In this document: one piece after another, positions 1-64,000 of the stretch | Numbering within the stretch: position 1 is the stretch's first letter | How the letters are laid out: each line of letters starts with the position of its first letter | Assembly: GCF_029873255.1 (NCBI RefSeq) | Contig: NZ_CP123622.1 | Location: forward strand, 3,385,001 to 3,449,000 | DNA from: Pigmentibacter sp. JX0631 | GTDB taxonomy: Bacteria; Bdellovibrionota_B; Oligoflexia; Silvanigrellales; Silvanigrellaceae | DNA length: 64,000 nt | Reading direction: 5' to 3' | Made by a program: the position numbers and the translations under genes | The notes under the pieces: model-generated | Told to the model about the DNA's origin: nothing | Database searches by the model: none | The model's input: the letters and a program-made list of their open reading frames with translations, nothing else

Positions 1-953
1 TAGTACATTTTTATAAAGCAAGTCTTGTGACAATAGGTGATTTTGCCTTAATTTTGGGGGTCACTATGGAAATAGCTTATATTACATGGTTTACTATGTC
101 ACAAGTAAATGAATTTCATCAGGCGTTAGGTAAATGTAAACAAAGTCTTTCAAATTTAATTGTCCCTTTAGAAGTACAAGATCATAAAAATGCTAAAGAG
201 ATATTTGTGAAAAAAGGAAAAATTGAATTTTTGAATGTTAAATTTCAATACAATGGAATGGAGGCTTTATTTCAAAATAAATCAGTAATAATTGAAGCTG
301 GTCAGAAAGTTGGTCTTGTAGGTTTTTCTGGAGGTGGAAAAACTACATTTATAAATTTGATACTAAGAATTTATGATGTGACATCTGGAAGTATACTTAT
401 AGATAACCAGAATATTCAATTTGTTACTCAAGAGAGTTTAAGAAAATCGATAGCTATGATTCCACAAGAACCATCTTTATTTCATCGAACAATTTTAGAA
501 AACATTCACTATGGTAATATTGAAGCAACAATGGATGAAGTTATCGCAGCATCAAAAAAAGCAAAAGCACATTCATTTATCATGAATTTACCTGAAGGAT
601 ATCATTCCTTAGTAGGTGAAAGAGGTGTTAAGTTATCTGGAGGCCAGAAACAAAGAATAGCTATAGCAAGAGCAATACTTAAAAACTCTCCAATAATAAT
701 TTTAGATGAAGCAACTTCGCAACTAGATTCTGTTACTGAATCTGATATTCAAAATAGTTTAGCAGAACTTATGGAAAGTAAAACTACAATTGTAATTGCA
801 CATAGACTTTCTACTCTTTTACACATGGACAGAATTTTAGTATTTAATCAAGGAAAAATAGAAGAAGATGGATCTCACAATGAGCTCATAAAGAAAAATG
901 GGTTATATAAGAAGTTGTGGGATGCTCAAGTGGGAGGATTTATTCTCGATTAA
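1..953 (+). CDS. ABC exporter, C-terminal part (cut by window edge)
   Basis: The reading frame is open to the left edge, so this is the 3' part of a fused permease-ATPase; the first candidate start inside (GTG at 27) is not the true start. Counting from that GTG, residues 1-45 resemble the last transmembrane helices of an ABC exporter, and the rest is a full nucleotide-binding domain: Walker A GFSGGGKTT (99-107), Q-loop around IPQEP, signature LSGGQ (203-207), Walker B IIILDE (223-228) and switch His259 in IAHR. ATP-driven export across the inner membrane is the expected role; the substrate cannot be told. The transporter faces a convergent LRR gene. Confidence 0.9.
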   Translation, partial: VHFYKASLVTIGDFALILGVTMEIAYITWFTMSQVNEFHQALGKCKQSLSNLIVPLEVQDHKNAKEIFVKKGKIEFLNVKFQYNGMEALFQNKSVIIEAGQKVGLVGFSGGGKTTFINLILRIYDVTSGSILIDNQNIQFVTQESLRKSIAMIPQEPSLFHRTILENIHYGNIEATMDEVIAASKKAKAHSFIMNLPEGYHSLVGERGVKLSGGQKQRIAIARAILKNSPIIILDEATSQLDSVTESDIQNSLAELMESKTTIVIAHRLSTLLHMDRILVFNQGKIEEDGSHNELIKKNGLYKKLWDAQVGGFILD

Positions 954-1008
954 AACTTTTAATTTTTACTTTGCAGTTCTGTGCTAGTCGAATATTTACG
1001 AACTATTA

Positions 1009-2517
1009 TTATTGCGGCAGTGTTAGTTTTTCTAATTTAGGATTTTGAATAAGCATTGATTTATCAAAATTTCTGACAGGGTTATCATTAATCCATAATA
1101 ATTCTAGCTCTTTTAAATTAGAAAATATCCCATTTGGAATGTGTGTAAGAAGGTTATGATTTAAAGCGAGTTCTTTCAGCTTTTTATTATGTGCAAACGT
1201 AAAAGATGATAATTGGGATATTTGATTTCTATGAATCCAAAGACTTTCTAAATTTTTTGAACTAGTAAAGAGATCATCTGGGATATGTGTAAGATCATTG
1301 TGGCCTAGATGTAATCCTTTTAATTTTGTATTAAGAACAAAAGTAGCTGAGGACAATTGTTTTATTTTATTACTCTTTAGCATCAGAACTTCTAAATTAT
1401 TTAACTCTTTAAAAAGATTTTCTGGGATACTTGTAAGTTCATTACCGTTTAGATCTAATGTGACAAGCATGGTATTTTGAGAAAAGATAGTAGAAGATAA
1501 TTTATTTATTTTATTGAAATTCAACTTTAATTTTTTCAGTTCTTTCAATTCAGAAAATATGTTATCAGGCAGACTTGTAAGCAGATTAGTGCTTAGTTCA
1601 AGTTGTTGCAATTTTAAATTTTTAGCAAAGATGTTAGGTTCTAGTTGAGATATTTGATTCGAAATGAGGCGTAATGACTCCAAATTAATTAATTCTTTAA
1701 ATAGATTCTCTGGTAAGCGAGAGAGATTATTATAGCTTAAAGAAAGTTCGATTAGTTTTTTATTATTTGTAAAAGTTTCAGGAGCTAAATTCTTTATCTG
1801 GTTTTTCAAAAGATATATTTTTTCTAAATCTTTTAAACCAGAAAATATACTTTCAGGAATGTAAGAAAGATTGTTATATTCTAGTTTTAATTCTTTCAAC
1901 TTCGTGAGTCCAGATAAAGAACTTATATCCTCTATTTTTTTTCCAGCAAGGTCTAAAGTTGTTAAATTTTTTACTAGACTTGTATCACAAGTATTACTTA
2001 TCATTTTAGCAGTTTTACTTGCATCAAATCCTGAATTTAATTGACACCATTTCTTAAATGAATAATTCAATAAAATATCAATTTTTTTGCTTTCTATACC
2101 ATTTACTAGCAACAGATATTTACATTGAGTTGCCGTGTTTAGTGATTTTGGTAATTTGGATATATAAGCATAGCTTTTAATAGTATGGCTATTAAAAGCA
2201 TGGCTATTAGAGAAGGTAAAAGCCACCTCAAAGCATTTATAATCTTGTTGGATTGTTTTATCTAATATTATAGAAAATTTATTACTAGAGTCTTTTGATA
2301 AATTTAAAGTATAGTCAGAAAGCTCGGACTGTGCTTCATCTATTCCTCCAGTTGTAACTTTTCCCTTTTTTTTTGCTATTTTTGCATTTAAAATACCCCT
2401 AGTATTCTCTACAAGGTAAACCACTTCACCATCATTAGCATAATAATTATTTTCACTTGCGGTAACTGGTATAAAAAATGTAAGCAATAAAGCACTGCTA
2501 TATTTTAAGTAAGTCAT
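1009..2517 (-). CDS. Secreted leucine-rich-repeat protein
   Basis: 502 aa. A signal peptide covers residues 1-20 (hydrophobic core, VTA/S cleavage site). After an unassigned region of about 160 residues, 24-residue leucine-rich repeats run from about 185 to the C-terminus. They alternate: one type contains NxLxxIPExxF and the next NQIxxLxxxxF, giving a 48-residue super-repeat. Such repeats form a curved solenoid for protein binding. In secreted bacterial proteins this often means contact with other cells or host proteins, but no target can be named. A strong dyad lies about 60 bases upstream of the start. It is probably monocistronic. Confidence 0.85.
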   Translation of the reverse strand: MTYLKYSSALLLTFFIPVTASENNYYANDGEVVYLVENTRGILNAKIAKKKGKVTTGGIDEAQSELSDYTLNLSKDSSNKFSIILDKTIQQDYKCFEVAFTFSNSHAFNSHTIKSYAYISKLPKSLNTATQCKYLLLVNGIESKKIDILLNYSFKKWCQLNSGFDASKTAKMISNTCDTSLVKNLTTLDLAGKKIEDISSLSGLTKLKELKLEYNNLSYIPESIFSGLKDLEKIYLLKNQIKNLAPETFTNNKKLIELSLSYNNLSRLPENLFKELINLESLRLISNQISQLEPNIFAKNLKLQQLELSTNLLTSLPDNIFSELKELKKLKLNFNKINKLSSTIFSQNTMLVTLDLNGNELTSIPENLFKELNNLEVLMLKSNKIKQLSSATFVLNTKLKGLHLGHNDLTHIPDDLFTSSKNLESLWIHRNQISQLSSFTFAHNKKLKELALNHNLLTHIPNGIFSNLKELELLWINDNPVRNFDKSMLIQNPKLEKLTLPQ

Positions 2518-2578
2518 TTTTTTCCTAGTATTAATATTTATAATTATATTTAAAATTTATGCATAGGTTTTATATTTT

Positions 2579-2606
2579 ATGTACTCATTTTAAAAAATGA
2601 GTACAT
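2579..2606. repeat. 28-bp dyad upstream of the LRR gene
   Basis: Two perfect 13-base arms (ATGTACTCATTTT and its complement) are separated by AA. It sits 62 bases before the LRR start codon. It could be an operator for a dimeric regulator or a terminator; no long T-run follows on either side, so an operator is somewhat favoured. Confidence 0.5.
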
Positions 2607-2869
2607 TTCGCTTTTAAGTTAAATTTATAACAATTTCAATCTGTAGTTTATATTTCTGTTGTTAATTTATTGCTACATATTGTTGCTTTGTATTAATGTC
2701 TTAAAATTATTGTAATTACTTTATTGTTGAATAAATTTTCAAAAAAGAAATAATTATTTGTAGTGAAATATTAAAATATTATTTTAGTTATGAAAAATAT
2801 TCTATTACAATAAATATAGAAATGAGAGTAAAGTAACTTTTTTGGATTTGTTCGAGAGTGTGGAGATTG

Positions 2870-3230
2870 AGTTCAAGTAGAAGCATGCTGATCATATGAT
2901 TATAATAATGGCAATACATTAATATGTGAGCTACTCTCTAATTTACAGGCAAGTAAAAGAACTTTTAGCATAACGTGGTATTTTTGTAGATCGCATGACA
3001 ATTCATCGTTGGATCGTGGAATACTATCCGAAATTACTTAAGAAGGTTTATAAGCTTAGGAAGAGCATCTGCGAACGTTAGCGAATGGATGAGACTTAAG
3101 TCAAAGTAAAAGCTGAATGGTATTATCTCAATTGAGCAGTGGATAAGCATGATCAAACGATAGATATTTATCTTTCAAAATGAAGAGATACAACGAGTGC
3201 TAAACTTTGACATTTTTGCAACAGAACCAC
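2870..3230 (+). pseudogene. Degenerate IS6-family transposase with right end
   Basis: Translation in shifting frames gives pieces typical of IS6/IS26 transposases: YRQVKELL, RGIFVDRMTIHRWIVEYYP, then an eroded stretch matching the usual DETYVKVKG-W-YLYRAVDKH-TID-YLS segment. Stops and frameshifts break it, and the N-terminal part is missing. The IS6-type terminal sequence TTTGCAACAGAACC ends at 3229, which marks the right end of the element. The copy is dead. Confidence 0.7.
3213..3230. repeat. IS6-type terminal repeat, right end
   Basis: TTTTTGCAACAGAACCAC is an exact 18-base inverted match of 4060-4077. The core matches the usual IS6 end GGxxCTGTTGCAAA. Confidence 0.7.
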
Positions 3231-3254
3231 TATAAATTAACAGAGAAAGAATAT

Positions 3255-4007
3255 TTAATTGATATTCTGTTCCGCTCCATATTTTTTGTAAATATCTGTA
3301 ACACCTTTTTCCGTCTTCATTTTTAGCAATATACTATTTAAATTATTTATAACTAAGTCACTTGTTTTTTTGTTAAATGCAATGAAAATTTTAATTTCTT
3401 TTACTGAAAAAACAGAATGAATATTACTGATATGCATTTGTTTAGCTAACCATTTTCCTTGAATTTCCCCGATAGCTAAAAGATCGATTCTTTTTTTTTC
3501 AAGTTTTAAAATATTGTTTCTTTGATTGAAAGCAATATCTAAATTTTCACCTCTTTTAAAACCATTGTGCAGAAGAAAATTTGTGAACCCATCAGAAATA
3601 TAGCCTCCAACAATGTATTTTTTAACCTGATCTAATGTAGTAATCTTTTGTTTAAAATCGTTGCGAGCAATAAAGACCCATCTATTTTTAATAATTGGCC
3701 CAACCCATTTATATAAATCTTCACGTTCTGGAGTGCGGGCAACCGAATAGAGTATTGAGTTTTCTTCATTCTGAACTTGAATCATTGCTCTAGCCCAAGG
3801 TAAAACTGTGATGTTATAAGAAAAATTCGCCCTTTTCAATAATTCTATTAAGAGTTCTGTGCCTAATCCCGTCACTTTCTCATTTTTTAACATATTCAGA
3901 GGAGGCTGAAAATCTTCAGTATAAATTTTATAATTTTCCCGATCTGCAAAGGCAAAATTAAAATTCAAACAAAGAAGGATTATTATTTTCAAGAAGTTGA
4001 ACCACAT
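3255..4007 (-). CDS. Periplasmic solute-binding protein (SBP_bac_3-like)
   Basis: 250 aa with a signal peptide (residues 1-21, ends AFA). It has the HisJ/SBP_bac_3 pattern: an N-terminal YTEDFQPPLNM strand, the LPWARA segment near residue 70, and the hinge region ITTLDQVKKYIVGGY. These proteins bind amino acids or related small molecules in the periplasm, for an ABC importer or as stand-alone sensors; no permease or ATPase is next to it. A paralogue (56586-57308) shares the PWxRA and TxEREx signatures. The gene is enclosed by IS6-type ends in inward orientation and may have been moved or trapped by them. Confidence 0.8.
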   Translation of the reverse strand: MWFNFLKIIILLCLNFNFAFADRENYKIYTEDFQPPLNMLKNEKVTGLGTELLIELLKRANFSYNITVLPWARAMIQVQNEENSILYSVARTPEREDLYKWVGPIIKNRWVFIARNDFKQKITTLDQVKKYIVGGYISDGFTNFLLHNGFKRGENLDIAFNQRNNILKLEKKRIDLLAIGEIQGKWLAKQMHISNIHSVFSVKEIKIFIAFNKKTSDLVINNLNSILLKMKTEKGVTDIYKKYGAEQNIN

Positions 4008-4059
4008 TTACAAACCTCAATCTTCTTATTAAAGATATTTTTTGCATACTATCATTTTT

Positions 4060-4230
4060 GTGGTTCTGTTGCAAAAAATAGCATTGTCAAATGCACGTAT
4101 AAGCCCGCTCTAAGCGTTCTGTTGCAAAGATTTCAAAGTAACAGCCCAATGTTTCCTAGCCCCTAATTTCGAATTCTAAGTCAAGCTGCTAGAATTAATC
4201 ATATTTTTTTGCTGAAATCTCCAATTCTTT
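4060..4230 (+). mobile_element. IS6-type left-end remnants
   Basis: GTGGTTCTGTTGCAAAAA (4060-4077) exactly mirrors the right end at 3213-3230. A second partial copy of the same end, GTTCTGTTGCAAAG, lies at 4116-4129 and is followed by sequence like the interior of IS6 left ends. No transposase remains. This looks like the scar of one or two IS6 insertions after deletion of their bodies. Confidence 0.55.
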
Positions 4231-4614
4231 TTTCTTTAAAAATGAATACTAATTTCTATATCATCCTAAAAATTTTTTTAATAAATACAAAAAAATTATA
4301 ATTTATTCAATTATATCAAATGTTAAATAATTCTAGATCTGTATTTTTATAAAATTTTTTAATTTCTTCTTCGGGGCAAATTTTGGGACTTTTCTTATTT
4401 TAATAGTTTAATTTACTAAATTTATATATTATATTAATAAATTTATATTAATTAATATTACTAAAATTATTAAATTAAATAAAATAACTCTTAGTTGGAA
4501 TTTCAGTTATGATAACTCCCATTATGTTGTGTGAAATTCTGAAAGAAAGAAAAATTGGCTAAAAAAACAAGGGGGAGGTGTATAATAGTAAACATAGTTA
4601 CTATAGGGGGGGTT
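4231..4614. other. Intergenic, no gene seen
   Basis: A+T-rich DNA between the IS6 scar and the SRPBCC gene. No open frame with a ribosome-binding site was found. Confidence 0.5.
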
Positions 4615-5034
4615 ATGTGGAGGTATAAATATGAAAAAACTTATGAAAATATTGAGAAAAAAACTATTTGGGAACTTTGGAGTGACATAGAAAATTGGAA
4701 AAAATGGAACCCAGGAATAAAAGATAGCAAGCTGAATGGATCATTTTCAGAAGGCTCAACTTTCACTCTGATTACTTTAGAGGGAAGGGAAGTTAATTTA
4801 AAGTTAATTGAAGTTGTAAAAGAACATAAGTTTGTAGATTGTACTCAACTCCCAGGCGCAAAAATGTATGGCATTCATGAAATCATCCCAGAAAAAAATG
4901 GTGTAAGGTTAGTAACCATAATAAAAATCGAAGGAATCCTTACTTTCCTCTGGAAAAGAATAATAGGTAACAAAATTGTACAAAAAATTCCTCAACAAAC
5001 TGAAAACTTAGTTGAGCTTGCAAAGAAAACTTAG
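4615..5034 (+). CDS. SRPBCC (START-like) protein
   Basis: 139 aa from the ATG at 4615, preceded by a G-rich Shine-Dalgarno (AGGGGGGG). A TTG at 4555 would add 20 residues but has no good site. The pattern fits the polyketide cyclase/START-like fold: an N-terminal strand, then IWELWSDIENWKKWNPGI (helix with W and D typical of the family), later strands GSTFTLITLEG and LVTIIKIEG, and a C-terminal amphipathic helix. These proteins bind hydrophobic ligands in a deep pocket; the ligand is not predictable. It stands alone. Confidence 0.7.
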   Translation: MWRYKYEKTYENIEKKTIWELWSDIENWKKWNPGIKDSKLNGSFSEGSTFTLITLEGREVNLKLIEVVKEHKFVDCTQLPGAKMYGIHEIIPEKNGVRLVTIIKIEGILTFLWKRIIGNKIVQKIPQQTENLVELAKKT

Positions 5035-5515
5035 GAGTATTGCTTGAGCTAGATTTTCACCTACGAAAGCGCCCAGCTTTGTATTGCACAACGATTTTTT
5101 TCGTTATATTCCATGTTACATAAAATTATCAATTTGATTAAATGTAAAACAGTTTAAAATATTACTGTCATAAAATAAAATTACTAGGCAACCATGACGT
5201 TGATCGCGTGGATGACTTTGTTACACTTTTTAAATGAATCTAATCAAATTTTATAGTGTAACTTTAACGTTTATTTTTGTTACTTTTAATATTAATGAAA
5301 GGTACAAAAATGCCTACAAGATGATATAAATGTAGAATTATCACTTGTTTAGTTTTGGACGAAGAAGAAAAATATAGGAATTTTTCTTCTATTAAAGTTG
5401 AATTATAAAATTAAGTTTTTAACCCGGCAGTAGAAAATACAAATTGTAGTAATCAAAGTTCTAGTTAGAGATCACTTTAAAGTGACTAAGACCCTTATTA
5501 AAGGATATTTTATTG
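5035..5515. other. Intergenic, no gene seen
   Basis: No open frame or RNA gene was recognised. The end of it provides the ribosome-binding site (AAAGGAT) of the following lipoprotein gene. Confidence 0.5.
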
Positions 5516-6478
5516 ATGGTAATCAAAACAAAATTTTATATTTTAATTGTAGTTATTTTATCTTATATTTTTATTAAATGTGATAGAAATCCTTTTGGTG
5601 ATTACAATAATTCTATGTCGGATCAAAATTTTCATCCGGGTGTAACCACCGAATCTCCTAGCTCAAATGTTGCTCTTATTTATAAAGCTTTTATTTTAGG
5701 AAGATCAACTAATACAATTTATGTTTGTTCTGTTTCAAATAATAGCTTGTCTAATTGTTTTAATACAGGGGCAAACAATATAAATGCTCCAACAGGTATT
5801 GTTGTTTATAATGGTGTAGCATTTATAGCAAATTTAAATTTAACTACCATCACATCGTGTAATGTTAATTCTGATTTTACATTTTCTAATTGTATTGATT
5901 CAGGTGCAGCCACCATTAATCATCCTTATGAATTGACGCTTGTAGGTTCTTCCATTTATGTTGCCAATAGTGGGCAAGGTACAGGAAGCACTGTATCATT
6001 ATGTTCAATTTCAAATAATTCATTAAATTGTTCAACAGTTGGTAATGGATTTAATTGTCCAACAGAAGTAAATTTTTTGGGGAATTACGTATTTGTTTCA
6101 AATTGCAATGGAGGCTCAATTTTAATATGTAATGCTTCTAATTTTTTAGGATGTAATTCCTTTGCGGTCGCAGGGAGTATAATAGGAGTGACGATTACTA
6201 ATGGTTATACTTACTCGACGGGTTCAGGATTTATTAATTATTGTTCCATTACATCCTCAATACCACCTACCCTGACAAGTTGTAATTCAATTAATTCAAA
6301 TTACTCTGATGGCCCAGTATCGTTTTTATCTGGTAATATTTTTTATACAACAAATGGAAACCCTGGACGTGTTAATGTCTGTAATATTTTAGCAAATGGC
6401 TCTCCCAGTAATTGTCAGGATTCAGGAGCTTCAGGTTTACCAACTGGATTAAATGGAATAAAAATAATTGGATTTTAG
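5516..6478 (+). CDS. Cys-rich propeller-like lipoprotein
   Basis: About 320 aa. AAAGGAT stands before the start; ATG at 5516 is chosen, TTG at 5513 is also possible. A hydrophobic leader ends in a lipobox-like IFIKC, so lipid attachment at that Cys is likely. The mature part is built from repeats of about 40 residues in the pattern I/YVCxV-N-LSNCxxSGA followed by P-G-I/V-xx-Y/F-V-A-N. This resembles the YncE/NHL-type blades seen in many secreted proteins. The regular Cys pairs suggest one disulfide per blade. The function is unknown; a role as a surface binding protein is only a guess. Confidence 0.7.
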   Translation: MVIKTKFYILIVVILSYIFIKCDRNPFGDYNNSMSDQNFHPGVTTESPSSNVALIYKAFILGRSTNTIYVCSVSNNSLSNCFNTGANNINAPTGIVVYNGVAFIANLNLTTITSCNVNSDFTFSNCIDSGAATINHPYELTLVGSSIYVANSGQGTGSTVSLCSISNNSLNCSTVGNGFNCPTEVNFLGNYVFVSNCNGGSILICNASNFLGCNSFAVAGSIIGVTITNGYTYSTGSGFINYCSITSSIPPTLTSCNSINSNYSDGPVSFLSGNIFYTTNGNPGRVNVCNILANGSPSNCQDSGASGLPTGLNGIKIIGF

Positions 6479-6499
6479 GAATTGTTTGAATTCCTGCAT

Positions 6500-6573
6500 G
6501 GCCCTCTAAGCCGGTAGCTGCGTTTTGATGCTATTTAAGCCTTGTTTTTTAAAAGTTATCCATATTTTATATG
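6500..6573. repeat. Transposon A left terminal repeat
   Basis: Begins GGCCCTCTAAG and pairs with 10981-11054 without gaps. Around base 40 it has the TTTAAG typical of the inner border of Tn3-family repeats; the match continues for another 34 bases. Confidence 0.8.
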
Positions 6574-6623
6574 ACATTTATCCATAAAGTTTTTGGTTAT
6601 GTGAGTCATTTGGATATAATTCC

Positions 6624-7346
6624 TTAAACAAGAAATTTTTTCATTTTTTCATCATAGACTACTTGGGCATCATTCAAAGACAACCGAGAATAAATCTCTA
6701 AAGATTGCCTTGTTACATGACCAGAATACGGCTGAATAAGAGCATCATCAACCCCTTGAGACTTTAACCAGCGGAATAAGTAGTGGCGTATTTTGTGAGG
6801 GGTTAAACTTTCTGATATTTCAGCTTCAGAAACATATCTTTTAAACATTTTTTGAATTCCGCGTGGAGTATATTTTTTATGCCAAGAGGATTCAAATAAA
6901 TATGTTGCGCTTTCTAACTTCATTTTTTGAATATGTCCTTTTAAAACTTCTTTGAATTGTGTAGGAAAAGGAACTATTCTATCTTTTTTTCCTTTACCTT
7001 CCTGAATTTTAATTTGACAAGCATCAAAATCGACATTTTCAATTTTTATATTTACAATTTTAGACACTCTACAACCTGTATACAATAAAGTTTTAATAAT
7101 GAGAATATCTTGGAAATTTTTAGCCTCCCATACGGCTTTATAAAACTTTTTTAGTTCTTCATCAGATGGAACGTAAGGAAGTTTTTTACCTTTTTTTTCG
7201 ATTTTAATCCCAAACTCTATTCTTAGATATTTGAAGACATCTTTAAGATAAAAATAATTTGGTTTTTCTTTTCTTAATGTTTTTGCAAACTCTTTCGCTT
7301 TTTTTATAGCTGGTGTTCTATTTTGTTCTCGCATGATAGACTCCAT
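6624..7346 (-). CDS. Tyrosine recombinase of transposon A
   Basis: 240 aa, lambda-integrase/XerCD class. All catalytic positions are visible: Arg93 in TGCR, Lys in the GKGKKDR turn, His184-x-x-Arg187 in PHKIRH, His210 in SGH and Tyr219 in EIYSRL. By analogy with TnpI of Tn4430 it should resolve cointegrates made by TnpA. Its stop lies near the left terminal repeat, and it starts 4 bases after the tnpA stop, so the two form one operon read toward the left end. It is clearly homologous to the 17185-17895 protein. It may still be active although its partner tnpA is dead. Confidence 0.85.
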   Translation of the reverse strand: MESIMREQNRTPAIKKAKEFAKTLRKEKPNYFYLKDVFKYLRIEFGIKIEKKGKKLPYVPSDEELKKFYKAVWEAKNFQDILIIKTLLYTGCRVSKIVNIKIENVDFDACQIKIQEGKGKKDRIVPFPTQFKEVLKGHIQKMKLESATYLFESSWHKKYTPRGIQKMFKRYVSEAEISESLTPHKIRHYLFRWLKSQGVDDALIQPYSGHVTRQSLEIYSRLSLNDAQVVYDEKMKKFLV

Positions 7347-7349
7347 TAA

Positions 7350-9415
7350 TTATGCAGATAAAGCTTTTTTAAAAGGAATTCTTTCATTCATATCAAGAGT
7401 AAATTTACCATAAGGATTAATATGTGAATGAATGATTGGAGTTAAAGCTCTAAAATCATTTTTATCCATTAAATTAAACCAATATTTTTCCGAAAGAACT
7501 TCTTGAATCATAAGGGTATTAATATATACAAGACATACTTGTAAGAGTTGAAGTGCTAAAATAGACAGTTCTTGTTCTTCTAATCTGTTAGAAGAAAATT
7601 CACTATTCTTTCCGTAAAAAATAAATCCTGTGATACCATTCCAACGCTCAACAATATTAAGGCCTTCATTAATTTCTTGTCTAAGATCTTCAGAATCAAG
7701 ATATCTGAATAAAAAAATTGTTTTAATTGCTTTACCTAATTCATGAAGTGCTAGGTATGCAGGATGTTTAACTGGGTTTTTTGTGAATCGTTTTAAAATA
7801 GATTCAGTTTCAGCCGTCCCTAAACGGAGTGCAGTTGCATATTTTACCATTTGATCATATTGCTGTTCAATAAGTTCCCAGTCAATTTTTTTTGTCAATA
7901 TTAATTTTAAATTGTTAAGTTCTTCCTTTATGTCCTCATCTGTTAATGAGAGTTTTTGTGCATATATATTTTTAAGCCGTGGCATTAATTGAAATCCAAG
8001 TAGATGTGTAAAAGCAAATCCAACTTCACTTTGACCATGAGTATCAACAAAGTGCTTTTCAATATTCACTTCATTACAATGTCTTAAAACTCCTTCAATC
8101 ATAGAAGCTACTTCAGAAGAAGAACAAGATTTTAATTGTGAATAAATACACAAGGAGTTTTTTTCAACATGCCAATAAATCATAACTCCTCGACCACCAT
8201 AGCGAAGGTGATATTCTGTCATTAAATTTTGTTCCCATGCTCCGAATTTTTTTGAATCAGAAGCAGATGTCGTAACAGTCACATTTCCCCATATTTTTTT
8301 CACTCGTGTTTTAAATGTTGCATTGATAACAGATGCTATAGCCTCTCTTAGTTGTTCTTTTGTAATATATGTCTTTTTAACATGATTTAGTTCATAATGC
8401 TGTACCCTGAAATCAAACTACTTGCTCTTGTTATTCCTGTATTTGTGCCAAGAGCAAACAAACATGTCAATAATCTTCTTTGTAAAATGTCTTTTGCTAA
8501 AACTTCCTTTGTACCAACGGTAGAAAATTTACTTACAAAATCAAGTCTCAAATCTGTTTCCTTAAGAACATCAAGTAAACTTGTGTGTTTCCAGCGTTTA
8601 TAAATTTCTTTTTGTATTTTTTTTAAGTTCTCCGGCTCACTTTGCTCATCTAATGGAGTAAGTTGTATCCATCCTTTCTTATATTTTTCTAGAATTTTTA
8701 CTTTTTTATTTTTAACTATACGTTTATTAAGATTCATTAATTCTTTTGTCATTAGATCTTTAATCAATTGAATAAATTCTTTTACATTAGTGGGAAGATT
8801 CAAGGCTTTATAATATTCTTCTCTGAGTGAATCAAAATCATCAGGAAGATCTTCGTCAGGATTTCTAAATCTATTGGCTCCAACAATCCAAATTTTCCTG
8901 CACCTTAGCCCTTCTCTTAAAGCTTGAAGAAGGCAAATTTCAAAACTAATTCTATTTATTTTTTCAACTATAAAATTCCGAAGATTTTTCTTAAGAAGAC
9001 TATCTATTTGGCTTTCTTCTTCAATTGTAAAATATCTCTTTTTTTCATTTAGGTGTAATTTTATTAAAGATAGTCCTTTAATTATTGACTGATGGTATTC
9101 ATTATTTGAACTAAATTCAAACCGCTGTAAAATTTCAGGGAGCATTCTTCTGTAATGACCTGAATAAGAATCTCGAAGAGTATAATGAATTTTTTTATGA
9201 TAGGATGTGGTTCCTTTTTCTTTAAGTTCTTTAATTAGCTCTTTTAGTGTGTCCTGACTTGCAATAGGGTAGATAATATCCTCAATAACACCCAGCGGAT
9301 ATTCCACTAAAGGTTCTGCGACATTCAAAAATAGCTCATCTTTGTTTGGAATTTTACTGTTTTTAATGGCATCTAAAATTGACTTTTCAACTTTCCCTTC
9401 TGAATTTGAAGACAT
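7350..9415 (-). pseudogene. tnpA: Tn3-family transposase, N-truncated and frameshifted
   Basis: Two frames together match residues from about 310 to the end of the intact TnpA at 14170-17163. The upstream piece (8387-9415) covers the middle, ending at TRASSLIS; near 8400 one base is missing compared with the intact copy and the frame changes. The downstream piece (7350-8303 plus about 80 bases before it) carries the RNase-H-like core with [15 protein letters not shown] and the final GKNSEF. The first 310 residues, which hold the DNA-binding part, are replaced by the divergent nuclease gene. A few matching codons upstream of 9415 already contain a stop. Confidence 0.9.
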
Positions 9416-9440
9416 CTTGTGTATTTATGAGTGAATTTAT

Positions 9441-10520
9441 ATGACAAAAGAGCTTATAAGCTCTGAATATATCGAGTTTCTTGAAGGTCTTAAAAGCAGC
9501 GTTAGAAACTCTAGGTATAAAGCAATAAGAGCTGTTAATAGTGAACTTATTCTCTTGTACCATAAAATTGGTAGTGAAATTTTAAGTACGCAAAAAACTT
9601 TTGGTTGGGGCTCTAAGGTTATTGCACTTCTTGCTAAAGATCTTAAGTCTTCTTTCCCTGACATGAAGGGTTTTAGCTTAAGAAACCTTAATTATATGCG
9701 GCTTTTTGCAGAAAGTTACCCCGAAATTGAATTTGTGCAGCAGGCTGCTGCACAATTACCATGGTTCCATCTTGTGACTATTTTAGAGAAAGTAAAGGCT
9801 CACGAAGAGCGTATTTTTTACATACATCAAACAATAGCACAAGGATGGTCACGTCCTATTTTATCCCATCAAATTGAAACAAATCTCTTTACTAGACAAG
9901 GAAAAGCTGTTTCTAATTTTAAAGATAAATTACCTTCACATCAATACGAACTCACTCAGCAAACTTTAAAAGATCCCTACATTTTTGACTTCTTAAGCAT
10001 TGGAAATGAAGCGTATGATCGAGAATTAGAGATTTCTCTTATTCTATATATGGAAAAGTTTTTAATTGAATTAGGCTCTGGATTTGCTTTTGTTGGACGT
10101 CAATACAAGTTAGAAGTTGGTGGGGATGATTTTTATATTGATCTTTTAATGTACAATTTAAAACTCAGATCATTTATTGTAATTGATCTTAAGTCTGATA
10201 AATTTAAACCAGAATATGCTGGTAAAATGAACTTTTATTTGTCCGCAGTGGATGATTTACTAAAACACCCTACAGACAATCCTTCTATTGGGCTTATTTT
10301 ATGTAAAACTAAAAATCAAATTCAAGCAGAATATACCTTACGAGATCTTAGTAAACCCATTGGACTTTCTGAATATCGACTTAATGAATCATTGCCAGAA
10401 AATTTAAAAAGTTCTCTTCCTACTATTGAGGAATTAGAAGATTCCTTAAAAAATGATTTAAATCCTAATAAAAATTCATCCATGATAGTCGGCATTGCAC
10501 ACATCGCTCTTCTTGTCTGA
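9441..10520 (+). CDS. PDDEXK nuclease, DUF1016 (YhcG) family
   Basis: 359 aa. The N-terminal half (to about 150) is the DUF1016 helical domain with the conserved GWGSKVI-LA-DLK-FP and FSLRNLNYMRLFAE segments. The C-terminal half is the PDDEXK nuclease: FAFVGRQYKLEVGGDDFYIDLLMYN, then FIVIDLKSDKFKPEYAGKMNFYL, with the acidic D and the DLK of the active site. The family is found with restriction-modification and mobile elements. The last 13 residues (from the Met at 10482) are the start of a VOC protein in the same frame, so the native end was lost. It lies inside transposon A, divergent from the tnpA remnant. Confidence 0.85.
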   Translation: MTKELISSEYIEFLEGLKSSVRNSRYKAIRAVNSELILLYHKIGSEILSTQKTFGWGSKVIALLAKDLKSSFPDMKGFSLRNLNYMRLFAESYPEIEFVQQAAAQLPWFHLVTILEKVKAHEERIFYIHQTIAQGWSRPILSHQIETNLFTRQGKAVSNFKDKLPSHQYELTQQTLKDPYIFDFLSIGNEAYDRELEISLILYMEKFLIELGSGFAFVGRQYKLEVGGDDFYIDLLMYNLKLRSFIVIDLKSDKFKPEYAGKMNFYLSAVDDLLKHPTDNPSIGLILCKTKNQIQAEYTLRDLSKPIGLSEYRLNESLPENLKSSLPTIEELEDSLKNDLNPNKNSSMIVGIAHIALLV

Positions 10521-10916
10521 GAATATGATTTGGCAATTGATTTTTATTGTAACAAATTAGGATTTAGAGTTATTGAAGATATATAAATGCCGAACAAGCG
10601 ATGGGTTCGCCTAGAAGCTCCTGGGAAATTAGGCTCTGAAATACTCTTATCCAGAGCAATCAATGAAGAGCAGCTTTTTGTTGTTGGCAAACAAGCAGGT
10701 GGAAGGGTTTTCTTTTATTTTCATACCAGTGATTTTGATTTAGATTATCACTTATTCCTTTCAAAAGGAATTGAATTCACAGAAAAACCTAGAATTGAAG
10801 AATATGGTAAAGTTGCTGTTTTTAAAGATTTATATGGAAATAGAATTGATTTAATTGAATTCAGTGAGTCTAAAAAAGTTTGTACACAGTTTGGTGGAAA
10901 TGTGTTTACAGTTTAA
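10482..10916 (+). pseudogene. VOC (glyoxalase/bleomycin-resistance) protein, two stops
   Basis: From the ATG at 10482 the frame reads MIVGIAHIALLV, stop (TGA 10518), EYDLAIDFYCNKLGFRVIEDI, stop (TAA 10584), then MPNKRWVRLEAPG through LYGNRIDLIEF. Together this is a complete VOC domain of about 140 residues. Its first metal ligand is expected at the His in GIAHIAL and its last near the end. The second half (10587-10916) is an open frame of 109 aa but lacks the first beta-alpha-beta module, so function is unlikely. It was probably cargo of transposon A. Confidence 0.85.
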
Positions 10917-10980
10917 AAATAATGCTAAATAAAAGAGCAATCTTCTAAAACTTCATAACCAAAAATTTACAGGCAAATTT

Positions 10981-11054
10981 CATATAAAATATGGATAACT
11001 TTTAAAAATCAACGCTTAAATGGCGTCAAAACGCAGCTAGCTGCTTAGAGGGCC
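10981..11054. repeat. Transposon A right terminal repeat
   Basis: Inverted partner of 6500-6573, ending ...GAGGGCC. The five bases after it (TATTT) are the left target duplication of transposon B. Confidence 0.8.
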
Positions 11055-11059
11055 TATTT
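11055..11059. repeat. Target duplication TATTT of transposon B, left
   Basis: TATTT is repeated directly after the right end of transposon B (17962-17966). Five bases is the usual duplication length of the Tn3 family. Confidence 0.7.
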
Positions 11060-11099
11060 GGGGGCCTGAGCCGGCAGCTGATTTTGAACGCCATTTCTA
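11060..11099. repeat. Transposon B left terminal repeat
   Basis: GGGGGCCTGAGCCGGCAGCT and the next 20 bases pair with 17922-17961. It shares the AGCCGG-AGCTG core with the repeats of transposon A. Confidence 0.8.
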
Positions 11100-11188
11100 A
11101 TAGTAAATCAAATATAAACATTCGATATCAAAGATGAAATAATAAATTTTAGTTTATTTAAATATGAAGTTTATAAGTTAGAAGTATT

Positions 11189-12928
11189 TTAAAACCTAAA
11201 TCCAAACAAGCCTGCTTCTTCAGGGTAGTCTTTTAACTCAAGTACTATATCTTGAAGTATAGATGAATCACCAGATTTTAAACCTTCAGGCATTTTATCT
11301 GAATTCATACAACAAATATATTGAAAATTATGTTCTAAAGATTTATTTTTTGCTAATTGAATTGCTTTTAAGATTTGTCTTTCATCTACATCTGCAAAAA
11401 TTGTACTATCATGAATCAAAAACATTGGTCCACTTTTATTTTCAGAATTTACTTCAGCAATTAACAGGTCATAACATAATATTTCCATAAATTTAATTCC
11501 AGAACTTGAGGATCTTTCAATTTCAATATTAAAATCATATCCTGATTCTTTATAATTCAGAACTAATTGACCTGGTTTTTCATATAAACTTCTCGTGTTT
11601 TGGGAAAATATATTTATAAGCTTATCTCTTTGTAATTGCCTTTCTTCGTAATCTCTTCCAATTTTCAAATTTAATTGCTCTTGTCTTATTCTAATTTCAC
11701 TTTCGCCGTGTTTAATCTTTTTAAGATCATTTATCTTAGATTTTATTTCTTCTAATTCATTTTTTTTCATAACAAAACGTTCAGATAAAGAATTGTACTC
11801 AGCTAATGCACCATGGTTTTTAAGAATAGTAAAATATTTTGCTCTTTCTTCAGTTATTTCCTTTATTCTAACATTTCGTTCTAAAATCGATTTTTCCAAT
11901 ATTTTAATTTCATCTCTTAAATATAAATTTCGATTTTTAACTACACTTGAATGAAAGTTTTTAATATCGCTAATTCTCTTTTTAATCAAATCAGGAAAAA
12001 TTATATTAACCTCTTCATACATTGTTTCAATATCAGAGATATTAATATTCTTCTTTTCAAGTTTAATAGCATCACTATAATTACTTAATAAAAGCCTGTC
12101 TGTTACATTTTTATTTGATAAATCATGTATATTTTTTGTTAATTCATTGACTCTAGTTTCAATTTCTTCATATTGTGGATGAACTTTAAACGTATTAATT
12201 TGGTTATCTAAATTGTTAACTTCAGTCATTAAATTTATCTTTATTGACTCTAATTCTCCAAGATCACCAATAAATCTACTAAGAATTCCACTTTGTAGAG
12301 ACTTCTTTAATTCTTTCAGAATTTTTTTCTCATCTTTAATTGTTTGTAATTCAGACGCGTATTCAGAGGATAATCCCATAAGATAAGTATTGCATACTTG
12401 AATTTGCCAAGGTTGTTGATTAGGAAAATATTTGAAGGGTGAAGAATAAGCTTCTATACCTTTCCTTGCAGAATAGGAGAATAACATCCGGAAGCTTGGT
12501 GAATATTTTTGAGATGATTTAGGAATATTATAAATTAATTCTCCTAATGCAGTGTTAATTTGTTTTTCACTTACATATTTTTTGCCATTATCTTCTTTAA
12601 AATTTGAAAATATTTGCCCACTATCTTCTAAAATATAAAATTTAGATGCATCCGAAATTTCCCTGCATATTGAAAGATTTTTTTCATTAATTTCTAAATC
12701 AATTGTAAACGACCAACCAGCAAGTTCTTTTTTATTAAAACTAAGCCCTTTTTTAGCTTCTCCTCCTAGACAAAAATGAATAATTTCAATTATTGAAGTT
12801 TTACCTACACCATTTCGAGTATCTTCATCACTAGATTTATGACTTTTTTCTGCAATAATAACATTTAAACCTTTCTTAAAAATGACTGGCTTAAACTTGG
12901 AATTATTTGCTTTAACTGATTTTAGCAC
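11189..12928 (-). CDS. ABC-3C system ATPase, DUF2326 family
   Basis: 579 aa. The N-terminus has the half of an SMC/RecN-like ATPase head with Walker A NGVGKTS (39-45) after the family-typical FKKGLNVIIAEKS. A long coiled coil fills about 190-430. The C-terminal DUF2326 part carries FLIHDSTIFADVDERQ with Asp507 in the Walker B position (His-Asp replaces the usual Asp-Glu). In the ABC three-component systems described by Krishnan and colleagues this ATPase is thought to sense invading or damaged DNA and license the effector. Its start overlaps the middle-component gene by 7 bases, so the genes are translationally coupled. Confidence 0.88.
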   Translation of the reverse strand: MLKSVKANNSKFKPVIFKKGLNVIIAEKSHKSSDEDTRNGVGKTSIIEIIHFCLGGEAKKGLSFNKKELAGWSFTIDLEINEKNLSICREISDASKFYILEDSGQIFSNFKEDNGKKYVSEKQINTALGELIYNIPKSSQKYSPSFRMLFSYSARKGIEAYSSPFKYFPNQQPWQIQVCNTYLMGLSSEYASELQTIKDEKKILKELKKSLQSGILSRFIGDLGELESIKINLMTEVNNLDNQINTFKVHPQYEEIETRVNELTKNIHDLSNKNVTDRLLLSNYSDAIKLEKKNINISDIETMYEEVNIIFPDLIKKRISDIKNFHSSVVKNRNLYLRDEIKILEKSILERNVRIKEITEERAKYFTILKNHGALAEYNSLSERFVMKKNELEEIKSKINDLKKIKHGESEIRIRQEQLNLKIGRDYEERQLQRDKLINIFSQNTRSLYEKPGQLVLNYKESGYDFNIEIERSSSSGIKFMEILCYDLLIAEVNSENKSGPMFLIHDSTIFADVDERQILKAIQLAKNKSLEHNFQYICCMNSDKMPEGLKSGDSSILQDIVLELKDYPEEAGLFGFRF

Positions 12929-13152
12929 TTTTTTATTTTCCTTAGAATTCCATCTTCTATTGTTATTGCTTCAATTGTATATAGAAAAGATAGTAGGAGA
13001 GTATATCTACCGAACGAAGAAATAGAATTACTAGATTTAAATCTTTCCCATAAAGAAGAAACAGTATCTGTCTCATGGATTTGATTTAATAATAAACCAG
13101 ACAAATATATAATTGAGTCTTCTAATTTGATATTTTTTGTGGGCAAAATCAT
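12922..13152 (-). CDS. ABC-3C middle component (MC6-like)
   Basis: 76 aa. It starts MILPTKNIKLEDSIIYL and has TVSSLWERF and the FGRYTLLLSFLYTIEAI-IEDGILRK segment, the pattern of the small ABC-3C middle component 6, a winged-helix-like adaptor. It should link the ATPase to the effector. The gene overlaps the HNH gene by 4 bases at its start and the ATPase gene by 7 at its end, which makes a tight operon and supports the call in spite of the small size. Confidence 0.85.
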   Translation of the reverse strand: MILPTKNIKLEDSIIYLSGLLLNQIHETDTVSSLWERFKSSNSISSFGRYTLLLSFLYTIEAITIEDGILRKIKKC

Positions 13153-13904
13153 TTTTCAAATACCTCACAATTTTGAAAAAAGTATACTAGAACAGCAAGT
13201 CCTGATGCTGAGTATAAAAAATCAGTTGTTTTATTTAAACAACTAAACTGGAACATTTCTTCAAATAAATCATCACCTGTGATAGAAGTAGCTTTTAGTT
13301 CATTATATTTGGTTATGAAACCTGTTTTAAGTCTTTCTGGAAAGTCTGCATCTAATAAAAGTACAGTAGATAAATATTCTTCTACAGAACTAACTTTCAA
13401 CATACCATATTTAATTTTTTCTTGAGATTTCTTACCTAAATCATTTTTATTTATTTTAGTCGATACTGATATTAGAGTTAAGTCTTGAGTAGGGTTAGGA
13501 ATATTTTTATTGGCTATTGCCTTTATAATTACATCTAATTCTGAAAAAGTAACATTTTGCATATTTTCTTTTAAAGCTTCGCTTATCCACTCTTCGTGTG
13601 CTAATTTCATATTAGTTAGAGATTCTATAGTGTATTTATCAGGTCTTTTATCAATTTCTGTGTGATGATTTGGACAAAGAAGTATTAAATTATCATAACT
13701 ATTTTTAGATAATTTATCTAAAGAAGAATTTGCCCGTGGGCCTTCGTCACCATAAGCGTATATATGAGCCATTTCGCCTATTACTGAAGCACCATCTTTT
13801 CCATCTAAGATAAGTTCTTTCCTACACTCGGTAAAAGAACACCTACCCGCAGCTTTACCATATAATGATTTAATAGCTTTATCAGGTATTTTACTTCGAT
13901 TCAT
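13149..13904 (-). CDS. ABC-3C effector with HNH nuclease domain
   Basis: 251 aa. Residues 1-105 form an HNH/McrA-like nuclease with zinc-type Cys22 and Cys27 (RCSFTEC), IGEMAHI with His47, and LLCPNHHTEID with Cys77, His80 and His81. The rest (about 150-251) is an ABC-3C C-terminal domain that should dock the middle component. Double-strand or nicking cleavage of DNA after activation is the expected role, in phage or plasmid defence. It is first in the operon; the promoter must lie in the repeat-rich 13905-14169 region, back to back with that of tnpA. Confidence 0.85.
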   Translation of the reverse strand: MNRSKIPDKAIKSLYGKAAGRCSFTECRKELILDGKDGASVIGEMAHIYAYGDEGPRANSSLDKLSKNSYDNLILLCPNHHTEIDKRPDKYTIESLTNMKLAHEEWISEALKENMQNVTFSELDVIIKAIANKNIPNPTQDLTLISVSTKINKNDLGKKSQEKIKYGMLKVSSVEEYLSTVLLLDADFPERLKTGFITKYNELKATSITGDDLFEEMFQFSCLNKTTDFLYSASGLAVLVYFFQNCEVFEK

Positions 13905-13979
13905 ATAGTCTCACATATTAAAATAAAATCATTTATCAAAATTTTAATTTTATTTTCTAATTTGCTTATAGCAGTTTAT

Positions 13980-14146
13980 AAGTTATAAATCCGCTTATAG
14001 TAAATGATTATAACTTGAAAAGTTCGTTATTGTCAAGTAGAGTACGAACTCGATAGTTTTTTGAGTGTAGAAAACACGAAATCTCTTAATTGATGAGTAA
14101 ATAAAATAACAAAAAGTTCGCACTCTGACCATTATGCGAACTTTTT
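13980..14146. promoter_or_regulatory. Cluster of inverted repeats: candidate resolution/control site
   Basis: Three dyads lie between the cargo operon and tnpA: AAGTTATAA / TTATAACTT (13980-13988, 14008-14016); AGTTCGT / ACGAACT (14021-14027, 14044-14050); and AAAAAGTTCGCA / TGCGAACTTTTT (14111-14122, 14135-14146; 12-base perfect arms, 12-base spacer). The last two share the GTTCG half-site. Tn3 elements with tyrosine recombinases have a core inverted repeat with extra binding repeats near tnpA, so this is the best candidate. A repressor operator or attenuator for tnpA is an alternative. Confidence 0.55.
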
Positions 14147-14169
14147 GATTTCATTCGAGAGGTAAAATA

Positions 14170-17163
14170 ATGCCACCAAAAAAATCAAATTATGACTTTG
14201 ATGAAATTTATAAACTATTACCTCACGAAAAAGTTTTGATGGAAAGAGCTAGAGAAAAAACGACAGTTCCATTAGCAATACTTATTGTATATTATCGTAT
14301 TAATAAGACTTTTCCAGATGAATTAGCAGATGTTCCTAAATTTCTTATTAAATGTCTGGCAGAACAATTTGAATTAGATTGGAAAGATTGTCAGAAAATT
14401 TTTAAAAATTATGACTTACATAGCAGAACTGCAACAAGACATAGAATGCTTATTAGAGACTTTTTTGGTTTTTCCGAATCTACAGAAAAAAATTTAGAAC
14501 AATTTAAAGAATATTTATTTCATGAAAAACTTCATTTGGAGTGTAGGATCAATGTATTAAAAGAAATAGCGGATAACTGGTTTATTCAAAATAAACTTGA
14601 AATTCCTGCACAAAGTAGTGTAGATAGAGTTATAAAATCTGTATTGCAAATTTGGGAAAATAAATTATTTTCAAATATCTTTACATCAATATCTACTTCA
14701 ACTAAAAATGAAATCGATGCACTTTTACAAGCGCCAACAGAAAAAATAATTCAAGTAAAACGAGCTGGAGTTGTTAAAGAAAAAAAAGCAAAAAGTGGTT
14801 TTGCTCTTGTCAAAGATGATCCAGGAAAAATTGGTCTTGATAGTTTAATGCAAGAAGTAAAGAAATTCGACTTACTTTCTAAAATAAGCTGCACAGATAT
14901 TTCTTTAAATCATCTTTCTTTAAGAGTTTTAAAAAAATATAAAAATAGAGTTTCAATAGAAACCATATATGATATGCGTACTCATCCAGAAACAATTAGA
15001 TATCCTCTCATGTCAATCTATGCTTTTGTGAGAAAACAAGAAATTACAGATACAATAGCTGATCTTCTTATTCAATTGATTCATAAAATATCATCAAATT
15101 CAGAAGGAAAAGTAGAAAAAGAGTTATTAGAAGAGATAAAGAAAAAAGTTTCTGGTAAGAATGAAATTCTACTTAATATGTCAGAATCTTCTGTTGAAAA
15201 TCCAAAGGGCACAATTGAGGAAATTATTTTTCCAGTAGCAAGTGAAGAAACTCTTCGAGCAATTATTAAGGAATTAAAACAAAAAGGTACTTCGTATCAT
15301 GAAAAAGTTCATTATACAATGAGAGATTCTTACTCTGGACATTATAGAAAAATGCTTCCAGAAATCTTACAAAGAATTGAATTTAGATCAAATAATTATT
15401 ACCATAAACCAATTATTGAAGGTTTGAATTTATTAAAATCTCATCTAAATGAAAAAAACAGGTTTTTTAATTTAGAAGAAGAAAATCAAATTGATAGCAT
15501 TTTAAAAAAAAGTTTACGCAATTATATTATTGAAGAAGATAAAGATGGAAGTGAGAAAATAAATAGAATTAGTTTTGAAATATGCCTCTTACAATCACTT
15601 AGAGAAGGATTAAGATGCCGAGAAGTTTGGATTGTAGGTGCAAATCGATATCGAAATCCTGATGAAGATTTACCTGATGATTTTGATACTATGAAGAAGG
15701 AGTATTATGAAGCATTAAATTTGCCAATAGATGCAAAAGAATTTATCAAATCAATTATAGTAATTATGGAAAAAGAACTTAGAGCTCTTAACCATAAAAT
15801 GTCAAGAAATAAAAAAGTAAAAATTCTTGATAAGGGGAAAGGATGGATCCATTTAACTCCAATTGATGAGCAAGAAGAACCTGAGAATTTAAAAAGAATT
15901 CAAAAGGAAATATTTAAAAGATGGAAACATACCAGTTTGCTAGATGTTCTTAAAGAAACTGATTTAAGAGTAGGATTTACAAATAAATTTTCGACTGTCG
16001 GCACTCAGCAATTTCTAGAAAAAGATATTTTACAAAGACGACTTTTATCATGCTTATTTTCAATTGGAACAAATACTGGATTAACGCGGGTAAGTAGTCT
16101 AATCCCTGGTGAACATTATCATGAATTAAGTCATGTAAAAAAAACTTATATCACAAAGGAGCAACTTCGCGATGCTATTGCAACTGTAGTGAATGCAACT
16201 TTTCAAATTAGAAAGAAAAAAATATGGGGAAATACTACAGTAACATGTGCTTCAGATTCTAAAAAATTTGGTGCTTGGGAACAAAATTTAATGACTGAAC
16301 ATCATATTCGATATAATGGACGTGGAATTATGATATATTGGCATGTGGAAAAGAAATCAATGTGTATCTATTCGCAAGTAAAGTCGTGTTCATCGTCAGA
16401 AGTCTCTTCAATGATAGAAGGGGTTTTACGTCATTGTACTGATATGAAAATAGAAAAACATTTTGTTGATTCCCATGGGCAAAGTGAAATTGCATTTGCT
16501 TTTACTCATCTTCTAGGATTTCAATTAATGCCACGTTTAAAAAGAATTCATGCTCAAAAATTATATTTACCTCATAAAAATATGAAGGAAGAGTTAAAAA
16601 ATTTAAGCCCAATACTTACAAAAGAAATTGATTGCGAAATTATTGAACAACAATATGATCAAATGGTAAAGTATGCTACAGCTCTTCGATTAGGAACTGC
16701 AGAAACTGAATCAATATTAAAAAGATTTTCAAAAAATCCTATAAAGCATCCAACATATCAAGCTCTACATGAGTTAGGGAAAATTATTAAAACAATTTTC
16801 TTATGCAGGTATTTAGATTCAGAAGATTTAAGACAAGAAATACATGAAGGATTAAATGTTGTTGAAAGATGGAATGGTATTAATGGATTTATTTTTTATG
16901 GTAAAAATAGCGAATTTGCTTCCAACAGATTAGAGGATCATGAATTATCTGTGTTAGCACTTCACTTACTTCAGGTTTGTTTAGTCTATGTAAATACCCT
17001 TATGATTCAAGAGGTTTTAAGTGAAAAGCATTGGTTCGATTTAATGGAAAAAAATGATTTTAGAGCCTTAACTCCTCTTATTCATTCTCATATTAATCCA
17101 TATGGTAAGTTTACTTTGGATATGAAAATCAGGATTCCTCTTAAAGATATTTTATCGGCTTAA
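14170..17163 (+). CDS. tnpA: Tn3-family transposase, intact
   Basis: 997 aa, the usual TnpA length. The N-terminal part (DUF4158-type, to about 310) binds the terminal repeats; the C-terminal part holds the RNase-H-like core with Asp696 (ASDSKKFG), Asp767 (VDSHGQSE) and probably Glu915 (YGKNSEF) as the DDE triad. It carries out replicative transposition of transposon B. Ribosome-binding site GAGAGG precedes the ATG. The recombinase gene follows 21 bases after the stop. It is a close relative of the broken copy at 7350-9415 and shows what that copy has lost. Confidence 0.95.
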
Positions 17164-17184
17164 TAATATTCATTGAGGTAAACT

Positions 17185-17895
17185 ATGATTGAATATAAAA
17201 GAACTCCAGCAATAAAAAAAGCAAAAGAAATAGCAAAGATATTAAGATCTGAAAAGCCAAATTATTTTTATTTAAAAGATATATTTAAAATTATTAGAAA
17301 AGAACTTGAAATAAAGATTGAAAAGAAAAGTAAAAAGTTGCCTTATGTTCCAAATGATGATGAGTTAAAACGATTTTATAAGGCTGTTTGGGAAGCAAAA
17401 AATTTTCAAGATATGCTTATCATAAAGACACTACTTTACACAGGAGCAAGAGTTTCTGAGCTTGTTAATATGAAAATTGTAGATGTTGATTTTGAAACTT
17501 GCCAGATTAGAATTCATGAAGGAAAAGGAAGAAAAGATAGAATTACGCCGTTTCCTATTCAATTTAGAGAAGTATTAAAAGGTCATATTCAAAAAATGAA
17601 ACAAGATAGTGCAACTTATCTTTTTGAATCATCTTGGCATAGGAAATATACTTCTCGAGGTATTCAAAAAATGTTTAAGAAATATGTTATTGAAGCAGAA
17701 ATATCAGGAAACTTAACTCCTCATAAGATGCGACACTTTCTTTTTAGATGGTTAAAATCACAAGGTATAGATGATGCTTTAATTCAGCCTTATTCAGGAC
17801 ATGAAACTCGACAGTCATTAGAAATTTATTCTCGTTTGGCAATTCACGAAGCTCAAATAGTTTATACAGATAAAATGAAAAAATTTCCAGTATAA
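17185..17895 (+). CDS. Tyrosine recombinase of transposon B
   Basis: 236 aa with the full catalytic set: Arg89 (TGAR), Lys in GKGRKDR, His180-x-x-Arg183 (PHKMRH), His206 (SGHETRQ) and nucleophile Tyr215 (EIYSRL). It probably resolves TnpA cointegrates, as TnpI does in Tn4430; in that element the recombinase gene comes before tnpA, here it comes after. AGGT stands before the ATG. The stop lies 26 bases from the inner border of the right terminal repeat. Confidence 0.9.
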   Translation: MIEYKRTPAIKKAKEIAKILRSEKPNYFYLKDIFKIIRKELEIKIEKKSKKLPYVPNDDELKRFYKAVWEAKNFQDMLIIKTLLYTGARVSELVNMKIVDVDFETCQIRIHEGKGRKDRITPFPIQFREVLKGHIQKMKQDSATYLFESSWHRKYTSRGIQKMFKKYVIEAEISGNLTPHKMRHFLFRWLKSQGIDDALIQPYSGHETRQSLEIYSRLAIHEAQIVYTDKMKKFPV

Positions 17896-17921
17896 TTAAA
17901 TATTTATAATTATTTTATCCC

Positions 17922-17961
17922 TAGAAATGGCTCGAAAAATCAGCTGCCGGCTTGGCTCCCC
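17922..17961. repeat. Transposon B right terminal repeat
   Basis: Inverted partner of 11060-11099; the outer end reads CCCC on this strand. Confidence 0.8.
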
Positions 17962-17966
17962 TATTT
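17962..17966. repeat. Target duplication TATTT of transposon B, right
   Basis: Direct copy of 11055-11059, immediately outside the CCCC end. Confidence 0.7.
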
Positions 17967-18155
17967 GGGATTCTACAGTTCCTTACCGCGCTCAAAAGCA
18001 CATATTATTTTTACGGATTGAAAAAAGTCGCAGCTTGGTTGATGTTACTATCTTTAAATTTTGAATTAGTTTCTTAGGCTCTTCAAGGTTTCTAATTCGC
18101 GCCCATTTTGACTCACCATTTGCTCCTGGCGATTTTCAAAGATGGGTCGCTACAT

Positions 18156-18404
18156 TTAATTTTCATTATAAATTTGTTTTCTAATTTTTTTTGATTTTAA
18201 TTCGCCAGCTTTAAGTCCCATTTGACGATAATGTTCTTTATCATGGATTGCTGATGTTGCTTCCCCACCTTTACGTGCAATTTCTTCAACCGACATGTGC
18301 TTATTTTCTTCAGTATTTTTCCTAGGATATTTCTTTTTTTCTTTCTCAGAATAAGGTTTTTTGGTATTATAGTTATCACTATGAGACTGAATTTTATTCG
18401 ACAT
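18156..18404 (-). CDS. KGG-motif stress protein, short
   Basis: 82 aa, strongly charged. The core VEEIARKGGEATSAIHDKEHYRQMGLKAGE is a KGG (stress-induced acidophilic repeat, GsiB/YciG-like) unit: one full KGG half followed by a degenerate GLKAGE half. Such small hydrophilic proteins are induced by starvation and osmotic or desiccation stress. The N-terminus is polar and low-complexity. GGAG stands before the start. A second, longer KGG gene is at 23304. Confidence 0.85.
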   Translation of the reverse strand: MSNKIQSHSDNYNTKKPYSEKEKKKYPRKNTEENKHMSVEEIARKGGEATSAIHDKEHYRQMGLKAGELKSKKIRKQIYNEN

Positions 18405-19790
18405 AATAAGTTCTCCAATATTTATATTTTATTTAAATTTGTTCGATTTGAATTAATTAAAAAGAACTATTTTTCAGAAGTGACTTTGATATCAAAACAC
18501 TTCTTTAAATTAACAGCAATAATTTATTTTTCAAATCATTTTCAGTATAAATGTTTTACTAATCAATAAATTCAGTGATATCTTAGTCTTAAATATTTAT
18601 AACAAATAAAATAATTTTTATACTATTATTTTTACATCTATTTAGTTGTAAATTTTATATTTTTGTTTATTATTATATTTTTTATAAATGAATGTTTTCT
18701 TTAAGATTTGTTATTTATCTTTTGTTTTTTTGGTTAAAAATTTCTTCTCGCTTTTTATTTGTAAATGATGAATCTAAAGTTTACATAGTTCATTAGAAGT
18801 ATTTAAAACAATTGTAATTTATATTTCTAATATAATGAAACTATAAACTAATATGTTAATTATAATCAAAAATATAAATTATAAAAAAATATTAAAATTT
18901 TTAACTAAATATTGATAATTTATATAATTTTTATATTACTTTCTATATCATCAATTTGAATTTATAAAAAATAACATTTTTTAGTAACTACTTGTTTCAC
19001 TAAAAAGATACATCTTTTAATACGATTAATTATTTGAATTTCTACAATTATACAAAGCTCAGGCTTTTCTATTATTCACCATAAAGTAACAAATAGAAAG
19101 TGCAAAATAGCCATAACCAAAAATATCAATTCTTATAATAAGTCTTATTATATAATAATTCTTATCAGTAATAGTTAATTTTTGATATTATTATTGATAT
19201 TTTTGTTCTGTATAGTTATCTTAATAAAAATAACTTATATCTTATTTGTGATTAATGTCTAATTTTTCAGAAAATTAAAGGAGGCATTAGATTGAAAATG
19301 TTTTTATTATATTTATAAGTTAAATAAATTATTACTCCATTTTTTTGGATGCATAAAATTTATGCAGTAAATTTGTTTTACTCTTAGTGTAGAATCATTG
19401 CAAAAATAAAATTAATGGTACTTTAATTTTAGTTATAAATTTCTTGAAATCATGACTAAAAGTGAGATTTTATTATATTTAATTCAATAATTTCAGATTT
19501 TTAAAGTTAAGTAACATATTTTATGGTAAATATTTGTTATAAATTTAATTTTATGATAAAGGAACTTGTTAGATAGAATTTTCTATCTAGAATAGTGATA
19601 TTCATGGCTTTGTAGATTGGAATATAAATACTTCTAAAATAAAATAGGTTATTTTGGATTTCTTGTCTATTTATTATACTATTTCTAAATTAAATATAAA
19701 GTATTAAAAATCAAAACTAAATAGATATAGCTAGTTAATTTTATTATAAATAAATTAGTTTTAAAAAATTAAATAGAAAGAGAATAGCTT
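18405..19790. other. Long intergenic region before phytochrome 1
   Basis: Very A+T-rich, no gene seen. Its last 240 bases are conserved upstream of the second phytochrome gene (see 19551-19700). Confidence 0.5.
19551..19700 (+). promoter_or_regulatory. bphP: Conserved upstream block of phytochrome cassette 1
   Basis: TTATGATAAAG (19551-19561), the dyad TAGATAGAA-TT-TTCTATCTA (19570-19589) followed by GAATAGTG, and TACTTCTAAAATAAAA (19629-19644) reappear in the same order before the second phytochrome gene (42379 down to 42230). The first motif is 240 bases from this start and 229 from the other. A shared promoter or operator is inferred. Confidence 0.55.
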
Positions 19791-21347
19791 ATGAGTATAA
19801 TTATTAAAAATAATTATGATTATTGTGAAAAGTTAGAAGTTAGTTTAACTAATTTTTTTCAATCAGATGCAATATTAATAGGAATAAGTCTAGAGGCGGG
19901 AAAAATCATCTTTGCTTCTGAAGGTTATTATGATTTATTCAGTTATGAGATATATAATAAAGATATTGCCAATGTCTTTACTCAAAGATCAATAGAAAAA
20001 TTAGTAAATTTCTCAAGTAAATTAAAATCATTTAATAATAAGTCAAGAGTTCTTGTAAATTTAGAAATTTACTTGAAAAAATATTTGGTCAATATACCGT
20101 CTTTTATGTTTTTCTCAGGGTCTGTTTTATGCATTGAATTCCAAAGCAATTTTGATAGGCTAAATTATTATTTTGATGAAATAAAATATCAAGAAATCCT
20201 TCAATATTTAACGGAATCTAAAGATAGCATAAATGTATTAAGTAATAATCTATGCAAATATATTTCAGAAGTAACAGGATTTGAAAGAACTTATTTTTGT
20301 GAATTTTTGCAAAATAACCACGCAGTAATCAAGGCAAATTATTTTTCTAATGGATTAGAAAGTATTCTACACCATCATTATCCAGCCACAGATCTTCCTA
20401 TGTCAGTAAGAGAGATATACATAAAAAATAAATTTAGGATAATTTATAATGTAGATTATATTCCGCTACCTATTAAAGGGTGTATCAATAAAATTGATCT
20501 TACATATTCTATATTTAGAGATATATCTTCTATACATTTAGATTACTTAAGAAATATGAGTTTAAAATCAGCTACCTCATTTTCAATTGTTGTTGATGGA
20601 AAACTTAAAGGTTTAATTGGGGGGCATTCTAAACATAAAAACCATACTCCAATTGAATTGTTGCCTAAAATTCAAACATTAGTAGATGCTATTTCCATTA
20701 AAATAAAGCAACTTAGAAATAATATTATAAAAAAAGTAAATGTAGAATTTAACTCATCTATCGATGAGTTCGTTTTGTCATATGAAAAATCTCAATGTAA
20801 TTTTGAGAAAATGCCTAATAAAAGTTTTGATTTATTAAAAGAGATATTTAGTTCACATTTGTTATGTTATAGATACAATAGCAAAAATGAAGAAAGTTCA
20901 GTTATTCCAACAGAATTTGTAGATGAAGTCTTAAAAAAATTAAAGAAATATAAAATAAGAAATATATACATTTTTGATAGATTAGTTACTTTTAATCCTA
21001 TTTTTTATAAATGGTCAAAATCTATTGGAGCTGGAATGCTGGTTATTAATTTAAGTAATGATTTATCAAATTTTATAGTTTTAATAAGAAAAGAGGAAAA
21101 CCATACTTTAAAGTGGAGTGGAAACCCGGAAGAATTAGATCTTTTTTCGGAAGAGGAGAAGATAGTAAATCCTAGAAGGTCATTTAATACATGGCTTCAA
21201 GATATAAATCATAAATGTAAGCAATGGACAATGAAAGATTATGAAATTGCCTTAAAACTCCATAATCAACTAATTCTAACACGTTCAAATTTATTGAACC
21301 ATGTACAAATGAATAGAGAAATAAAATTTTATGAAACAATAAATTAA
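19791..21347 (+). CDS. bphP: Bacteriophytochrome photosensor without output domain (copy 1)
   Basis: 518 aa. Order: PAS (about 1-115) with Cys12 (YDYCEKLE) at the biliverdin-attachment position; GAF (about 140-305) with HHHYPATDLP (194-203; DLP instead of the usual DIP), IYNVDYIPLPI, and SIFRDISSIHLDYLRNM; PHY (about 320-510) with tongue motifs WSG (442-444) and PRRSF (461-465). It is a red/far-red photosensor with linear tetrapyrrole. The chain ends right after PHY, so no kinase, GGDEF or other output is attached; the signal must pass to a partner. The heme oxygenase that makes biliverdin follows after 43 bases. Confidence 0.92.
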   Translation: MSIIIKNNYDYCEKLEVSLTNFFQSDAILIGISLEAGKIIFASEGYYDLFSYEIYNKDIANVFTQRSIEKLVNFSSKLKSFNNKSRVLVNLEIYLKKYLVNIPSFMFFSGSVLCIEFQSNFDRLNYYFDEIKYQEILQYLTESKDSINVLSNNLCKYISEVTGFERTYFCEFLQNNHAVIKANYFSNGLESILHHHYPATDLPMSVREIYIKNKFRIIYNVDYIPLPIKGCINKIDLTYSIFRDISSIHLDYLRNMSLKSATSFSIVVDGKLKGLIGGHSKHKNHTPIELLPKIQTLVDAISIKIKQLRNNIIKKVNVEFNSSIDEFVLSYEKSQCNFEKMPNKSFDLLKEIFSSHLLCYRYNSKNEESSVIPTEFVDEVLKKLKKYKIRNIYIFDRLVTFNPIFYKWSKSIGAGMLVINLSNDLSNFIVLIRKEENHTLKWSGNPEELDLFSEEEKIVNPRRSFNTWLQDINHKCKQWTMKDYEIALKLHNQLILTRSNLLNHVQMNREIKFYETIN

Positions 21348-21390
21348 ACATTTTATTATATAAAATTTATCTAAAAAAGAGGTTATATAA

Positions 21391-21987
21391 ATGATTCAAA
21401 ATGATTGTTCTTTAAGTTTCCATGAATTATTAAAATTAGAAACTTCAAAGATTCATAAGGAGGTTGAATTTTTAGTAAAAATTAATTCTCCACAACCTGC
21501 CTTAAGTGATTATATAGATTACATTGTTGTAATGTACAAAATAATTGCACCTTTAGAGAAAATTGCTTTAAAATATTTTGAATTTGAAAGCTCATTCCCA
21601 AAGACGACTAAAAAAAATAAAACACAAAAGTTGAAGTTAGATTTAGATAGTCTTGATATTGATCTAAATAAAATTAATTTTTCTATATTTGTTCCTGAAA
21701 TTAATTCTTTTGCAGAGCTATTAGGATGCTTATATGTAGTTGAAGGATCTTCAATAGGATCTCAAATTATTTGTAAGAAACTTTACTCACTCTATGGAGA
21801 AGAATTAAAAAATAAAATGAATTACTTAAATGGATTTGGGAGAGATTCTTTTAAAAATTGGATTTATTTTATTGAATATTTAGAAAATTATACAACATTA
21901 TTTCCTGATAAAAAAAATATTATAATAAGATCAGCTCTAGAAACTTTTAATTGCTTTAAAACTGAATTCAAAAATGTAATTACATGA
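21391..21987 (+). CDS. bphO: Heme oxygenase of phytochrome cassette 1
   Basis: 198 aa, BphO/HO-1 fold. Proximal heme ligand His22 lies in LETSKIHKEVE; the distal-helix glycine segment appears as LGCLYVVEGSSIGSQII, the usual family hallmark. It opens heme to biliverdin, the chromophore of the phytochrome upstream; the pair forms a sensor-plus-chromophore operon. A good site (AAGAGG) precedes the ATG. The paralogue at 39964-40551 is encoded in the same arrangement. Confidence 0.92.
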   Translation: MIQNDCSLSFHELLKLETSKIHKEVEFLVKINSPQPALSDYIDYIVVMYKIIAPLEKIALKYFEFESSFPKTTKKNKTQKLKLDLDSLDIDLNKINFSIFVPEINSFAELLGCLYVVEGSSIGSQIICKKLYSLYGEELKNKMNYLNGFGRDSFKNWIYFIEYLENYTTLFPDKKNIIIRSALETFNCFKTEFKNVIT

Positions 21988-22434
21988 TTTAATATAATAT
22001 TTTATTATCTAAATATGATTTAAAAAAGATTATTAATTTTTTTACATTTAATATTAAGTCTTTATTTCTTAAAAATGAAAAATAATCTGATTTAATTGAA
22101 GAAATATTTATTTAATTCAATCAATTCGCGTTTTAAGTAAATAAGAACATTAACTCTTAGTTAATTAATCGTTGATATCAAGGTCCAAAGATCGATACAA
22201 AGCCTGAAAAATTAAGATTGTTCTATTTATTGTTATAATGTTAATAAATATTTATCTAAAATTAACTACAAATAAGCTTCATGGAATTAAGAAAGAAGTT
22301 TTTCTTTTACTAAAATATTTATCATAATAAAGAAATGCTAGAAAATTATTTAAAATATGAAGAAATATTGTTTCAAAAGTATTTGAGAAAATTTCAGGGC
22401 ATGTCGTATTGATACTTAAATGTTTTAATAAATC
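21988..22434. other. Intergenic, no gene seen
   Basis: Lies between convergent heme-oxygenase and SemiSWEET genes. No strong terminator hairpin was recognised. Confidence 0.45.
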
Positions 22435-22695
22435 TTAAGAATAAATATAAATCCCCGATAGGACTAATATTGTACCAAATATACCAAATAAATTTGCCAC
22501 TACTAGCGGAGTATTTTTAAGATAAAAACCATAGTAAGTCCAGCTAGAAAGGGCTAGTAAACTTATCAAAAATGCATTTAGAGATACAGAATCTGCCGAC
22601 TTTAATTCAAATATTTTAAATGCTTGAACATAAAACATTGTATTACCAAAAAGACCAATCGTCATGATAACGAAATCAATAGTTTTTTTATTCAT
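22435..22695 (-). CDS. SemiSWEET-type sugar transporter
   Basis: 86 aa with three transmembrane helices, the size of a SemiSWEET (MtN3/PQ-loop) half transporter that works as a homodimer. The PQ-loop position reads in the FYVQAFKIFELKSADSVSL segment: here VQ takes the place of PQ, and SADSVSL matches the typical KSxxxxSL after it. The WTYYGFYLKNTPLVVANLFG stretch is the conserved third helix. It should carry mono- or disaccharides across the inner membrane. Isolated gene with a good AGGA site. Confidence 0.85.
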   Translation of the reverse strand: MNKKTIDFVIMTIGLFGNTMFYVQAFKIFELKSADSVSLNAFLISLLALSSWTYYGFYLKNTPLVVANLFGIFGTILVLSGIYIYS

Positions 22696-23303
22696 TTATA
22701 TATCCTTTAAAAGTTAAGTGCTTTAAATTTGCCGTTGGAGGTTATAACTAATCTTTTTATCTTCTGAAAAAATTTGTTTAAATAATAAATAAATATTGAT
22801 ATTTTAATTAATATATATATATATATATATATATATAGCATAAAAGGATTTACCTCAACTTTAATTAAGATTTTAAAATATTTAATATTATTTGAAAGTT
22901 ATTGATTGATTCTATTTATCTTAGATAAAGAAAAGTAAACTTATAAAATCAACTTTATAATCATGATTCTTATTTTTAGAAAAATCAAGCTTAACTTAAT
23001 TTTTCCAATTGGAAATTTAAAAAATTTTTACTTTTAGTATTTTTGATTTTAAATAAATGTTTCTTTACCAATATGGTTTATTTATTTAGATAATTTAATT
23101 CATAAATATCAAAATATTATGAAGATAATTTTAATTTTTCTATGATGTAGTGTTTACTTACAGAAAATAAAATGTTAACTGTAAAAAGCAGATTGTTTTT
23201 TTTAATCTGCCTCCCCTAATATATATTGTTTAGTTAAAGCTTATTTTTTCTATTGATATTAAATTTACTATAAAATTATACAAATAATAATGGAGTACAT
23301 ATT
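22696..23303. other. Intergenic with an AT microsatellite
   Basis: Between 22809 and 22837 stands a run of about 14 AT dinucleotides. No gene was recognised. GGAG before 23304 serves the next gene. Confidence 0.5.
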
Positions 23304-23831
23304 ATGACAAGTAACATCCAGAATACACAAAGTACACAGAGCAATAGAAATGAAGAAGGATCAAATTCAGTTCATAAAGCAAATACCACACGAGGAGAAA
23401 ATAACGACGAAAGAGAAGATAACAGAGCTCTGACTTCTGAAGAATTAGGCCGAAAAGGGGGAGAAGCTACAGCTGCTACCCATGGTAGAGAGTTTTTTCA
23501 AGAAATAGGCCATAAGGGTGGTGAGGTTCGCACGGAACAAATGCGGGAAGCAAAAGCTGCTAAAGAGCGTGAAGAAGAGCATAACAATCAATCAAATCAA
23601 AACGGACAATATGATCGCGGTTCAAGAAATGATCGTGGTTCAAGAAATGATCGAGCATCTAGAAATGAAAATAATGAAAGGAGAGAACGTAACGATAATA
23701 ATGAAAGGAGAGAACGTAACGATAATAATGAAAGGAGAGAACGTAACGATAATAATGAAAGGAGAGAACGTAACGATAATAATGAAAGGAGAGAACGTAA
23801 CGATAATAATGAAAGGAGAGAACGTAATTAA
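23304..23831 (+). CDS. KGG-motif stress protein with repetitive tail
   Basis: 175 aa. After a polar N-terminus come two KGG units: SEELGRKGGEATAATHG and FFQEIGHKGGEVRTEQM (about 46-85). The tail is disordered: degenerate RGSRND units and then six copies of NNERRERND. Mixed Arg/Glu tails of this sort suggest nucleic-acid or protein shielding under drought or osmotic stress, but this is a guess. GGAG precedes the ATG. Because the repeat unit is 27 bases the +1 frame is open as well; it is a shadow. Confidence 0.85.
   Translation: MTSNIQNTQSTQSNRNEEGSNSVHKANTTRGENNDEREDNRALTSEELGRKGGEATAATHGREFFQEIGHKGGEVRTEQMREAKAAKEREEEHNNQSNQNGQYDRGSRNDRGSRNDRASRNENNERRERNDNNERRERNDNNERRERNDNNERRERNDNNERRERNDNNERRERN
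23670..23831 (+). repeat. 27-bp tandem repeat, six units
   Basis: Units of 27 bases, in frame with the KGG gene, each coding for NNERRERND. Five units appear identical and the sixth ends the gene (NNERRERN, stop). Copy number should vary easily by slippage. Confidence 0.9.
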
Positions 23832-24121
23832 TATGTCATAGAGTATGAATTGATACGGAAAATTGATAACAAGAATTGAGTGGCATAAAATGATAATAAT
23901 TAATGAAAATCATCTGATCCTAAATTTTAAGAAACAAAATCAATATTAGATATTTAGCAAAAGAAGAAGAAGTTGAAATTAGATAAGAAGCTGAAATGAG
24001 CCGCCTTCTAACTTATGCACTTATTAATAATATACAAATAGTTTACATAAAAACAGAATGAATTATTTAATTATATTAAAGATTATTAAGCTTTAAACAA
24101 AATATTTATGGGAGAATTTAA

Positions 24122-24340
24122 ATGAGAAAGCTTTTAGAATTTGAAAATTGGAAACGTTTTTTAATATCTAATAATGTTAATGAAGTTATTTATTTTAAAA
24201 ATAACATTAACTATAAAGATCAGATAGTTGGAAAAGGAAATGGAGAAATTTATACAATAGAAAAAAATACGGTTGTAAGATTGAGTTTTTCTTATTTCCC
24301 ACTCCCTAGTTTGTGCATGAAATTAATGGAACAAAAATAA
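24122..24340 (+). CDS. Small protein of unknown function
   Basis: 72 aa, with a clear GGGAG site before the ATG. One basic-aromatic N-terminal helix (LLEFENWKRFL), then short beta-like stretches (EIYTIEKNTVVRLSFSYF). No family was recognised and no signal peptide is present. It lies between the long KGG gene and the small membrane protein gene, all on the same strand, so it may belong to the same stress group. Confidence 0.5.
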   Translation: MRKLLEFENWKRFLISNNVNEVIYFKNNINYKDQIVGKGNGEIYTIEKNTVVRLSFSYFPLPSLCMKLMEQK

Positions 24341-24487
24341 TCAATTGGATTTTATTAAGTGAATATCGAACAACATATTAGTTTATACTTTAGATATTAT
24401 AAAATTAAAAAAAATTTCTTTATTAATTACTTTAATAAATATTGGAGTATAGAAAATGAGTGTTTTAAAATTTAGAAAGGATAGAAC

Positions 24488-24676
24488 ATGAATGGTGTTT
24501 TAATAGGGTTTTGCTTGACGACTGTAACTTATGTTTTAATATCGAAACTGATCAAACAAAAAGATTCTTCGATTCGCTCACATATTGATTCTGTTGCAGA
24601 GAGTATAAAGGATTATTTAGATAAATTCATTAAAGATAAAGAATCAAATATAAATATTGGAGATAAAAAAAAATAA
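24488..24676 (+). CDS. Small one-helix membrane protein (copy 1)
   Basis: 62 aa: one N-terminal hydrophobic helix (GVLIGFCLTTVTYVLISKLI) followed by a charged amphipathic region (SSIRSHIDSVAESIKDYLDKFI). A paralogue at 31598-31834 has the same layout and motif (SSVRSYLNSTAEKLRDYLENFI). AAAGG precedes the ATG. The N-terminus probably anchors it in the inner membrane with the helix in the cytoplasm. Function unknown; the two copies in one stress-gene region suggest related roles. Confidence 0.65.
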   Translation: MNGVLIGFCLTTVTYVLISKLIKQKDSSIRSHIDSVAESIKDYLDKFIKDKESNINIGDKKK

Positions 24677-24775
24677 ATTTTTGCAGTGAGGTTAAATAAA
24701 TTTTTAAAATTTTTGTATGTTTCTATAGTAAGAAATATAAATTATAAAATTCAATTACATATGAGATGAAATATT

Positions 24776-25261
24776 ATGACTTCTTCAACGGAAAATACTG
24801 TTAATGATCACGTCCTTGTCTATTGTAGACCAGAAGTTCTTTATAGGTTCTGGCTCAATTTGGAAAATTTACCCCTTTTTATGGGACATCTTAAAGAAGT
24901 GAAAAAAAAAGATGAATTGAATTCCACTTGGATTGCAAAAGCTCCTTTAGGTGCAACAGTCTCTTGGGAAGCAACTATTATGGAGAAAATACCTAATGAG
25001 AAAATTGTTTGGCAATCGCTTCCAAATTCTGATGTTTATAATTATGGTAGGGTGTCTTTCAAATATGCTATTATTTGCGAAGATCCTCTTCCAGTATATG
25101 CTACCTTGCTAGAAGTTTTTATTCTTTACAAACCACCTCTCGGAACTCTAGGAGAAAAAATAAGTTCTTTTTTTGGTGAAAATCCAAAGCAGAAAATTTC
25201 AATAGATTTGAAAAGTCTCAAGGAAGGAATAGAAAACAATAAATATATGAATTCTGGTTGA
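24776..25261 (+). CDS. SRPBCC / cyclase-dehydrase family protein
   Basis: 161 aa. It matches the COG5637-like SRPBCC type: VLVYCRPEVLYRFWLNLENLPLFMGHLKEV at the N-terminus, STWIAKAPLGATVSWEATI, EKIVWQSLPNSDVYNYGRVSF, and near the end LLEVFILYKPPLGTLGEKISSFFG. A hydrophobic pocket for a lipid-like ligand is expected. In other bacteria this type often sits among general-stress genes, as here. The start has only a weak site (GATGAAATATT). Confidence 0.82.
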   Translation: MTSSTENTVNDHVLVYCRPEVLYRFWLNLENLPLFMGHLKEVKKKDELNSTWIAKAPLGATVSWEATIMEKIPNEKIVWQSLPNSDVYNYGRVSFKYAIICEDPLPVYATLLEVFILYKPPLGTLGEKISSFFGENPKQKISIDLKSLKEGIENNKYMNSG

Positions 25262-25394
25262 GAGTTGATAAGTTGTGTTTAAAAAAAAGGTATTTAAAAA
25301 GACATGGAGAAAATTTTCAAAAAGCACGGACAAAGAGTCTCTTCGTTGATTGGGTCATGAAAGTACTATATATTATTTATTGCCTTCTTGTTCC

Positions 25395-25973
25395 TTAAAG
25401 ATAAACTTCTCCATACGGTTTATGAATAGTCATTTTCCTCTTCTTATCACCAATCAAAGTAACAAATATTTTACTGATTTCTTTGAAGTCTTTGGAAAAA
25501 TCTATATTAACTTTTTGGTTATCCATTACTCTATTACAATAAGCATTTACATCCGCTTTTAATATCCAATATGATACATCACCTTTTTTTCTCTCTCCTC
25601 TCTCTGGTAAATCAAATTTCTCCGATGCAACTTCAAAATTTTCGATTTCTTCAATTTCATATTTGCAATTTGCTTCCTTAGGAAATGCAATAATCTGCGA
25701 AATTTTTTCTCGGATAATATTATCAGTAGCTCTAACTTTTTCGTCTTGTTCAGCTGTTTGAGATTTTCCTTCAAAACCATATGCTTCTTTTGCTGGTATT
25801 CGTATCTGAATATTTACTTTTTTTGAATTAAAAAGGCCAATTGCAATATCGACTTCAGCTTTATTATGATGCGCTGTTCCAAGCTTTTGATTTTTAGTGT
25901 AGGAAGAATATGTAGCTATTGGCGAAATAAATAGAGTAGAAATAACAATTAATTTTATACAAATTTTAATCAT
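25395..25973 (-). CDS. ZrgA-like periplasmic protein (DUF2796)
   Basis: 192 aa with a signal peptide (about 1-20). The mature N-terminus GTAHHNKAEVDIAIG, then QIRIPAKEAYGFEG and FPKEANCKYEIEEIENFEV follow the DUF2796/ZrgA layout, a zinc-related periplasmic protein found with zinc importers in Vibrio. The His-rich stretch seen between the two halves of classical ZrgA is missing; a Glu/Lys-rich piece takes its place, so metal binding is doubtful. No zinc transporter is next to it. Confidence 0.65.
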   Translation of the reverse strand: MIKICIKLIVISTLFISPIATYSSYTKNQKLGTAHHNKAEVDIAIGLFNSKKVNIQIRIPAKEAYGFEGKSQTAEQDEKVRATDNIIREKISQIIAFPKEANCKYEIEEIENFEVASEKFDLPERGERKKGDVSYWILKADVNAYCNRVMDNQKVNIDFSKDFKEISKIFVTLIGDKKRKMTIHKPYGEVYL

Positions 25974-26088
25974 AAAAGTATCCTTTTCTAATTTTAAATT
26001 TTTAATAGAAATGATTGACTGGTAATACTGATTTGCGTGATTAACAATAAAACTTTATAAATAAAAAGTTCTACTGCATTTATAGTAT

Positions 26089-26180
26089 GAATTATTTTAA
26101 TTTATAAATCAAGATTTTAGTGCATTTAATAATTGAATTATTTTAATTTATAAATCAAGATTTTAGTGCATTTAATAATT
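26089..26180. repeat. 46-bp direct tandem repeat
   Basis: Two identical 46-base units (26089-26134 and 26135-26180) beginning GAATTATTTTAATTTATAAA, then a partial third start (GAATTTTTAA). It lies upstream of the CBS gene. Confidence 0.85.
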
Positions 26181-26317
26181 GAATTTTTAATTTTTTTATT
26201 GATTTACTAAATTAAATTAATTTGATAAAATAAAAAAGTAATAGATTTAATATTATTATTAACTATTATATTCGAAAAATATTTTTAATTTGAATCAATT
26301 AAATAATGGAGAGAAGA

Positions 26318-26740
26318 ATGATTGTATCTGATATTATGACAAAAGATCCCGTCCTTTGCACACCTGATGTTACTTTGCTAAAATGCGCACAATTAATGTC
26401 TGAATACGATTGCGGAGAAATACCTGTTGTTAATACATTTGAGGAGAAAAAAATAATAGGAGTTATAACTGATAGAGATATAACATCTAGAGGAGTAGCA
26501 AAAAATTTAATTCCTTCTTCTTCAATAGTTGAAGAATGTATGAGTAAAATTAAATATACTTTAAATAAAAATGATAGTTTGGAAAAATGTATTAAAATAA
26601 TGTCTGATAATCAAGTTAGAAGATTGCCAGTGGTAGATGAAAACTTTTCTTGTATTGGGATAGTTTCTCAAGCACAAATCTCTAGATTTTGTTCAAGTAT
26701 TACGAGTGGTAATTTGTTACGAGAGATCTCTAGCCCATAG
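26318..26740 (+). CDS. CBS-domain protein
   Basis: 140 aa from the ATG at 26318, which has GGAGAGAAG directly before it; the ATG at 26306 overlaps that site and is less likely. Two CBS motifs make one Bateman module: MTKDPVLCTPDVTLLKCAQLMSE...GVITDRDI and CMSKIKYTLNKNDSLEKCIKIMSD...RRLPVVDEN...GIVSQAQI. Such stand-alone proteins bind adenine nucleotides and report energy state. It fits with the stress-type neighbours. Confidence 0.88.
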   Translation: MIVSDIMTKDPVLCTPDVTLLKCAQLMSEYDCGEIPVVNTFEEKKIIGVITDRDITSRGVAKNLIPSSSIVEECMSKIKYTLNKNDSLEKCIKIMSDNQVRRLPVVDENFSCIGIVSQAQISRFCSSITSGNLLREISSP

Positions 26741-26782
26741 AAAATTAAAAATTTAAATACAAACAACACTTGTTTAGTAAAA

Positions 26783-27925
26783 TTAACTGTCTTGGATTAT
26801 GTCACATTCATTATTATCTGGATGCAGATTTTTAATTAACCCTGCATCTATAATTGCTTTTTCAGCGAAATTAGCAATTAAGCAATGGGCCCGTTTACTA
26901 GGGTGAATTTCATCCCAAAATAAATATTTATCTGGAGTTGAGCAAATTTCTCCATCATTTTCTAAATAGTTTTTAGAATAACATGCTTCGTTTACTTTTT
27001 TGAAACCATAAAAAGTAGGAAAAGAAGTTATCTTTTTAAAAAAGTTATCTATTTTTAGATTAATAATAACTAATTTGTCTTTATATTCAAGTTGATTCTT
27101 AAGAATTTCTAATTTTTCATTTAAAATTGAATTATGCTTAGCAGTCACATGGGCTAATGTTTCTATTTCTTCTTTCCTCTTCATCGCGTATGGTGTTTTC
27201 CCTAGATTAGGTAAATTAGGGATCAAAAAATATTTTTTGTCATTCGAAGAAGAATAGTCTAAAATGATTTTTATGCTCTCTATGATATTGTTTACTGTTA
27301 ATGTAGGATCCGACTTTTGTAGGTAGTCATTTCCACCTACCCAAATAACATATAAAGTATGGTTTAATGCATATTCATCAGGTTTATTAACCGTCACATA
27401 TTCTTTAATCATTTCTTTAACACCAATATTCATAAAAACTTGAAAGCTTTTTAAATAGTTTGTTATAACTTCATTCTTAAATAAATCATTAATTCTCTTA
27501 AAAAAATCATTTTCTAAATTTTTATTGTTTGAAGTTGTTGATCCTCCAACTGCAAAATTACATGCTCGATTTGTATTTATGTTAAAAAAACAATCATGTG
27601 CGGAAGGTGGAGATAGTTTAAGATCTTTTAGAAGCTTATCCACCCAAATTTTTCCATTGGAAAACCTCCCTTCTTTATACGGAGGTGAAACGGGATAAGC
27701 TTTGGAGACTCCTGATCCTGGAATGTCTTTAGTTGCTCTGCTTAAAAGATCTACATTCCCAGTGTCAGAAAGACTATCTCCAAAAATTACTACTGAATTA
27801 AATTGAGATGAATATTCTGATAGTTGGGGACGACTATTGTCTTTTTTAAATAAACGAGCACATCCTTGCAAATTAAAACTAAAGAATATAGTTGAAAAAA
27901 CATAGATATTTTTTTTGGAAATCAT
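26783..27925 (-). CDS. SGNH/GDSL hydrolase lipoprotein
   Basis: 380 aa. A leader with lipobox LQGC (Cys22) predicts a lipoprotein. Block I is VVIFGDSLSDTGN with nucleophile Ser51; the oxyanion residues come in NFAVGGST (Gly) and WVGGNDY (Asn); block V is WDEIHPSKRAH with the Asp and His. This is the plant-type GDSL lipase/esterase, similar to secreted phospholipase/acyltransferases of intracellular bacteria. Likely action: ester hydrolysis of lipids at the cell surface. The gene converges with the CBS gene. Confidence 0.88.
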   Translation of the reverse strand: MISKKNIYVFSTIFFSFNLQGCARLFKKDNSRPQLSEYSSQFNSVVIFGDSLSDTGNVDLLSRATKDIPGSGVSKAYPVSPPYKEGRFSNGKIWVDKLLKDLKLSPPSAHDCFFNINTNRACNFAVGGSTTSNNKNLENDFFKRINDLFKNEVITNYLKSFQVFMNIGVKEMIKEYVTVNKPDEYALNHTLYVIWVGGNDYLQKSDPTLTVNNIIESIKIILDYSSSNDKKYFLIPNLPNLGKTPYAMKRKEEIETLAHVTAKHNSILNEKLEILKNQLEYKDKLVIINLKIDNFFKKITSFPTFYGFKKVNEACYSKNYLENDGEICSTPDKYLFWDEIHPSKRAHCLIANFAEKAIIDAGLIKNLHPDNNECDIIQDS

Positions 27926-28325
27926 AAAATAAACCTTATATCAAAAAAATATGGAAACTCTAATTATTAATTTTAAGTAAAATTAAATTAACTGCATTAA
28001 GATTAATTATAACTTTTTTATTTTTTATAAAATTCAATATAATAGCTAGATATCATAATAAAATATATTCATTTAATAAAATGAAATTTTGAACATCCAT
28101 CTTTTTTCATAATCTTTTATTTTAATTTTTAATAATTTTATTTGAGAAAATAGTTATTTGAATTTCTTATTCGCTTATGATTTATCTTTTTGCATTCAGC
28201 ATTAGAAATCAACATTTAGTAAAATTATTATAAAATAAGGAAACAAGTCAAGAAAAATCGAGTAAAAATATAATTGTATTTTAACAGCAAAGATAAATAT
28301 AATTTTTTAAATGTGGAATATTACT
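27926..28325. other. Intergenic, no gene seen
   Basis: A+T-rich; no supported open frame. Confidence 0.4.
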
Positions 28326-28859
28326 TTACTGATCATATATCTTTACTATCATTGATTTACATTCCTGAAATTCAGTGCGTGTCATATATAGGTCTGCAAT
28401 TCTTACACCTTCTTTATTAAATTCTCTCAAATCATCACAATTATTATTTCCTGTGTAACTGGTTGGATCAGGAAATTCTTTTCTGGACGTTAAAATAGAT
28501 TTATTATCGAAAATAAATCTTATTGAATCAGAACATTTTATTCTAGTAACTTCGATAGAATATTTTTGATCTTTCCCTTTTTATAAAGCTCTTTTTTTAA
28601 AAATTGTTTGCATTGTAACCGAACAACTATGCTTTGCACGATCCCCAGACACTATCAATGAATTTAAAGTACAATTTCTTCCATCTTTTGGTGATTCACA
28701 GATTAGTGAATATAAAACAATACTATGATTGTCACTTGAGATTTGTTTATAGTGATTAATTTTATTCAAAAGAGAATATGTAGGGATAAAAATGAAACAT
28801 GAGATAGCTGTAGTAATATTTATGAATATTTTTTTTGCTCCATTGTAAAGTGTCCTCAA
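28326..28859 (-). pseudogene. Unknown exported protein with one internal stop
   Basis: The first 92 codons (28584-28859) start with a hydrophobic segment (ITTAISCFIFIPTYSLL) and contain CESPKDGRNCTLNSL. An in-frame TAA at 28581-28583 follows, then the same frame stays open for 84 codons (KGKDQKYSIEVTRIKC ... TGNNNCDDLREF ... EFQECKSMIV) to a TAA at 28326. Cysteines are spread over both halves, as in an exported protein with disulfides. The whole would be about 177 residues. No family was recognised. The stop could be a mutation or a base-call error. Confidence 0.55.
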
Positions 28860-29599
28860 TAAAAATATAATTTATTTATTATGATTTCTATAAAATTTTA
28901 GTTTTTATTATTAATATTTCATGCTAAATAGTAAGCGATAATCCAATAAGAAATTTTTATTATTCTAAAAATTTCTTAAATTATAGTAAAAGATACATTT
29001 AATTTTAATTTATTTTAAATGAATCTAGGATAATTAAACTCTCATATATTTTTTTTATAAGCAGTAACTTAATAATATATATTTTTTTGATCTCATCTAT
29101 ATTTTAGATAAAATAAATCCTCTATTAAAAGAATTTAAATATATTCTTTATTTAATTTAAAAAATTTCTATTTTTAATAAATTAATACTTTACGAAAATT
29201 ACTTAATCCTGTACGATCTCACTGGTGAGAGAGTTTTAATTTTTTTAGAAATTCATCCTATAGGTTTTGTTATTTTCTTTCTTTGTGTTTTAAGAAAGAT
29301 GATTTTAATTTTTATTAAGTATTTATGCATTATTAAATGCTTTTTGTAATTTTTTTGGTAACTAATAATATTTAAATGCAATAAAATCTCTTTAATTCTT
29401 AAAGAATATGTATTTATTCTCAGTAAAATATAAAATTTTAGTTAAATTATAATTTATTCTTAATAGAAATTAATTATTTATCATAAATATTAATTGAAAA
29501 TTTAAAATATACTTAGTAAAAAATGGTTAAATATTATTTACAATTTTAATTTATTATTAATCTAATTTTTAAAATTAGAATATTTTGTGAGGAAATTTT
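28860..29599. other. Intergenic, no gene seen
   Basis: 740 bases of A+T-rich DNA. A short dyad (TCTAATTTT / AAAATTAGA, 29561-29579) lies just before the hemerythrin start and may be an operator. Confidence 0.4.
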
Positions 29600-30052
29600 A
29601 TGGATATTATAAAAAAATTGATAAATGATCATCATAATGCATTGGCTCTTATTGAAAAATTAGAAAAACGTACTCAGAAAAATGATGATAAAACACAGGA
29701 ACTTGTCCAAAAGTTATATGATGAAATATCATTGCATGCTAAATCTGAAGAAAAAGCACTTTATAAAATGTGTGAGAAGAAAAATATTAAACTTAGAGAT
29801 ATTGTTTTAGAAGGTAAAATTGAACATTCTCTAATTACTAGGCTTTTGGAAAAATTAATTTCTACTACGCCTGGAGAAGATGGGAAATTTAAAGCTATTC
29901 TTTTTGTCTTAAAAGAACTCTTAGAGCACCATGCTCTTTGTGATGAAGAAGAAGAATTATTTCCACAAATTAAAAAATATTTTACGGAGAGGGAACTTAT
30001 TGAAATGGGCAAGTTTTTTGATGACTATAAAGAAGAATTAACTGTACAATAA
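29600..30052 (+). CDS. Hemerythrin-like HHE protein
   Basis: 150 aa four-helix bundle with the HHE pattern: DHHNAL (helix 1), HAKSEEKALY (helix 2, H-x3-E), IEHSLI (helix 3) and LLEHHALCDEEEELFP (helix 4). These His and Glu residues bind a di-iron centre that takes up oxygen or nitric oxide, or serves in iron and oxidative stress control. GAGG precedes the ATG. It belongs to the group of stress-type genes. Confidence 0.9.
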   Translation: MDIIKKLINDHHNALALIEKLEKRTQKNDDKTQELVQKLYDEISLHAKSEEKALYKMCEKKNIKLRDIVLEGKIEHSLITRLLEKLISTTPGEDGKFKAILFVLKELLEHHALCDEEEELFPQIKKYFTERELIEMGKFFDDYKEELTVQ

Positions 30053-30089
30053 TTTAAACTAGTAGTCTTTTGTAAATAATCTAGAAGTT

Positions 30090-30257
30090 TTAACTTTTTC
30101 TTTCTAGGAATGAATCGATAAACGATAAAATGCTTAGAATGAGAAATATGATAAATATAATTTTTGCTGTAAAAGCGGATATGTTTGCTAATAAATAAAA
30201 TCCACAGAAAGCAGAAACTAAAGCAATACCCAAAAAAAACAATGCCCAACGTAACAT
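30090..30257 (-). CDS. DUF1328 (YtjA-like) small membrane protein
   Basis: 55 aa with two hydrophobic helices. The sequence starts MLRWALFFLGIALVSAFCGF and goes on ISAFTAKIIFIIFLILSI, the DUF1328 pattern. AAAGGAAT stands before the ATG (30257). Proteins of this family are common in general-stress regulons; the role is not known. A longer frame (30025-30249) on the same strand is a shadow of it. Confidence 0.85.
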   Translation of the reverse strand: MLRWALFFLGIALVSAFCGFYLLANISAFTAKIIFIIFLILSILSFIDSFLERKS

Positions 30258-30526
30258 ATTTTATTCCTTTAAAATTTTTAAACCATATGAAGATATTATT
30301 TATTCTTATTTTACAACGTTAATTATTAAAAAATATTAATTTATCTACTTAAATCCTTGCTTCGAAAAATGAATTTTATTTTCCAAATGGAAGGATAACT
30401 AGTAGGAATTCAAGTAAAATTTATATGATATCTGATCCATTAGCTAAAGTTGCATTTTAATTAATTTTTAAATCTTCTTATAAAAAATATTTTCTTAATA
30501 ATTGAAAAAATTGGATCTTAATAAAA

Positions 30527-31377
30527 CTAAGAATTAACAGGAATACCACCATTCGGGTGTAGTACTTGTCCTGTCATATAGGAGGCATCTTCAGAAGCTA
30601 AAAAAACAAATGAAGGTGCCACTTCACATGGCTGCCCTATTCTTTCCAAGAAAGTATCTTCTCCAAAATGTTTGAGGCTTTCTTCAGTAAAAGTGGAAGG
30701 TATCAATGGAGTCCAAATAGGCCCAGGAGCAACCGCATTCACTCGGATTTTTTGCTTGGCGAGATTTTTCGCTAAAGATCGTGTAAACGATATGACAGCT
30801 CCTTTAGTAGAGGCATAATCAATTAGGTCATCACTTCCTTTATAGGCAACTACTGAAGCACAATTAATTATGCTGCCACCTTCTTTCATGAATTTTAATG
30901 CTTCTTGTGTCATAAAAAAATAAGAGAAAATATTTGTTCGAAATATTTTTTGTATTTCTACTTCTGAGATTTCTTCAAATTCTCTGTGAAGATGTTGTTC
31001 TCCACAATTATTTACGAGTATATCGATGTGACCAAATTTTTTAATAATTTGCCTGATTGCTTCATTACAAAAAAACGATTCCCACAATCGCCATCAAATA
31101 TGATGCAGCGCTTTCCAATATCTTCAACTCGCTTTTTTGTAAATAGTGCGTCTTCATGCTCGTTTAGATATAGCAATGCTAAGTCGGCACCCTCTTTAGC
31201 AAAAGCAATAGCTGTTGCTCGTCCTATCCCACTATCTCCACCAGTTATGATAGCAATTTTACCTTCTAGACGCTTTGCGCTTAATTTATCTGCTCTTTCG
31301 AAAATAGGTTTTGGAGTCATTTCCTTTTCTTTTCCTGGTTTTCCTTCATCATTTTGTTGGGGTTTATTATTTTTCAT
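30527..31377 (-). pseudogene. YghA-like SDR oxidoreductase, frameshifted
   Basis: Two overlapping frames make one classical short-chain dehydrogenase of about 284 residues: 31377 to about 31084 gives the N-terminus with TGGDSGIGRA (NADP-binding), and from about 31084 the other frame gives NNCGEQHL, INCASVVAY with the catalytic Ser, YASTKGA with Tyr and Lys, and APGPIWTPL. The break lies at GATTGTGGGAATCG, where one base must be missing. The upstream part PGKEKEMTPKP is typical of the YghA/YdaD general-stress branch. NNCG replaces the usual NNAG. Confidence 0.88.
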
Positions 31378-31597
31378 TTCCTTATTTTCCTATGATTATT
31401 TAATAAAAGAAGATTTTTTTAATAGGCTTTTTTTCGACTAAAGTTAGATTCTAAAATTAATTTTTACCAGCTGGATTTTGTATATTTATTTTTTAATATT
31501 TTTATAAAATATTAAAAATATATTTTTTTTATTCTATATATAATTTAGATAAAAAATAGAAATTTTATAATGATATTTAGAATTTTGATCTTAATTT

Positions 31598-31834
31598 TTA
31601 ATTTTGAAATAATTTATTTTTTTTATTTCCAATTTCTGATGCTGACTCACCTTCTTGAGATTGTTTAGATTCATTCTGTCTCTTTTCAGTTATAAAGTTT
31701 TCTAAATAATCACGAAGCTTTTCGGCTGTAGAGTTTAAGTAGCTTCTTACAGAAGATTCATTTTTTTTGATTAATTTTGAAATTGCTACATATGAAACAG
31801 CGGTTATACAAATCCCTAAGATAACTCCAGACAT
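31598..31834 (-). CDS. Small one-helix membrane protein (copy 2)
   Basis: 78 aa. N-terminal transmembrane helix (GVILGICITAVSYVAISKLI), then amphipathic SSVRSYLNSTAEKLRDYLENFI and a polar tail. Paralogue of 24488-24676, with the same helix and the same spacing. AAGGAG precedes the start. Function unknown. Confidence 0.65.
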   Translation of the reverse strand: MSGVILGICITAVSYVAISKLIKKNESSVRSYLNSTAEKLRDYLENFITEKRQNESKQSQEGESASEIGNKKNKLFQN

Positions 31835-31946
31835 AATTATTCTCCTTAATTTTTATGAAAAAAATAGCAGTAAGTATTTAAAAATACTAGTGATGTAAAT
31901 TCAATTAGTTTAAACTGATAGATATCTTTTCTATGCATATTTTATA

Positions 31947-32159
31947 TCAGATGTAAATGGTAGTTCTTTTTAATATCTCTTCAGTAGGAGGAACCCCACT
32001 CGGACTTCGCGGAGGATTAATAATTGGAACTTCTACTGGTCTTCTAATTGTATCTTCTTTTTCCTTCTTTTCTTTATATGTTTCATCCTTTTTTTTAAAT
32101 GGATCCTCAAGATTATTTTCAGAATAATTTAAATAGCCACTCTCTAATACTTTTTTCAT
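31947..32159 (-). CDS. Small polar protein, unknown
   Basis: 70 aa, Lys/Glu-rich in the middle and Pro-rich toward the C-terminus (VEVPIINPPRSPSGVPP). GGAG precedes the ATG. No signal peptide, no membrane helix, no known family. Located 38 bases after the stop of the OmpA-like gene on the same strand, so it may be its downstream operon partner. Confidence 0.5.
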   Translation of the reverse strand: MKKVLESGYLNYSENNLEDPFKKKDETYKEKKEKEDTIRRPVEVPIINPPRSPSGVPPTEEILKRTTIYI

Positions 32160-32197
32160 TTTTTTCTCCGATATTTTAGTTTTTATAAATTGAAAAA

Positions 32198-33178
32198 TTA
32201 AAAACTTAATCCAACGTCTATACCAATCATTTGTATGTTATTAGTAAGAGAATATGTTAGAAATATAGATGGACCTTTTTCAGTTTCATAACCAACCCTA
32301 ACTTCACCTCCAGCAGCCAGATCTCCTTTGTCGATATTTTTTTCTGGAACCTTAATCCATTCTTTTCCACCAATTACTCGCAAGCCGGTCGAAAACGATT
32401 TTACAGACATCCCTAATCCCAGAAAGGCATAAGTATTAGTTACCTGAACATTGTTGTCAGATATCTTTAAATTAGGAATAGATGTTTTAATCTTTGCTCC
32501 AATTTCTGGTCTAAAATGAGAAACTTTCATCAGCCACGAAAATTCTGTTCCTAAAGATAGGTAATTTATTCCACTTTCTCTATAATAGGTATCATAAGAA
32601 AATAACGAACCAATTCTAAATTTAGGTTCAGTCTTGTATTTATCCGAGTATTGATTTTCAGATTTATTTTTTGAAGAAAGATCGTTGTAATCTTTCTTGA
32701 GATTATCTAATTCTTCACCTGTCGAAGCGAGCAAAGCATCTCGATTTTTAATCTCCATATCCATTTCTGATATTTTTGTTTCTAATAAGGCTATATTTTT
32801 TGCTTCTGCTGGGTCCTTGTAATAAAAAGTGATTACTGCTTTTGTTCCCATATATTCCATTTGAAAAGGGTTCAATTTTTTCACTGGAATTTCAGGGTAC
32901 CTTTCTTTTATCAATAAGATTGATCTTTTTGCTCTTTGAGAAGCAAGGTGTTTGTTTTTGGCTGCCGAACCAGTCCTTGAAGATCCTGCATAAGTTACTA
33001 TGTTTTCTATTTTTTTATTCGCCAATGAATTCAAACAGTAATTCAAATTCTCCTCATTCTTTATATTTTCAGAAGAATTATTTTCAAACTCAACAACGCA
33101 TTCCTTCTCTTCTAAAGCATTTGAAGTTAGAGGAATAAAACAAACTTGCAATAATAGGATCTTATATTTTGAACGCAT
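32198..33178 (-). CDS. OmpA-like domain plus outer-membrane barrel protein
   Basis: 326 aa. Signal peptide (about 1-21). Residues 25-117 resemble an OmpA C-terminal domain in the periplasm: IVTYAGSSRTGSAAKNKHLASQRAKRSI corresponds to the GHTD-G-N-LSxxRA motif, but the Asp is replaced, so peptidoglycan binding may differ. A coiled coil covers about 125-165. The last 145 residues are alternating strands and end in GIDVGLSF with a C-terminal Phe, which fits a beta-barrel inserted by BAM. The order (OmpA-like before the barrel) is inverted compared with OmpA. Confidence 0.7.
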   Translation of the reverse strand: MRSKYKILLLQVCFIPLTSNALEEKECVVEFENNSSENIKNEENLNYCLNSLANKKIENIVTYAGSSRTGSAAKNKHLASQRAKRSILLIKERYPEIPVKKLNPFQMEYMGTKAVITFYYKDPAEAKNIALLETKISEMDMEIKNRDALLASTGEELDNLKKDYNDLSSKNKSENQYSDKYKTEPKFRIGSLFSYDTYYRESGINYLSLGTEFSWLMKVSHFRPEIGAKIKTSIPNLKISDNNVQVTNTYAFLGLGMSVKSFSTGLRVIGGKEWIKVPEKNIDKGDLAAGGEVRVGYETEKGPSIFLTYSLTNNIQMIGIDVGLSF

Positions 33179-33298
33179 AATAAATTCTCACATAAATGTT
33201 AAAGATTAATAACTCGTAATTAATATTCTTTTTAATTGATAATTATTCTATGAATGAACCTGCAAATTTCTGTTTTAAACATTTATCTATTCATTGTT

Positions 33299-33550
33299 TT
33301 ACTTGACATTTTTATTTGTATTATTAGATTTTGAGTCTCGCTCATGTTTTGTTGGGGGTTCATTTTGATCTTTTTCTTTAAAAGGTTTACGGCGTCTAAT
33401 TGTTGATAGTTTTTCTACTTTTTTTAGAATTTTTCCTACCGTCTTCTTTTTATTATTTTCCCCCATTTTCTCCAAACTATATTTATCAGCTCCATGCTCC
33501 TTTTCTGATACAATAGAAAATATATTTGAAATTTGATTTTTTTTTAACAT
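33299..33550 (-). CDS. Small basic protein, unknown
   Basis: 83 aa, rich in Lys, Glu and Asn, no hydrophobic segment; contains KKKTVGKILKKVEKLSTIRRRKPF. AGAGG stands before the ATG. No family recognised. Its composition resembles other polar small proteins of this region. Confidence 0.45.
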   Translation of the reverse strand: MLKKNQISNIFSIVSEKEHGADKYSLEKMGENNKKKTVGKILKKVEKLSTIRRRKPFKEKDQNEPPTKHERDSKSNNTNKNVK

Positions 33551-34569
33551 AAATTAACCTCTCTTTTTAAATTAAATAAATCTTGTTTTGATACTAAGAA
33601 GTAAACATTTAAATAATTTATAAATTGTGCATTTAAATTGATTTAACTTAAAATAAATTATGGAAATATTAATTTTATTTTAAACTAATTAAATGCAAAG
33701 ATAACTTTAATTAATTAGATATTTATTTCAGATAATTTTTGCTAAACTTTTGAGTTTTATGAAAAGTGTATTCCTTTTTCTTGAATAATTCAAATATTCA
33801 ATTAAATTTTACTTCTTATTATTTTGATAAATTTTTGATAATACAACTTATTAAAGCTCACAATGTGCATTCAGGATAGGAACCCAAATCACAGAAGCAA
33901 TGTGTTGTATTTCAATTAATCATACTCTCTAAAAACTAAGAAAATATCTAAATGATTTAACGATCGTCGGAAGTTTTTTTCTCTTTTTCTGCTTGTTAAT
34001 TATAATTCTACAAGAAGAAAATTAGCAAGTTTTTATTTGATATTTAAGAATACACTTTCATCAAATATGACCACTTCTTTTTATAAGAAGTTCTTAAACA
34101 AGATAAATGCAATATTTAAATTTGTAAATAATATTTACACCAAATTACTTTACAATAATATTTTTGTATAATAATTTTTTGTAGTTAAGAAGATATGTAT
34201 TTTGAGAAATTATAAATGTAAGGTTTTAAAACAAATAATTAAGTGTATTTTATATAATAAAATATTATTTGAGTTTAGTAATGAAGAATCTTCTTTGAAA
34301 AATATAAAATTAATTCTCGATAATATAACAAATATATAATTATAAATCATTCATTTTCACAAAAAAATGTTGATAAAATTTGATTTTTCTTTTGTACATA
34401 AGAGTAATGAACATTCTTTTTCAAAACAGAGTAATTTTTTTTAATTTTAAGTGATTAAATCGTATACAGGGTGTATTAGGCACTGATATTAACTGACAGA
34501 CTATTTTATTTTAGGTGTCTTTTGAAATAGGTAGTCTGTGCGATTTTTAGAAAACTACACTTATAAAGC
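33551..34569. other. Long intergenic region, no gene seen
   Basis: About 1 kb without a supported gene. A short hairpin ACTTCTT-TTTAT-AAGAAGT lies at about 34073-34091. Confidence 0.4.
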
Positions 34570-34830
34570 ATGCATAGTAATGTTACTGATTATAAATATG
34601 TACAAGCTTCTTACACCAGTTTTCCAAGTTGGGTGCTTTTTGCGACAAATACTAAAAAAATGGCTCCAGGTTTTTATGAAGTGAATACGCAAATCAAAAA
34701 GCATGGTAAAGAAACATCATCCTGGATATCGTATGATATATTATTAAACCCTGGCTACAATCTACATGAGCTAAAATTAAATTCTAAGATATTCAAAGAA
34801 TTGCATAATATTAATAATATAATAGATTAG
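34570..34830 (+). CDS. Hypothetical protein, weak support
   Basis: 86 aa, soluble, with several aromatic residues (YVQASYTSFPSWVLF). No ribosome-binding site is visible and no family is recognised. The codon pattern is plausible but this may be a remnant of a longer gene or not a gene. Confidence 0.3.
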   Translation: MHSNVTDYKYVQASYTSFPSWVLFATNTKKMAPGFYEVNTQIKKHGKETSSWISYDILLNPGYNLHELKLNSKIFKELHNINNIID

Positions 34831-35110
34831 TATTGCTTTAAAATTGCCCTTTCTTGTAAAATAATTTTTATCATTTTCTTCAATGTATAAATGTTTATTT
34901 TTTAATATAAGGTTCATTTTTATTCTATTTGTTTCGTCGTAGTATACAGTAGACATAGAGAGGCATGAAACACATTCCAGACTATTTCAGTTAAGGTCAA
35001 GAAACATCAGGATTTCGTCGATCCCCTTTTTCTCATTTTCTAAAATAAAGAAATCTAATGAAATAAAAAGTTGCATTTTTCCATAAATTTTTTTTGCCTA
35101 AGCATTACAT
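34831..35110. other. Intergenic before the IS4-type element
   Basis: No gene seen; possibly debris of earlier insertions. Confidence 0.35.
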
Positions 35111-35169
35111 AACCCAAGTTTCCAGCAAGTAAATTCTAAAAGTAAAATATTTTATTCTCTCCCAATGAA

Positions 35170-36381
35170 TTAACAAGCAACACGCCATTCCGCAAAGGAA
35201 TCTACTGGTTTTTTATTTATTTGAATAATTCTTCTCCTAGCTTTTAGTTTACTTAAGTTTAAATGACTAGAATTATTTATTATAATTGAAAGACTTTTAT
35301 TGAAATTATTTGATTTTATTCGCTCTATATTTGTGCCAATCGATATAGATTTAGCATCCTTTTGGTTTAATTCATTCGGAAAGAAATGTAAGGAAGTAAT
35401 TAATGCAAATGGCAAACAAATGGAAAGATCTGCTGCAACCTTACCTGTACACGAAAGCCTACCAAAAGATAATTTTTGTTTCAAATTTCTAAATAATTCT
35501 TCGATTAACCAACGCATTATACCTATTTCATAAAGAAATTTTCCAGTCATATCCAATCTATTTGTAACATAAATTGAAAAATATGAGGGGTCAGTTATTT
35601 TATTGTACACTGCAATAGCTTTTAATGCTAATTTTCTTTCTTTAATATATACAACACATTCTTGAATATATTTTACTTTCCTTGCCTTATTTTGATGCTC
35701 TGTTTTTGTTAATTTTACTCTATATTTTACTTTATTTTTAAAAACTCTTTTCCAACTTTTCCAAGGAACTTTTGATGAGGCACAATGTCTTACTTTTCTA
35801 TTATCTTTTGCATTGATACAAAAGGGAATTTTTAATTTATCTAAACTTTCCATTAATTTAACCGAATCATACCATGAATCTAAGGCTACAGGAAGAATTG
35901 GATAACCTTCAGCAAATATTTCTTTCAACAGTTGAATTGTTAATTCATGTCCTGAATAAAGCAGTCTACCATTTACCTTTTCACAGAAAAAATAGTGTAT
36001 GGGTAATGCATATCCTTTTCTTTTATTTATAAGAGAAAGTATAAATATTTTTTGACCTTATAAATATAATTGTTACTTGTACCCCAATTACCTATTCCAT
36101 GTATTTTTTTCCCAGTTTTTATATTTGAAGTATCATCTATTACATAACAATAATCTTCTTCATTTATATCTTTTTTGATTTTATTTAAAATACTAAAACG
36201 TAGCCTTCTCATAAACCGGTTTGAAGAAAATCTCTGTACTCCATTTTGCATTGTTGAAACGGATTGACTCCAACCTAATTCCCTTGCTGTGGCTGATAAA
36301 CTTTTCAATCCAAAAAGATGCATGCAGAAAAGTGCACAAATATTATTGTAATTTTTTAACCTTCAAAAAAAACATCTTTGT
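35170..36381 (-). pseudogene. IS4-type DDE transposase, main fragment
   Basis: Order in translation: RLKNYNNICALFCMHLFGLKSLSATARELGW (frame shifted in the T-run near 36365), VIDDTSNIKTGKKIHGIG with the first Asp, a frameshift at about 36060, then QKIFILSLINKRKGYALPIHY, VALDSWYDS with the second Asp, and WLIEELFRNLKQKLSFGRLS with the Glu. This is the DDE layout of the IS4/IS701 type. The remaining N-terminus lies beyond the IS982 insertion (37414-37467). Dead copy. Confidence 0.75.
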
Positions 36382-37413
36382 ATGCCAGTTAAGAGCTGAG
36401 AAAAGTAATGTGAGGATTGAAGAAATAGCTCCAATTTGGTAGTTAATTGTTGCTTAAAACAAAGTAACAAAGGAGCTACCAATGGATTGGCAGAACCAAC
36501 TCATCAACGTTTACCCTACTACCTGCAACTTCTTTTCTCAACTATCTTCAAAAATTTTTTTAAAAATTAGTCCTAATGCAAATCCTTTGTTTACAGATGA
36601 AGAAGTCATCACTATTTACATTTTTGGAATTCTAAATGGACTTAAAAATATTAAATCAATTTTTGACTTTACTAAAAATTTCCTTTCCGAGTGGTTTCCA
36701 CAGCTACCTTCTTATGAAGGGTTTTTATTCAGACTAAACTCTTTAAATTCCGTTTTTCCTGAACTTACAAAATTCTTACTTAATGCCGACAAATTTAAAA
36801 CAACATCCAACTCAGCTGAAAATATTACTTTAGTGGACTCACTACCAATTATGATTACAAAAAATTCAAGGGTTTATAAGTGCATCACAGCCAATGATAT
36901 CTCTGCTGTAGGGTATTGTTCCTCAAAGTAAACATACTACTATGGAATGAAGCTTCATTTTATTGCATCATTTAAAAATAAAAAACTACCTGCACCTAAA
37001 CTCGTAATGGTTACAAAAGCAAGTATTCATGACTTGAGGGCAATAAAGAAAGAACTTCTAGCTCAAAAAAATACGAAAATTCTTGCCGACAAAGCTTATA
37101 TTGATAAAAAAACTAAACACAATTTAGCTCTTATTGGTACAGAACTTCATACTCCTATTAAAACCTCTAAATTTAAAAAAGAACTCTCCCATGATGAAAA
37201 AGTTTATTCAAAAATAGTCAGTTCATTTCGACAACCAATCGAAATATTATTCAATTGGTTGATTGATATCAGCGGTATCCAAAACGCTTCAAAAGTTCGA
37301 TCTACCAAAGGACTCATTGTTCATGTCTATGGACGTTTTTCTGCCTGTTTATTTAAATACTTATTTGCATATTAATTTAACTTTATAAAGTATTTTCAAC
37401 TCTTAATTGGCAT
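36382..37413. mobile_element. IS982-type insertion sequence
   Basis: Terminal inverted repeats ATGCCAGTTAAGAGCTGAG (36382 on) and ATGCCAATTAAGAGTTGAA (complement, 37413 down) mark a 1032-base element. TTTGT is duplicated at 36377-36381 and 37414-37418. It sits inside the N-terminal codons of the IS4-type transposase, so it is the younger of the two. Confidence 0.75.
36482..37375 (+). pseudogene. IS982-family transposase with one stop
   Basis: 297 codons. FTDEEVITIYIFGILNG and FLSEWFPQLPSYEGFLFRLNSL are IS982 family hallmarks; VDSLPIMI carries the first Asp; GYCSSK is followed by an in-frame TAA (36929-36931) and TYYYGMKLHFIASF; ILADKAYID supplies the second Asp. The frame is otherwise intact to the end. 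A single base change inactivates it, unless the stop is suppressed. Confidence 0.85.
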
Positions 37414-37467
37414 TTTGTATTGATCTGCTACTATACGAATCTCGCTTGGTACGGTAATACTAATCAT
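37414..37467 (-). pseudogene. IS4-type transposase, N-terminal fragment
   Basis: MISITVPSEIRIVADQYK is the expected N-terminus of the transposase continued at 36381 (after the duplicated TTTGT). It is separated from the rest only by the IS982-type element. Confidence 0.6.
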
Positions 37468-37628
37468 AAGTGACTCTTTGTTAATTTATTTTTAAGCAAT
37501 CTATCTTTACCTTGAGTCACTCAACTCGTCTACATTTTTAGCCTGTGGAATCTATCCTTTATAATTTTCTCTTCACAAAATCTATACTTTTTTAACTTGC
37601 GTTGTTAATTTGGATGGAAACTTGGGTT

Positions 37629-38502
37629 AACTATTTATTATTTAATATCGGGTACTTATGAAGAATCTGGGTTAAAATAAGCTTTGATAATCATCTTTAA
37701 GAATTCCTTCGGTTTACTTAATTCGATATATACAAAAAATTTATGCCTTATATCCTTGATTTATGCATTTAATTCTACTAACTCTCTTAGAGGTTTTTTC
37801 TTAAATGTTGTAAGTGCATTTATTAAAGAGGGAAAAAATATTTTTTTAGAAATAAAATGAATTTAGCTTAAAGTCATAAAGCTAAGAGGAATAATCAATA
37901 GTATGTAAAAGTTTATTTTTTTTAATCAAGAAGTACAACTGATAGAAAATATAAATACAAATACTGTAATTTTAAAATAAGAAATTCTAATACATCATTT
38001 CCTTCACTTTTGCTTATTTTTAGCGAAAGTGAGGGAAGTAGAATTATTTCCATAACCAGTATTAATTTGCAGCAATATTTTTGTCATAAAATTAATATTT
38101 ATTTAATAACTGACTAAGATAAAAATTTTTATATATATTTTTTGTTTTAATTAAATAAAATAGTTTATTATATTAGAAGGTGTTTAGGTAACATTATTTT
38201 TTAAAATAAAATAAACTATTTATAATAAATAACATTACTTATTTGTTTAAAAAGAAAAAATATTTATATTAGTAGATAGATTACCAAAAAGTAATTGTAA
38301 CATAGAAAAATTTTTATCTTGCACTAAAATTTTTCTATATTTTTATAAAAAAATTTGCATCTCATTATTTACTTATGCTATTCATTAAAGTGTTATATTT
38401 TATTCTTTATCTTTTGAATGTTTTTTCTATAAAATTAATTTAAAACCAATTTAATATAAAATAATCAAAAAATAATATTTTTATTGATAGGAAAATTTAT
38501 AT
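37629..38502. other. Intergenic, with a strong hairpin
   Basis: No gene seen over about 870 bases. See the 15-bp stem at 37999-38037. AGGA before 38503 serves the FRG gene. Confidence 0.45.
37999..38037. repeat. Hairpin, 15-bp stem
   Basis: TTCCTTCACTTTTGC (37999-38013) pairs with GCGAAAGTGAGGGAA (38023-38037); the two mismatches are G-T wobbles on one strand; loop of 9. No T-run follows, so it is not a standard terminator. Confidence 0.55.
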
Positions 38503-39684
38503 ATGGAAAATGTATTGCGATATTTAGAATTAATTTCTAAATATAATGAAAATATTTCTGATGAATTAATTAGAAATAGTACTATAAATAATTCTCCTGA
38601 AAAAAAACAAAAAAATAAGTTTTATTTTAGGGGGCAAAGCAATTGTTCATGGAAATTAATTCCTAGTATCTTTAGACAGGAATGTGTTGATTATGATGAA
38701 GCTAAATTAATTAAAAGTGTTCTTAAATTTAAATATTCACATTTTGATATTGACGACATTGGTTTAAATACAATATTACAAAAAACTTTAGAATTACAGC
38801 ATTATCACATGCCAACACGTCTTCTTGATTGGAGTGAAAATCCATTAGTGGCGCTATATTTTGCAGCATGTAATGACAATAATAAAGATGGCACTATATT
38901 TTTATTATATAATCTTCAAGAAAAAGGAAATGAAAAATTAGCTAAATTAAATGATTTTAATTTTAGGTTAAAATTAAAAATTTCAATAATGGACAATAAA
39001 AGTTCTATTTTAAAAGAGTTGAATAATGAATATAATAAATTTAAAGAATTATTCAAATACAATAATATTGATATTGAGAAATTTAATAAAGAAGAAAATA
39101 GTAATCAAAATAATGATATTTTCAAATTTTCAAAAGAAGTAATGAGATTTAAAAAGGTTGGAATTAGGTCATTAAATAGAAATTTAACAACGCCATTAAC
39201 TGAATTTGTAACTGATCAAGGTTCTGTTTTTTCATTAGAAGATGATTGTGAAATATTAAAAGAAATTCAGAAGAGAATATCTTTTATATATAAGTTAAAT
39301 GAGGCAAGTATTATTAAGTATAGAGAAACCGACCGTGGTAAAAATCAATCTTCAATTTTTACCATGCATTTTGGGAAAATTATAGATAATAAAATTATAA
39401 TTCCTTATGATCTTTTTGAAGAAAATAAAAGATTAGAAAATAAAGTTAATAAAACTGATTTTCAATTAGATCATTGGAATGGATCTAACTTACTTGTAGC
39501 AAAAATACTACTTAGAAAAGAGGATAAGTCAAAAATTATTTATGAACTTAGAAAATACTTTGGTATCCATGATGCTTTTATTTATCCTGATGACAAAAAA
39601 AGGAAATTTGATTATCTTTATCAAGAATTTATTTGCAGAGAGTATAATGATACTGAAAATTTTAAATATACCAATAATATTTAG
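38503..39684 (+). CDS. FRG-domain protein
   Basis: 393 aa. The FRG domain occupies about 38-125: FYFRGQ (40-45), SWKLIPSIFR, and LELQHYHMPTRLLDWSENPLVALYFAA (97-122). These are its defining parts. The rest is Asn/Lys-rich and ends in a small helical part (LRKEDKSKIIYELRKYFGIHDAFIYPD) common to long FRG proteins. The biochemical role is not known; the domain is often found in mobile or defence contexts. AGGA precedes the ATG. It is a solitary gene between an IS scar and the phytochrome cassette 2. Confidence 0.85.
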   Translation: MENVLRYLELISKYNENISDELIRNSTINNSPEKKQKNKFYFRGQSNCSWKLIPSIFRQECVDYDEAKLIKSVLKFKYSHFDIDDIGLNTILQKTLELQHYHMPTRLLDWSENPLVALYFAACNDNNKDGTIFLLYNLQEKGNEKLAKLNDFNFRLKLKISIMDNKSSILKELNNEYNKFKELFKYNNIDIEKFNKEENSNQNNDIFKFSKEVMRFKKVGIRSLNRNLTTPLTEFVTDQGSVFSLEDDCEILKEIQKRISFIYKLNEASIIKYRETDRGKNQSSIFTMHFGKIIDNKIIIPYDLFEENKRLENKVNKTDFQLDHWNGSNLLVAKILLRKEDKSKIIYELRKYFGIHDAFIYPDDKKRKFDYLYQEFICREYNDTENFKYTNNI

Positions 39685-39963
39685 AATTTTTTGTAATTTA
39701 TAAAAAATATACAATAATATTTGCTTCTATGATTAAATACTATTGATAATAAAGAAATAATTATAAATTAAAATTGATTAATTTTAATTAGTTTATTTTA
39801 TAAAAATCAATTTTTATTTCGATTTTATTAATACTAGTTAATAATAAGATTAATTTTTAAATTATGAATAATTTTATTTTTCATGGAATGGTTATTAAAA
39901 AATATTTGATGAATATTTAAAGAATATCATAGCAGGTTAAATGGGCTTAATAGAATATTAAAA

Positions 39964-40551
39964 TTATTGCTTATTTTTACTTTCTAGTTCTAACTTAAAG
40001 CATTTAAATGTGTCAATTGCAGATTTTAAAATGATATCTTTCTTTTCAGGAAAAGAAATCGTATAATTTTCTAAAGATTCAATAAATTGGGCCCAATGTT
40101 GAAAAGTATTCCTTCCAATTCCATTTAAATAATTCATATTATTTATAAAATTTTCACCAAAAAGTGAACAAAGTTTCTTAAAAAGAAATTGTGTTCCTAA
40201 AGAAGATCCTTCAAGCACATAAAAGCACCCTAAAGCTTCATCAAAACAATTAATATGAGGAACAAATTTAGAAAAATTAATTTTCGCAATATCAATATCA
40301 AGATTTTTTAAATCTAATATTAATTTATTACTTTTATTTTTTAAAATAGTCTTTGAAAAAGATATTTCAAATTCATTAAAATTTAAAATATCTTTTTCAA
40401 GAGGAGTCATAACTCTATACATTACTATTAAATAATCTATATACTCATTAGTAGAATTTATTTTTATTAAATTATCTAGTTCATTGTGAATGTTTTTGGT
40501 TTTTAATTTTATTAATTCATGAAAACGAATCGATAATTCGCTATTTATCAT
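39964..40551 (-). CDS. bphO: Heme oxygenase of phytochrome cassette 2
   Basis: 195 aa, paralogue of 21391-21987 along the entire length. His22 (TKNIHNELD) is the proximal ligand; the distal segment is LGCFYVLEGSSLGTQFLF, closer to the textbook form than in copy 1. It should produce biliverdin for the phytochrome encoded 42 bases upstream. GAGG precedes the ATG. Confidence 0.92.
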   Translation of the reverse strand: MINSELSIRFHELIKLKTKNIHNELDNLIKINSTNEYIDYLIVMYRVMTPLEKDILNFNEFEISFSKTILKNKSNKLILDLKNLDIDIAKINFSKFVPHINCFDEALGCFYVLEGSSLGTQFLFKKLCSLFGENFINNMNYLNGIGRNTFQHWAQFIESLENYTISFPEKKDIILKSAIDTFKCFKLELESKNKQ

Positions 40552-40593
40552 ATGAAAAACCTCTATTTAATAAATAATTTATATGAAAAATAT

Positions 40594-42150
40594 TTAGTTT
40601 ATAATGCTGCAAAATTTAATTTCACTATTCATTTGAATATTATTTAAAAAATTTGAACGAGTTAAAATAAGTCGATTATAAAGATGTAAAGCAATTTCAT
40701 AATCCTTCATAGTCCATTGTTTACATTTATGGCTTATATCTTGCTGCCATGTGTCAAAAGATCTTTTTGGATTTAAAATCTTTTCATCATTTATAAAAAG
40801 ATCTAATTCTTCAGGTTTTCCACTCCACTTTATAGTCTGACTTTCCTCTTTTCTTATTAGAACAATGAAATTTGATAAATCATTACTTAAATTAATAACA
40901 AGAATACCTGCCCCTATTGTTTTTGACCATTTATAAAAAATTGGATTAAACGAAACTAGACTATCAAATATGTAAATATTTTTTATTGGATATTTCTTTA
41001 GTTTTTTTAATACTTCATCAATAAAATCTGATGGAATTATAGAATGAGTATCTATTTTATTATTAAATCTGAAAAATATTAGGTGTGATTTAAATATTTC
41101 CTTCAATACACTAAAGCTTTTATTAGGTACTTTTTCTAGATTACACTCAGATTTTTCATAAGAAGATACAAATTTATCAATATGCGAGTTATATTCTAAT
41201 TGTACTTTTTTTATTATATTGCTTCTAAGTTGGTTAATTTTTATTGCAAATGCATCTATTAAAGTTTGAATTTTTGGTAATACTTCAATTGGAGTATAAT
41301 TTTTATGTTTTGAGTGGCAGCCAATCAAACCTTTAAGTTTTCCATCAATAACGATTGAGAAAGATGCAGCTGATTTTAGACTCATATTTCTTAAATAATG
41401 CAAATGAAAAGATGATATATCTCTAAATATTGAATAAGTTAAATCAATTTTTTTATTGCATCCTTTAATTGGTATCTGAGTATAATCAACATTGTAGATT
41501 ATCCTAAATTTATTTTTTATGTATATTTCTCTCACAGACATAGACAAATCTGTGGCAGGATAGTGATGACTCAAAATATTTTCTAAACCATTAGAAAAAT
41601 AGTTTGCTTTAACAATTCCATGGTTATTTTGTAAAAACTCACAAAAATAAGTTCTTTTAAACCCCGTTACTTCTGAAATATATTTACAAAGTATATTACT
41701 TAAAGAATTTATGCTATCTTTTGTTTCTGTTATATATTCATATATTTCTTGAAAGTGTATTTCATCAAAGTAGTAATTTAATTTATCAAAATTACTTTGA
41801 AATTCTATACATAGGACAGAACCTGAAAAAAACATAAAAGAAGGAATATTGACCAAAAAGTTTTTTAAATATATTTCTAAATTTGCAAGCACCCTTGATT
41901 TATTATTGTATAATTTTAATTTAGAAGAGTAATTTAAAATTTTATGCAAAGATCTTTGACTGAAAACATTTTCAATATTGTTATTGTATAATTCATAACT
42001 AAATAAATCATGAAAATTTTCAGAAGTAAAAATAATTTTATTATTTGATAGATTAATTCCTATTAAAATTGAATCAGATTGAATAATATTAGTAAGATTA
42101 ACATCTAATCTTTCACAATATTCATAATTATATTTGTTTATTATACTCAT
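40594..42150 (-). CDS. bphP: Bacteriophytochrome photosensor without output domain (copy 2)
   Basis: 518 aa, the same length as copy 1 and alignable without visible gaps. Cys12 (YEYCERLD) is kept. The GAF motif reads HHYPATDLSMSVREIY, so the Pro of DIP/DLP is Ser here; the chromophore pocket and photochemistry may differ. The PHY tongue has WSG and PKRSF instead of PRRSF. As in copy 1 the protein ends after PHY with no kinase. The cassette is inverted with respect to copy 1. Confidence 0.92.
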   Translation of the reverse strand: MSIINKYNYEYCERLDVNLTNIIQSDSILIGINLSNNKIIFTSENFHDLFSYELYNNNIENVFSQRSLHKILNYSSKLKLYNNKSRVLANLEIYLKNFLVNIPSFMFFSGSVLCIEFQSNFDKLNYYFDEIHFQEIYEYITETKDSINSLSNILCKYISEVTGFKRTYFCEFLQNNHGIVKANYFSNGLENILSHHYPATDLSMSVREIYIKNKFRIIYNVDYTQIPIKGCNKKIDLTYSIFRDISSFHLHYLRNMSLKSAASFSIVIDGKLKGLIGCHSKHKNYTPIEVLPKIQTLIDAFAIKINQLRSNIIKKVQLEYNSHIDKFVSSYEKSECNLEKVPNKSFSVLKEIFKSHLIFFRFNNKIDTHSIIPSDFIDEVLKKLKKYPIKNIYIFDSLVSFNPIFYKWSKTIGAGILVINLSNDLSNFIVLIRKEESQTIKWSGKPEELDLFINDEKILNPKRSFDTWQQDISHKCKQWTMKDYEIALHLYNRLILTRSNFLNNIQMNSEIKFCSIIN

Positions 42151-42229
42151 AAAATACTCTCTTTAAGTTAATTAAAAGTTAATTGATCTATTTTTAAATA
42201 GAATTAGCAAAATATTTAAAATTATTTGT

Positions 42230-42379
42230 TACTTAATTTGATTGTGAAATAGCATTAAAATAGATAAGAAAATAAAATAGCCATTTTTATTTTAGAAGTA
42301 TAAGGTTTCTGATCTAAATCGTTATAAACACCACTATTTTAGATAGTGGGAATCTATCCGGAAAAATTCTTTATCATAA
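42230..42379 (-). promoter_or_regulatory. bphP: Conserved upstream block of phytochrome cassette 2
   Basis: On the minus strand: TTATGATAAAG (42379 down to 42369), GGATAGATTCCCACTATCTA followed by AAATAGTGG, TACTTCTAAAATAAAA (42300 down to 42285), and TTCTTATCTATTTT. The same elements in the same order precede copy 1. On this side a second dyad CCACTAT / ATAGTGG (42331-42349) is formed. Confidence 0.55.
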
Positions 42380-43061
42380 TAAAAAAAAATAACATATTTT
42401 TAAGATAAAATATGTTACTTAAATTTAAATATTTGAAATTATTAAATATTATTTTAAAATTAGAAACGATTTAGTTAGTCCTAGAATAAAATGTTAACAG
42501 TAAAGTACCAAGAAGTTAAATTGCTGTAAAAGCGCTTGTATAAAAATCAAATTTTAATTCTGAATGTAAGAAATTAAAATATTTTAGTAACAAATACTCT
42601 ATAAAAAATGTTAAATTTTATAGCATAATATTCTGCTGAAGTTAAAATATTTTAATTTACTGAAATTACATATATATTATTTTATCTGTTCTATTCTTAT
42701 ATTAGATATATTCTATTTTTAGATTATCTTATTGATTTGTTTTTAGTGCAATAAATCTATTAATTATTTTATAAAAGAATCTGAAAGATTTATTTTGTAA
42801 CTATAATTCTTTATTTTTAATTCTTGTCGTTTTTACTCAAAATTTACGCCAAGCATAAGAATTCATTTATCTCAAAAAATTATATAATGCAATTCAAAAG
42901 CGATATTTAATTAAAAATATTTGAATAGAAAGTTTCATCCGCATTGAAGTTAAAATTACCTTCCGTATTAATCTTGTTCTTTACCTTATAAAATGTATTA
43001 TAAAAATATACAGTTCAGATAACTGATAAAATATCCAAAATAATTTTGAAAGGAGTTTAAA
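42380..43061. other. Intergenic, no gene seen
   Basis: Between divergent phytochrome and PhzF genes; A+T-rich; AAAGGAG before 43062 is the PhzF ribosome-binding site. Confidence 0.4.
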
Positions 43062-43850
43062 ATGACAAAAATTTGGATTGTCGATGCTTTTACAGACATT
43101 GCTTATAGAGGAAATCCTGCTGCAGTGATGATTGTAGACGAATTTCCACTAACAATGCTGCAAATTGCAAAAGAAATGAATTTATCAGAAACAGTCTTTG
43201 TTAAGCCTCTAGGGGGTAATCGATTTCATATACGGTGGTTTACGCCAAAAAATGAAGTAAAACTTTGTGGCCATGCGACTCTTGCTACAGCCCATATTTT
43301 AACTACTGAAAATTTTATATTAAGTGACAATATTATATTTGACTCACTATCAGGTGAACTTTCGGTGATAAAAAAATCAGATTCATATTCGTTAGACTTT
43401 CCTTTACAAAAAGTTGGTCAAAACCTATCTATAGAGCCATATAAAAAAGCTTTTCAATTGAAAGATGAAATCACTGAAGTAGTAAAAGCATTTGATGATG
43501 TTTTAGTTCTTGTGAATAATGAAGATATTTTGAAAGAATTAACCCCAGATTTTTCAAAATTATTAGAGATAGATGCCAGAGGAGTTATTGTTACAGCGCA
43601 TTCTTCAAATTATGATTTTATTTCCAGATTTTTTGCCCCCAAATCTGGAGTAAATGAAGATCCTGTTACTGGTTCAGCGCATTGCAAACTTGCAGACTAT
43701 TGGAGTAAAAAATTAAATAAAAAAGAATTACTTGCTTATCAAGCAAGTGAAAGGGGAGGAATAATTAAAATTTTTGTTAATGATGAAAGAGTTATATTAA
43801 ATGGTAAAGCAGTTACTATACTAGAAGGTAAATGGTTAGTTAATATTTAG
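43062..43850 (+). CDS. PhzF-family isomerase/epimerase
   Basis: 262 aa, the two-fold pseudo-symmetric PhzF/diaminopimelate epimerase fold. YRGNPAAV at the start, MNLSETVFV with the catalytic Glu, FTPKNEVKLCGHATLATAH and EDPVTGSAHC are the family motifs. These enzymes isomerise small acids or metabolites; in housekeeping PhzF proteins the substrate is usually unknown. Strong GGAG site. Single gene. Confidence 0.9.
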   Translation: MTKIWIVDAFTDIAYRGNPAAVMIVDEFPLTMLQIAKEMNLSETVFVKPLGGNRFHIRWFTPKNEVKLCGHATLATAHILTTENFILSDNIIFDSLSGELSVIKKSDSYSLDFPLQKVGQNLSIEPYKKAFQLKDEITEVVKAFDDVLVLVNNEDILKELTPDFSKLLEIDARGVIVTAHSSNYDFISRFFAPKSGVNEDPVTGSAHCKLADYWSKKLNKKELLAYQASERGGIIKIFVNDERVILNGKAVTILEGKWLVNI

Positions 43851-43922
43851 TTTCCAACGACAAAAAAACAAATTGTTTAATTTTTTTAATATCTCAAAAT
43901 TATATCTAAATAAAATTGAAAA

Positions 43923-44804
43923 TTAGTTTAAAATTGCTTTACAAAAAGCTGAAATATTTTCGCTCATATCTTCATTTAGATATAAATATGGCTCAATCAA
44001 TTCAAGTTCAATCAAATACATTTTACCTTTATGTTTGACTAAATCCACTCTAGCATAATTTGGATTTATATGTTCTAAAAATTTCTTAGCACTCTTAATT
44101 TCTTCGTTAGATGGTTGATAAGAAAGATTTTTAGCTCCATACAATTGATGCGCTAGTATGGAATTTATTGCTGGCTTTTTCTGAACAGCATGGGAGAATT
44201 TATTATTAAAAAAGAAAAAAGATAGTTCTCCATCTACTTTAATTTCTGGAAAAAAAGTTTGAATAACTAAATCCCATTGTGATATAATTTCCTTAAAGAG
44301 AGACACTTTTTTATCTAAATCTGAAATAGAAAATTTAAATACATTTTTTCCACCGAGACCAATCGCTGGTTTAGCAATAAAACTAGTTTTAAAATTATAT
44401 TTCGAGATAAAAATTTTTATTTGTTCTAAAAAGTTTTTAGAATTTTTATTAACAATTAAAATATCACCTACATCTAAATTCATATTTTTTAAATCTAAAA
44501 GATATTTTTTATGAGAATTCCATGTTATAATATCAATGTTGTTAACTGTTTTTTTATTATTTTTCTTTAATTCTAGTAACATGTCTATAAAATCAGAATA
44601 ATTTAATGAATAATCCCAGCATCGTTTTGGGACTATTATGTCATATTTATTTTGGCTTTTAGTAATATTTTTCCAATTTACAAGTTCTAACTCTGCTCCA
44701 AATTCTTTCATAAATGGTTTCAATAATTTATATTCATCTAAAAAATCAGAGCAGTTATTTAAAAAAAAATCTTTATTATCGGAATCTAGTAAAGCAACTT
44801 TCAT
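43923..44804 (-). CDS. ATP-grasp ligase (DcsG-like)
   Basis: 293 aa from the second start (MKVALLD, 44804; an ATG at 44819 adds five residues). Features of the cycloserine-type ATP-grasp family: KRCWDYSLNYSDFIDML, WNSHKKYLLDL, FIAKPAIGLGGKNVFKF (ATP-binding lysine and glycine loop), DGELSFFFFNNKFSHAVQKKP, YARVDLV and LIELELIEPYLYL with the Mg-binding acids. It should join an amino acid or amine to a carboxylate. The dead 2OG-Fe oxygenase gene lies divergently, so they may have belonged to one small natural-product or modification pathway. Confidence 0.82.
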   Translation of the reverse strand: MKVALLDSDNKDFFLNNCSDFLDEYKLLKPFMKEFGAELELVNWKNITKSQNKYDIIVPKRCWDYSLNYSDFIDMLLELKKNNKKTVNNIDIITWNSHKKYLLDLKNMNLDVGDILIVNKNSKNFLEQIKIFISKYNFKTSFIAKPAIGLGGKNVFKFSISDLDKKVSLFKEIISQWDLVIQTFFPEIKVDGELSFFFFNNKFSHAVQKKPAINSILAHQLYGAKNLSYQPSNEEIKSAKKFLEHINPNYARVDLVKHKGKMYLIELELIEPYLYLNEDMSENISAFCKAILN

Positions 44805-44936
44805 ATAAATATCCATCATTTATTGTTAATAACTATAATTATATATTATAATTAATTTCGTAGTGCAAGTGATGTAAAAAAATTAATAGACATAAATTAT
44901 CAAATTACAGTAAAATAAAAAGATGAAAGGAATATT

Positions 44937-45440
44937 ATGGGAAAAATATTTAAATTAAAGAAAATTAGTAATATGAGTACAGATTTAATTTTATCTTTTC
45001 AAAAACTACCAATCTATTTATATATAAAAGAGAGTTATTACTTCAGAATGAGAGGTTATTCAATTGGGAATTTGAGAAGTTAATTCTGCCAAATATTCTG
45101 GTTGAAATACCTACTTTTGAGTATCAAATTGGAATTCATCAAATAATGGTTTTTTGTAGTGATCATCATTTAGGATTACCTACGGCAGAAGGAATTCAGC
45201 AAGATGGGTTCAAATTTCTTGCCATTTGTTGAATTGCATTAAAAAATGTAATTGGTGCAACTACACAGATTTTTAACAATGATAAAATTACTCTAGTTTA
45301 TGAAAAAAATTTGAATCCATATGATTGACTGATTTTCAGTGATGAAAATTTTCAGCATTTTACAATACCTTTTCAATCTGAAATTTTGAATATTGATAGC
45401 TATAGGGATGCCATAGTTTTTACTTTTAAGAAAATATTGC
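44937..45440 (+). pseudogene. 2OG-Fe dioxygenase (BsmA-like), decayed
   Basis: AAGGA precedes ATG 44937. The first frame gives about 46 codons and stops after SIGNLRS; the next frame continues FEKLILPNILVEIPTFEYQIGIHQIMVFCSD, then GLPTAEGIQQDGFKFLAIC, TGA, IALKNVIGATTQIFNNDKI, NPYD, TGA, LIFSDENFQHF. This is the 2OG-Fe_Oxy_2 family (amino-acid hydroxylases such as IDO/BsmA); the metal site HxD would be Q-QDG here, already changed. One frameshift and two TGA stops make it non-functional. Confidence 0.7.
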
Positions 45441-45601
45441 TGTGTTCATTTTTTCTATTTACTGATTTTTGCTCTTCTCTTCTAAGAAGAAGCTCACACC
45501 TTGGATGTAATTGTTGATAACAGTAAATACTTGCATTGCACAGTACTGTGTGATACATAATATCTTGGATGGCACAATATTAAGCACTGGAGGTTGTTAT
45601 A

Positions 45602-45931
45602 TTGAATTCGCAGTTGAAAAAGGGGGTTTTAGAACTATGTGTCATGGTCATATTAAATAAAAAAGATTGCTATGGTTATGAACTCGTTGAAACCCTATCA
45701 GAACATATATCAGTAGTTGAGGGAACAATTTATCCACTCTTACGGCGTTTATTAAAGGAAGGATATTTTGAGACATATTTACAAGAATCGGGAGAGGGGC
45801 CTTCTCGAAAATATTACAAACTAACTGAATTAGGAAGAAAAACGATGCATGAAATGCTGCAAGAATGGAGAGAGTTTTCGCAGGGCGTCAATATGATTAT
45901 TGAAAGAGATAATATAGGAAATCAAAAATGA
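45602..45931 (+). CDS. PadR-family transcriptional regulator
   Basis: 109 aa, TTG start with GGAGG seven bases before it. Winged helix: LELCVMVILNKKDCYGYELVETL, EGTIYPLLRRLLKEGYF, GPSRKYYKLTELGR, and a short C-terminal dimer helix. It is the first gene of a PadR-DUF1700-DUF4097 operon and overlaps the next gene by 4 bases. PadR proteins of this type repress their own operon and respond to envelope or small-molecule stress. Confidence 0.92.
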   Translation: MNSQLKKGVLELCVMVILNKKDCYGYELVETLSEHISVVEGTIYPLLRRLLKEGYFETYLQESGEGPSRKYYKLTELGRKTMHEMLQEWREFSQGVNMIIERDNIGNQK

Positions 45932-46515
45932 ATAAAAAAATATTTTTACAAAAATTAAAAAATGCACTTGCGCAGATGGATGAACAAGAAAAAAATGAAA
46001 TTTTAAGTGATTATGAAGAACATTTTTTAGCGGCGGCTGAATCTGGTAAATCAGAGCAAGAAATAATTAATGCCCTTGGCGATCCTTTAATTATAGCAAA
46101 ATCTTATTCATCTGAAAAAATTATAAAACAACTTGAATCTAAAAAACCATTTCAAAAAAAAGTAGTTCCACTTGCTCAGTCATACTTCTTAGTTGCTAGT
46201 CTAGGTTTCTTTAATGTAATTGTTTTTGGTATACCTTATTTCCTTGCATTTGTTATAACATTATCAATTTGGTTATCTTCTGTTCTATTAACTTTAAGTA
46301 ATTTATATAATTTTGGAAATAATATTGTTTCCAGTGTGTTGAATTTCGATTTGAATAAAGGTTCAGCTATATTTTATTCTTTGGGAGGAGTTTTTCTAGG
46401 GATATTATTATTAAATATTGCTTACTTAGTTACTAATTGGTTATTAAAATTATTTATAAAACATGTGCAATTGAGTTTAAAAGTTGCAGGATTGGATGGA
46501 GAAAAAAGGTTATGA
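45928..46515 (+). CDS. DUF1700 (HAAS) membrane protein
   Basis: 195 aa. The N-terminal HAAS domain reads LQKLKNALAQMDEQEKNEILSDYEEHF, and GKSEQEIINALGDPLIIAKSY follows; then about four transmembrane helices. Typical of the membrane partner of PadR-type regulators. Start overlaps the PadR stop, and its stop overlaps the next start (ATGA), so all three genes are coupled. Confidence 0.9.
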   Translation: MNKKIFLQKLKNALAQMDEQEKNEILSDYEEHFLAAAESGKSEQEIINALGDPLIIAKSYSSEKIIKQLESKKPFQKKVVPLAQSYFLVASLGFFNVIVFGIPYFLAFVITLSIWLSSVLLTLSNLYNFGNNIVSSVLNFDLNKGSAIFYSLGGVFLGILLLNIAYLVTNWLLKLFIKHVQLSLKVAGLDGEKRL

Positions 46516-47303
46516 AATTAACTCAAAGTAAAATTGTAATTCCTTCATTTATCGGTATGATACTTTGTTATGTAACTGCATTTGCATTAGATAAAGATAG
46601 TAATAGAAAGTTTAGTAAAGATTTTAGTAGTGAAAAAGTCCATAAAATATATCAAGGGTTGTCTGAACCAGAGCTTGAAATTTCTGGACCAACAATTAAT
46701 GCTAAAGTAACAACTATTGAAGGAAAAGATGTATCTATTTCTGTAGAAAAAAAATCTCCTAATTGTGATTTAAATATCAAAAATAATTCGGGAACAATTG
46801 ATATAGAATATATTGATTCTTTTTCTTTTTTCAAATTTGGAAGATTAAAAGACACTTGCTTGGCAGAAATAATAATTTCCACCCCAAAAAATTCAAAACT
46901 AAAAATATCTACAGTTTCGGGGAATATTGATGTAGAAGGTCACTATAAGGAAATAAAAATGACTTCTGTAAATGGAAATATAAATGTTAATATAGATACT
47001 CCAGAGGCGAGGATTAATTCTGTATCAGGAGATATTTATTTAAAAGGTTTGGTAAAAGATCTTGATGTAAAAAATGTAAGTGGAAATGTCAATCTTATTT
47101 ATAACTCTCTTCCTGTCATTGGTCTTTTAAAAACTAGTACAGTAAGTGGGAATGTAAAAATTGAAATACCAAAGGATTCTCAATTAGATTACAAATTTCA
47201 ATCTATTTCAGGTGAGTTTAAGGTAAATAATATCTATATTAATGAAAGTTCAAAATTTTCTATAAATTCCGAAAGTGTTTCTGGAGATGTAAAGATAAAT
47301 TAA
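46512..47303 (+). CDS. DUF4097 putative adhesin-like protein
   Basis: 263 aa from ATG 46512 (an earlier ATG at 46437 lies within the previous gene). Signal peptide or anchor in the first 30 residues (VIPSFIGMILCYVTAFA). The rest is a right-handed beta-solenoid with repeats such as LKISTVSGNIDVEG, ARINSVSGDIYLKG, LDVKNVSGNVNL and SESVSGDVKIN. The VSG-N/D-I/V motif marks DUF4097. Third gene of the operon, exported partner of the DUF1700 protein. Confidence 0.88.
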   Translation: MKLTQSKIVIPSFIGMILCYVTAFALDKDSNRKFSKDFSSEKVHKIYQGLSEPELEISGPTINAKVTTIEGKDVSISVEKKSPNCDLNIKNNSGTIDIEYIDSFSFFKFGRLKDTCLAEIIISTPKNSKLKISTVSGNIDVEGHYKEIKMTSVNGNINVNIDTPEARINSVSGDIYLKGLVKDLDVKNVSGNVNLIYNSLPVIGLLKTSTVSGNVKIEIPKDSQLDYKFQSISGEFKVNNIYINESSKFSINSESVSGDVKIN

Positions 47304-47358
47304 AGTAAATTAATTTATCTTTTCACTTCATTGATGAAAAGAAATAAAGCTTAGTAAA

Positions 47359-47787
47359 TTAAAGTTTTCTATCCAATTCATTTATTTGATAATCATTTGC
47401 ACTCATATCACGTTTTTGCATAAGACCGTCTGAATTAAATTCCCAATGTTCGTTGCCATGAGTTCGCATCCAACTTAAATTTTCATTATCAAACCACTCG
47501 TATTCAAATCGAACAGAAATTCGGTTTTCTGTATAACACCATAGTTCTTTTTGAAGTTTATACTCTACTTCTTTTTTCCATTTCCTAGTTAAAAATTCTA
47601 TAATTGCAGCACGACCTGAAAAAAATTCTGTTCGATTTCTCCATACAGAATCTTCTGTATAAGAATTAGCAACACGTATAGGATCTTTTGAATTCCAAGC
47701 ATCTTCAGCACTTTTCACTTTTAATTTAGCAGATTCTAAGTTGAAAGGAGGCAATGCAAAAGGTTTACCATTTTTTTTAATAATCAT
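47359..47787 (-). CDS. DUF1348 NTF2-like protein
   Basis: 142 aa. The pattern PPFNLESAKLKVKSAEDAWNSKDPIRVANSYTEDSVWRNR...FSGRAAIIEFLTRKW, FEYEWFDNENLSWMRTHGNEHWEF and LMQKRDMSANDY is the DUF1348 family, a compact NTF2-like alpha+beta barrel. Possibly an enzyme or ligand-binding protein. GAGG precedes the ATG. It follows the AhpD-like gene on the same strand after about 80 bases, so co-transcription is possible. Confidence 0.88.
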   Translation of the reverse strand: MIIKKNGKPFALPPFNLESAKLKVKSAEDAWNSKDPIRVANSYTEDSVWRNRTEFFSGRAAIIEFLTRKWKKEVEYKLQKELWCYTENRISVRFEYEWFDNENLSWMRTHGNEHWEFNSDGLMQKRDMSANDYQINELDRKL

Positions 47788-47868
47788 GTCAATCCTCTTT
47801 CTTTAAAGAAGAAGACTTGACGCTCTATTTAAAGTAACTATCAAGTCAACGTAACGTTATTTATTCTA

Positions 47869-48417
47869 CTAATTTTTATTTGGTTGAACTACTGGAAAAT
47901 CTATTTCTGTTTGTGCAATTTCATTAATATAATTCGTCCATGTATTTAACGCTACATGTAACACAATTTCAAGAATTTGACCATCATCATAACCAGCATT
48001 TTTGATGGCATCTAAGTCACTTGTTTGAATATGTCCTCGCTTGTTAACTACTGTTACTGCAAATCGAACCGCTGCATCCGCTTTGGGATCATTTGATTTT
48101 CCTTTTCTGTTTGCTGCAATTTCATCATCTGAAAGTTTTGCTAATTTTTTTCCTAAGTAAGTATGTGCAGATAGGCAATAACTACATCCATTTATTTCTG
48201 CAACTGCAAGAGCTATTCTTTCACGGGTCGCAGCTGCTATTTTGCCTTTACCAAGAGCTTCAGAAAGGTTTAAATATCCTTCCAAGGCTGTAGGACTTGA
48301 ACTAACCATCAGAAATAAGTTTGGTACAACACCTAAGTTTTTTTTGACTGATAGAAGCATATCTTTTGCTTCAGGAAGAGCTAATTCGATTGATTCTGGT
48401 GTAAAAATTCGTGACAT
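47869..48417 (-). CDS. Carboxymuconolactone decarboxylase (AhpD-like) protein
   Basis: 182 aa from ATG 48417 with AAGGAG before it; the longer frame to 48522 has no site. The core is INGCSYCLSAHTYLGKKL with the redox pair CSYC and the downstream His, as in AhpD-type peroxidases. NAGYDDGQILEIVLHVALNTWTNYINEIAQTEIDFP is the typical C-terminus of this subfamily. Likely alkylhydroperoxidase activity. A LysR gene starts divergently 122 bases away and probably controls it. Confidence 0.9.
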   Translation of the reverse strand: MSRIFTPESIELALPEAKDMLLSVKKNLGVVPNLFLMVSSSPTALEGYLNLSEALGKGKIAAATRERIALAVAEINGCSYCLSAHTYLGKKLAKLSDDEIAANRKGKSNDPKADAAVRFAVTVVNKRGHIQTSDLDAIKNAGYDDGQILEIVLHVALNTWTNYINEIAQTEIDFPVVQPNKN

Positions 48418-48539
48418 AGAATTTCTCCTTTTTTTATTGAAGCATGATTGCCATTCAATAAAAAAAGAATAAATCCTTCCAAATATATTTAGAAGATTGA
48501 AATTTGTGATACACTTTTCCAAAATTGGAAGGATAATTT
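48418..48539. promoter_or_regulatory. Divergent promoter region AhpD-like / LysR
   Basis: 122 bases between the two starts; LysR regulators usually bind in such a space. It holds a T-rich stretch and the site GGAAGGAT before the LysR start. Confidence 0.4.
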
Positions 48540-49442
48540 ATGGATCGTTTAGAAGCTATGTTAATTATGGTGGCAGTTGCAGATGGAGGTAGTCTTTCTC
48601 AAGCTTCTCGTAAACTTAAAATTCCATTAGCCAGCATAAGTCGAAAAATATCGGAACTAGAAGCACATTTGAATGTGAAGCTATTAATAAGATCAACAAG
48701 ATCACTAGAACTTACTGATTATGGTAGATCGTATGTTGGACATTGTCGGCGTATATTAGATGATATTGAAGAAGCTGAACGTATGGTTATTGGAGAATAT
48801 TCAGCTCCCAGAGGATTACTCACGATTACTGCGCCAGTTGTTTTCGGAAAATTACATGTTATTCCAATAATTGCAGAATTTTTAAATAACTTCCCAGAAG
48901 TTAATATACAGTTATTATTGACAGATAGTGATTTAGACCTCATAGAAGAAAAGATCGATCTGGCAGTGAGAATTGGAGATCTTGCAAATAGCACTTTAAT
49001 TGCTTCTAAAATAGGTGAAATTCGACATATAACTTGTGGAAGTTCTTTTTATTTTAATAAACATGGAAAGCCCAAAATTCCACAAGAACTAAATTTACAC
49101 AATTGTATAAATATTTCTGCTTTTGGAACAGCGAAAAATTGGGTCTATTATTCAAACAAAGGAAAAATGAATATTAAAATTCAACCTCGATTAGAAGTAA
49201 CTACAGTGGAAGCTGGTATTGAAGCTGCTGCTTTAGGTGTTGGTATTACTCGAGCTCTTTCCTACCAAATCAATTATTACTTAAAAAATAATAAACTAGA
49301 AATTATATTAGAAAATTATGAACCTAAACCTTGGCCTGTCCATCTTGTTTTTGCTTCGGGAAGAATTATACCTAATAAATTGAGGTCATTTTTAGAATTT
49401 GCAAAACCAAAGCTAAAAGATCATTTAATTTATATTCACTAG
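48540..49442 (+). CDS. LysR-family regulator
   Basis: 300 aa. N-terminal winged helix (about 1-60): MVAVADGGSLSQASRKLKIPLASISRKISELEAHLNVKLLIRSTRSLELTDYG, then the linker helix and a periplasmic-binding-like effector domain (about 90-295). The SLSQASRKL variant is typical of the group controlling small redox enzymes. GGAAGG precedes the ATG. Divergent to the AhpD-like gene, its probable target. Confidence 0.92.
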   Translation: MDRLEAMLIMVAVADGGSLSQASRKLKIPLASISRKISELEAHLNVKLLIRSTRSLELTDYGRSYVGHCRRILDDIEEAERMVIGEYSAPRGLLTITAPVVFGKLHVIPIIAEFLNNFPEVNIQLLLTDSDLDLIEEKIDLAVRIGDLANSTLIASKIGEIRHITCGSSFYFNKHGKPKIPQELNLHNCINISAFGTAKNWVYYSNKGKMNIKIQPRLEVTTVEAGIEAAALGVGITRALSYQINYYLKNNKLEIILENYEPKPWPVHLVFASGRIIPNKLRSFLEFAKPKLKDHLIYIH

Positions 49443-49524
49443 TAGTAATGTTGTAAAAAAAATATTCTTCATATTTGGATTTAATTTTGTATTTATTTAA
49501 GGAATGTAACTTCCAATCATAAAT

Positions 49525-51579
49525 TTATTTTACAATAGTTGGATCCCATGAAGTTTTAAAATTTATTTCTAATGAATTTAATTCTGCAATATCTTTGTAT
49601 GTGAGATCAAAATTAAAAATATTTAAGTTTTCTTTCATATGCTCTATATTTTCAGATTTTGGTATAGCACAAAAACCATTTTGATAACTCCATCTTAGTA
49701 AAACTTGTGCTGGATTTACATCATATTTTAGCGCAATCTTTAAAACTATAGGATCTGCAAGAAAATGAGCATTAGTTAATGGAGCCCAAGCACATATTGT
49801 AATGCTATTTTCAAAACAATATTTTACTATGTCTTGCTTTTGATTAAATGGTGTAATTTATAATTGATTTATTGCTGGTTTAATTGAACATATTTTTAAT
49901 AGTTCCTCTAAATGTGAAATTCCATAATTTGATACTCCTATTGCTTTTATATGTCCTAATTCAGAAATTTTTTCAATTTCCTTCCATGCAGCCAATCTAT
50001 TTTCAACATTTTTTGGTGAATGTATCATATACAAATCAATATATTCCAAACCTAATTTTTTTAGACTATTACTAAATTCAGTTTTTACAAATTTTGGATC
50101 AACTTTTGAAGAAGCAAGTTTAGTACTAATGAATAATTCTTCCCGCGGAATATTTGAATCTTTAATAGCTTTACCAATATCTTCTTCATTTTCATAAACA
50201 CTTGCAGTATCAATATGTCTATATCCTAATTTTAGGGCATTTAAAACTGCATTATATGTTCTAATCCCAGGTGGAATTCTATAAGTTCCTAATCCAATCA
50301 TTGGGACAAAAGTTTTTTTTACTATTTCTTTAGCAGGTATTTTTTGATATTTAGAGGAAATTTCTGAATTATCTTCTTTAATTTTAAAGTATTTTCTGTT
50401 TATAAGTGGATCTTTAATGTAATCATCTACAAACCGATAAATAACTTCTTCTGTAACATGCTCCATAGTGAAAATATGCGTAAAGTTGCCTTGTGAATTA
50501 TTTGAATTTTGATCAACAAAAATAGGTAAATGGTATTTTTTTGCAAGAATTTGAGAAGGAGCTGGTAATACAACGCAAGGTGAGAATTTATTATGCCATG
50601 CTTCAATATTTTTACTATTTAAAATTTCTGTTAATATTTTTGTTCTTTCCAAAATTGTTTGAGTACGTTTTTTAAAACCTTCTACACCTACTTTTTTTAT
50701 AATATTTAAGGCAATGATTGGTACTGTTCCATCTCTTGAACCACCAATTGTTGTATCATATGAAGCAACACATTCTGCAAAAGGAGAACATGGAAGATTG
50801 CTAATCACTTTTTTTCGCGCCAAAAATAAAGACCCTGGCATTGGAATCCCTACTCTTTTATGTAAACTTACAGATAATGTATCAATTTCTTCAATCCTAA
50901 AATCAAGAGACAAAGGTTGATTTTCTAAAAATGGTGTAATCAATCCACCTAAAGCAGCATCAAGATGAATGTGATAATTTTCTGATTTAATATTTGCTAA
51001 ATTAATACAATTTATTAATTCTAAAATATTATCATAGGCTCCTTTCGCTACTGAACCAGAACAAAAAATAAATATATAATTTTCATTTTTTTTCTGCTTT
51101 TTTAATTTGGAGAAAAGATCTTCAGCTGACATTGAACCATTAGGTTCTGTTTTTACTTTTAAAATTTGTTTGCATCGAGTGATTAAAGCAGCTTTTAATA
51201 TGCTATAGTGAGCATCATCAGCAAATACTAGGATAGGATCAAGAAATCTTCGCATGCCAATATGAATACCATGTAAATTTGAAAATGAAGAGCCTGGATT
51301 TGTGTATCCCCAAACATCATTTTCTGGTAATTTAAGCAAATTAGATACAAAATAAATTAATTCCTTTTCTGCTTCAAAAGAAACCAAATGACCACCCAAA
51401 CCAGTAAATGGGTCGCCTAAATTATTGATAGTATGACCGAGAAGTGGCCAAAAACCCTCGCACTCTGATGTCTTTTGATTGAGCTGTATGCCTAAACAAT
51501 TTTTCGTTTCTTCTTCAAATTTTTTAGCTAATTCTAACGCTATTTTATATGTCGGAGTATTTTGAATTATTTTTTCCAA
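49525..51579 (-). pseudogene. PLP decarboxylase fused to aldo/keto reductase, one internal stop
   Basis: 685 codons with one in-frame TAA at 49858-49860; before it 573 residues. About 1-400: group II-type PLP decarboxylase like histidine decarboxylase, with HLDAALGG (Asp207) and SLHKRVGIP where Lys241 should bind PLP. About 420-685: aldo/keto reductase with MIGLGTYR, HIDTASVYENE (Asp457, Tyr462), Lys487 and MIHSP (His520). After INQL the stop stands where family members usually have Glu; ITPFNQKQD, CAWAPLT, QVLLRWSYQNG and PKSENIEH go on normally. The decarboxylase half may work without the rest. Possible product: an amine/aldehyde derivative. Confidence 0.8.
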
Positions 51580-52117
51580 TTTAATTCTCCTCTGTAAATT
51601 TAGATTTTTATTTTATCCAATTTTTTTTATTCTTAAAAGTATTATCAAGAATTATAAATTTATTTTTCCTCTTCCTTATTAAATTAGAATAAAAAACTAA
51701 TAAAAAAGACTACCACTTTTGAATTTTGAAGTATTTTTATATTTTTTTAATAAATCAATAATAAATTACTACTTGCTTTAAAAATATCATTCAAATATTA
51801 CTAAGAATAAAAATATATTCATGAAATATTGAATAAAAAATCTTCTACTGATATAATATTTTTTATTCCAGAATAAATTAGGTGATTTAAATACGTATAA
51901 ATTTAAACATTGTAAAATTATGCTTGCTAATACTCTATAAAGATAAAATATTTATAGTGAGAATATACATAATAAATCTATTGAAATAGGAGATGAATGG
52001 ATAGAAAGAAATCGTTATAAATTAAATAAATTAGTATGAAAAAAATATAGATTTTAGAAAATCTTGTGATTTAACTATCGATAACTTTTTGCTTAGGGAA
52101 AAAAAGTGATTTAAAAT
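51580..52117. other. Intergenic, no gene seen
   Basis: A+T-rich spacer between divergent genes. Confidence 0.4.
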
Positions 52118-52774
52118 ATGATAAAAAATTTTATGCATTTAAGATTAGATTCAGTACCTTGGTATTTAAAACCACTAATTTTAGTATATGGGTATGTTTT
52201 AGGTTACCTGCAATATATTCAATACTGGCTAAATAATAAAACAATACAGATTTCATGGGTAGGTATTGAAAATCTTTCTCCCGATAAAAATTATATTTTT
52301 GTGTTTTGGCATCGCTATTTTCCATGCTATTTTTCCGCTTTTTTTAAATTTAAAAAACATATTTGGATGGTGCATCCACTATTATATATGGCACATATGT
52401 GGATACTTGTTAGACTTCTTGGAGTTCAAAAGATAATTCCGGGCTCTGCAGGAAATTCAGGAATTAAAGCAACAAAAGAGCTTATTGCAGATCTAACAGC
52501 TGGATATTCAACTATGATTTGTCCTGATGGACCATCTGGTCCTCCTTATGTTTTTAAAAAAGGAGTTCTTTATATCGCAGCTAAAAGTAAAGTTCCAATT
52601 GTCCCACTTTACTTTAGAACAAATCCAAGTTTCCAAATTAGGAGTTGGGACAAAAAAAAATTCCCTATTCCATTTGGAAAATTGGAAGTAGAAATTGGTG
52701 AACCGATTGAAGTTTCGGAGATGAATCATGATACAGTAATGAATAATATTCTTTCTGCAATGAATGGAGAATAA
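52118..52774 (+). CDS. Lysophospholipid acyltransferase-like (DUF374)
   Basis: 218 aa with an N-terminal hydrophobic helix. FVFWHRYFPCYF is the first acyltransferase block, and MICPDGPSGPPYVFKKGVLYIAAKSKVPIVPLYFRT is the PDGPxGP block followed by the glycine-helix of the family; the H-x4-D motif appears only in a modified form, as usual in DUF374. It probably acylates a lipid A precursor or phospholipid at the inner membrane. No neighbour suggests a specific substrate. Confidence 0.85.
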   Translation: MIKNFMHLRLDSVPWYLKPLILVYGYVLGYLQYIQYWLNNKTIQISWVGIENLSPDKNYIFVFWHRYFPCYFSAFFKFKKHIWMVHPLLYMAHMWILVRLLGVQKIIPGSAGNSGIKATKELIADLTAGYSTMICPDGPSGPPYVFKKGVLYIAAKSKVPIVPLYFRTNPSFQIRSWDKKKFPIPFGKLEVEIGEPIEVSEMNHDTVMNNILSAMNGE

Positions 52775-52839
52775 TATAGATGTTATTAAATTTGATTAGA
52801 TTAATTTTTATTTAAATTTCAACATAAAGATTTTATATA

Positions 52840-53166
52840 ATGGTAATTATAAATAAAAAAATGAGTAGCAAGAAGGTTTTACAATATTCATTTGAATCAA
52901 AACTATGGAAATATAAAGGAGAAAAAGGTTGGTACTTTTTAACATTATCAAAAGAATTGTCTAGATTAATTAAAAAAAATCATTTTTCCTCTGAAGAAGG
53001 CTGGGGAAGACTTAGAGTAACCTGTAATATGGGAAGATCTGTTTGGTCAACTGCAATATGGTACGATAGTAAATTTGAAGCATATTTATTGCCTATTAAA
53101 ATTGCAGTACGAAAAAAAGAAGGAGTTGAAGAAGGAGATATTCTTAAATGTTCTTTAAAAATTTAA
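52840..53166 (+). CDS. DUF1905 protein
   Basis: 108 aa (a second ATG at 52861 gives 101 aa). YSFESKLWKYKGEKGWYFLTLSKELSRLI, EGWGRLRVTCNMGRSVWSTAIWYD and YLLPIKIAVRKKEGVEEGDILKCSL make the complete DUF1905 beta-barrel. Function unknown; it often accompanies YdeI-like proteins, absent here. About 65 bases after the acyltransferase gene. Confidence 0.85.
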   Translation: MVIINKKMSSKKVLQYSFESKLWKYKGEKGWYFLTLSKELSRLIKKNHFSSEEGWGRLRVTCNMGRSVWSTAIWYDSKFEAYLLPIKIAVRKKEGVEEGDILKCSLKI

Positions 53167-53949
53167 CTTTTTTGAAAATTGGCAATATATTACAGCCAAA
53201 TCCTCCAATTTGGTTGTATTGGAAAAAGAATTATAGTTGCTGATTATTATTACAATCCAAAACTTGTGCTCTTGTTCAATTATCTAAATAGCAATTGGGG
53301 ATATCCAAATGCTTATTGCTAATAGTGTGTATTTGAAAAGTATTTATTGATAAATTGATAATTATTTAACATGCTCAATATTATTTCTAATAATAAAAAA
53401 TTATAAATATTTTATGTATTACAATTTTTTTGTTAATGAATGTTGCATAACTAAAATCCTTGTAATTATAATTATCTAAAGAATAAATTTAATTTTAATG
53501 AAATATTTTATATTTATAAATTAATTATTAAAAATTATATATTTTATTTAATAAAATTATATAGTAAAAAAGATACAAAGTGGATTAATTTTAAAGAATT
53601 ATAATTTTTATATGCGTTTACAAAACTTTCTAACCAATGTAATTAATGAAATACTAAATTATTTATAAATTTAATTTAGATATTTTCAATATTTTCATAA
53701 CTTTTATTTTTAAATGAAAAAGGGAAATTAGAAAATCAGTATTTTTTAAAATTTCTAAGAAAGGAAGACTTAAAAAATGAAGATAACATTACTTTTAAAG
53801 TTAAATTTCTCTAGGTTTAACGAATGCTAAAATTTACATATTCCCATTAAATTAATTATATTACATAATTAATTTTTCTTTGCTAAAAATTTATTTTGAT
53901 AAATATTTGTTGTTAAAGTAAGTTTAATAATTATTTCGAAAGGTAATTT
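53167..53949. other. Intergenic, no gene seen
   Basis: 780 bases; GAAAGG before 53950 is the deformylase ribosome-binding site. Confidence 0.4.
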
Positions 53950-54585
53950 ATGACAAATAGTATTAATAGTTTGGAAAATGAATTTGTACAATACTCAAGT
54001 TCATTAGGAAAAGAAATATTATATAAACCATCTTTGGAAGTGAAAAATATATTAGATCCAAATATACAAGAAATTCTCCAAAAAATGAGGATTCAATTAA
54101 ATGGAAAAGGAATTGGATTAGCAGCAAATCAAATTGGTTTTCCTTTGCAAATATTTATGATTGAGTTTAATAATGAAAATGAACGTTATAAGCATTTAAA
54201 TTTCGAATCAATACCTAATCAAGTGTACATTAATCCTAGAATAGTGAATACTTCAAAAGAAAGAGTTTCTTTTTGGCATGGATGTTTAAGCGCAATCGGA
54301 AAACCAAGAGGTCTTGTAGCAACTTATAAATGGCTTGATTTTGAAGCTTTTGATGAAAATGGTAATTTTAAAAGTGGAAGATTAGATGGTATAGGATCTG
54401 TAATTTTTCAACACGAATTTAGGCATTTGTTAGGTTCTTGTTACTTTGACCATGCGAAAGAATTTCTAGAATATGAAAAACTCAATAATTTATTTCTTTC
54501 AGGGGTACTAAATCCTTATGAGATTGTAAGCGAAGAAGTTCCTCTACTATTAGCAGATTATATTGTTGGTACTAAAATTAGTTAA
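53950..54585 (+). CDS. def: Peptide deformylase
   Basis: 211 aa. Motif 1 GIGLAANQ (54-61), motif 2 HGCLS (110-114, Cys112 as metal ligand), motif 3 QHEFRHL (His155, catalytic Glu156, His159). Motif 2 usually reads EGCLS; the Glu is His here, known in a few divergent deformylases. The enzyme removes formyl from N-terminal Met. It stands alone without fmt, so it may be a second, specialised copy; no other is in the window. Its end overlaps the convergent MFS gene by 8 bases. Confidence 0.9.
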   Translation: MTNSINSLENEFVQYSSSLGKEILYKPSLEVKNILDPNIQEILQKMRIQLNGKGIGLAANQIGFPLQIFMIEFNNENERYKHLNFESIPNQVYINPRIVNTSKERVSFWHGCLSAIGKPRGLVATYKWLDFEAFDENGNFKSGRLDGIGSVIFQHEFRHLLGSCYFDHAKEFLEYEKLNNLFLSGVLNPYEIVSEEVPLLLADYIVGTKIS

Positions 54586-55759
54586 TGACTTTTTGCATTG
54601 TTTTTCTATTTAAGAAAATAGCTATAAATAGGGCTAAAATACTTGTAACAGTACCTCCTAGAAATGCATATTGATAACCAACTAAATAAATAATAAATCC
54701 AAAAATTGGTCCAGTAATCCCTAAAGCTAAATCAAAAAAGGCTGTATATATTCCTAAAGCTTCTCCGCGACTTTGTTCAGGAATTTTTTTCACAACTTCT
54801 ACGCCAAATGCGGGAAATACAAGAGAATAACCAATCCCTGTCAGAGCTGAACCTAAAATAGCTATAATTGGATTGTTGAAAAGCAAAATCGTTGACTGTC
54901 CAATTGTTTCAACTAGCAGAAGAAATACAAGTATTCTTGTTCCACCATATTTTTGTATCATATTTGGGAATAGTATTCTTACAAGAATGTAAGCTGATGC
55001 AAAAACTGTTAGACAAAGCGATGCTCCATTCCATTGTTTACTTGCATAGTATAACGTCATAAAGGTTGCGATAATTCCGAATCCAATTGCACCTAAAGCC
55101 ATTCCTGCTCCAGGTAACCAAATATCTTTTAGTAAAATTAAAAATTGAATTCTTTGATTGTTTGGAATAATTGTTGTTACTACAGTATTGGGTAATTTTA
55201 GCGCTATTAAAAAAGCAATTACTGGAAGGGAAGTTATTACTAGGGAAATAATTTGTAGTCCACCTATTTTATAAAGTTCCATACCAATTGGAGCGCCAAA
55301 TGCGAAGGCTCCGTATAATGCAAGACCCATCCAAGACATGACTTTTGCTGAGTTGCTTGTTCCAGCTAATCCAATTCCCCAAGAAAGAGCACCCGTCATG
55401 ACCATACTTTCTCCTAATCCTAAAACAACTCGACCTATTAAAAGTATTGCTAGTGATAAATTAGAGGTAGAAGAAACAAGATAAGAGGAATAATATGTTA
55501 AACTAGCAAATGCACATAAAAGTAATCCTAAAAGAACTATTTTTTTGCTTCCTTTAATATCAGATAATTTTCCTGAATATTTTCTTGTTAACATTGTAGA
55601 AATGGATTGAGCAGCTATGACGATTCCAGCTATTGCAGAACTATATAGTAATTCTTTAGTAACAAATAATGGCAAAACTGGTAACGGAATTCCTATCGTA
55701 AGAAAGCCAATAAAAACAACTAATGTCAGAATAAGCAAGGATTTATTTGAATTTTCCAT
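54578..55759 (-). CDS. MFS transporter (YhhS/multidrug type)
   Basis: 393 aa, twelve predicted helices. Between helices 2 and 3: RKYSGKLSDIKGSKKIVLLG, an MFS motif A variant; helix 4-5: IGRVVLGLGESMVMTGALSWGIGLAG; the second half has GTRILVFLLLVE and PAFGVEVVKKIPEQSRGEALGIYTAFFDLALGITGP. These are features of the YhhS/YfcJ group, thought to export drugs or sugars. Convergent with the deformylase gene. Confidence 0.88.
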   Translation of the reverse strand: MENSNKSLLILTLVVFIGFLTIGIPLPVLPLFVTKELLYSSAIAGIVIAAQSISTMLTRKYSGKLSDIKGSKKIVLLGLLLCAFASLTYYSSYLVSSTSNLSLAILLIGRVVLGLGESMVMTGALSWGIGLAGTSNSAKVMSWMGLALYGAFAFGAPIGMELYKIGGLQIISLVITSLPVIAFLIALKLPNTVVTTIIPNNQRIQFLILLKDIWLPGAGMALGAIGFGIIATFMTLYYASKQWNGASLCLTVFASAYILVRILFPNMIQKYGGTRILVFLLLVETIGQSTILLFNNPIIAILGSALTGIGYSLVFPAFGVEVVKKIPEQSRGEALGIYTAFFDLALGITGPIFGFIIYLVGYQYAFLGGTVTSILALFIAIFLNRKTMQKVIN

Positions 55760-56141
55760 GGTCTAATTTTCCTAAATTAACAAATTATTATCTAAATTAC
55801 TTAATAGTTATAATCTATGTAAAATAAAAATATTTTTTATAATTAATTACAAATCGAATAATTTTTTGCTTTAAATATTAAGCAACTAAAGTTTCTCCCC
55901 AGAGAACTTACACCTTCAAAATAAAATTATGCAATAGAGAATAAAAACTTTTAAATAAATATATTATCCTATTATAATTTTTTATACTTTCAATTTTAAA
56001 AAATAAAAATATATGAAATAATTAAATGAAATATTTATATTTTAAAATAAAAATTATTTCTATAACATTTCAATTTTTTGTTTAGTAGTTTATTCTGGAA
56101 TTAACATCTTGTTAAAATTTTTTGATTTAAAGGAGTTTTAT
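55760..56141. other. Intergenic, promoter region
   Basis: No gene seen. AAAGGAG (about 56129-56135) sits before ATG 56142. Confidence 0.4.
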
Positions 56142-56528
56142 ATGAAAAGTAAATTCATAAGTTTGATTGTCTTTAAAATAGGTTTATGTTCTGTAACTTT
56201 AAATGCAAAAGCTGTCAGTGCTCATAATGCTTGTACTGGAGCTAATACGGTATCAAAACATTTAGAAATCTTTGATGATCTTGATTTTAATGTTTATTCT
56301 AATCAAAAGTGGGATGAATTAAAGAAAAGCCATGCAAAGGATATTATTGTTCACTATCCAGATAGGCACATAACAAAAGGCTTAAATGATCACATTGTCG
56401 AATTGAAAAAAGCTTTTATATTTACCCCTGATAGTTGTATTACGTCACATCCAGTAAAGATTGGTGCAGGCGAATGGACTTCTGTAATTGGAGTTTTAGA
56501 TGCCACATTCTCTTTAGTTGACGATTGA
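56142..56528 (+). pseudogene. Secreted SnoaL-like protein, C-truncated
   Basis: 128 aa from ATG 56142 (AAAGGAG before it). Signal peptide about 1-22, mature start AVSAHNAC. FDDLDFNVYSNQKWDELKKSHAKDIIVHYPD and ITKGLNDHIVELKKAFIFTPDSCITSHPVKIGAGEWTSVIGVLDATF are the N-terminal two-thirds of an NTF2/SnoaL-like protein. Family members go on for about 50 residues (TGKKFKLxMxTIGHW); here the frame ends at LVDD. Probably truncated; partial function cannot be excluded. Confidence 0.65.
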
Positions 56529-56585
56529 AAATAATTTTTATTTTTTGTAATATTTTTTGATAACCCTTAACTAAAAGATATAATT

Positions 56586-57308
56586 ATGAAGTTTTTAAGA
56601 AATAAAACTATACTTTTTCCATTTTTTTTATCATTAAATCTATATGCAACAGATTTAAATGAACTCCATTTTGTAACCGAACCTTCTGGAGTTATATATT
56701 ATGATAAAAAAAATATTGAATTGAAAGGAATTGTTGGTGAAAGAATTCAATATTTAATCAAAAAATTAGAATTAAAAAATAAAGTAGAAATTATGCCTTG
56801 GTCTAGAGCTTATTATGAAACGATTAAAAATAAAAATTATGTTATTTTTCCAATTGCGAAAACAGAAGAAAGAGAAAAAGAGTTGAAGTATTGTTGTATA
56901 ATTTCTAAATCTAGGCAGTTTTTTTTTAAATTAAAAGCAAGAAAAGATATAAATGTTAAAAATATTACTGATGTAAAAAAATATTCTGTTGGAGTTGTTC
57001 GTGATGATTATAGGCAAGTTATATTAGAAAAAAAGGGATTATCAAAATTAGAAGTAGCAACCACAATGGATTTAAATTTTAAAAAATTCATTGGAGGTAG
57101 AGAAGATATAATATTATTAAGTGAAAATTCAATGCTTAAGTATTTGAACCAAAATAATATGACGATTAATGAGATCGAAAAATTAATAGAATTTAAAGAT
57201 ATTGATATAAATAATTATGTTGCATTTAATAAAGAAATGGATGATAAAATAATTTCTAAAGTAAAAACAACATTAAAAGAAGTTTATGACCCTGATAAAG
57301 ATTTATAA
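56586..57308 (+). CDS. Periplasmic solute-binding protein (paralogue)
   Basis: 240 aa. Signal peptide about 1-19 (ending LYA). LHFVTEPSGVIYYDKK, IMPWSRAYYE and FPIAKTEEREKELKYCC follow the same scheme as 3255-4007. SBP_bac_3 family; the second lobe has NVKNITDVKKYSVGVVRDDYRQ. No transport genes nearby. It follows the truncated SnoaL gene after 57 bases. Confidence 0.75.
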   Translation: MKFLRNKTILFPFFLSLNLYATDLNELHFVTEPSGVIYYDKKNIELKGIVGERIQYLIKKLELKNKVEIMPWSRAYYETIKNKNYVIFPIAKTEEREKELKYCCIISKSRQFFFKLKARKDINVKNITDVKKYSVGVVRDDYRQVILEKKGLSKLEVATTMDLNFKKFIGGREDIILLSENSMLKYLNQNNMTINEIEKLIEFKDIDINNYVAFNKEMDDKIISKVKTTLKEVYDPDKDL

Positions 57309-57340
57309 ATTTTGGAATCATTTCTTTGAGGTTAAAAATA

Positions 57341-57679
57341 TTAAATAATATTTTTATAGGTTTTTATTTGAGGATATCCGGATTGCATAATATCTTTTAC
57401 CGCATTAAAAAATTTGCTCATATGTTCTGAATTTAGATGTGCATGTAAATGTTCTTGAGACTCCCATTGTTCATAAAGTGTAAATTCACAATTATCATTT
57501 GTAGATTCGTGTAGCAAATAGCAATATGCACCCTCTTCATTCAATGTTAAAGGAATTATTTTTTCCATCTCTTTTTTGAAAAAATCTTCCTTCCCAGGAA
57601 TTACTTTTACAACAGCAAATACGGCTAAAATTTCTTTGTTTGGTTTTCCTACATTATAAGTTTCGTTAAATTTTGTCAT
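57341..57679 (-). CDS. Antibiotic-biosynthesis monooxygenase (quinol oxygenase) family
   Basis: 112 aa, a ferredoxin-like ABM dimer protein: ILAVFAVVKVIPGKEDFFKKEMEKIIPLTLNEEGAYCYLLHES, FTLYEQWESQEHLHAHLNSEHMSKFF. Similar to YgiN, which oxidises quinols without cofactor. AAGGA precedes the ATG. Isolated gene. Confidence 0.9.
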   Translation of the reverse strand: MTKFNETYNVGKPNKEILAVFAVVKVIPGKEDFFKKEMEKIIPLTLNEEGAYCYLLHESTNDNCEFTLYEQWESQEHLHAHLNSEHMSKFFNAVKDIMQSGYPQIKTYKNII

Positions 57680-58044
57680 TTTACAATCCTTTTCTAAGTA
57701 AATACCTGAAAAACTTTCCTAACAAGGTTTTTCATTAATTAAAACTTACCATTATTTTTTTTTCTTACAATCTATTAAAAGAAAAAATATTGTTAATTAA
57801 AAGTTAATAATTAACGTGATTCTTTTTCTTAATTATTAATTTATTTAAGTGCGAATAAAAATTACTTAGTAATATCATTACTATATTTAAATAAATGAAT
57901 TAAAATAAATTGTATATGGCTAAGAAAAAAACTATAGTGAAACATCTTTAGCAATTAATCTATAAATCTATTGCTAGTATGAATAACTTAAGGAATTAAA
58001 AAGTACCAATTTTTAGTTAACCTATTGAATATAAGGTAAAAATA
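57680..58044. other. Intergenic, divergent promoters
   Basis: Between the ABM and MarR genes. No specific operator was recognised. Confidence 0.4.
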
Positions 58045-58521
58045 GTGACACAAAAGAAGAGCCCATTTGGATTTGAAAAGCCAGAAAGTAGTCCAGGTTT
58101 CTTACTATGGCAAACATTGACTATTTGGCAAAGACTTATAAAAAGGCAATTAGAAGAGTATAGATTAAATCATACGCAATTTGTTATATTAGCAATTGCT
58201 TATTGGTTCTCAACAAAAGATAATATAGCTAAACAAACGGATATTATTACACTTTCAAAGCTGGAAAAAATGACGGTTTCAAAATCTCTCAAGTCACTTG
58301 CCTCCTTAAATTTAATTCAACGATCAGAAAATCAGAGTGATAGTCGATTTAAAAATATTATTCTAACTGATGAAGGTGAAAAGCTAATTAAATTACTAAT
58401 TCCTATGGTTGAAAAAGTTGATAATGATTTTTTTAATACACTAACAAAAAATGAAAATGACATTATAAAAGATTGTTTTAAAAAACTTTCTCATTTTCAG
58501 AGTATTGATAACTCCTTCTAA
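58045..58521 (+). CDS. MarR-family regulator
   Basis: 158 aa, GTG start. Winged helix core: FVILAIAYWFSTKDNIAKQTDIITLSKLEKMTVSKSLKSLASLNLIQRSENQSDSRFKNIILTDEGEKL, with helical dimer parts before and after. AAGG lies nine bases before the start. It may regulate the divergent ABM gene, a typical target type, or the AlkD gene. Confidence 0.9.
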   Translation: MTQKKSPFGFEKPESSPGFLLWQTLTIWQRLIKRQLEEYRLNHTQFVILAIAYWFSTKDNIAKQTDIITLSKLEKMTVSKSLKSLASLNLIQRSENQSDSRFKNIILTDEGEKLIKLLIPMVEKVDNDFFNTLTKNENDIIKDCFKKLSHFQSIDNSF

Positions 58522-58643
58522 AAATTTATTTAAGTTTTATAATTAGTAATATATTAATAGAAACATTAGATTAGTTTTTACGAAGGAATATTTATCAAGT
58601 AAATCCAACTATAAATTTTAAATTACTGAAAAAAGGTGAATAT

Positions 58644-59351
58644 ATGGCGAATCAATTAATTCAAAATTTAAAAAAACTTCAAAATAAAGAAAAAGCAAGA
58701 ATACAACAAAAATTTTTTAAAACTGGAAAAGGAGAATACGCTGAAGGAGATATTTTTTTAGGTGTTATCGTTCCTGAAGTCAGAAAGATAGCAAAGAAAA
58801 ATATATCACTGCAACTTGATCAAGTACAAATTCTATTAATTAGTAAATATCATGAAGTTAGATTGCTAGGATTAATTATTTTAACTTATCAGTATGCGAA
58901 TATGGTTAATATTAATAATGAAATAGAACAAAAAAATATCGTTAACTTTTATTTATCTAATACGAAATATATAAATAATTGGGATTTAGTAGATGCAAGT
59001 TGTTACAAAATTTTAGGAGAATACTGTTATCAATATAAATTAGAAGACATTTTAAGCAAATTGACATATTCTTCAATACTTTGGGAAAGAAGAATTTCAA
59101 TAGTTTCATGTTTTGCTTATATCAAGAAATCTGAACTAAATTTTATATATTCCATAATTCCAAGATTTTTTAATGATAAACATGATTTAATACATAAAGC
59201 TTGTGGCTGGATGCTGCGTGAAGCTGGAAAAAGGAATAAATTTCTGCTAGAAAATTTTTTGAAAGAAAATTTTGAAGTAATGCCAAAAATTATGCTGCGC
59301 TATGCATTAGAAAAATTTTCAGAAAATGAAAAATCTCGTATTTTAAAGTAA
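58644..59351 (+). CDS. alkD: DNA alkylation repair protein, AlkD family
   Basis: 235 aa, HEAT-like repeat protein. FFKTGKGEYAEGDIFLGVIVPEVRKIAKK is the family start; INNWDLVDASCYKILGEY contains the Trp and Asp pair of the AlkD active cleft; LWERRISIVSCFAYIK and KACGWMLREAGKRN follow as usual. It excises 3- or 7-alkylpurines without base flipping. AGGTGA precedes the ATG. An Ada-like gene lies 2 kb downstream. Confidence 0.92.
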   Translation: MANQLIQNLKKLQNKEKARIQQKFFKTGKGEYAEGDIFLGVIVPEVRKIAKKNISLQLDQVQILLISKYHEVRLLGLIILTYQYANMVNINNEIEQKNIVNFYLSNTKYINNWDLVDASCYKILGEYCYQYKLEDILSKLTYSSILWERRISIVSCFAYIKKSELNFIYSIIPRFFNDKHDLIHKACGWMLREAGKRNKFLLENFLKENFEVMPKIMLRYALEKFSENEKSRILK

Positions 59352-59370
59352 TTATTCAATATATTTTAAA

Positions 59371-59940
59371 TTATTCCTCTGATTGAATAATTTGAGTTAC
59401 TGGTATTTTAATTTCTGGTTTAATTACTTGTACAAATGCGACTTCATCCATATATTCTATTCTATTATCATTGGAAAATGTCCAAATTGCCAAATCCCAT
59501 ATGATCTGATCAAGTTCTCCTTTTTTATATGCATTTAATGTATATTTTGTAACTAATTTTTTTGGATTTTTAGGAATAACAACTTGCTCAAATGGTAACG
59601 AAACTTGAATTAATAATTCTGAATCACGAAATCCTTGAAAATGATTATATAATTCATCATAACCTGTAACTTTTATATTCCCATTCATACGCATAATAAA
59701 ATTTGGGGTAAAGTATTTTTCTAAATCGCTTTTTATAAAAGGGTTTCTTTTGTCTGCAATATAATTAAACCATTGCATCATATTTTCTACACTTTTCGTG
59801 CGATTAAATTTTTTATTACTACTTGTAGTCTGATTTACTATATTATTTTCATTAATGTTACTATAATTTGCTAGCACTTGAGTAGATATCATACTACTAG
59901 ATGTTAGAATCAGGAAAGAATGAACTAATAATTTTTTCAT
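59371..59940 (-). CDS. Exported NTF2/SnoaL-like protein
   Basis: 189 aa. Signal peptide about 1-24 (ends VLA). The mature part has VENMMQWFNYIADKRNPFIKSDLEKYFTPNFIMRMNGNIKVTGYDELYNHFQGF and DLAIWTFSNDNRIEYMDEVAFVQV, which resembles the SnoaL-like fold. Ligand and role unknown; several proteins of this fold lie in this part of the window. GGAG precedes the ATG. Confidence 0.65.
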   Translation of the reverse strand: MKKLLVHSFLILTSSSMISTQVLANYSNINENNIVNQTTSSNKKFNRTKSVENMMQWFNYIADKRNPFIKSDLEKYFTPNFIMRMNGNIKVTGYDELYNHFQGFRDSELLIQVSLPFEQVVIPKNPKKLVTKYTLNAYKKGELDQIIWDLAIWTFSNDNRIEYMDEVAFVQVIKPEIKIPVTQIIQSEE

Positions 59941-60232
59941 AAAATCTCCTTACATATTCGTTAGTGATTTCTAAATTAGAAAAATCTAATTTAGTAGTAT
60001 ATTTTTATTTAAATTTTATAAAATAGTAAATAAGCATAAAAATTATCAATATAGTTAGCAACTTTTGATTTATATTATTATTACTATATGAATTAATTAT
60101 GTATTATCAATTATTTTGTAAATAATAGTTACTTCCAAGTAATAGGTAATTTATTCCTATAATATAAAATATTTTTTCTCCGAAATAGCATTTAAGTTAA
60201 AATTATTTTTTATTAAGTATAGAAAGAAAATC

Positions 60233-60820
60233 ATGCATTGTATGAGTAAAGCTAGATTAGAAGCTTTTAGTGATGGTGTATTAGCCATTATTATAACTAT
60301 CATGGTGCTTGAGTTAAAAATTCCGCATACTGATGACTTATACGAATTACTCCCATTGCTTCCAATTTTTTTAAGCTACTTTCTTAGTTTCATCTATGTA
60401 GGTATATATTGGATAAGTCATCACTATATTTTACATTTAGCATCACAAATTAACATGAAAGTAGTCTGGTTAAATATCAATTTTCTATTTTGGATTTCTC
60501 TGCTCCCTTTTGTTACGGCTTGGTCAGGTGAAAATTCATTTGCTAAAACTCCCGTTTTTTTATATGGGATTGTATTATTTCTCTCATCTAGCTCATTTTT
60601 TTTGCTTACACACGCATTAAAAGTTTCACATGATAAGAATTCAAATTTAGTAAAAGAAATAGGTGAAAATAAAGTCGGTAAATTTTCACTACTTTTTTAT
60701 TTCATTGGAATTATTTCAACATTTTATTCCCCTTATATTTCATTAATAATTTATATTTTATTGGCTTTTTTCTGGGCTAATCCATTTAAAAAATTAAGAA
60801 TTCTATACTTCAAAAATTAA
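60233..60820 (+). CDS. TMEM175-family (DUF1211) potassium-channel-like protein
   Basis: 195 aa; the ATG at 60242 would also do. SKARLEAFSDGVLAIIITIMVLELKIP holds the RxxxFSDG signature of TMEM175, which forms the pore gate. Six helices can be placed, with ISHHYILHLASQINMKVVWLNINFLFWISLLPF in helices 2-3. Bacterial members conduct potassium as tetramers. GAAAG precedes the start. Confidence 0.88.
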   Translation: MHCMSKARLEAFSDGVLAIIITIMVLELKIPHTDDLYELLPLLPIFLSYFLSFIYVGIYWISHHYILHLASQINMKVVWLNINFLFWISLLPFVTAWSGENSFAKTPVFLYGIVLFLSSSSFFLLTHALKVSHDKNSNLVKEIGENKVGKFSLLFYFIGIISTFYSPYISLIIYILLAFFWANPFKKLRILYFKN

Positions 60821-60944
60821 AAATAATTATTTAAATTTGAAAGCAATTTTCAGGATGTTTATCCATTAGTCATAAAATATAAAGGCCTTGCTTTAAGACA
60901 AGCTAGTTTTAAAGAGAAAAGTAAATTAATATTTGGAGTTATAT

Positions 60945-61418
60945 ATGCAGACTTTTGAAAGAAATAATATGAATAATTGCAATTTAAAGAAAGAAATAGT
61001 AAGAAAATGCTTCTCTGCATGCTGGGGAAAAAATGGGAATGTAACTAGTCTTGAATTATTTTATGATAGTAAAGTCAAGATAAACGCACCTCTTCAGGGT
61101 AGTTTAAATGGAGTTGAGCAATTACAGGGCTTTATAAGAGGTGTTCGATTGGCTTTTCCTGATATGGATTTTGAATTGGTATTGCCTCTTATTTCAGAAG
61201 ATGATTATGTAGTTGGCTATTGGAAAGGCGGAGGCACTCATTCTGGAATTGCGATGCCAGATTTTGTAGGTGGTCCATTACCTGCGGCAACAAATAAAAA
61301 AGTATATTTTTCCGGTATTACCATTTGGAAATTTAAGGATAATAAAATTATAGAAGAAATAACTGAAGAAGGGGCTTGGACTATGTTTGAACAATTAGAT
61401 TTGGTTAAGAAGTTGTAG
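60945..61418 (+). CDS. Ester cyclase (SnoaL-like)
   Basis: 157 aa from ATG 60945, with GGAG before it. SLELFYDSKVKINAPLQGSLNGVEQLQGFIRGVRLAFPDMDFELVLPLISEDDYVVGYWKGGGTHSG, KVYFSGITIWKFKDNKIIEEITEEGAW: SnoaL-like polyketide cyclase family. The next gene starts one base after its stop, so these two are coupled. Confidence 0.85.
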   Translation: MQTFERNNMNNCNLKKEIVRKCFSACWGKNGNVTSLELFYDSKVKINAPLQGSLNGVEQLQGFIRGVRLAFPDMDFELVLPLISEDDYVVGYWKGGGTHSGIAMPDFVGGPLPAATNKKVYFSGITIWKFKDNKIIEEITEEGAWTMFEQLDLVKKL

Positions 61419-61419
61419 A

Positions 61420-62307
61420 ATGTACGAAAGTTTTAATCTGGAAAAATTTAGATGGGATTGCCTGCAAAATAAGACAAAATTAAAAGGTGAAGAGTTTTTT
61501 TATGCAGTAAAAACAACGGGCATTTTTTGTAGAATAGGGTGTCCTGCAAAAATCCCAAGAAGAGAAAATATTATTTTTATTGCTAGTATACAACAAGCAA
61601 TAAAAGCAGGTTATAGGCCATGCCTGCGTTGCAAACCTGATCATATTAATTTTACTAATAATCATTTAAATTTAGCACTAGAGGCTTGTAGAATACTAAA
61701 TGTAAGTGAAAATGTATTATCAGCTAAAGAAATTTCAGATCAATTAAGTATTAGTCTTTTTCACTTTCATAGAATATTTAAACAGGAAATAGGACTAACT
61801 TATAAAAAATATGCTTTGGTAATATTAGAAAATAGAATGCGCTATAACTTAAAGTTAGGTGTATCAATTACGAATGCAATCTATGACACCGGATATAATT
61901 CGAGTAACAGATTCTATGAAAATGTAGATCTTAAATTAGGAATGAAACCAAAAGAATTTTGTAATTACGGAATTAACACAACTATTTACTTCCTTGTATT
62001 AAAAAATAACTTTAGATTATTTAGCCTTGCGTTAACTGCAAAAGGTATTTGTCACTTTAATTTTGGAAATTCAGAAGATGAATTAACACAAGATATTTTT
62101 AACTTGTTTAAAAAATCTAAGTTAATTCATAGAATTAACAATGATATTAAGCAGTTTGAAAATAAAATTACAGAAGTAGTTGCAGAAATTGTTGGCAGGA
62201 AAAATTTACCGCTGCAAGTTAAAAGCATTTTATTTCAAAAAAAAATATTTGATATTGCTGTAGAATTATTTCTAAAACAAGGTAAATTATATAATTGTAT
62301 TGAATAG
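61420..62307 (+). CDS. ada: Ada-like regulator lacking the methyltransferase core
   Basis: 295 aa. Residues 1-75 are the Ada zinc domain: Cys37, Cys41, Cys68 and Cys71 (CRIGCPAK, YRPCLRC) match Cys38/42/69/72 of the E. coli protein, Cys37 being the methylphosphotriester acceptor. About 85-185 is an AraC helix-turn-helix (SISLFHFHRIFKQEIGLTYKKY, AIYDTGYNSSNRFYE). The part after 190 resembles the N-terminal half of the O6-methyltransferase, ending at LPLQVKSILFQKKIFDIAVE; the catalytic half with PCHR is absent. It could still sense alkylation and activate genes. Confidence 0.85.
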   Translation: MYESFNLEKFRWDCLQNKTKLKGEEFFYAVKTTGIFCRIGCPAKIPRRENIIFIASIQQAIKAGYRPCLRCKPDHINFTNNHLNLALEACRILNVSENVLSAKEISDQLSISLFHFHRIFKQEIGLTYKKYALVILENRMRYNLKLGVSITNAIYDTGYNSSNRFYENVDLKLGMKPKEFCNYGINTTIYFLVLKNNFRLFSLALTAKGICHFNFGNSEDELTQDIFNLFKKSKLIHRINNDIKQFENKITEVVAEIVGRKNLPLQVKSILFQKKIFDIAVELFLKQGKLYNCIE

Positions 62308-62359
62308 CAAAGTATTAAAACTAAGTTAAGAAACGAAAAAAGCTCAACTAATTAAAAAT

Positions 62360-62947
62360 TTAAAATACAATAGCGCAGCCAATCATAGGTAAATACTCTT
62401 CTTCTGTTATTACTTTGGATTGGCTTGTAGTTGACCCTACCGGAGTATAAGAATTATAAGTTATATTTCTGTAAGTAAACTGTAAACCTAGTGAGAAAGC
62501 TTTAGATAATGGAGCATAATAACCAGCATCAAATTGAAAACCAACACCATCAGAAGCAGTAAAATTTGGATGATTATATTGTGACCAAGGAAAAAAATGC
62601 ACTACAATTGCAAAATTATTTGCTGCAAAACCAGCTGATGCCCCAGCTGAAACCCGTTGTATTGTACCTGGTGTATAATCACGTTTCATTCCAGAATAGA
62701 TTAAACCTAAATATAACTTTACTTTAGTATTGATAAGGTAACCTAACCGAATATCATATAAAAAATGTGAGCGTTGATCTTGTTTTGGACTGGCTGTTGT
62801 GTTCGAGTAGTCATCATTGTAATTATAATAACCAATCATAGGGCTGAAAACTATTCCAGGACCAGTAAATGCATTAGCATTAAATCTACAGATGGATGAT
62901 AAAATCAAAAGAATTAATACAACCTTAACTAAATTTTTAAAGAACAT
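62360..62947 (-). CDS. Outer-membrane beta-barrel protein
   Basis: 195 aa from ATG 62947 (AAAGGAT before it; a longer frame starts at 62980). Signal peptide about 1-26 (NANA). The rest has alternating amphipathic strands: FSPMIGYYNYND, FLYDIRLGYLINTKVKLYLGLIY, FQFDAGYYAPLSKAFSLGLQFTYRNITY, and ends in LPMIGCAIVF with a C-terminal Phe. A small eight-strand barrel is likely. Role unknown. Confidence 0.7.
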   Translation of the reverse strand: MFFKNLVKVVLILLILSSICRFNANAFTGPGIVFSPMIGYYNYNDDYSNTTASPKQDQRSHFLYDIRLGYLINTKVKLYLGLIYSGMKRDYTPGTIQRVSAGASAGFAANNFAIVVHFFPWSQYNHPNFTASDGVGFQFDAGYYAPLSKAFSLGLQFTYRNITYNSYTPVGSTTSQSKVITEEEYLPMIGCAIVF

Positions 62948-63133
62948 TTTAAAATCCTTTTTTGTAATTAATGTATTCAATAATTCGGATAATCACATTT
63001 TAAATTCAGTAACGTGTCAGAATAATAACATTTATTAAATTTTTTGTTAATATATTGGTACGATAAATTTAGATAGTGAATTTAAAAAGAGACATATTTT
63101 GAATAATATTAACAATTACAGAGGTAGTGAAAA

Positions 63134-63838
63134 ATGAAAAAAATAGGAATAATATCAGCAATATTAATGAATTTTTACAGTTTTTCAGTTATGGCTGAAG
63201 AAAACAATTTAATAGGAATTGATACGCTTACAAGTCTTGGCTATAATAGTTATAAATTTGATGATAATAAATTATTAAATGATTCTAGCTTTGAATATGG
63301 TGGTTCTGCTAAAATGTCGGTTATTCTATCAACTGATATCTTTAGTAAGAATATTTTACCGGCTGTTGGTTTTGGTTTAAATGCTACCTTTGTTAATGCT
63401 AATGGGTCATCAAAAGATAGTGACGTAGGAGTTGATTTATCAAAATATGAAATAGATAGTAAATACTATTTTTTCAATATTGGAGCTAAATTTAAATATT
63501 TTGATAAATTAAATTTTTTTAGCTTTTTAACTATTGGGAATGCATATCGTGAATTATTTAAATTATATTTAAAGACATCAAATGGAAATTATAGCTTAGG
63601 TACTTTTGAACTAAATGTAAAAAAAGATTACTATGTAGGATTTGATTTCATTGGTAATTATCAATTTGATACTGGGATAACTTTAGGTTTAGGAGCATCA
63701 ATTTATAGACATTTCATAACTACTACTTCTTATGACTACTACAATATTTATGGACTTTATAATAATACAATTCAAAGTACCAGTAATCTTAACTTATATG
63801 ATACAGGAATGTATCTCATTTTTGGATATAATTTTTAG
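63134..63838 (+). CDS. Outer-membrane beta-barrel protein
   Basis: 234 aa. Signal peptide about 1-21 (VMA). Strands such as GGSAKMSVILSTDIF, NILPAVGFGLNATF, YYFFNIGAKFKYFDKLNFFSFLTIG, YYVGFDFIGNYQFDTGITLGLGASIY, and the end MYLIFGYNF with C-terminal Phe suggest a barrel of 8-10 strands. AGAGG precedes the ATG. Divergent from the other barrel gene. Confidence 0.7.
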   Translation: MKKIGIISAILMNFYSFSVMAEENNLIGIDTLTSLGYNSYKFDDNKLLNDSSFEYGGSAKMSVILSTDIFSKNILPAVGFGLNATFVNANGSSKDSDVGVDLSKYEIDSKYYFFNIGAKFKYFDKLNFFSFLTIGNAYRELFKLYLKTSNGNYSLGTFELNVKKDYYVGFDFIGNYQFDTGITLGLGASIYRHFITTTSYDYYNIYGLYNNTIQSTSNLNLYDTGMYLIFGYNF

Positions 63839-63924
63839 CACTTAGTCATTTCTTTTTTGAAATCTATTTTTGACAAAAAAAATATATGAATATAGTCTGC
63901 TTTTTTTAGGAAAGGAAATTTCCG

Positions 63925-64000
63925 ATGTTTGAAAAAAAGCTAGATTTAAAAATATTTATTTTAGTTCTAATTTTATTTTTATTTAATTACTTATATTTTA
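63925..64000 (+). CDS. Start of a membrane protein gene (cut by window edge)
   Basis: AGGAAAGG precedes ATG 63925. The first 25 codons give MFEKKLDLKIFILVLILFLF, a short charged start and then a transmembrane helix. The family cannot be told from this part. Confidence 0.55.
   Translation, partial: MFEKKLDLKIFILVLILFLFNYLYF

Follow-up and report, generated by a model that had tools for sequence, protein, structure and literature searches.

Two bacteriophytochrome genes of Pigmentibacter sp. JX0631 differ in motifs close to the chromophore, and the locus raises the question of whether the encoded proteins respond to light differently and together make up a two-channel light sensor, as an original prediction made from the sequence had proposed. 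The window analysed here, a stretch of 64,000 nucleotides (positions 3,385,001 to 3,449,000 of contig NZ_CP123622.1), is part of a 3.65 Mb genome assembled as a single contig. Phytochromes are understood as sensor-plus-output machines; the two proteins, referred to as copy 1 and copy 2, are paralogs that consist of the photosensory core only. In the fuller reading that we favor, and to which we give an even chance, copy 2 is maintained with an altered anchor between the GAF domain and the tongue, and its light state would be more stable or slower-reverting and would act through a partner. Residue numbers count from Met1 of copy 1. Going by motif position, the Cph1 equivalents are Asp207 for D201 and Tyr176 for C170.

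Two Core-Only Bacteriophytochromes, Each with Its Own Heme Oxygenase Gene

Copy 1 is encoded at positions 19791–21347 of the plus strand and copy 2 at 40594–42150 of the minus strand; the latter interval, where the prediction for both proteins had been placed, holds copy 2 only. The genes are in inverted orientation, ~19 kb apart, and their 518-amino-acid products are 77% identical in the alignment. Both open reading frames were assigned to the PAS-GAF-PHY class based on Pfam PHY matches (1.6e-19 for copy 1 and 1.2e-19 for copy 2), PDB sequence matches covering residues 11–495 (1.3e-35 for copy 1), and AlphaFold2 models (pLDDT 85.3 and 85.7, with the tongue modelled at low confidence) whose best Foldseek matches, 17–22% identical to the protein, include Agp1 at 1.1e-34 for copy 2. 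Pfam left PAS_2 unmatched in both copies, and GAF was either below the cut-off or unmatched. Both proteins contain C12 and C170. Copy 1 reads D201-L202-P203 and P461-R-R-S-F465, while copy 2 reads D201-L202-S203 and P461-K-R-S-F465.

A heme oxygenase gene follows each phytochrome gene. The one next to copy 1 (21391–21987, plus strand, 198 amino acids) starts 43 bases past the phytochrome stop and is matched by Pfam Heme_oxygenase at 6.5e-05, with 23.3 bits against a cut-off of 23; it also matches HemO of the PDB (1.4e-06), with the N-terminus-proximal His and the GSxxG motif aligned. Its counterpart next to copy 2 (39964–40551, minus strand, 195 amino acids, Pfam 2.6e-06) starts 42 bases past the stop and is 58% identical to it, so that the heme oxygenases diverge more than the sensors do. 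The likeness of the two loci extends about 310–325 bases upstream (19467–19790 on the plus strand and 42151–42460 on the minus strand; blastn, inverted pair I12, 86%). The upstream region of copy 1 includes an A+T-rich stretch that looks palindromic by eye (19482–19540, plus strand), and that of copy 2 an A+T-rich counterpart (42389–42447, minus strand).

Both copies resemble the bacteriophytochromes DrBphP, Agp1, and PaBphP in the PAS-GAF-PHY core, the PAS Cys, the GAF Asp and two His, the tongue motifs, and the neighboring heme oxygenase gene; they differ from them in the missing output domain, in DLP or DLS in place of DIP, and in Cys in place of Tyr176. As a set of paralogs within one organism, the pair is similar to RpBphP2 and RpBphP3 of R. 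palustris. These two proteins and SaBphP1 carry output domains, unlike the core-only pair described here. Two more phytochromes are encoded elsewhere in the genome: L003, a core-only protein of 531 amino acids with a heme oxygenase-like gene convergent to it, and L004, a protein of 740 amino acids bearing a HisKA_2 kinase. By eye, the L004 gene adjoins a squalene/phytoene-synthase-like gene and a receiver-domain gene. No paper in the open-licence literature joined Silvanigrella with phytochrome, and none of the matches listed by a wider search named Fluviispira or Pigmentibacter.

Apparent Repeated Loss of Output Domains in the Genus

Both copies end 23 residues after the match, at the place where the signaling helix would lead to a kinase, and no output domain was matched by Pfam in either. 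Among distant loci (the best 80 of 269), at least 113 residues follow the match (median 227) and none of the 80 is core-only. The 240 genomes in the class of G058 (the Pseudoroseomonas genome that contains L047) gave 25 matches, none shorter than 703 amino acids and none core-only. In the phylum of the host, the stop-to-stop frame is shorter than 580 amino acids for 8 of 27 PHY matches; six of these belong to the genus and two to other genera of the family, one of the two adjoining, by eye, a transposase-like open reading frame and possibly being cut.

Phytochromes were found in four of the eight genomes of the genus (one of the four without them is only 72% complete), and heme oxygenase matches occur in the same four. 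Each of the four encodes exactly one phytochrome with a HisKA_2 match. The core-only proteins include L005, counted as such from its 518 amino acids. Three others (L006, L009, and L007) keep ~220 C-terminal residues that gave no Pfam kinase match at E 0.1, although in L006 this region can be aligned to the L011 kinase (29% identity, E 8e-20); the three may be intermediate in output loss. A tree constrained to unite the six core-only proteins in a single clade was borderline rejected (p-AU 0.049), and the tail may therefore have been lost twice, with long branches in play. The genus seems to shed phytochrome output domains repeatedly. Since it keeps the sensor, the heme oxygenase genes, and purifying selection while doing so, it lends itself as a natural experiment on the capabilities of a bare photosensory core. 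Among the papers listed by searches of the open-licence literature for phytochromes without output or kinase domain, a single one looks close by title and opening of the abstract, and it concerns an engineered truncation (PMC6318211).

The DIP Motif: Leu Is Normal for the Lineage, Ser Is Not

According to the original prediction, the highly conserved DIP motif is changed to DLP in copy 1 and to DLS in copy 2. Both triplets are present: DLP, within PATDLP, at 20391–20399 of the plus strand, and DLS at 41542–41550 of the minus strand, where copy 2 reads PATDLSMSVREIY at D201 L202 S203 (window 41550–41542). Residue 203 is encoded by CCT in copy 1, by TCT in copy 2. The claim of high conservation is correct for Pro, which is found in 80/80 distant relatives (the best 80 of 269), in 14/14 distinct class relatives outside the genus, and in 12/13 genus members. 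For Ile it is correct outside the genus (78 I and 2 V in the best 80 of 269 distant relatives; 12 I and 2 V in the 14 class relatives) but not inside it, where 9 L, 3 V, and 1 I were counted. As triplets, the 13 genus phytochromes have DLP seven times, DVP three times, and DIP, DLS (copy 2), and ILP (L008) once each, while the best 80 of 269 distant relatives have 78 DIP and 2 DVP. The class relatives came from PHY-domain or whole-protein searches. The distant set is the best 80 of 269 confirmed hits, fetched with patterns that demanded [HN]HH[FY]PA[ST]D or a tongue motif; the patterns bias its counts at D and the two His, but do not set those at I and P. Based on these counts, Leu is normal for the lineage and Ser is not.

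The DIP Pro presumably corresponds to the Cys of DXCF cyanobacteriochromes. DLP of copy 1, listed in the prediction as a notable change, is the commonest form of the genus, and a specific tuning role for it was rejected, since 12/13 genus proteins have Leu or Val at this position. In line with this, Cph1 variants I208L and I208V still make Pfr. In the covered part of the source, I208L is described as still forming Pfr but with an affected Pr; its table row gives 648 nm and 698 nm, which we presume to be dark state and photoproduct, and that of I208V, under the same presumed columns, 660 and 704 nm (PMC12420706). No engineered variant of the DIP Pro was found in the literature passages covered.

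Copy 2 Is Changed on Both Sides of a Putative GAF–Tongue Contact

The second part of the prediction, that copy 2 lacks the DIP Pro and has PKRSF for the PRRSF of the tongue, is borne out by the sequence. PKRSF (in NPKRSF) is encoded at 40756–40770 of the minus strand, and PRRSF of copy 1 (in NPRRSF) at 21171–21185 of the plus strand; codon 462 is AAA in the former and AGA in the latter. The tongue Arg of PRxSF is kept in 14/14 class relatives outside the genus. D201, H249, and H279 are kept in both copies, while copy 1 combines the PRxSF Arg with the DIP Pro and copy 2 Lys with Ser.

To put these changes in perspective, departures were counted at columns invariant in the other genus proteins, with L007 and L008 excluded from the reference set as degenerate. 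The 10 other proteins agree at 51 columns; copy 2 differs from them at two of these, P203S and R462K. The chance of both departures falling among the six DIP and PRxSF columns is about 0.012, a value computed after the fact. Retaining L007 leaves 39 columns on which the 11 others agree, and P203S is then the sole departure of copy 2. The same count gave one departure of 50 for copy 1 (G178A), 1/50 each for L003 and L013, and 0/49 each for L005, L006, L009, L012, and L004. L011 (4/53) and L010 (6/55), more distant genus members with intact kinases, depart at several columns, so that a handful of departures is not in itself unusual. The highest numbers included those of L007 (11/49) and L008 (6/49: C12Y, H196Y, D201I, I245V, G444T, and P461S). 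Measured against a broad consensus, copy 2 departs at 22/65 columns and copy 1 at 24/65; at residue 278 copy 2 has the consensus Cys and copy 1 a Gly.

In the Pr state, the Asp of DIP is salt-bridged to the Arg of PRxSF, as passages of two papers report (PMC11924222, PMC11035067). Judged by alignment, P203S and R462K both fall in this known contact between the GAF domain and the PHY tongue. With respect to the Asp(DIP)-Arg(PRxSF) switch, the two copies are a mutant pair supplied by nature. Laboratory substitutions at the Ile of DIP (Cph1 I208L) or the Arg of PRxSF (IsPadC R467S, SaBphP1 R472A) are the closest parallels. According to the portions of the sources covered, IsPadC R467S has its Pr at 703 nm, compared with 709–710 nm in near-wild-type variants, and its light state recovers by only 30% in 24 h (PMC11035067); in SaBphP1 R472A, a stable Pfr is regained (PMC6126659). 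These are engineered changes to Ser and Ala, whereas that of copy 2 is natural and leads to Lys, a milder replacement. SaBphP1 also provides a precedent for natural substitution in the pocket, Thr289 for the usual His (PMC6126659, in part), at a residue other than those changed here. The suggestion that the copies may differ in color or dark reversion is therefore supported in part, by copy 2, whose departures flank a contact where published mutants alter Pfr stability and dark reversion; the DLP of copy 1 lends it nothing. The AlphaFold2 models do not discriminate between the copies, since the stretches of low confidence (residues 198–200 and the tongue) are nearly the same in copy 2 and in copy 1, which served as a control.

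Cys at the Tyr176 Position

The codons for Cys170, at 20298–20300 of the plus strand in copy 1 and 41641–41643 of the minus strand in copy 2, take the place of conserved Tyr176. Cys was found here in 13/13 genus phytochromes, including the two without the PAS Cys (L007 and L008), while Tyr is present in 80/80 distant relatives (the best 80 of 269) and in 12 of the 14 class relatives, with one Phe and one Leu. By these counts, the replacement appears to be the most unusual pocket change of both copies; being common to them, it cannot tell them apart. The dual-Cys phytochrome (FiDCB type) has its second Cys directly before the GAF His. In the alignment, neither copy has a Cys directly before His249 (Ile is found in copy 1 and Phe in copy 2), and Cys170 lies elsewhere, so the FiDCB-type feature is absent from both.

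Substitutions of Tyr176 in Cph1 can block photoisomerisation (PMC12420706, in part). Passages of another paper report fluorescence and a Pfr-like tongue for Cph1 Y176H and phyB Y276H, a gain of fluorescence by Tyr to His not being seen in bacteriophytochromes (PMC11924222). The genus thus carries a natural Cys at the same GAF Tyr at which laboratory mutants are known for strong effects. The open-licence literature yielded nothing on Y176C in a phytochrome.

Selection, Trees, and Gene Order

Terminal-branch dN/dS was 0.113 for copy 2 (bootstrap 5–95%: 0.075–0.149), 0.156 for copy 1 (0.089–0.331), 0.226 for L008 (0.159–0.332), and 0.090 for L005, all of these being rough values because dS between the copies is ~1 and support for the quartet used is not firm; the L008 interval overlaps that of copy 1. 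Judged from these ratios, copy 2 looks to be under selection. A pseudogene was ruled out by its open frame, its dN/dS of about 0.11, and the presence of its heme oxygenase gene.

The protein tree unites the four core-only genes copy 1, copy 2, L005, and L008 in one clade (100/100), in which copy 2 branches first (95/94) and the order of the other three is weakly supported (70/46). Holding copy 2 with L008 gave p-AU 0.063. In the DNA tree (codon positions 1 and 2), copy 2 was weakly joined with L008 (41/59), and the order of the four genes is unsettled. Copy 1 and L005 have neighbors in common. L008 (1498–3054 in a sister genome) is a core-only open frame lacking Cys12, Asp201, and His196 and with no adjacent heme oxygenase gene; apart from the phytochrome, its locus matches the window solely in a small gene, which is 45% identical to a neighbor of copy 1. 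L007 likewise lacks the PAS Cys that both copies have. Copy 2 and L008 are at most candidate orthologs, as synteny gives the relation no support and the protein tree separates the genes that the DNA tree weakly joins. An FRG-domain gene (38503–39684) flanks copy 2, while its sister-genome homolog lies ~2 kb upstream of the ortholog of copy 1; the region has therefore been rearranged.

A Possible Mechanism and Its Alternatives

Starting from the observed sequence, fold class, gene order, conservation, and missing tail of the copies and, roughly, from selection, we infer biliverdin binding, an altered reversion, and a partner. Copy 1 would be the syntenic copy with the pocket typical of the genus, and copy 2 a maintained paralog. 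Both cores would bind biliverdin supplied by the adjoining heme oxygenase and alternate between the Pr and Pfr states. Copy 2 very probably still binds it, because Cys12, Asp201, His249, and His279 are kept. Residues associated with bathy phytochromes are Gln at PASDIP-3, Arg at PRXSF-3, and Gly at PRXSF-8, neither exclusive to bathy proteins nor all present in each, as stated in part of the source (PMC12362586). They are absent from the alignment of the two copies (H195 and I458 in both, S453 in copy 1 and I453 in copy 2), and Pr is therefore the likelier dark state. The anchor of copy 2 would be altered on both sides, by Ser in place of Pro203 beside Asp201 and by Lys in place of Arg462 of the tongue, and a weakened Asp-Arg clamp in the Pr state would make the light state more stable or slower-reverting, perhaps with a small blue shift of Pr rather than a new color. 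A difference in Pfr stability between the copies is thus plausible. Against an altered clamp, Lys is positively charged like Arg and may preserve the clamp, and Arg463 might step in.

With the output domain missing from both copies, they can affect the cell only by way of a partner protein. The simplest arrangement would be dimerisation with L004, the one kinase-bearing phytochrome of the genome, given that paired bacteriophytochromes are able to heterodimerise: RpBphP2 and RpBphP3 are reported, in the passages covered, to do so when mixed (PMC12329595). The two-channel light sensor of the original prediction remains unproven; both proteins lack an output domain by which to report. A tentative extension to the whole genus, which we think unlikely, is that one phytochrome keeps its kinase while the others turn first into pseudokinases and then into core-only, light-dependent partners that tune it; copy 2 would provide a long-lived Pfr setting through P203S and R462K, L008 would be a light-blind partner, and Cys170, near ring D, would offer a different or second bilin link.

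The strongest competitor, although still rather improbable, is relaxed drift after duplication, whereby copy 2 would be losing its photochemistry and DLS and PKRSF would be early signs of a decay gone further in L008. The sister-species protein has indeed lost Cys12 and His196 (both to Tyr), Asp201 (to Ile), Gly444 (to Thr), and Pro461 (to Ser), with no heme oxygenase gene alongside; the same motif is altered in both extra copies (copy 2 and L008) but not in the syntenic pair formed by copy 1 and L005, and the weak DNA grouping of copy 2 with L008 (41/59) points the same way. However, the protein tree does not join them (p-AU 0.063), the dN/dS of copy 2 is as low as that of copy 1, its chromophore ligands and heme oxygenase gene are retained, and its departures amount to 2/51.

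We consider it unlikely that P203S and R462K are silent and that the second operon merely adds to the dose of sensor and biliverdin supply. Each change is a single base step, Lys keeps the charge, Ser is small, and the likeness of about 320 bases of the 5' region suggests that both copies may be expressed alike; these points have to be set against a Pro that is present in all 80 distant proteins (the best 80 of 269), all 14 class-level ones, and 12/13 of the genus, and against the meeting of both changes in one known contact. Still less probable are output-less biliproteins with no role in sensing, such as carriers or screens of biliverdin that hold the heme oxygenase product. The missing output domain, the heme oxygenase gene next in line, the occurrence of heme oxygenase matches in the same 4/8 genus genomes as phytochromes, and the loss of Asp201 from L008 despite a dN/dS well below 1 would suit such a role, but copy 1 and L005 keep the tongue motifs and the photoconversion residues except Tyr176, which a mere carrier would not need. 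A sequencing or assembly error is scarcely credible even though DLS and PKRSF differ by one base each, as the genome is a single contig and both are in-frame substitutions on two sides of one contact. The reading that we favor therefore remains a maintained copy 2 with an altered GAF–tongue anchor.

Other Features of the Window

Rfam gave no matches within the window at gathering scores. Positions 6616–9415 and 14170–17903 form an inverted pair, 75–79% alike, of Tn3-family transposase and recombinase-like genes, the minus-strand transposase reading as two open reading frames. At 28329–28859, an open reading frame of 92 amino acids has a sister homolog of 173 amino acids, and the homology runs beyond its stop; the gene therefore seems to have an internal stop. 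Tandem repeats of 27 bases at 23637–23852 end a gene with what look, by eye, like KGG-like repeats, where a second, overlapping open frame is present. Finally, a single frame at 49858–51579 resembles, by eye, a PLP-dependent decarboxylase fused to an aldo-keto reductase.
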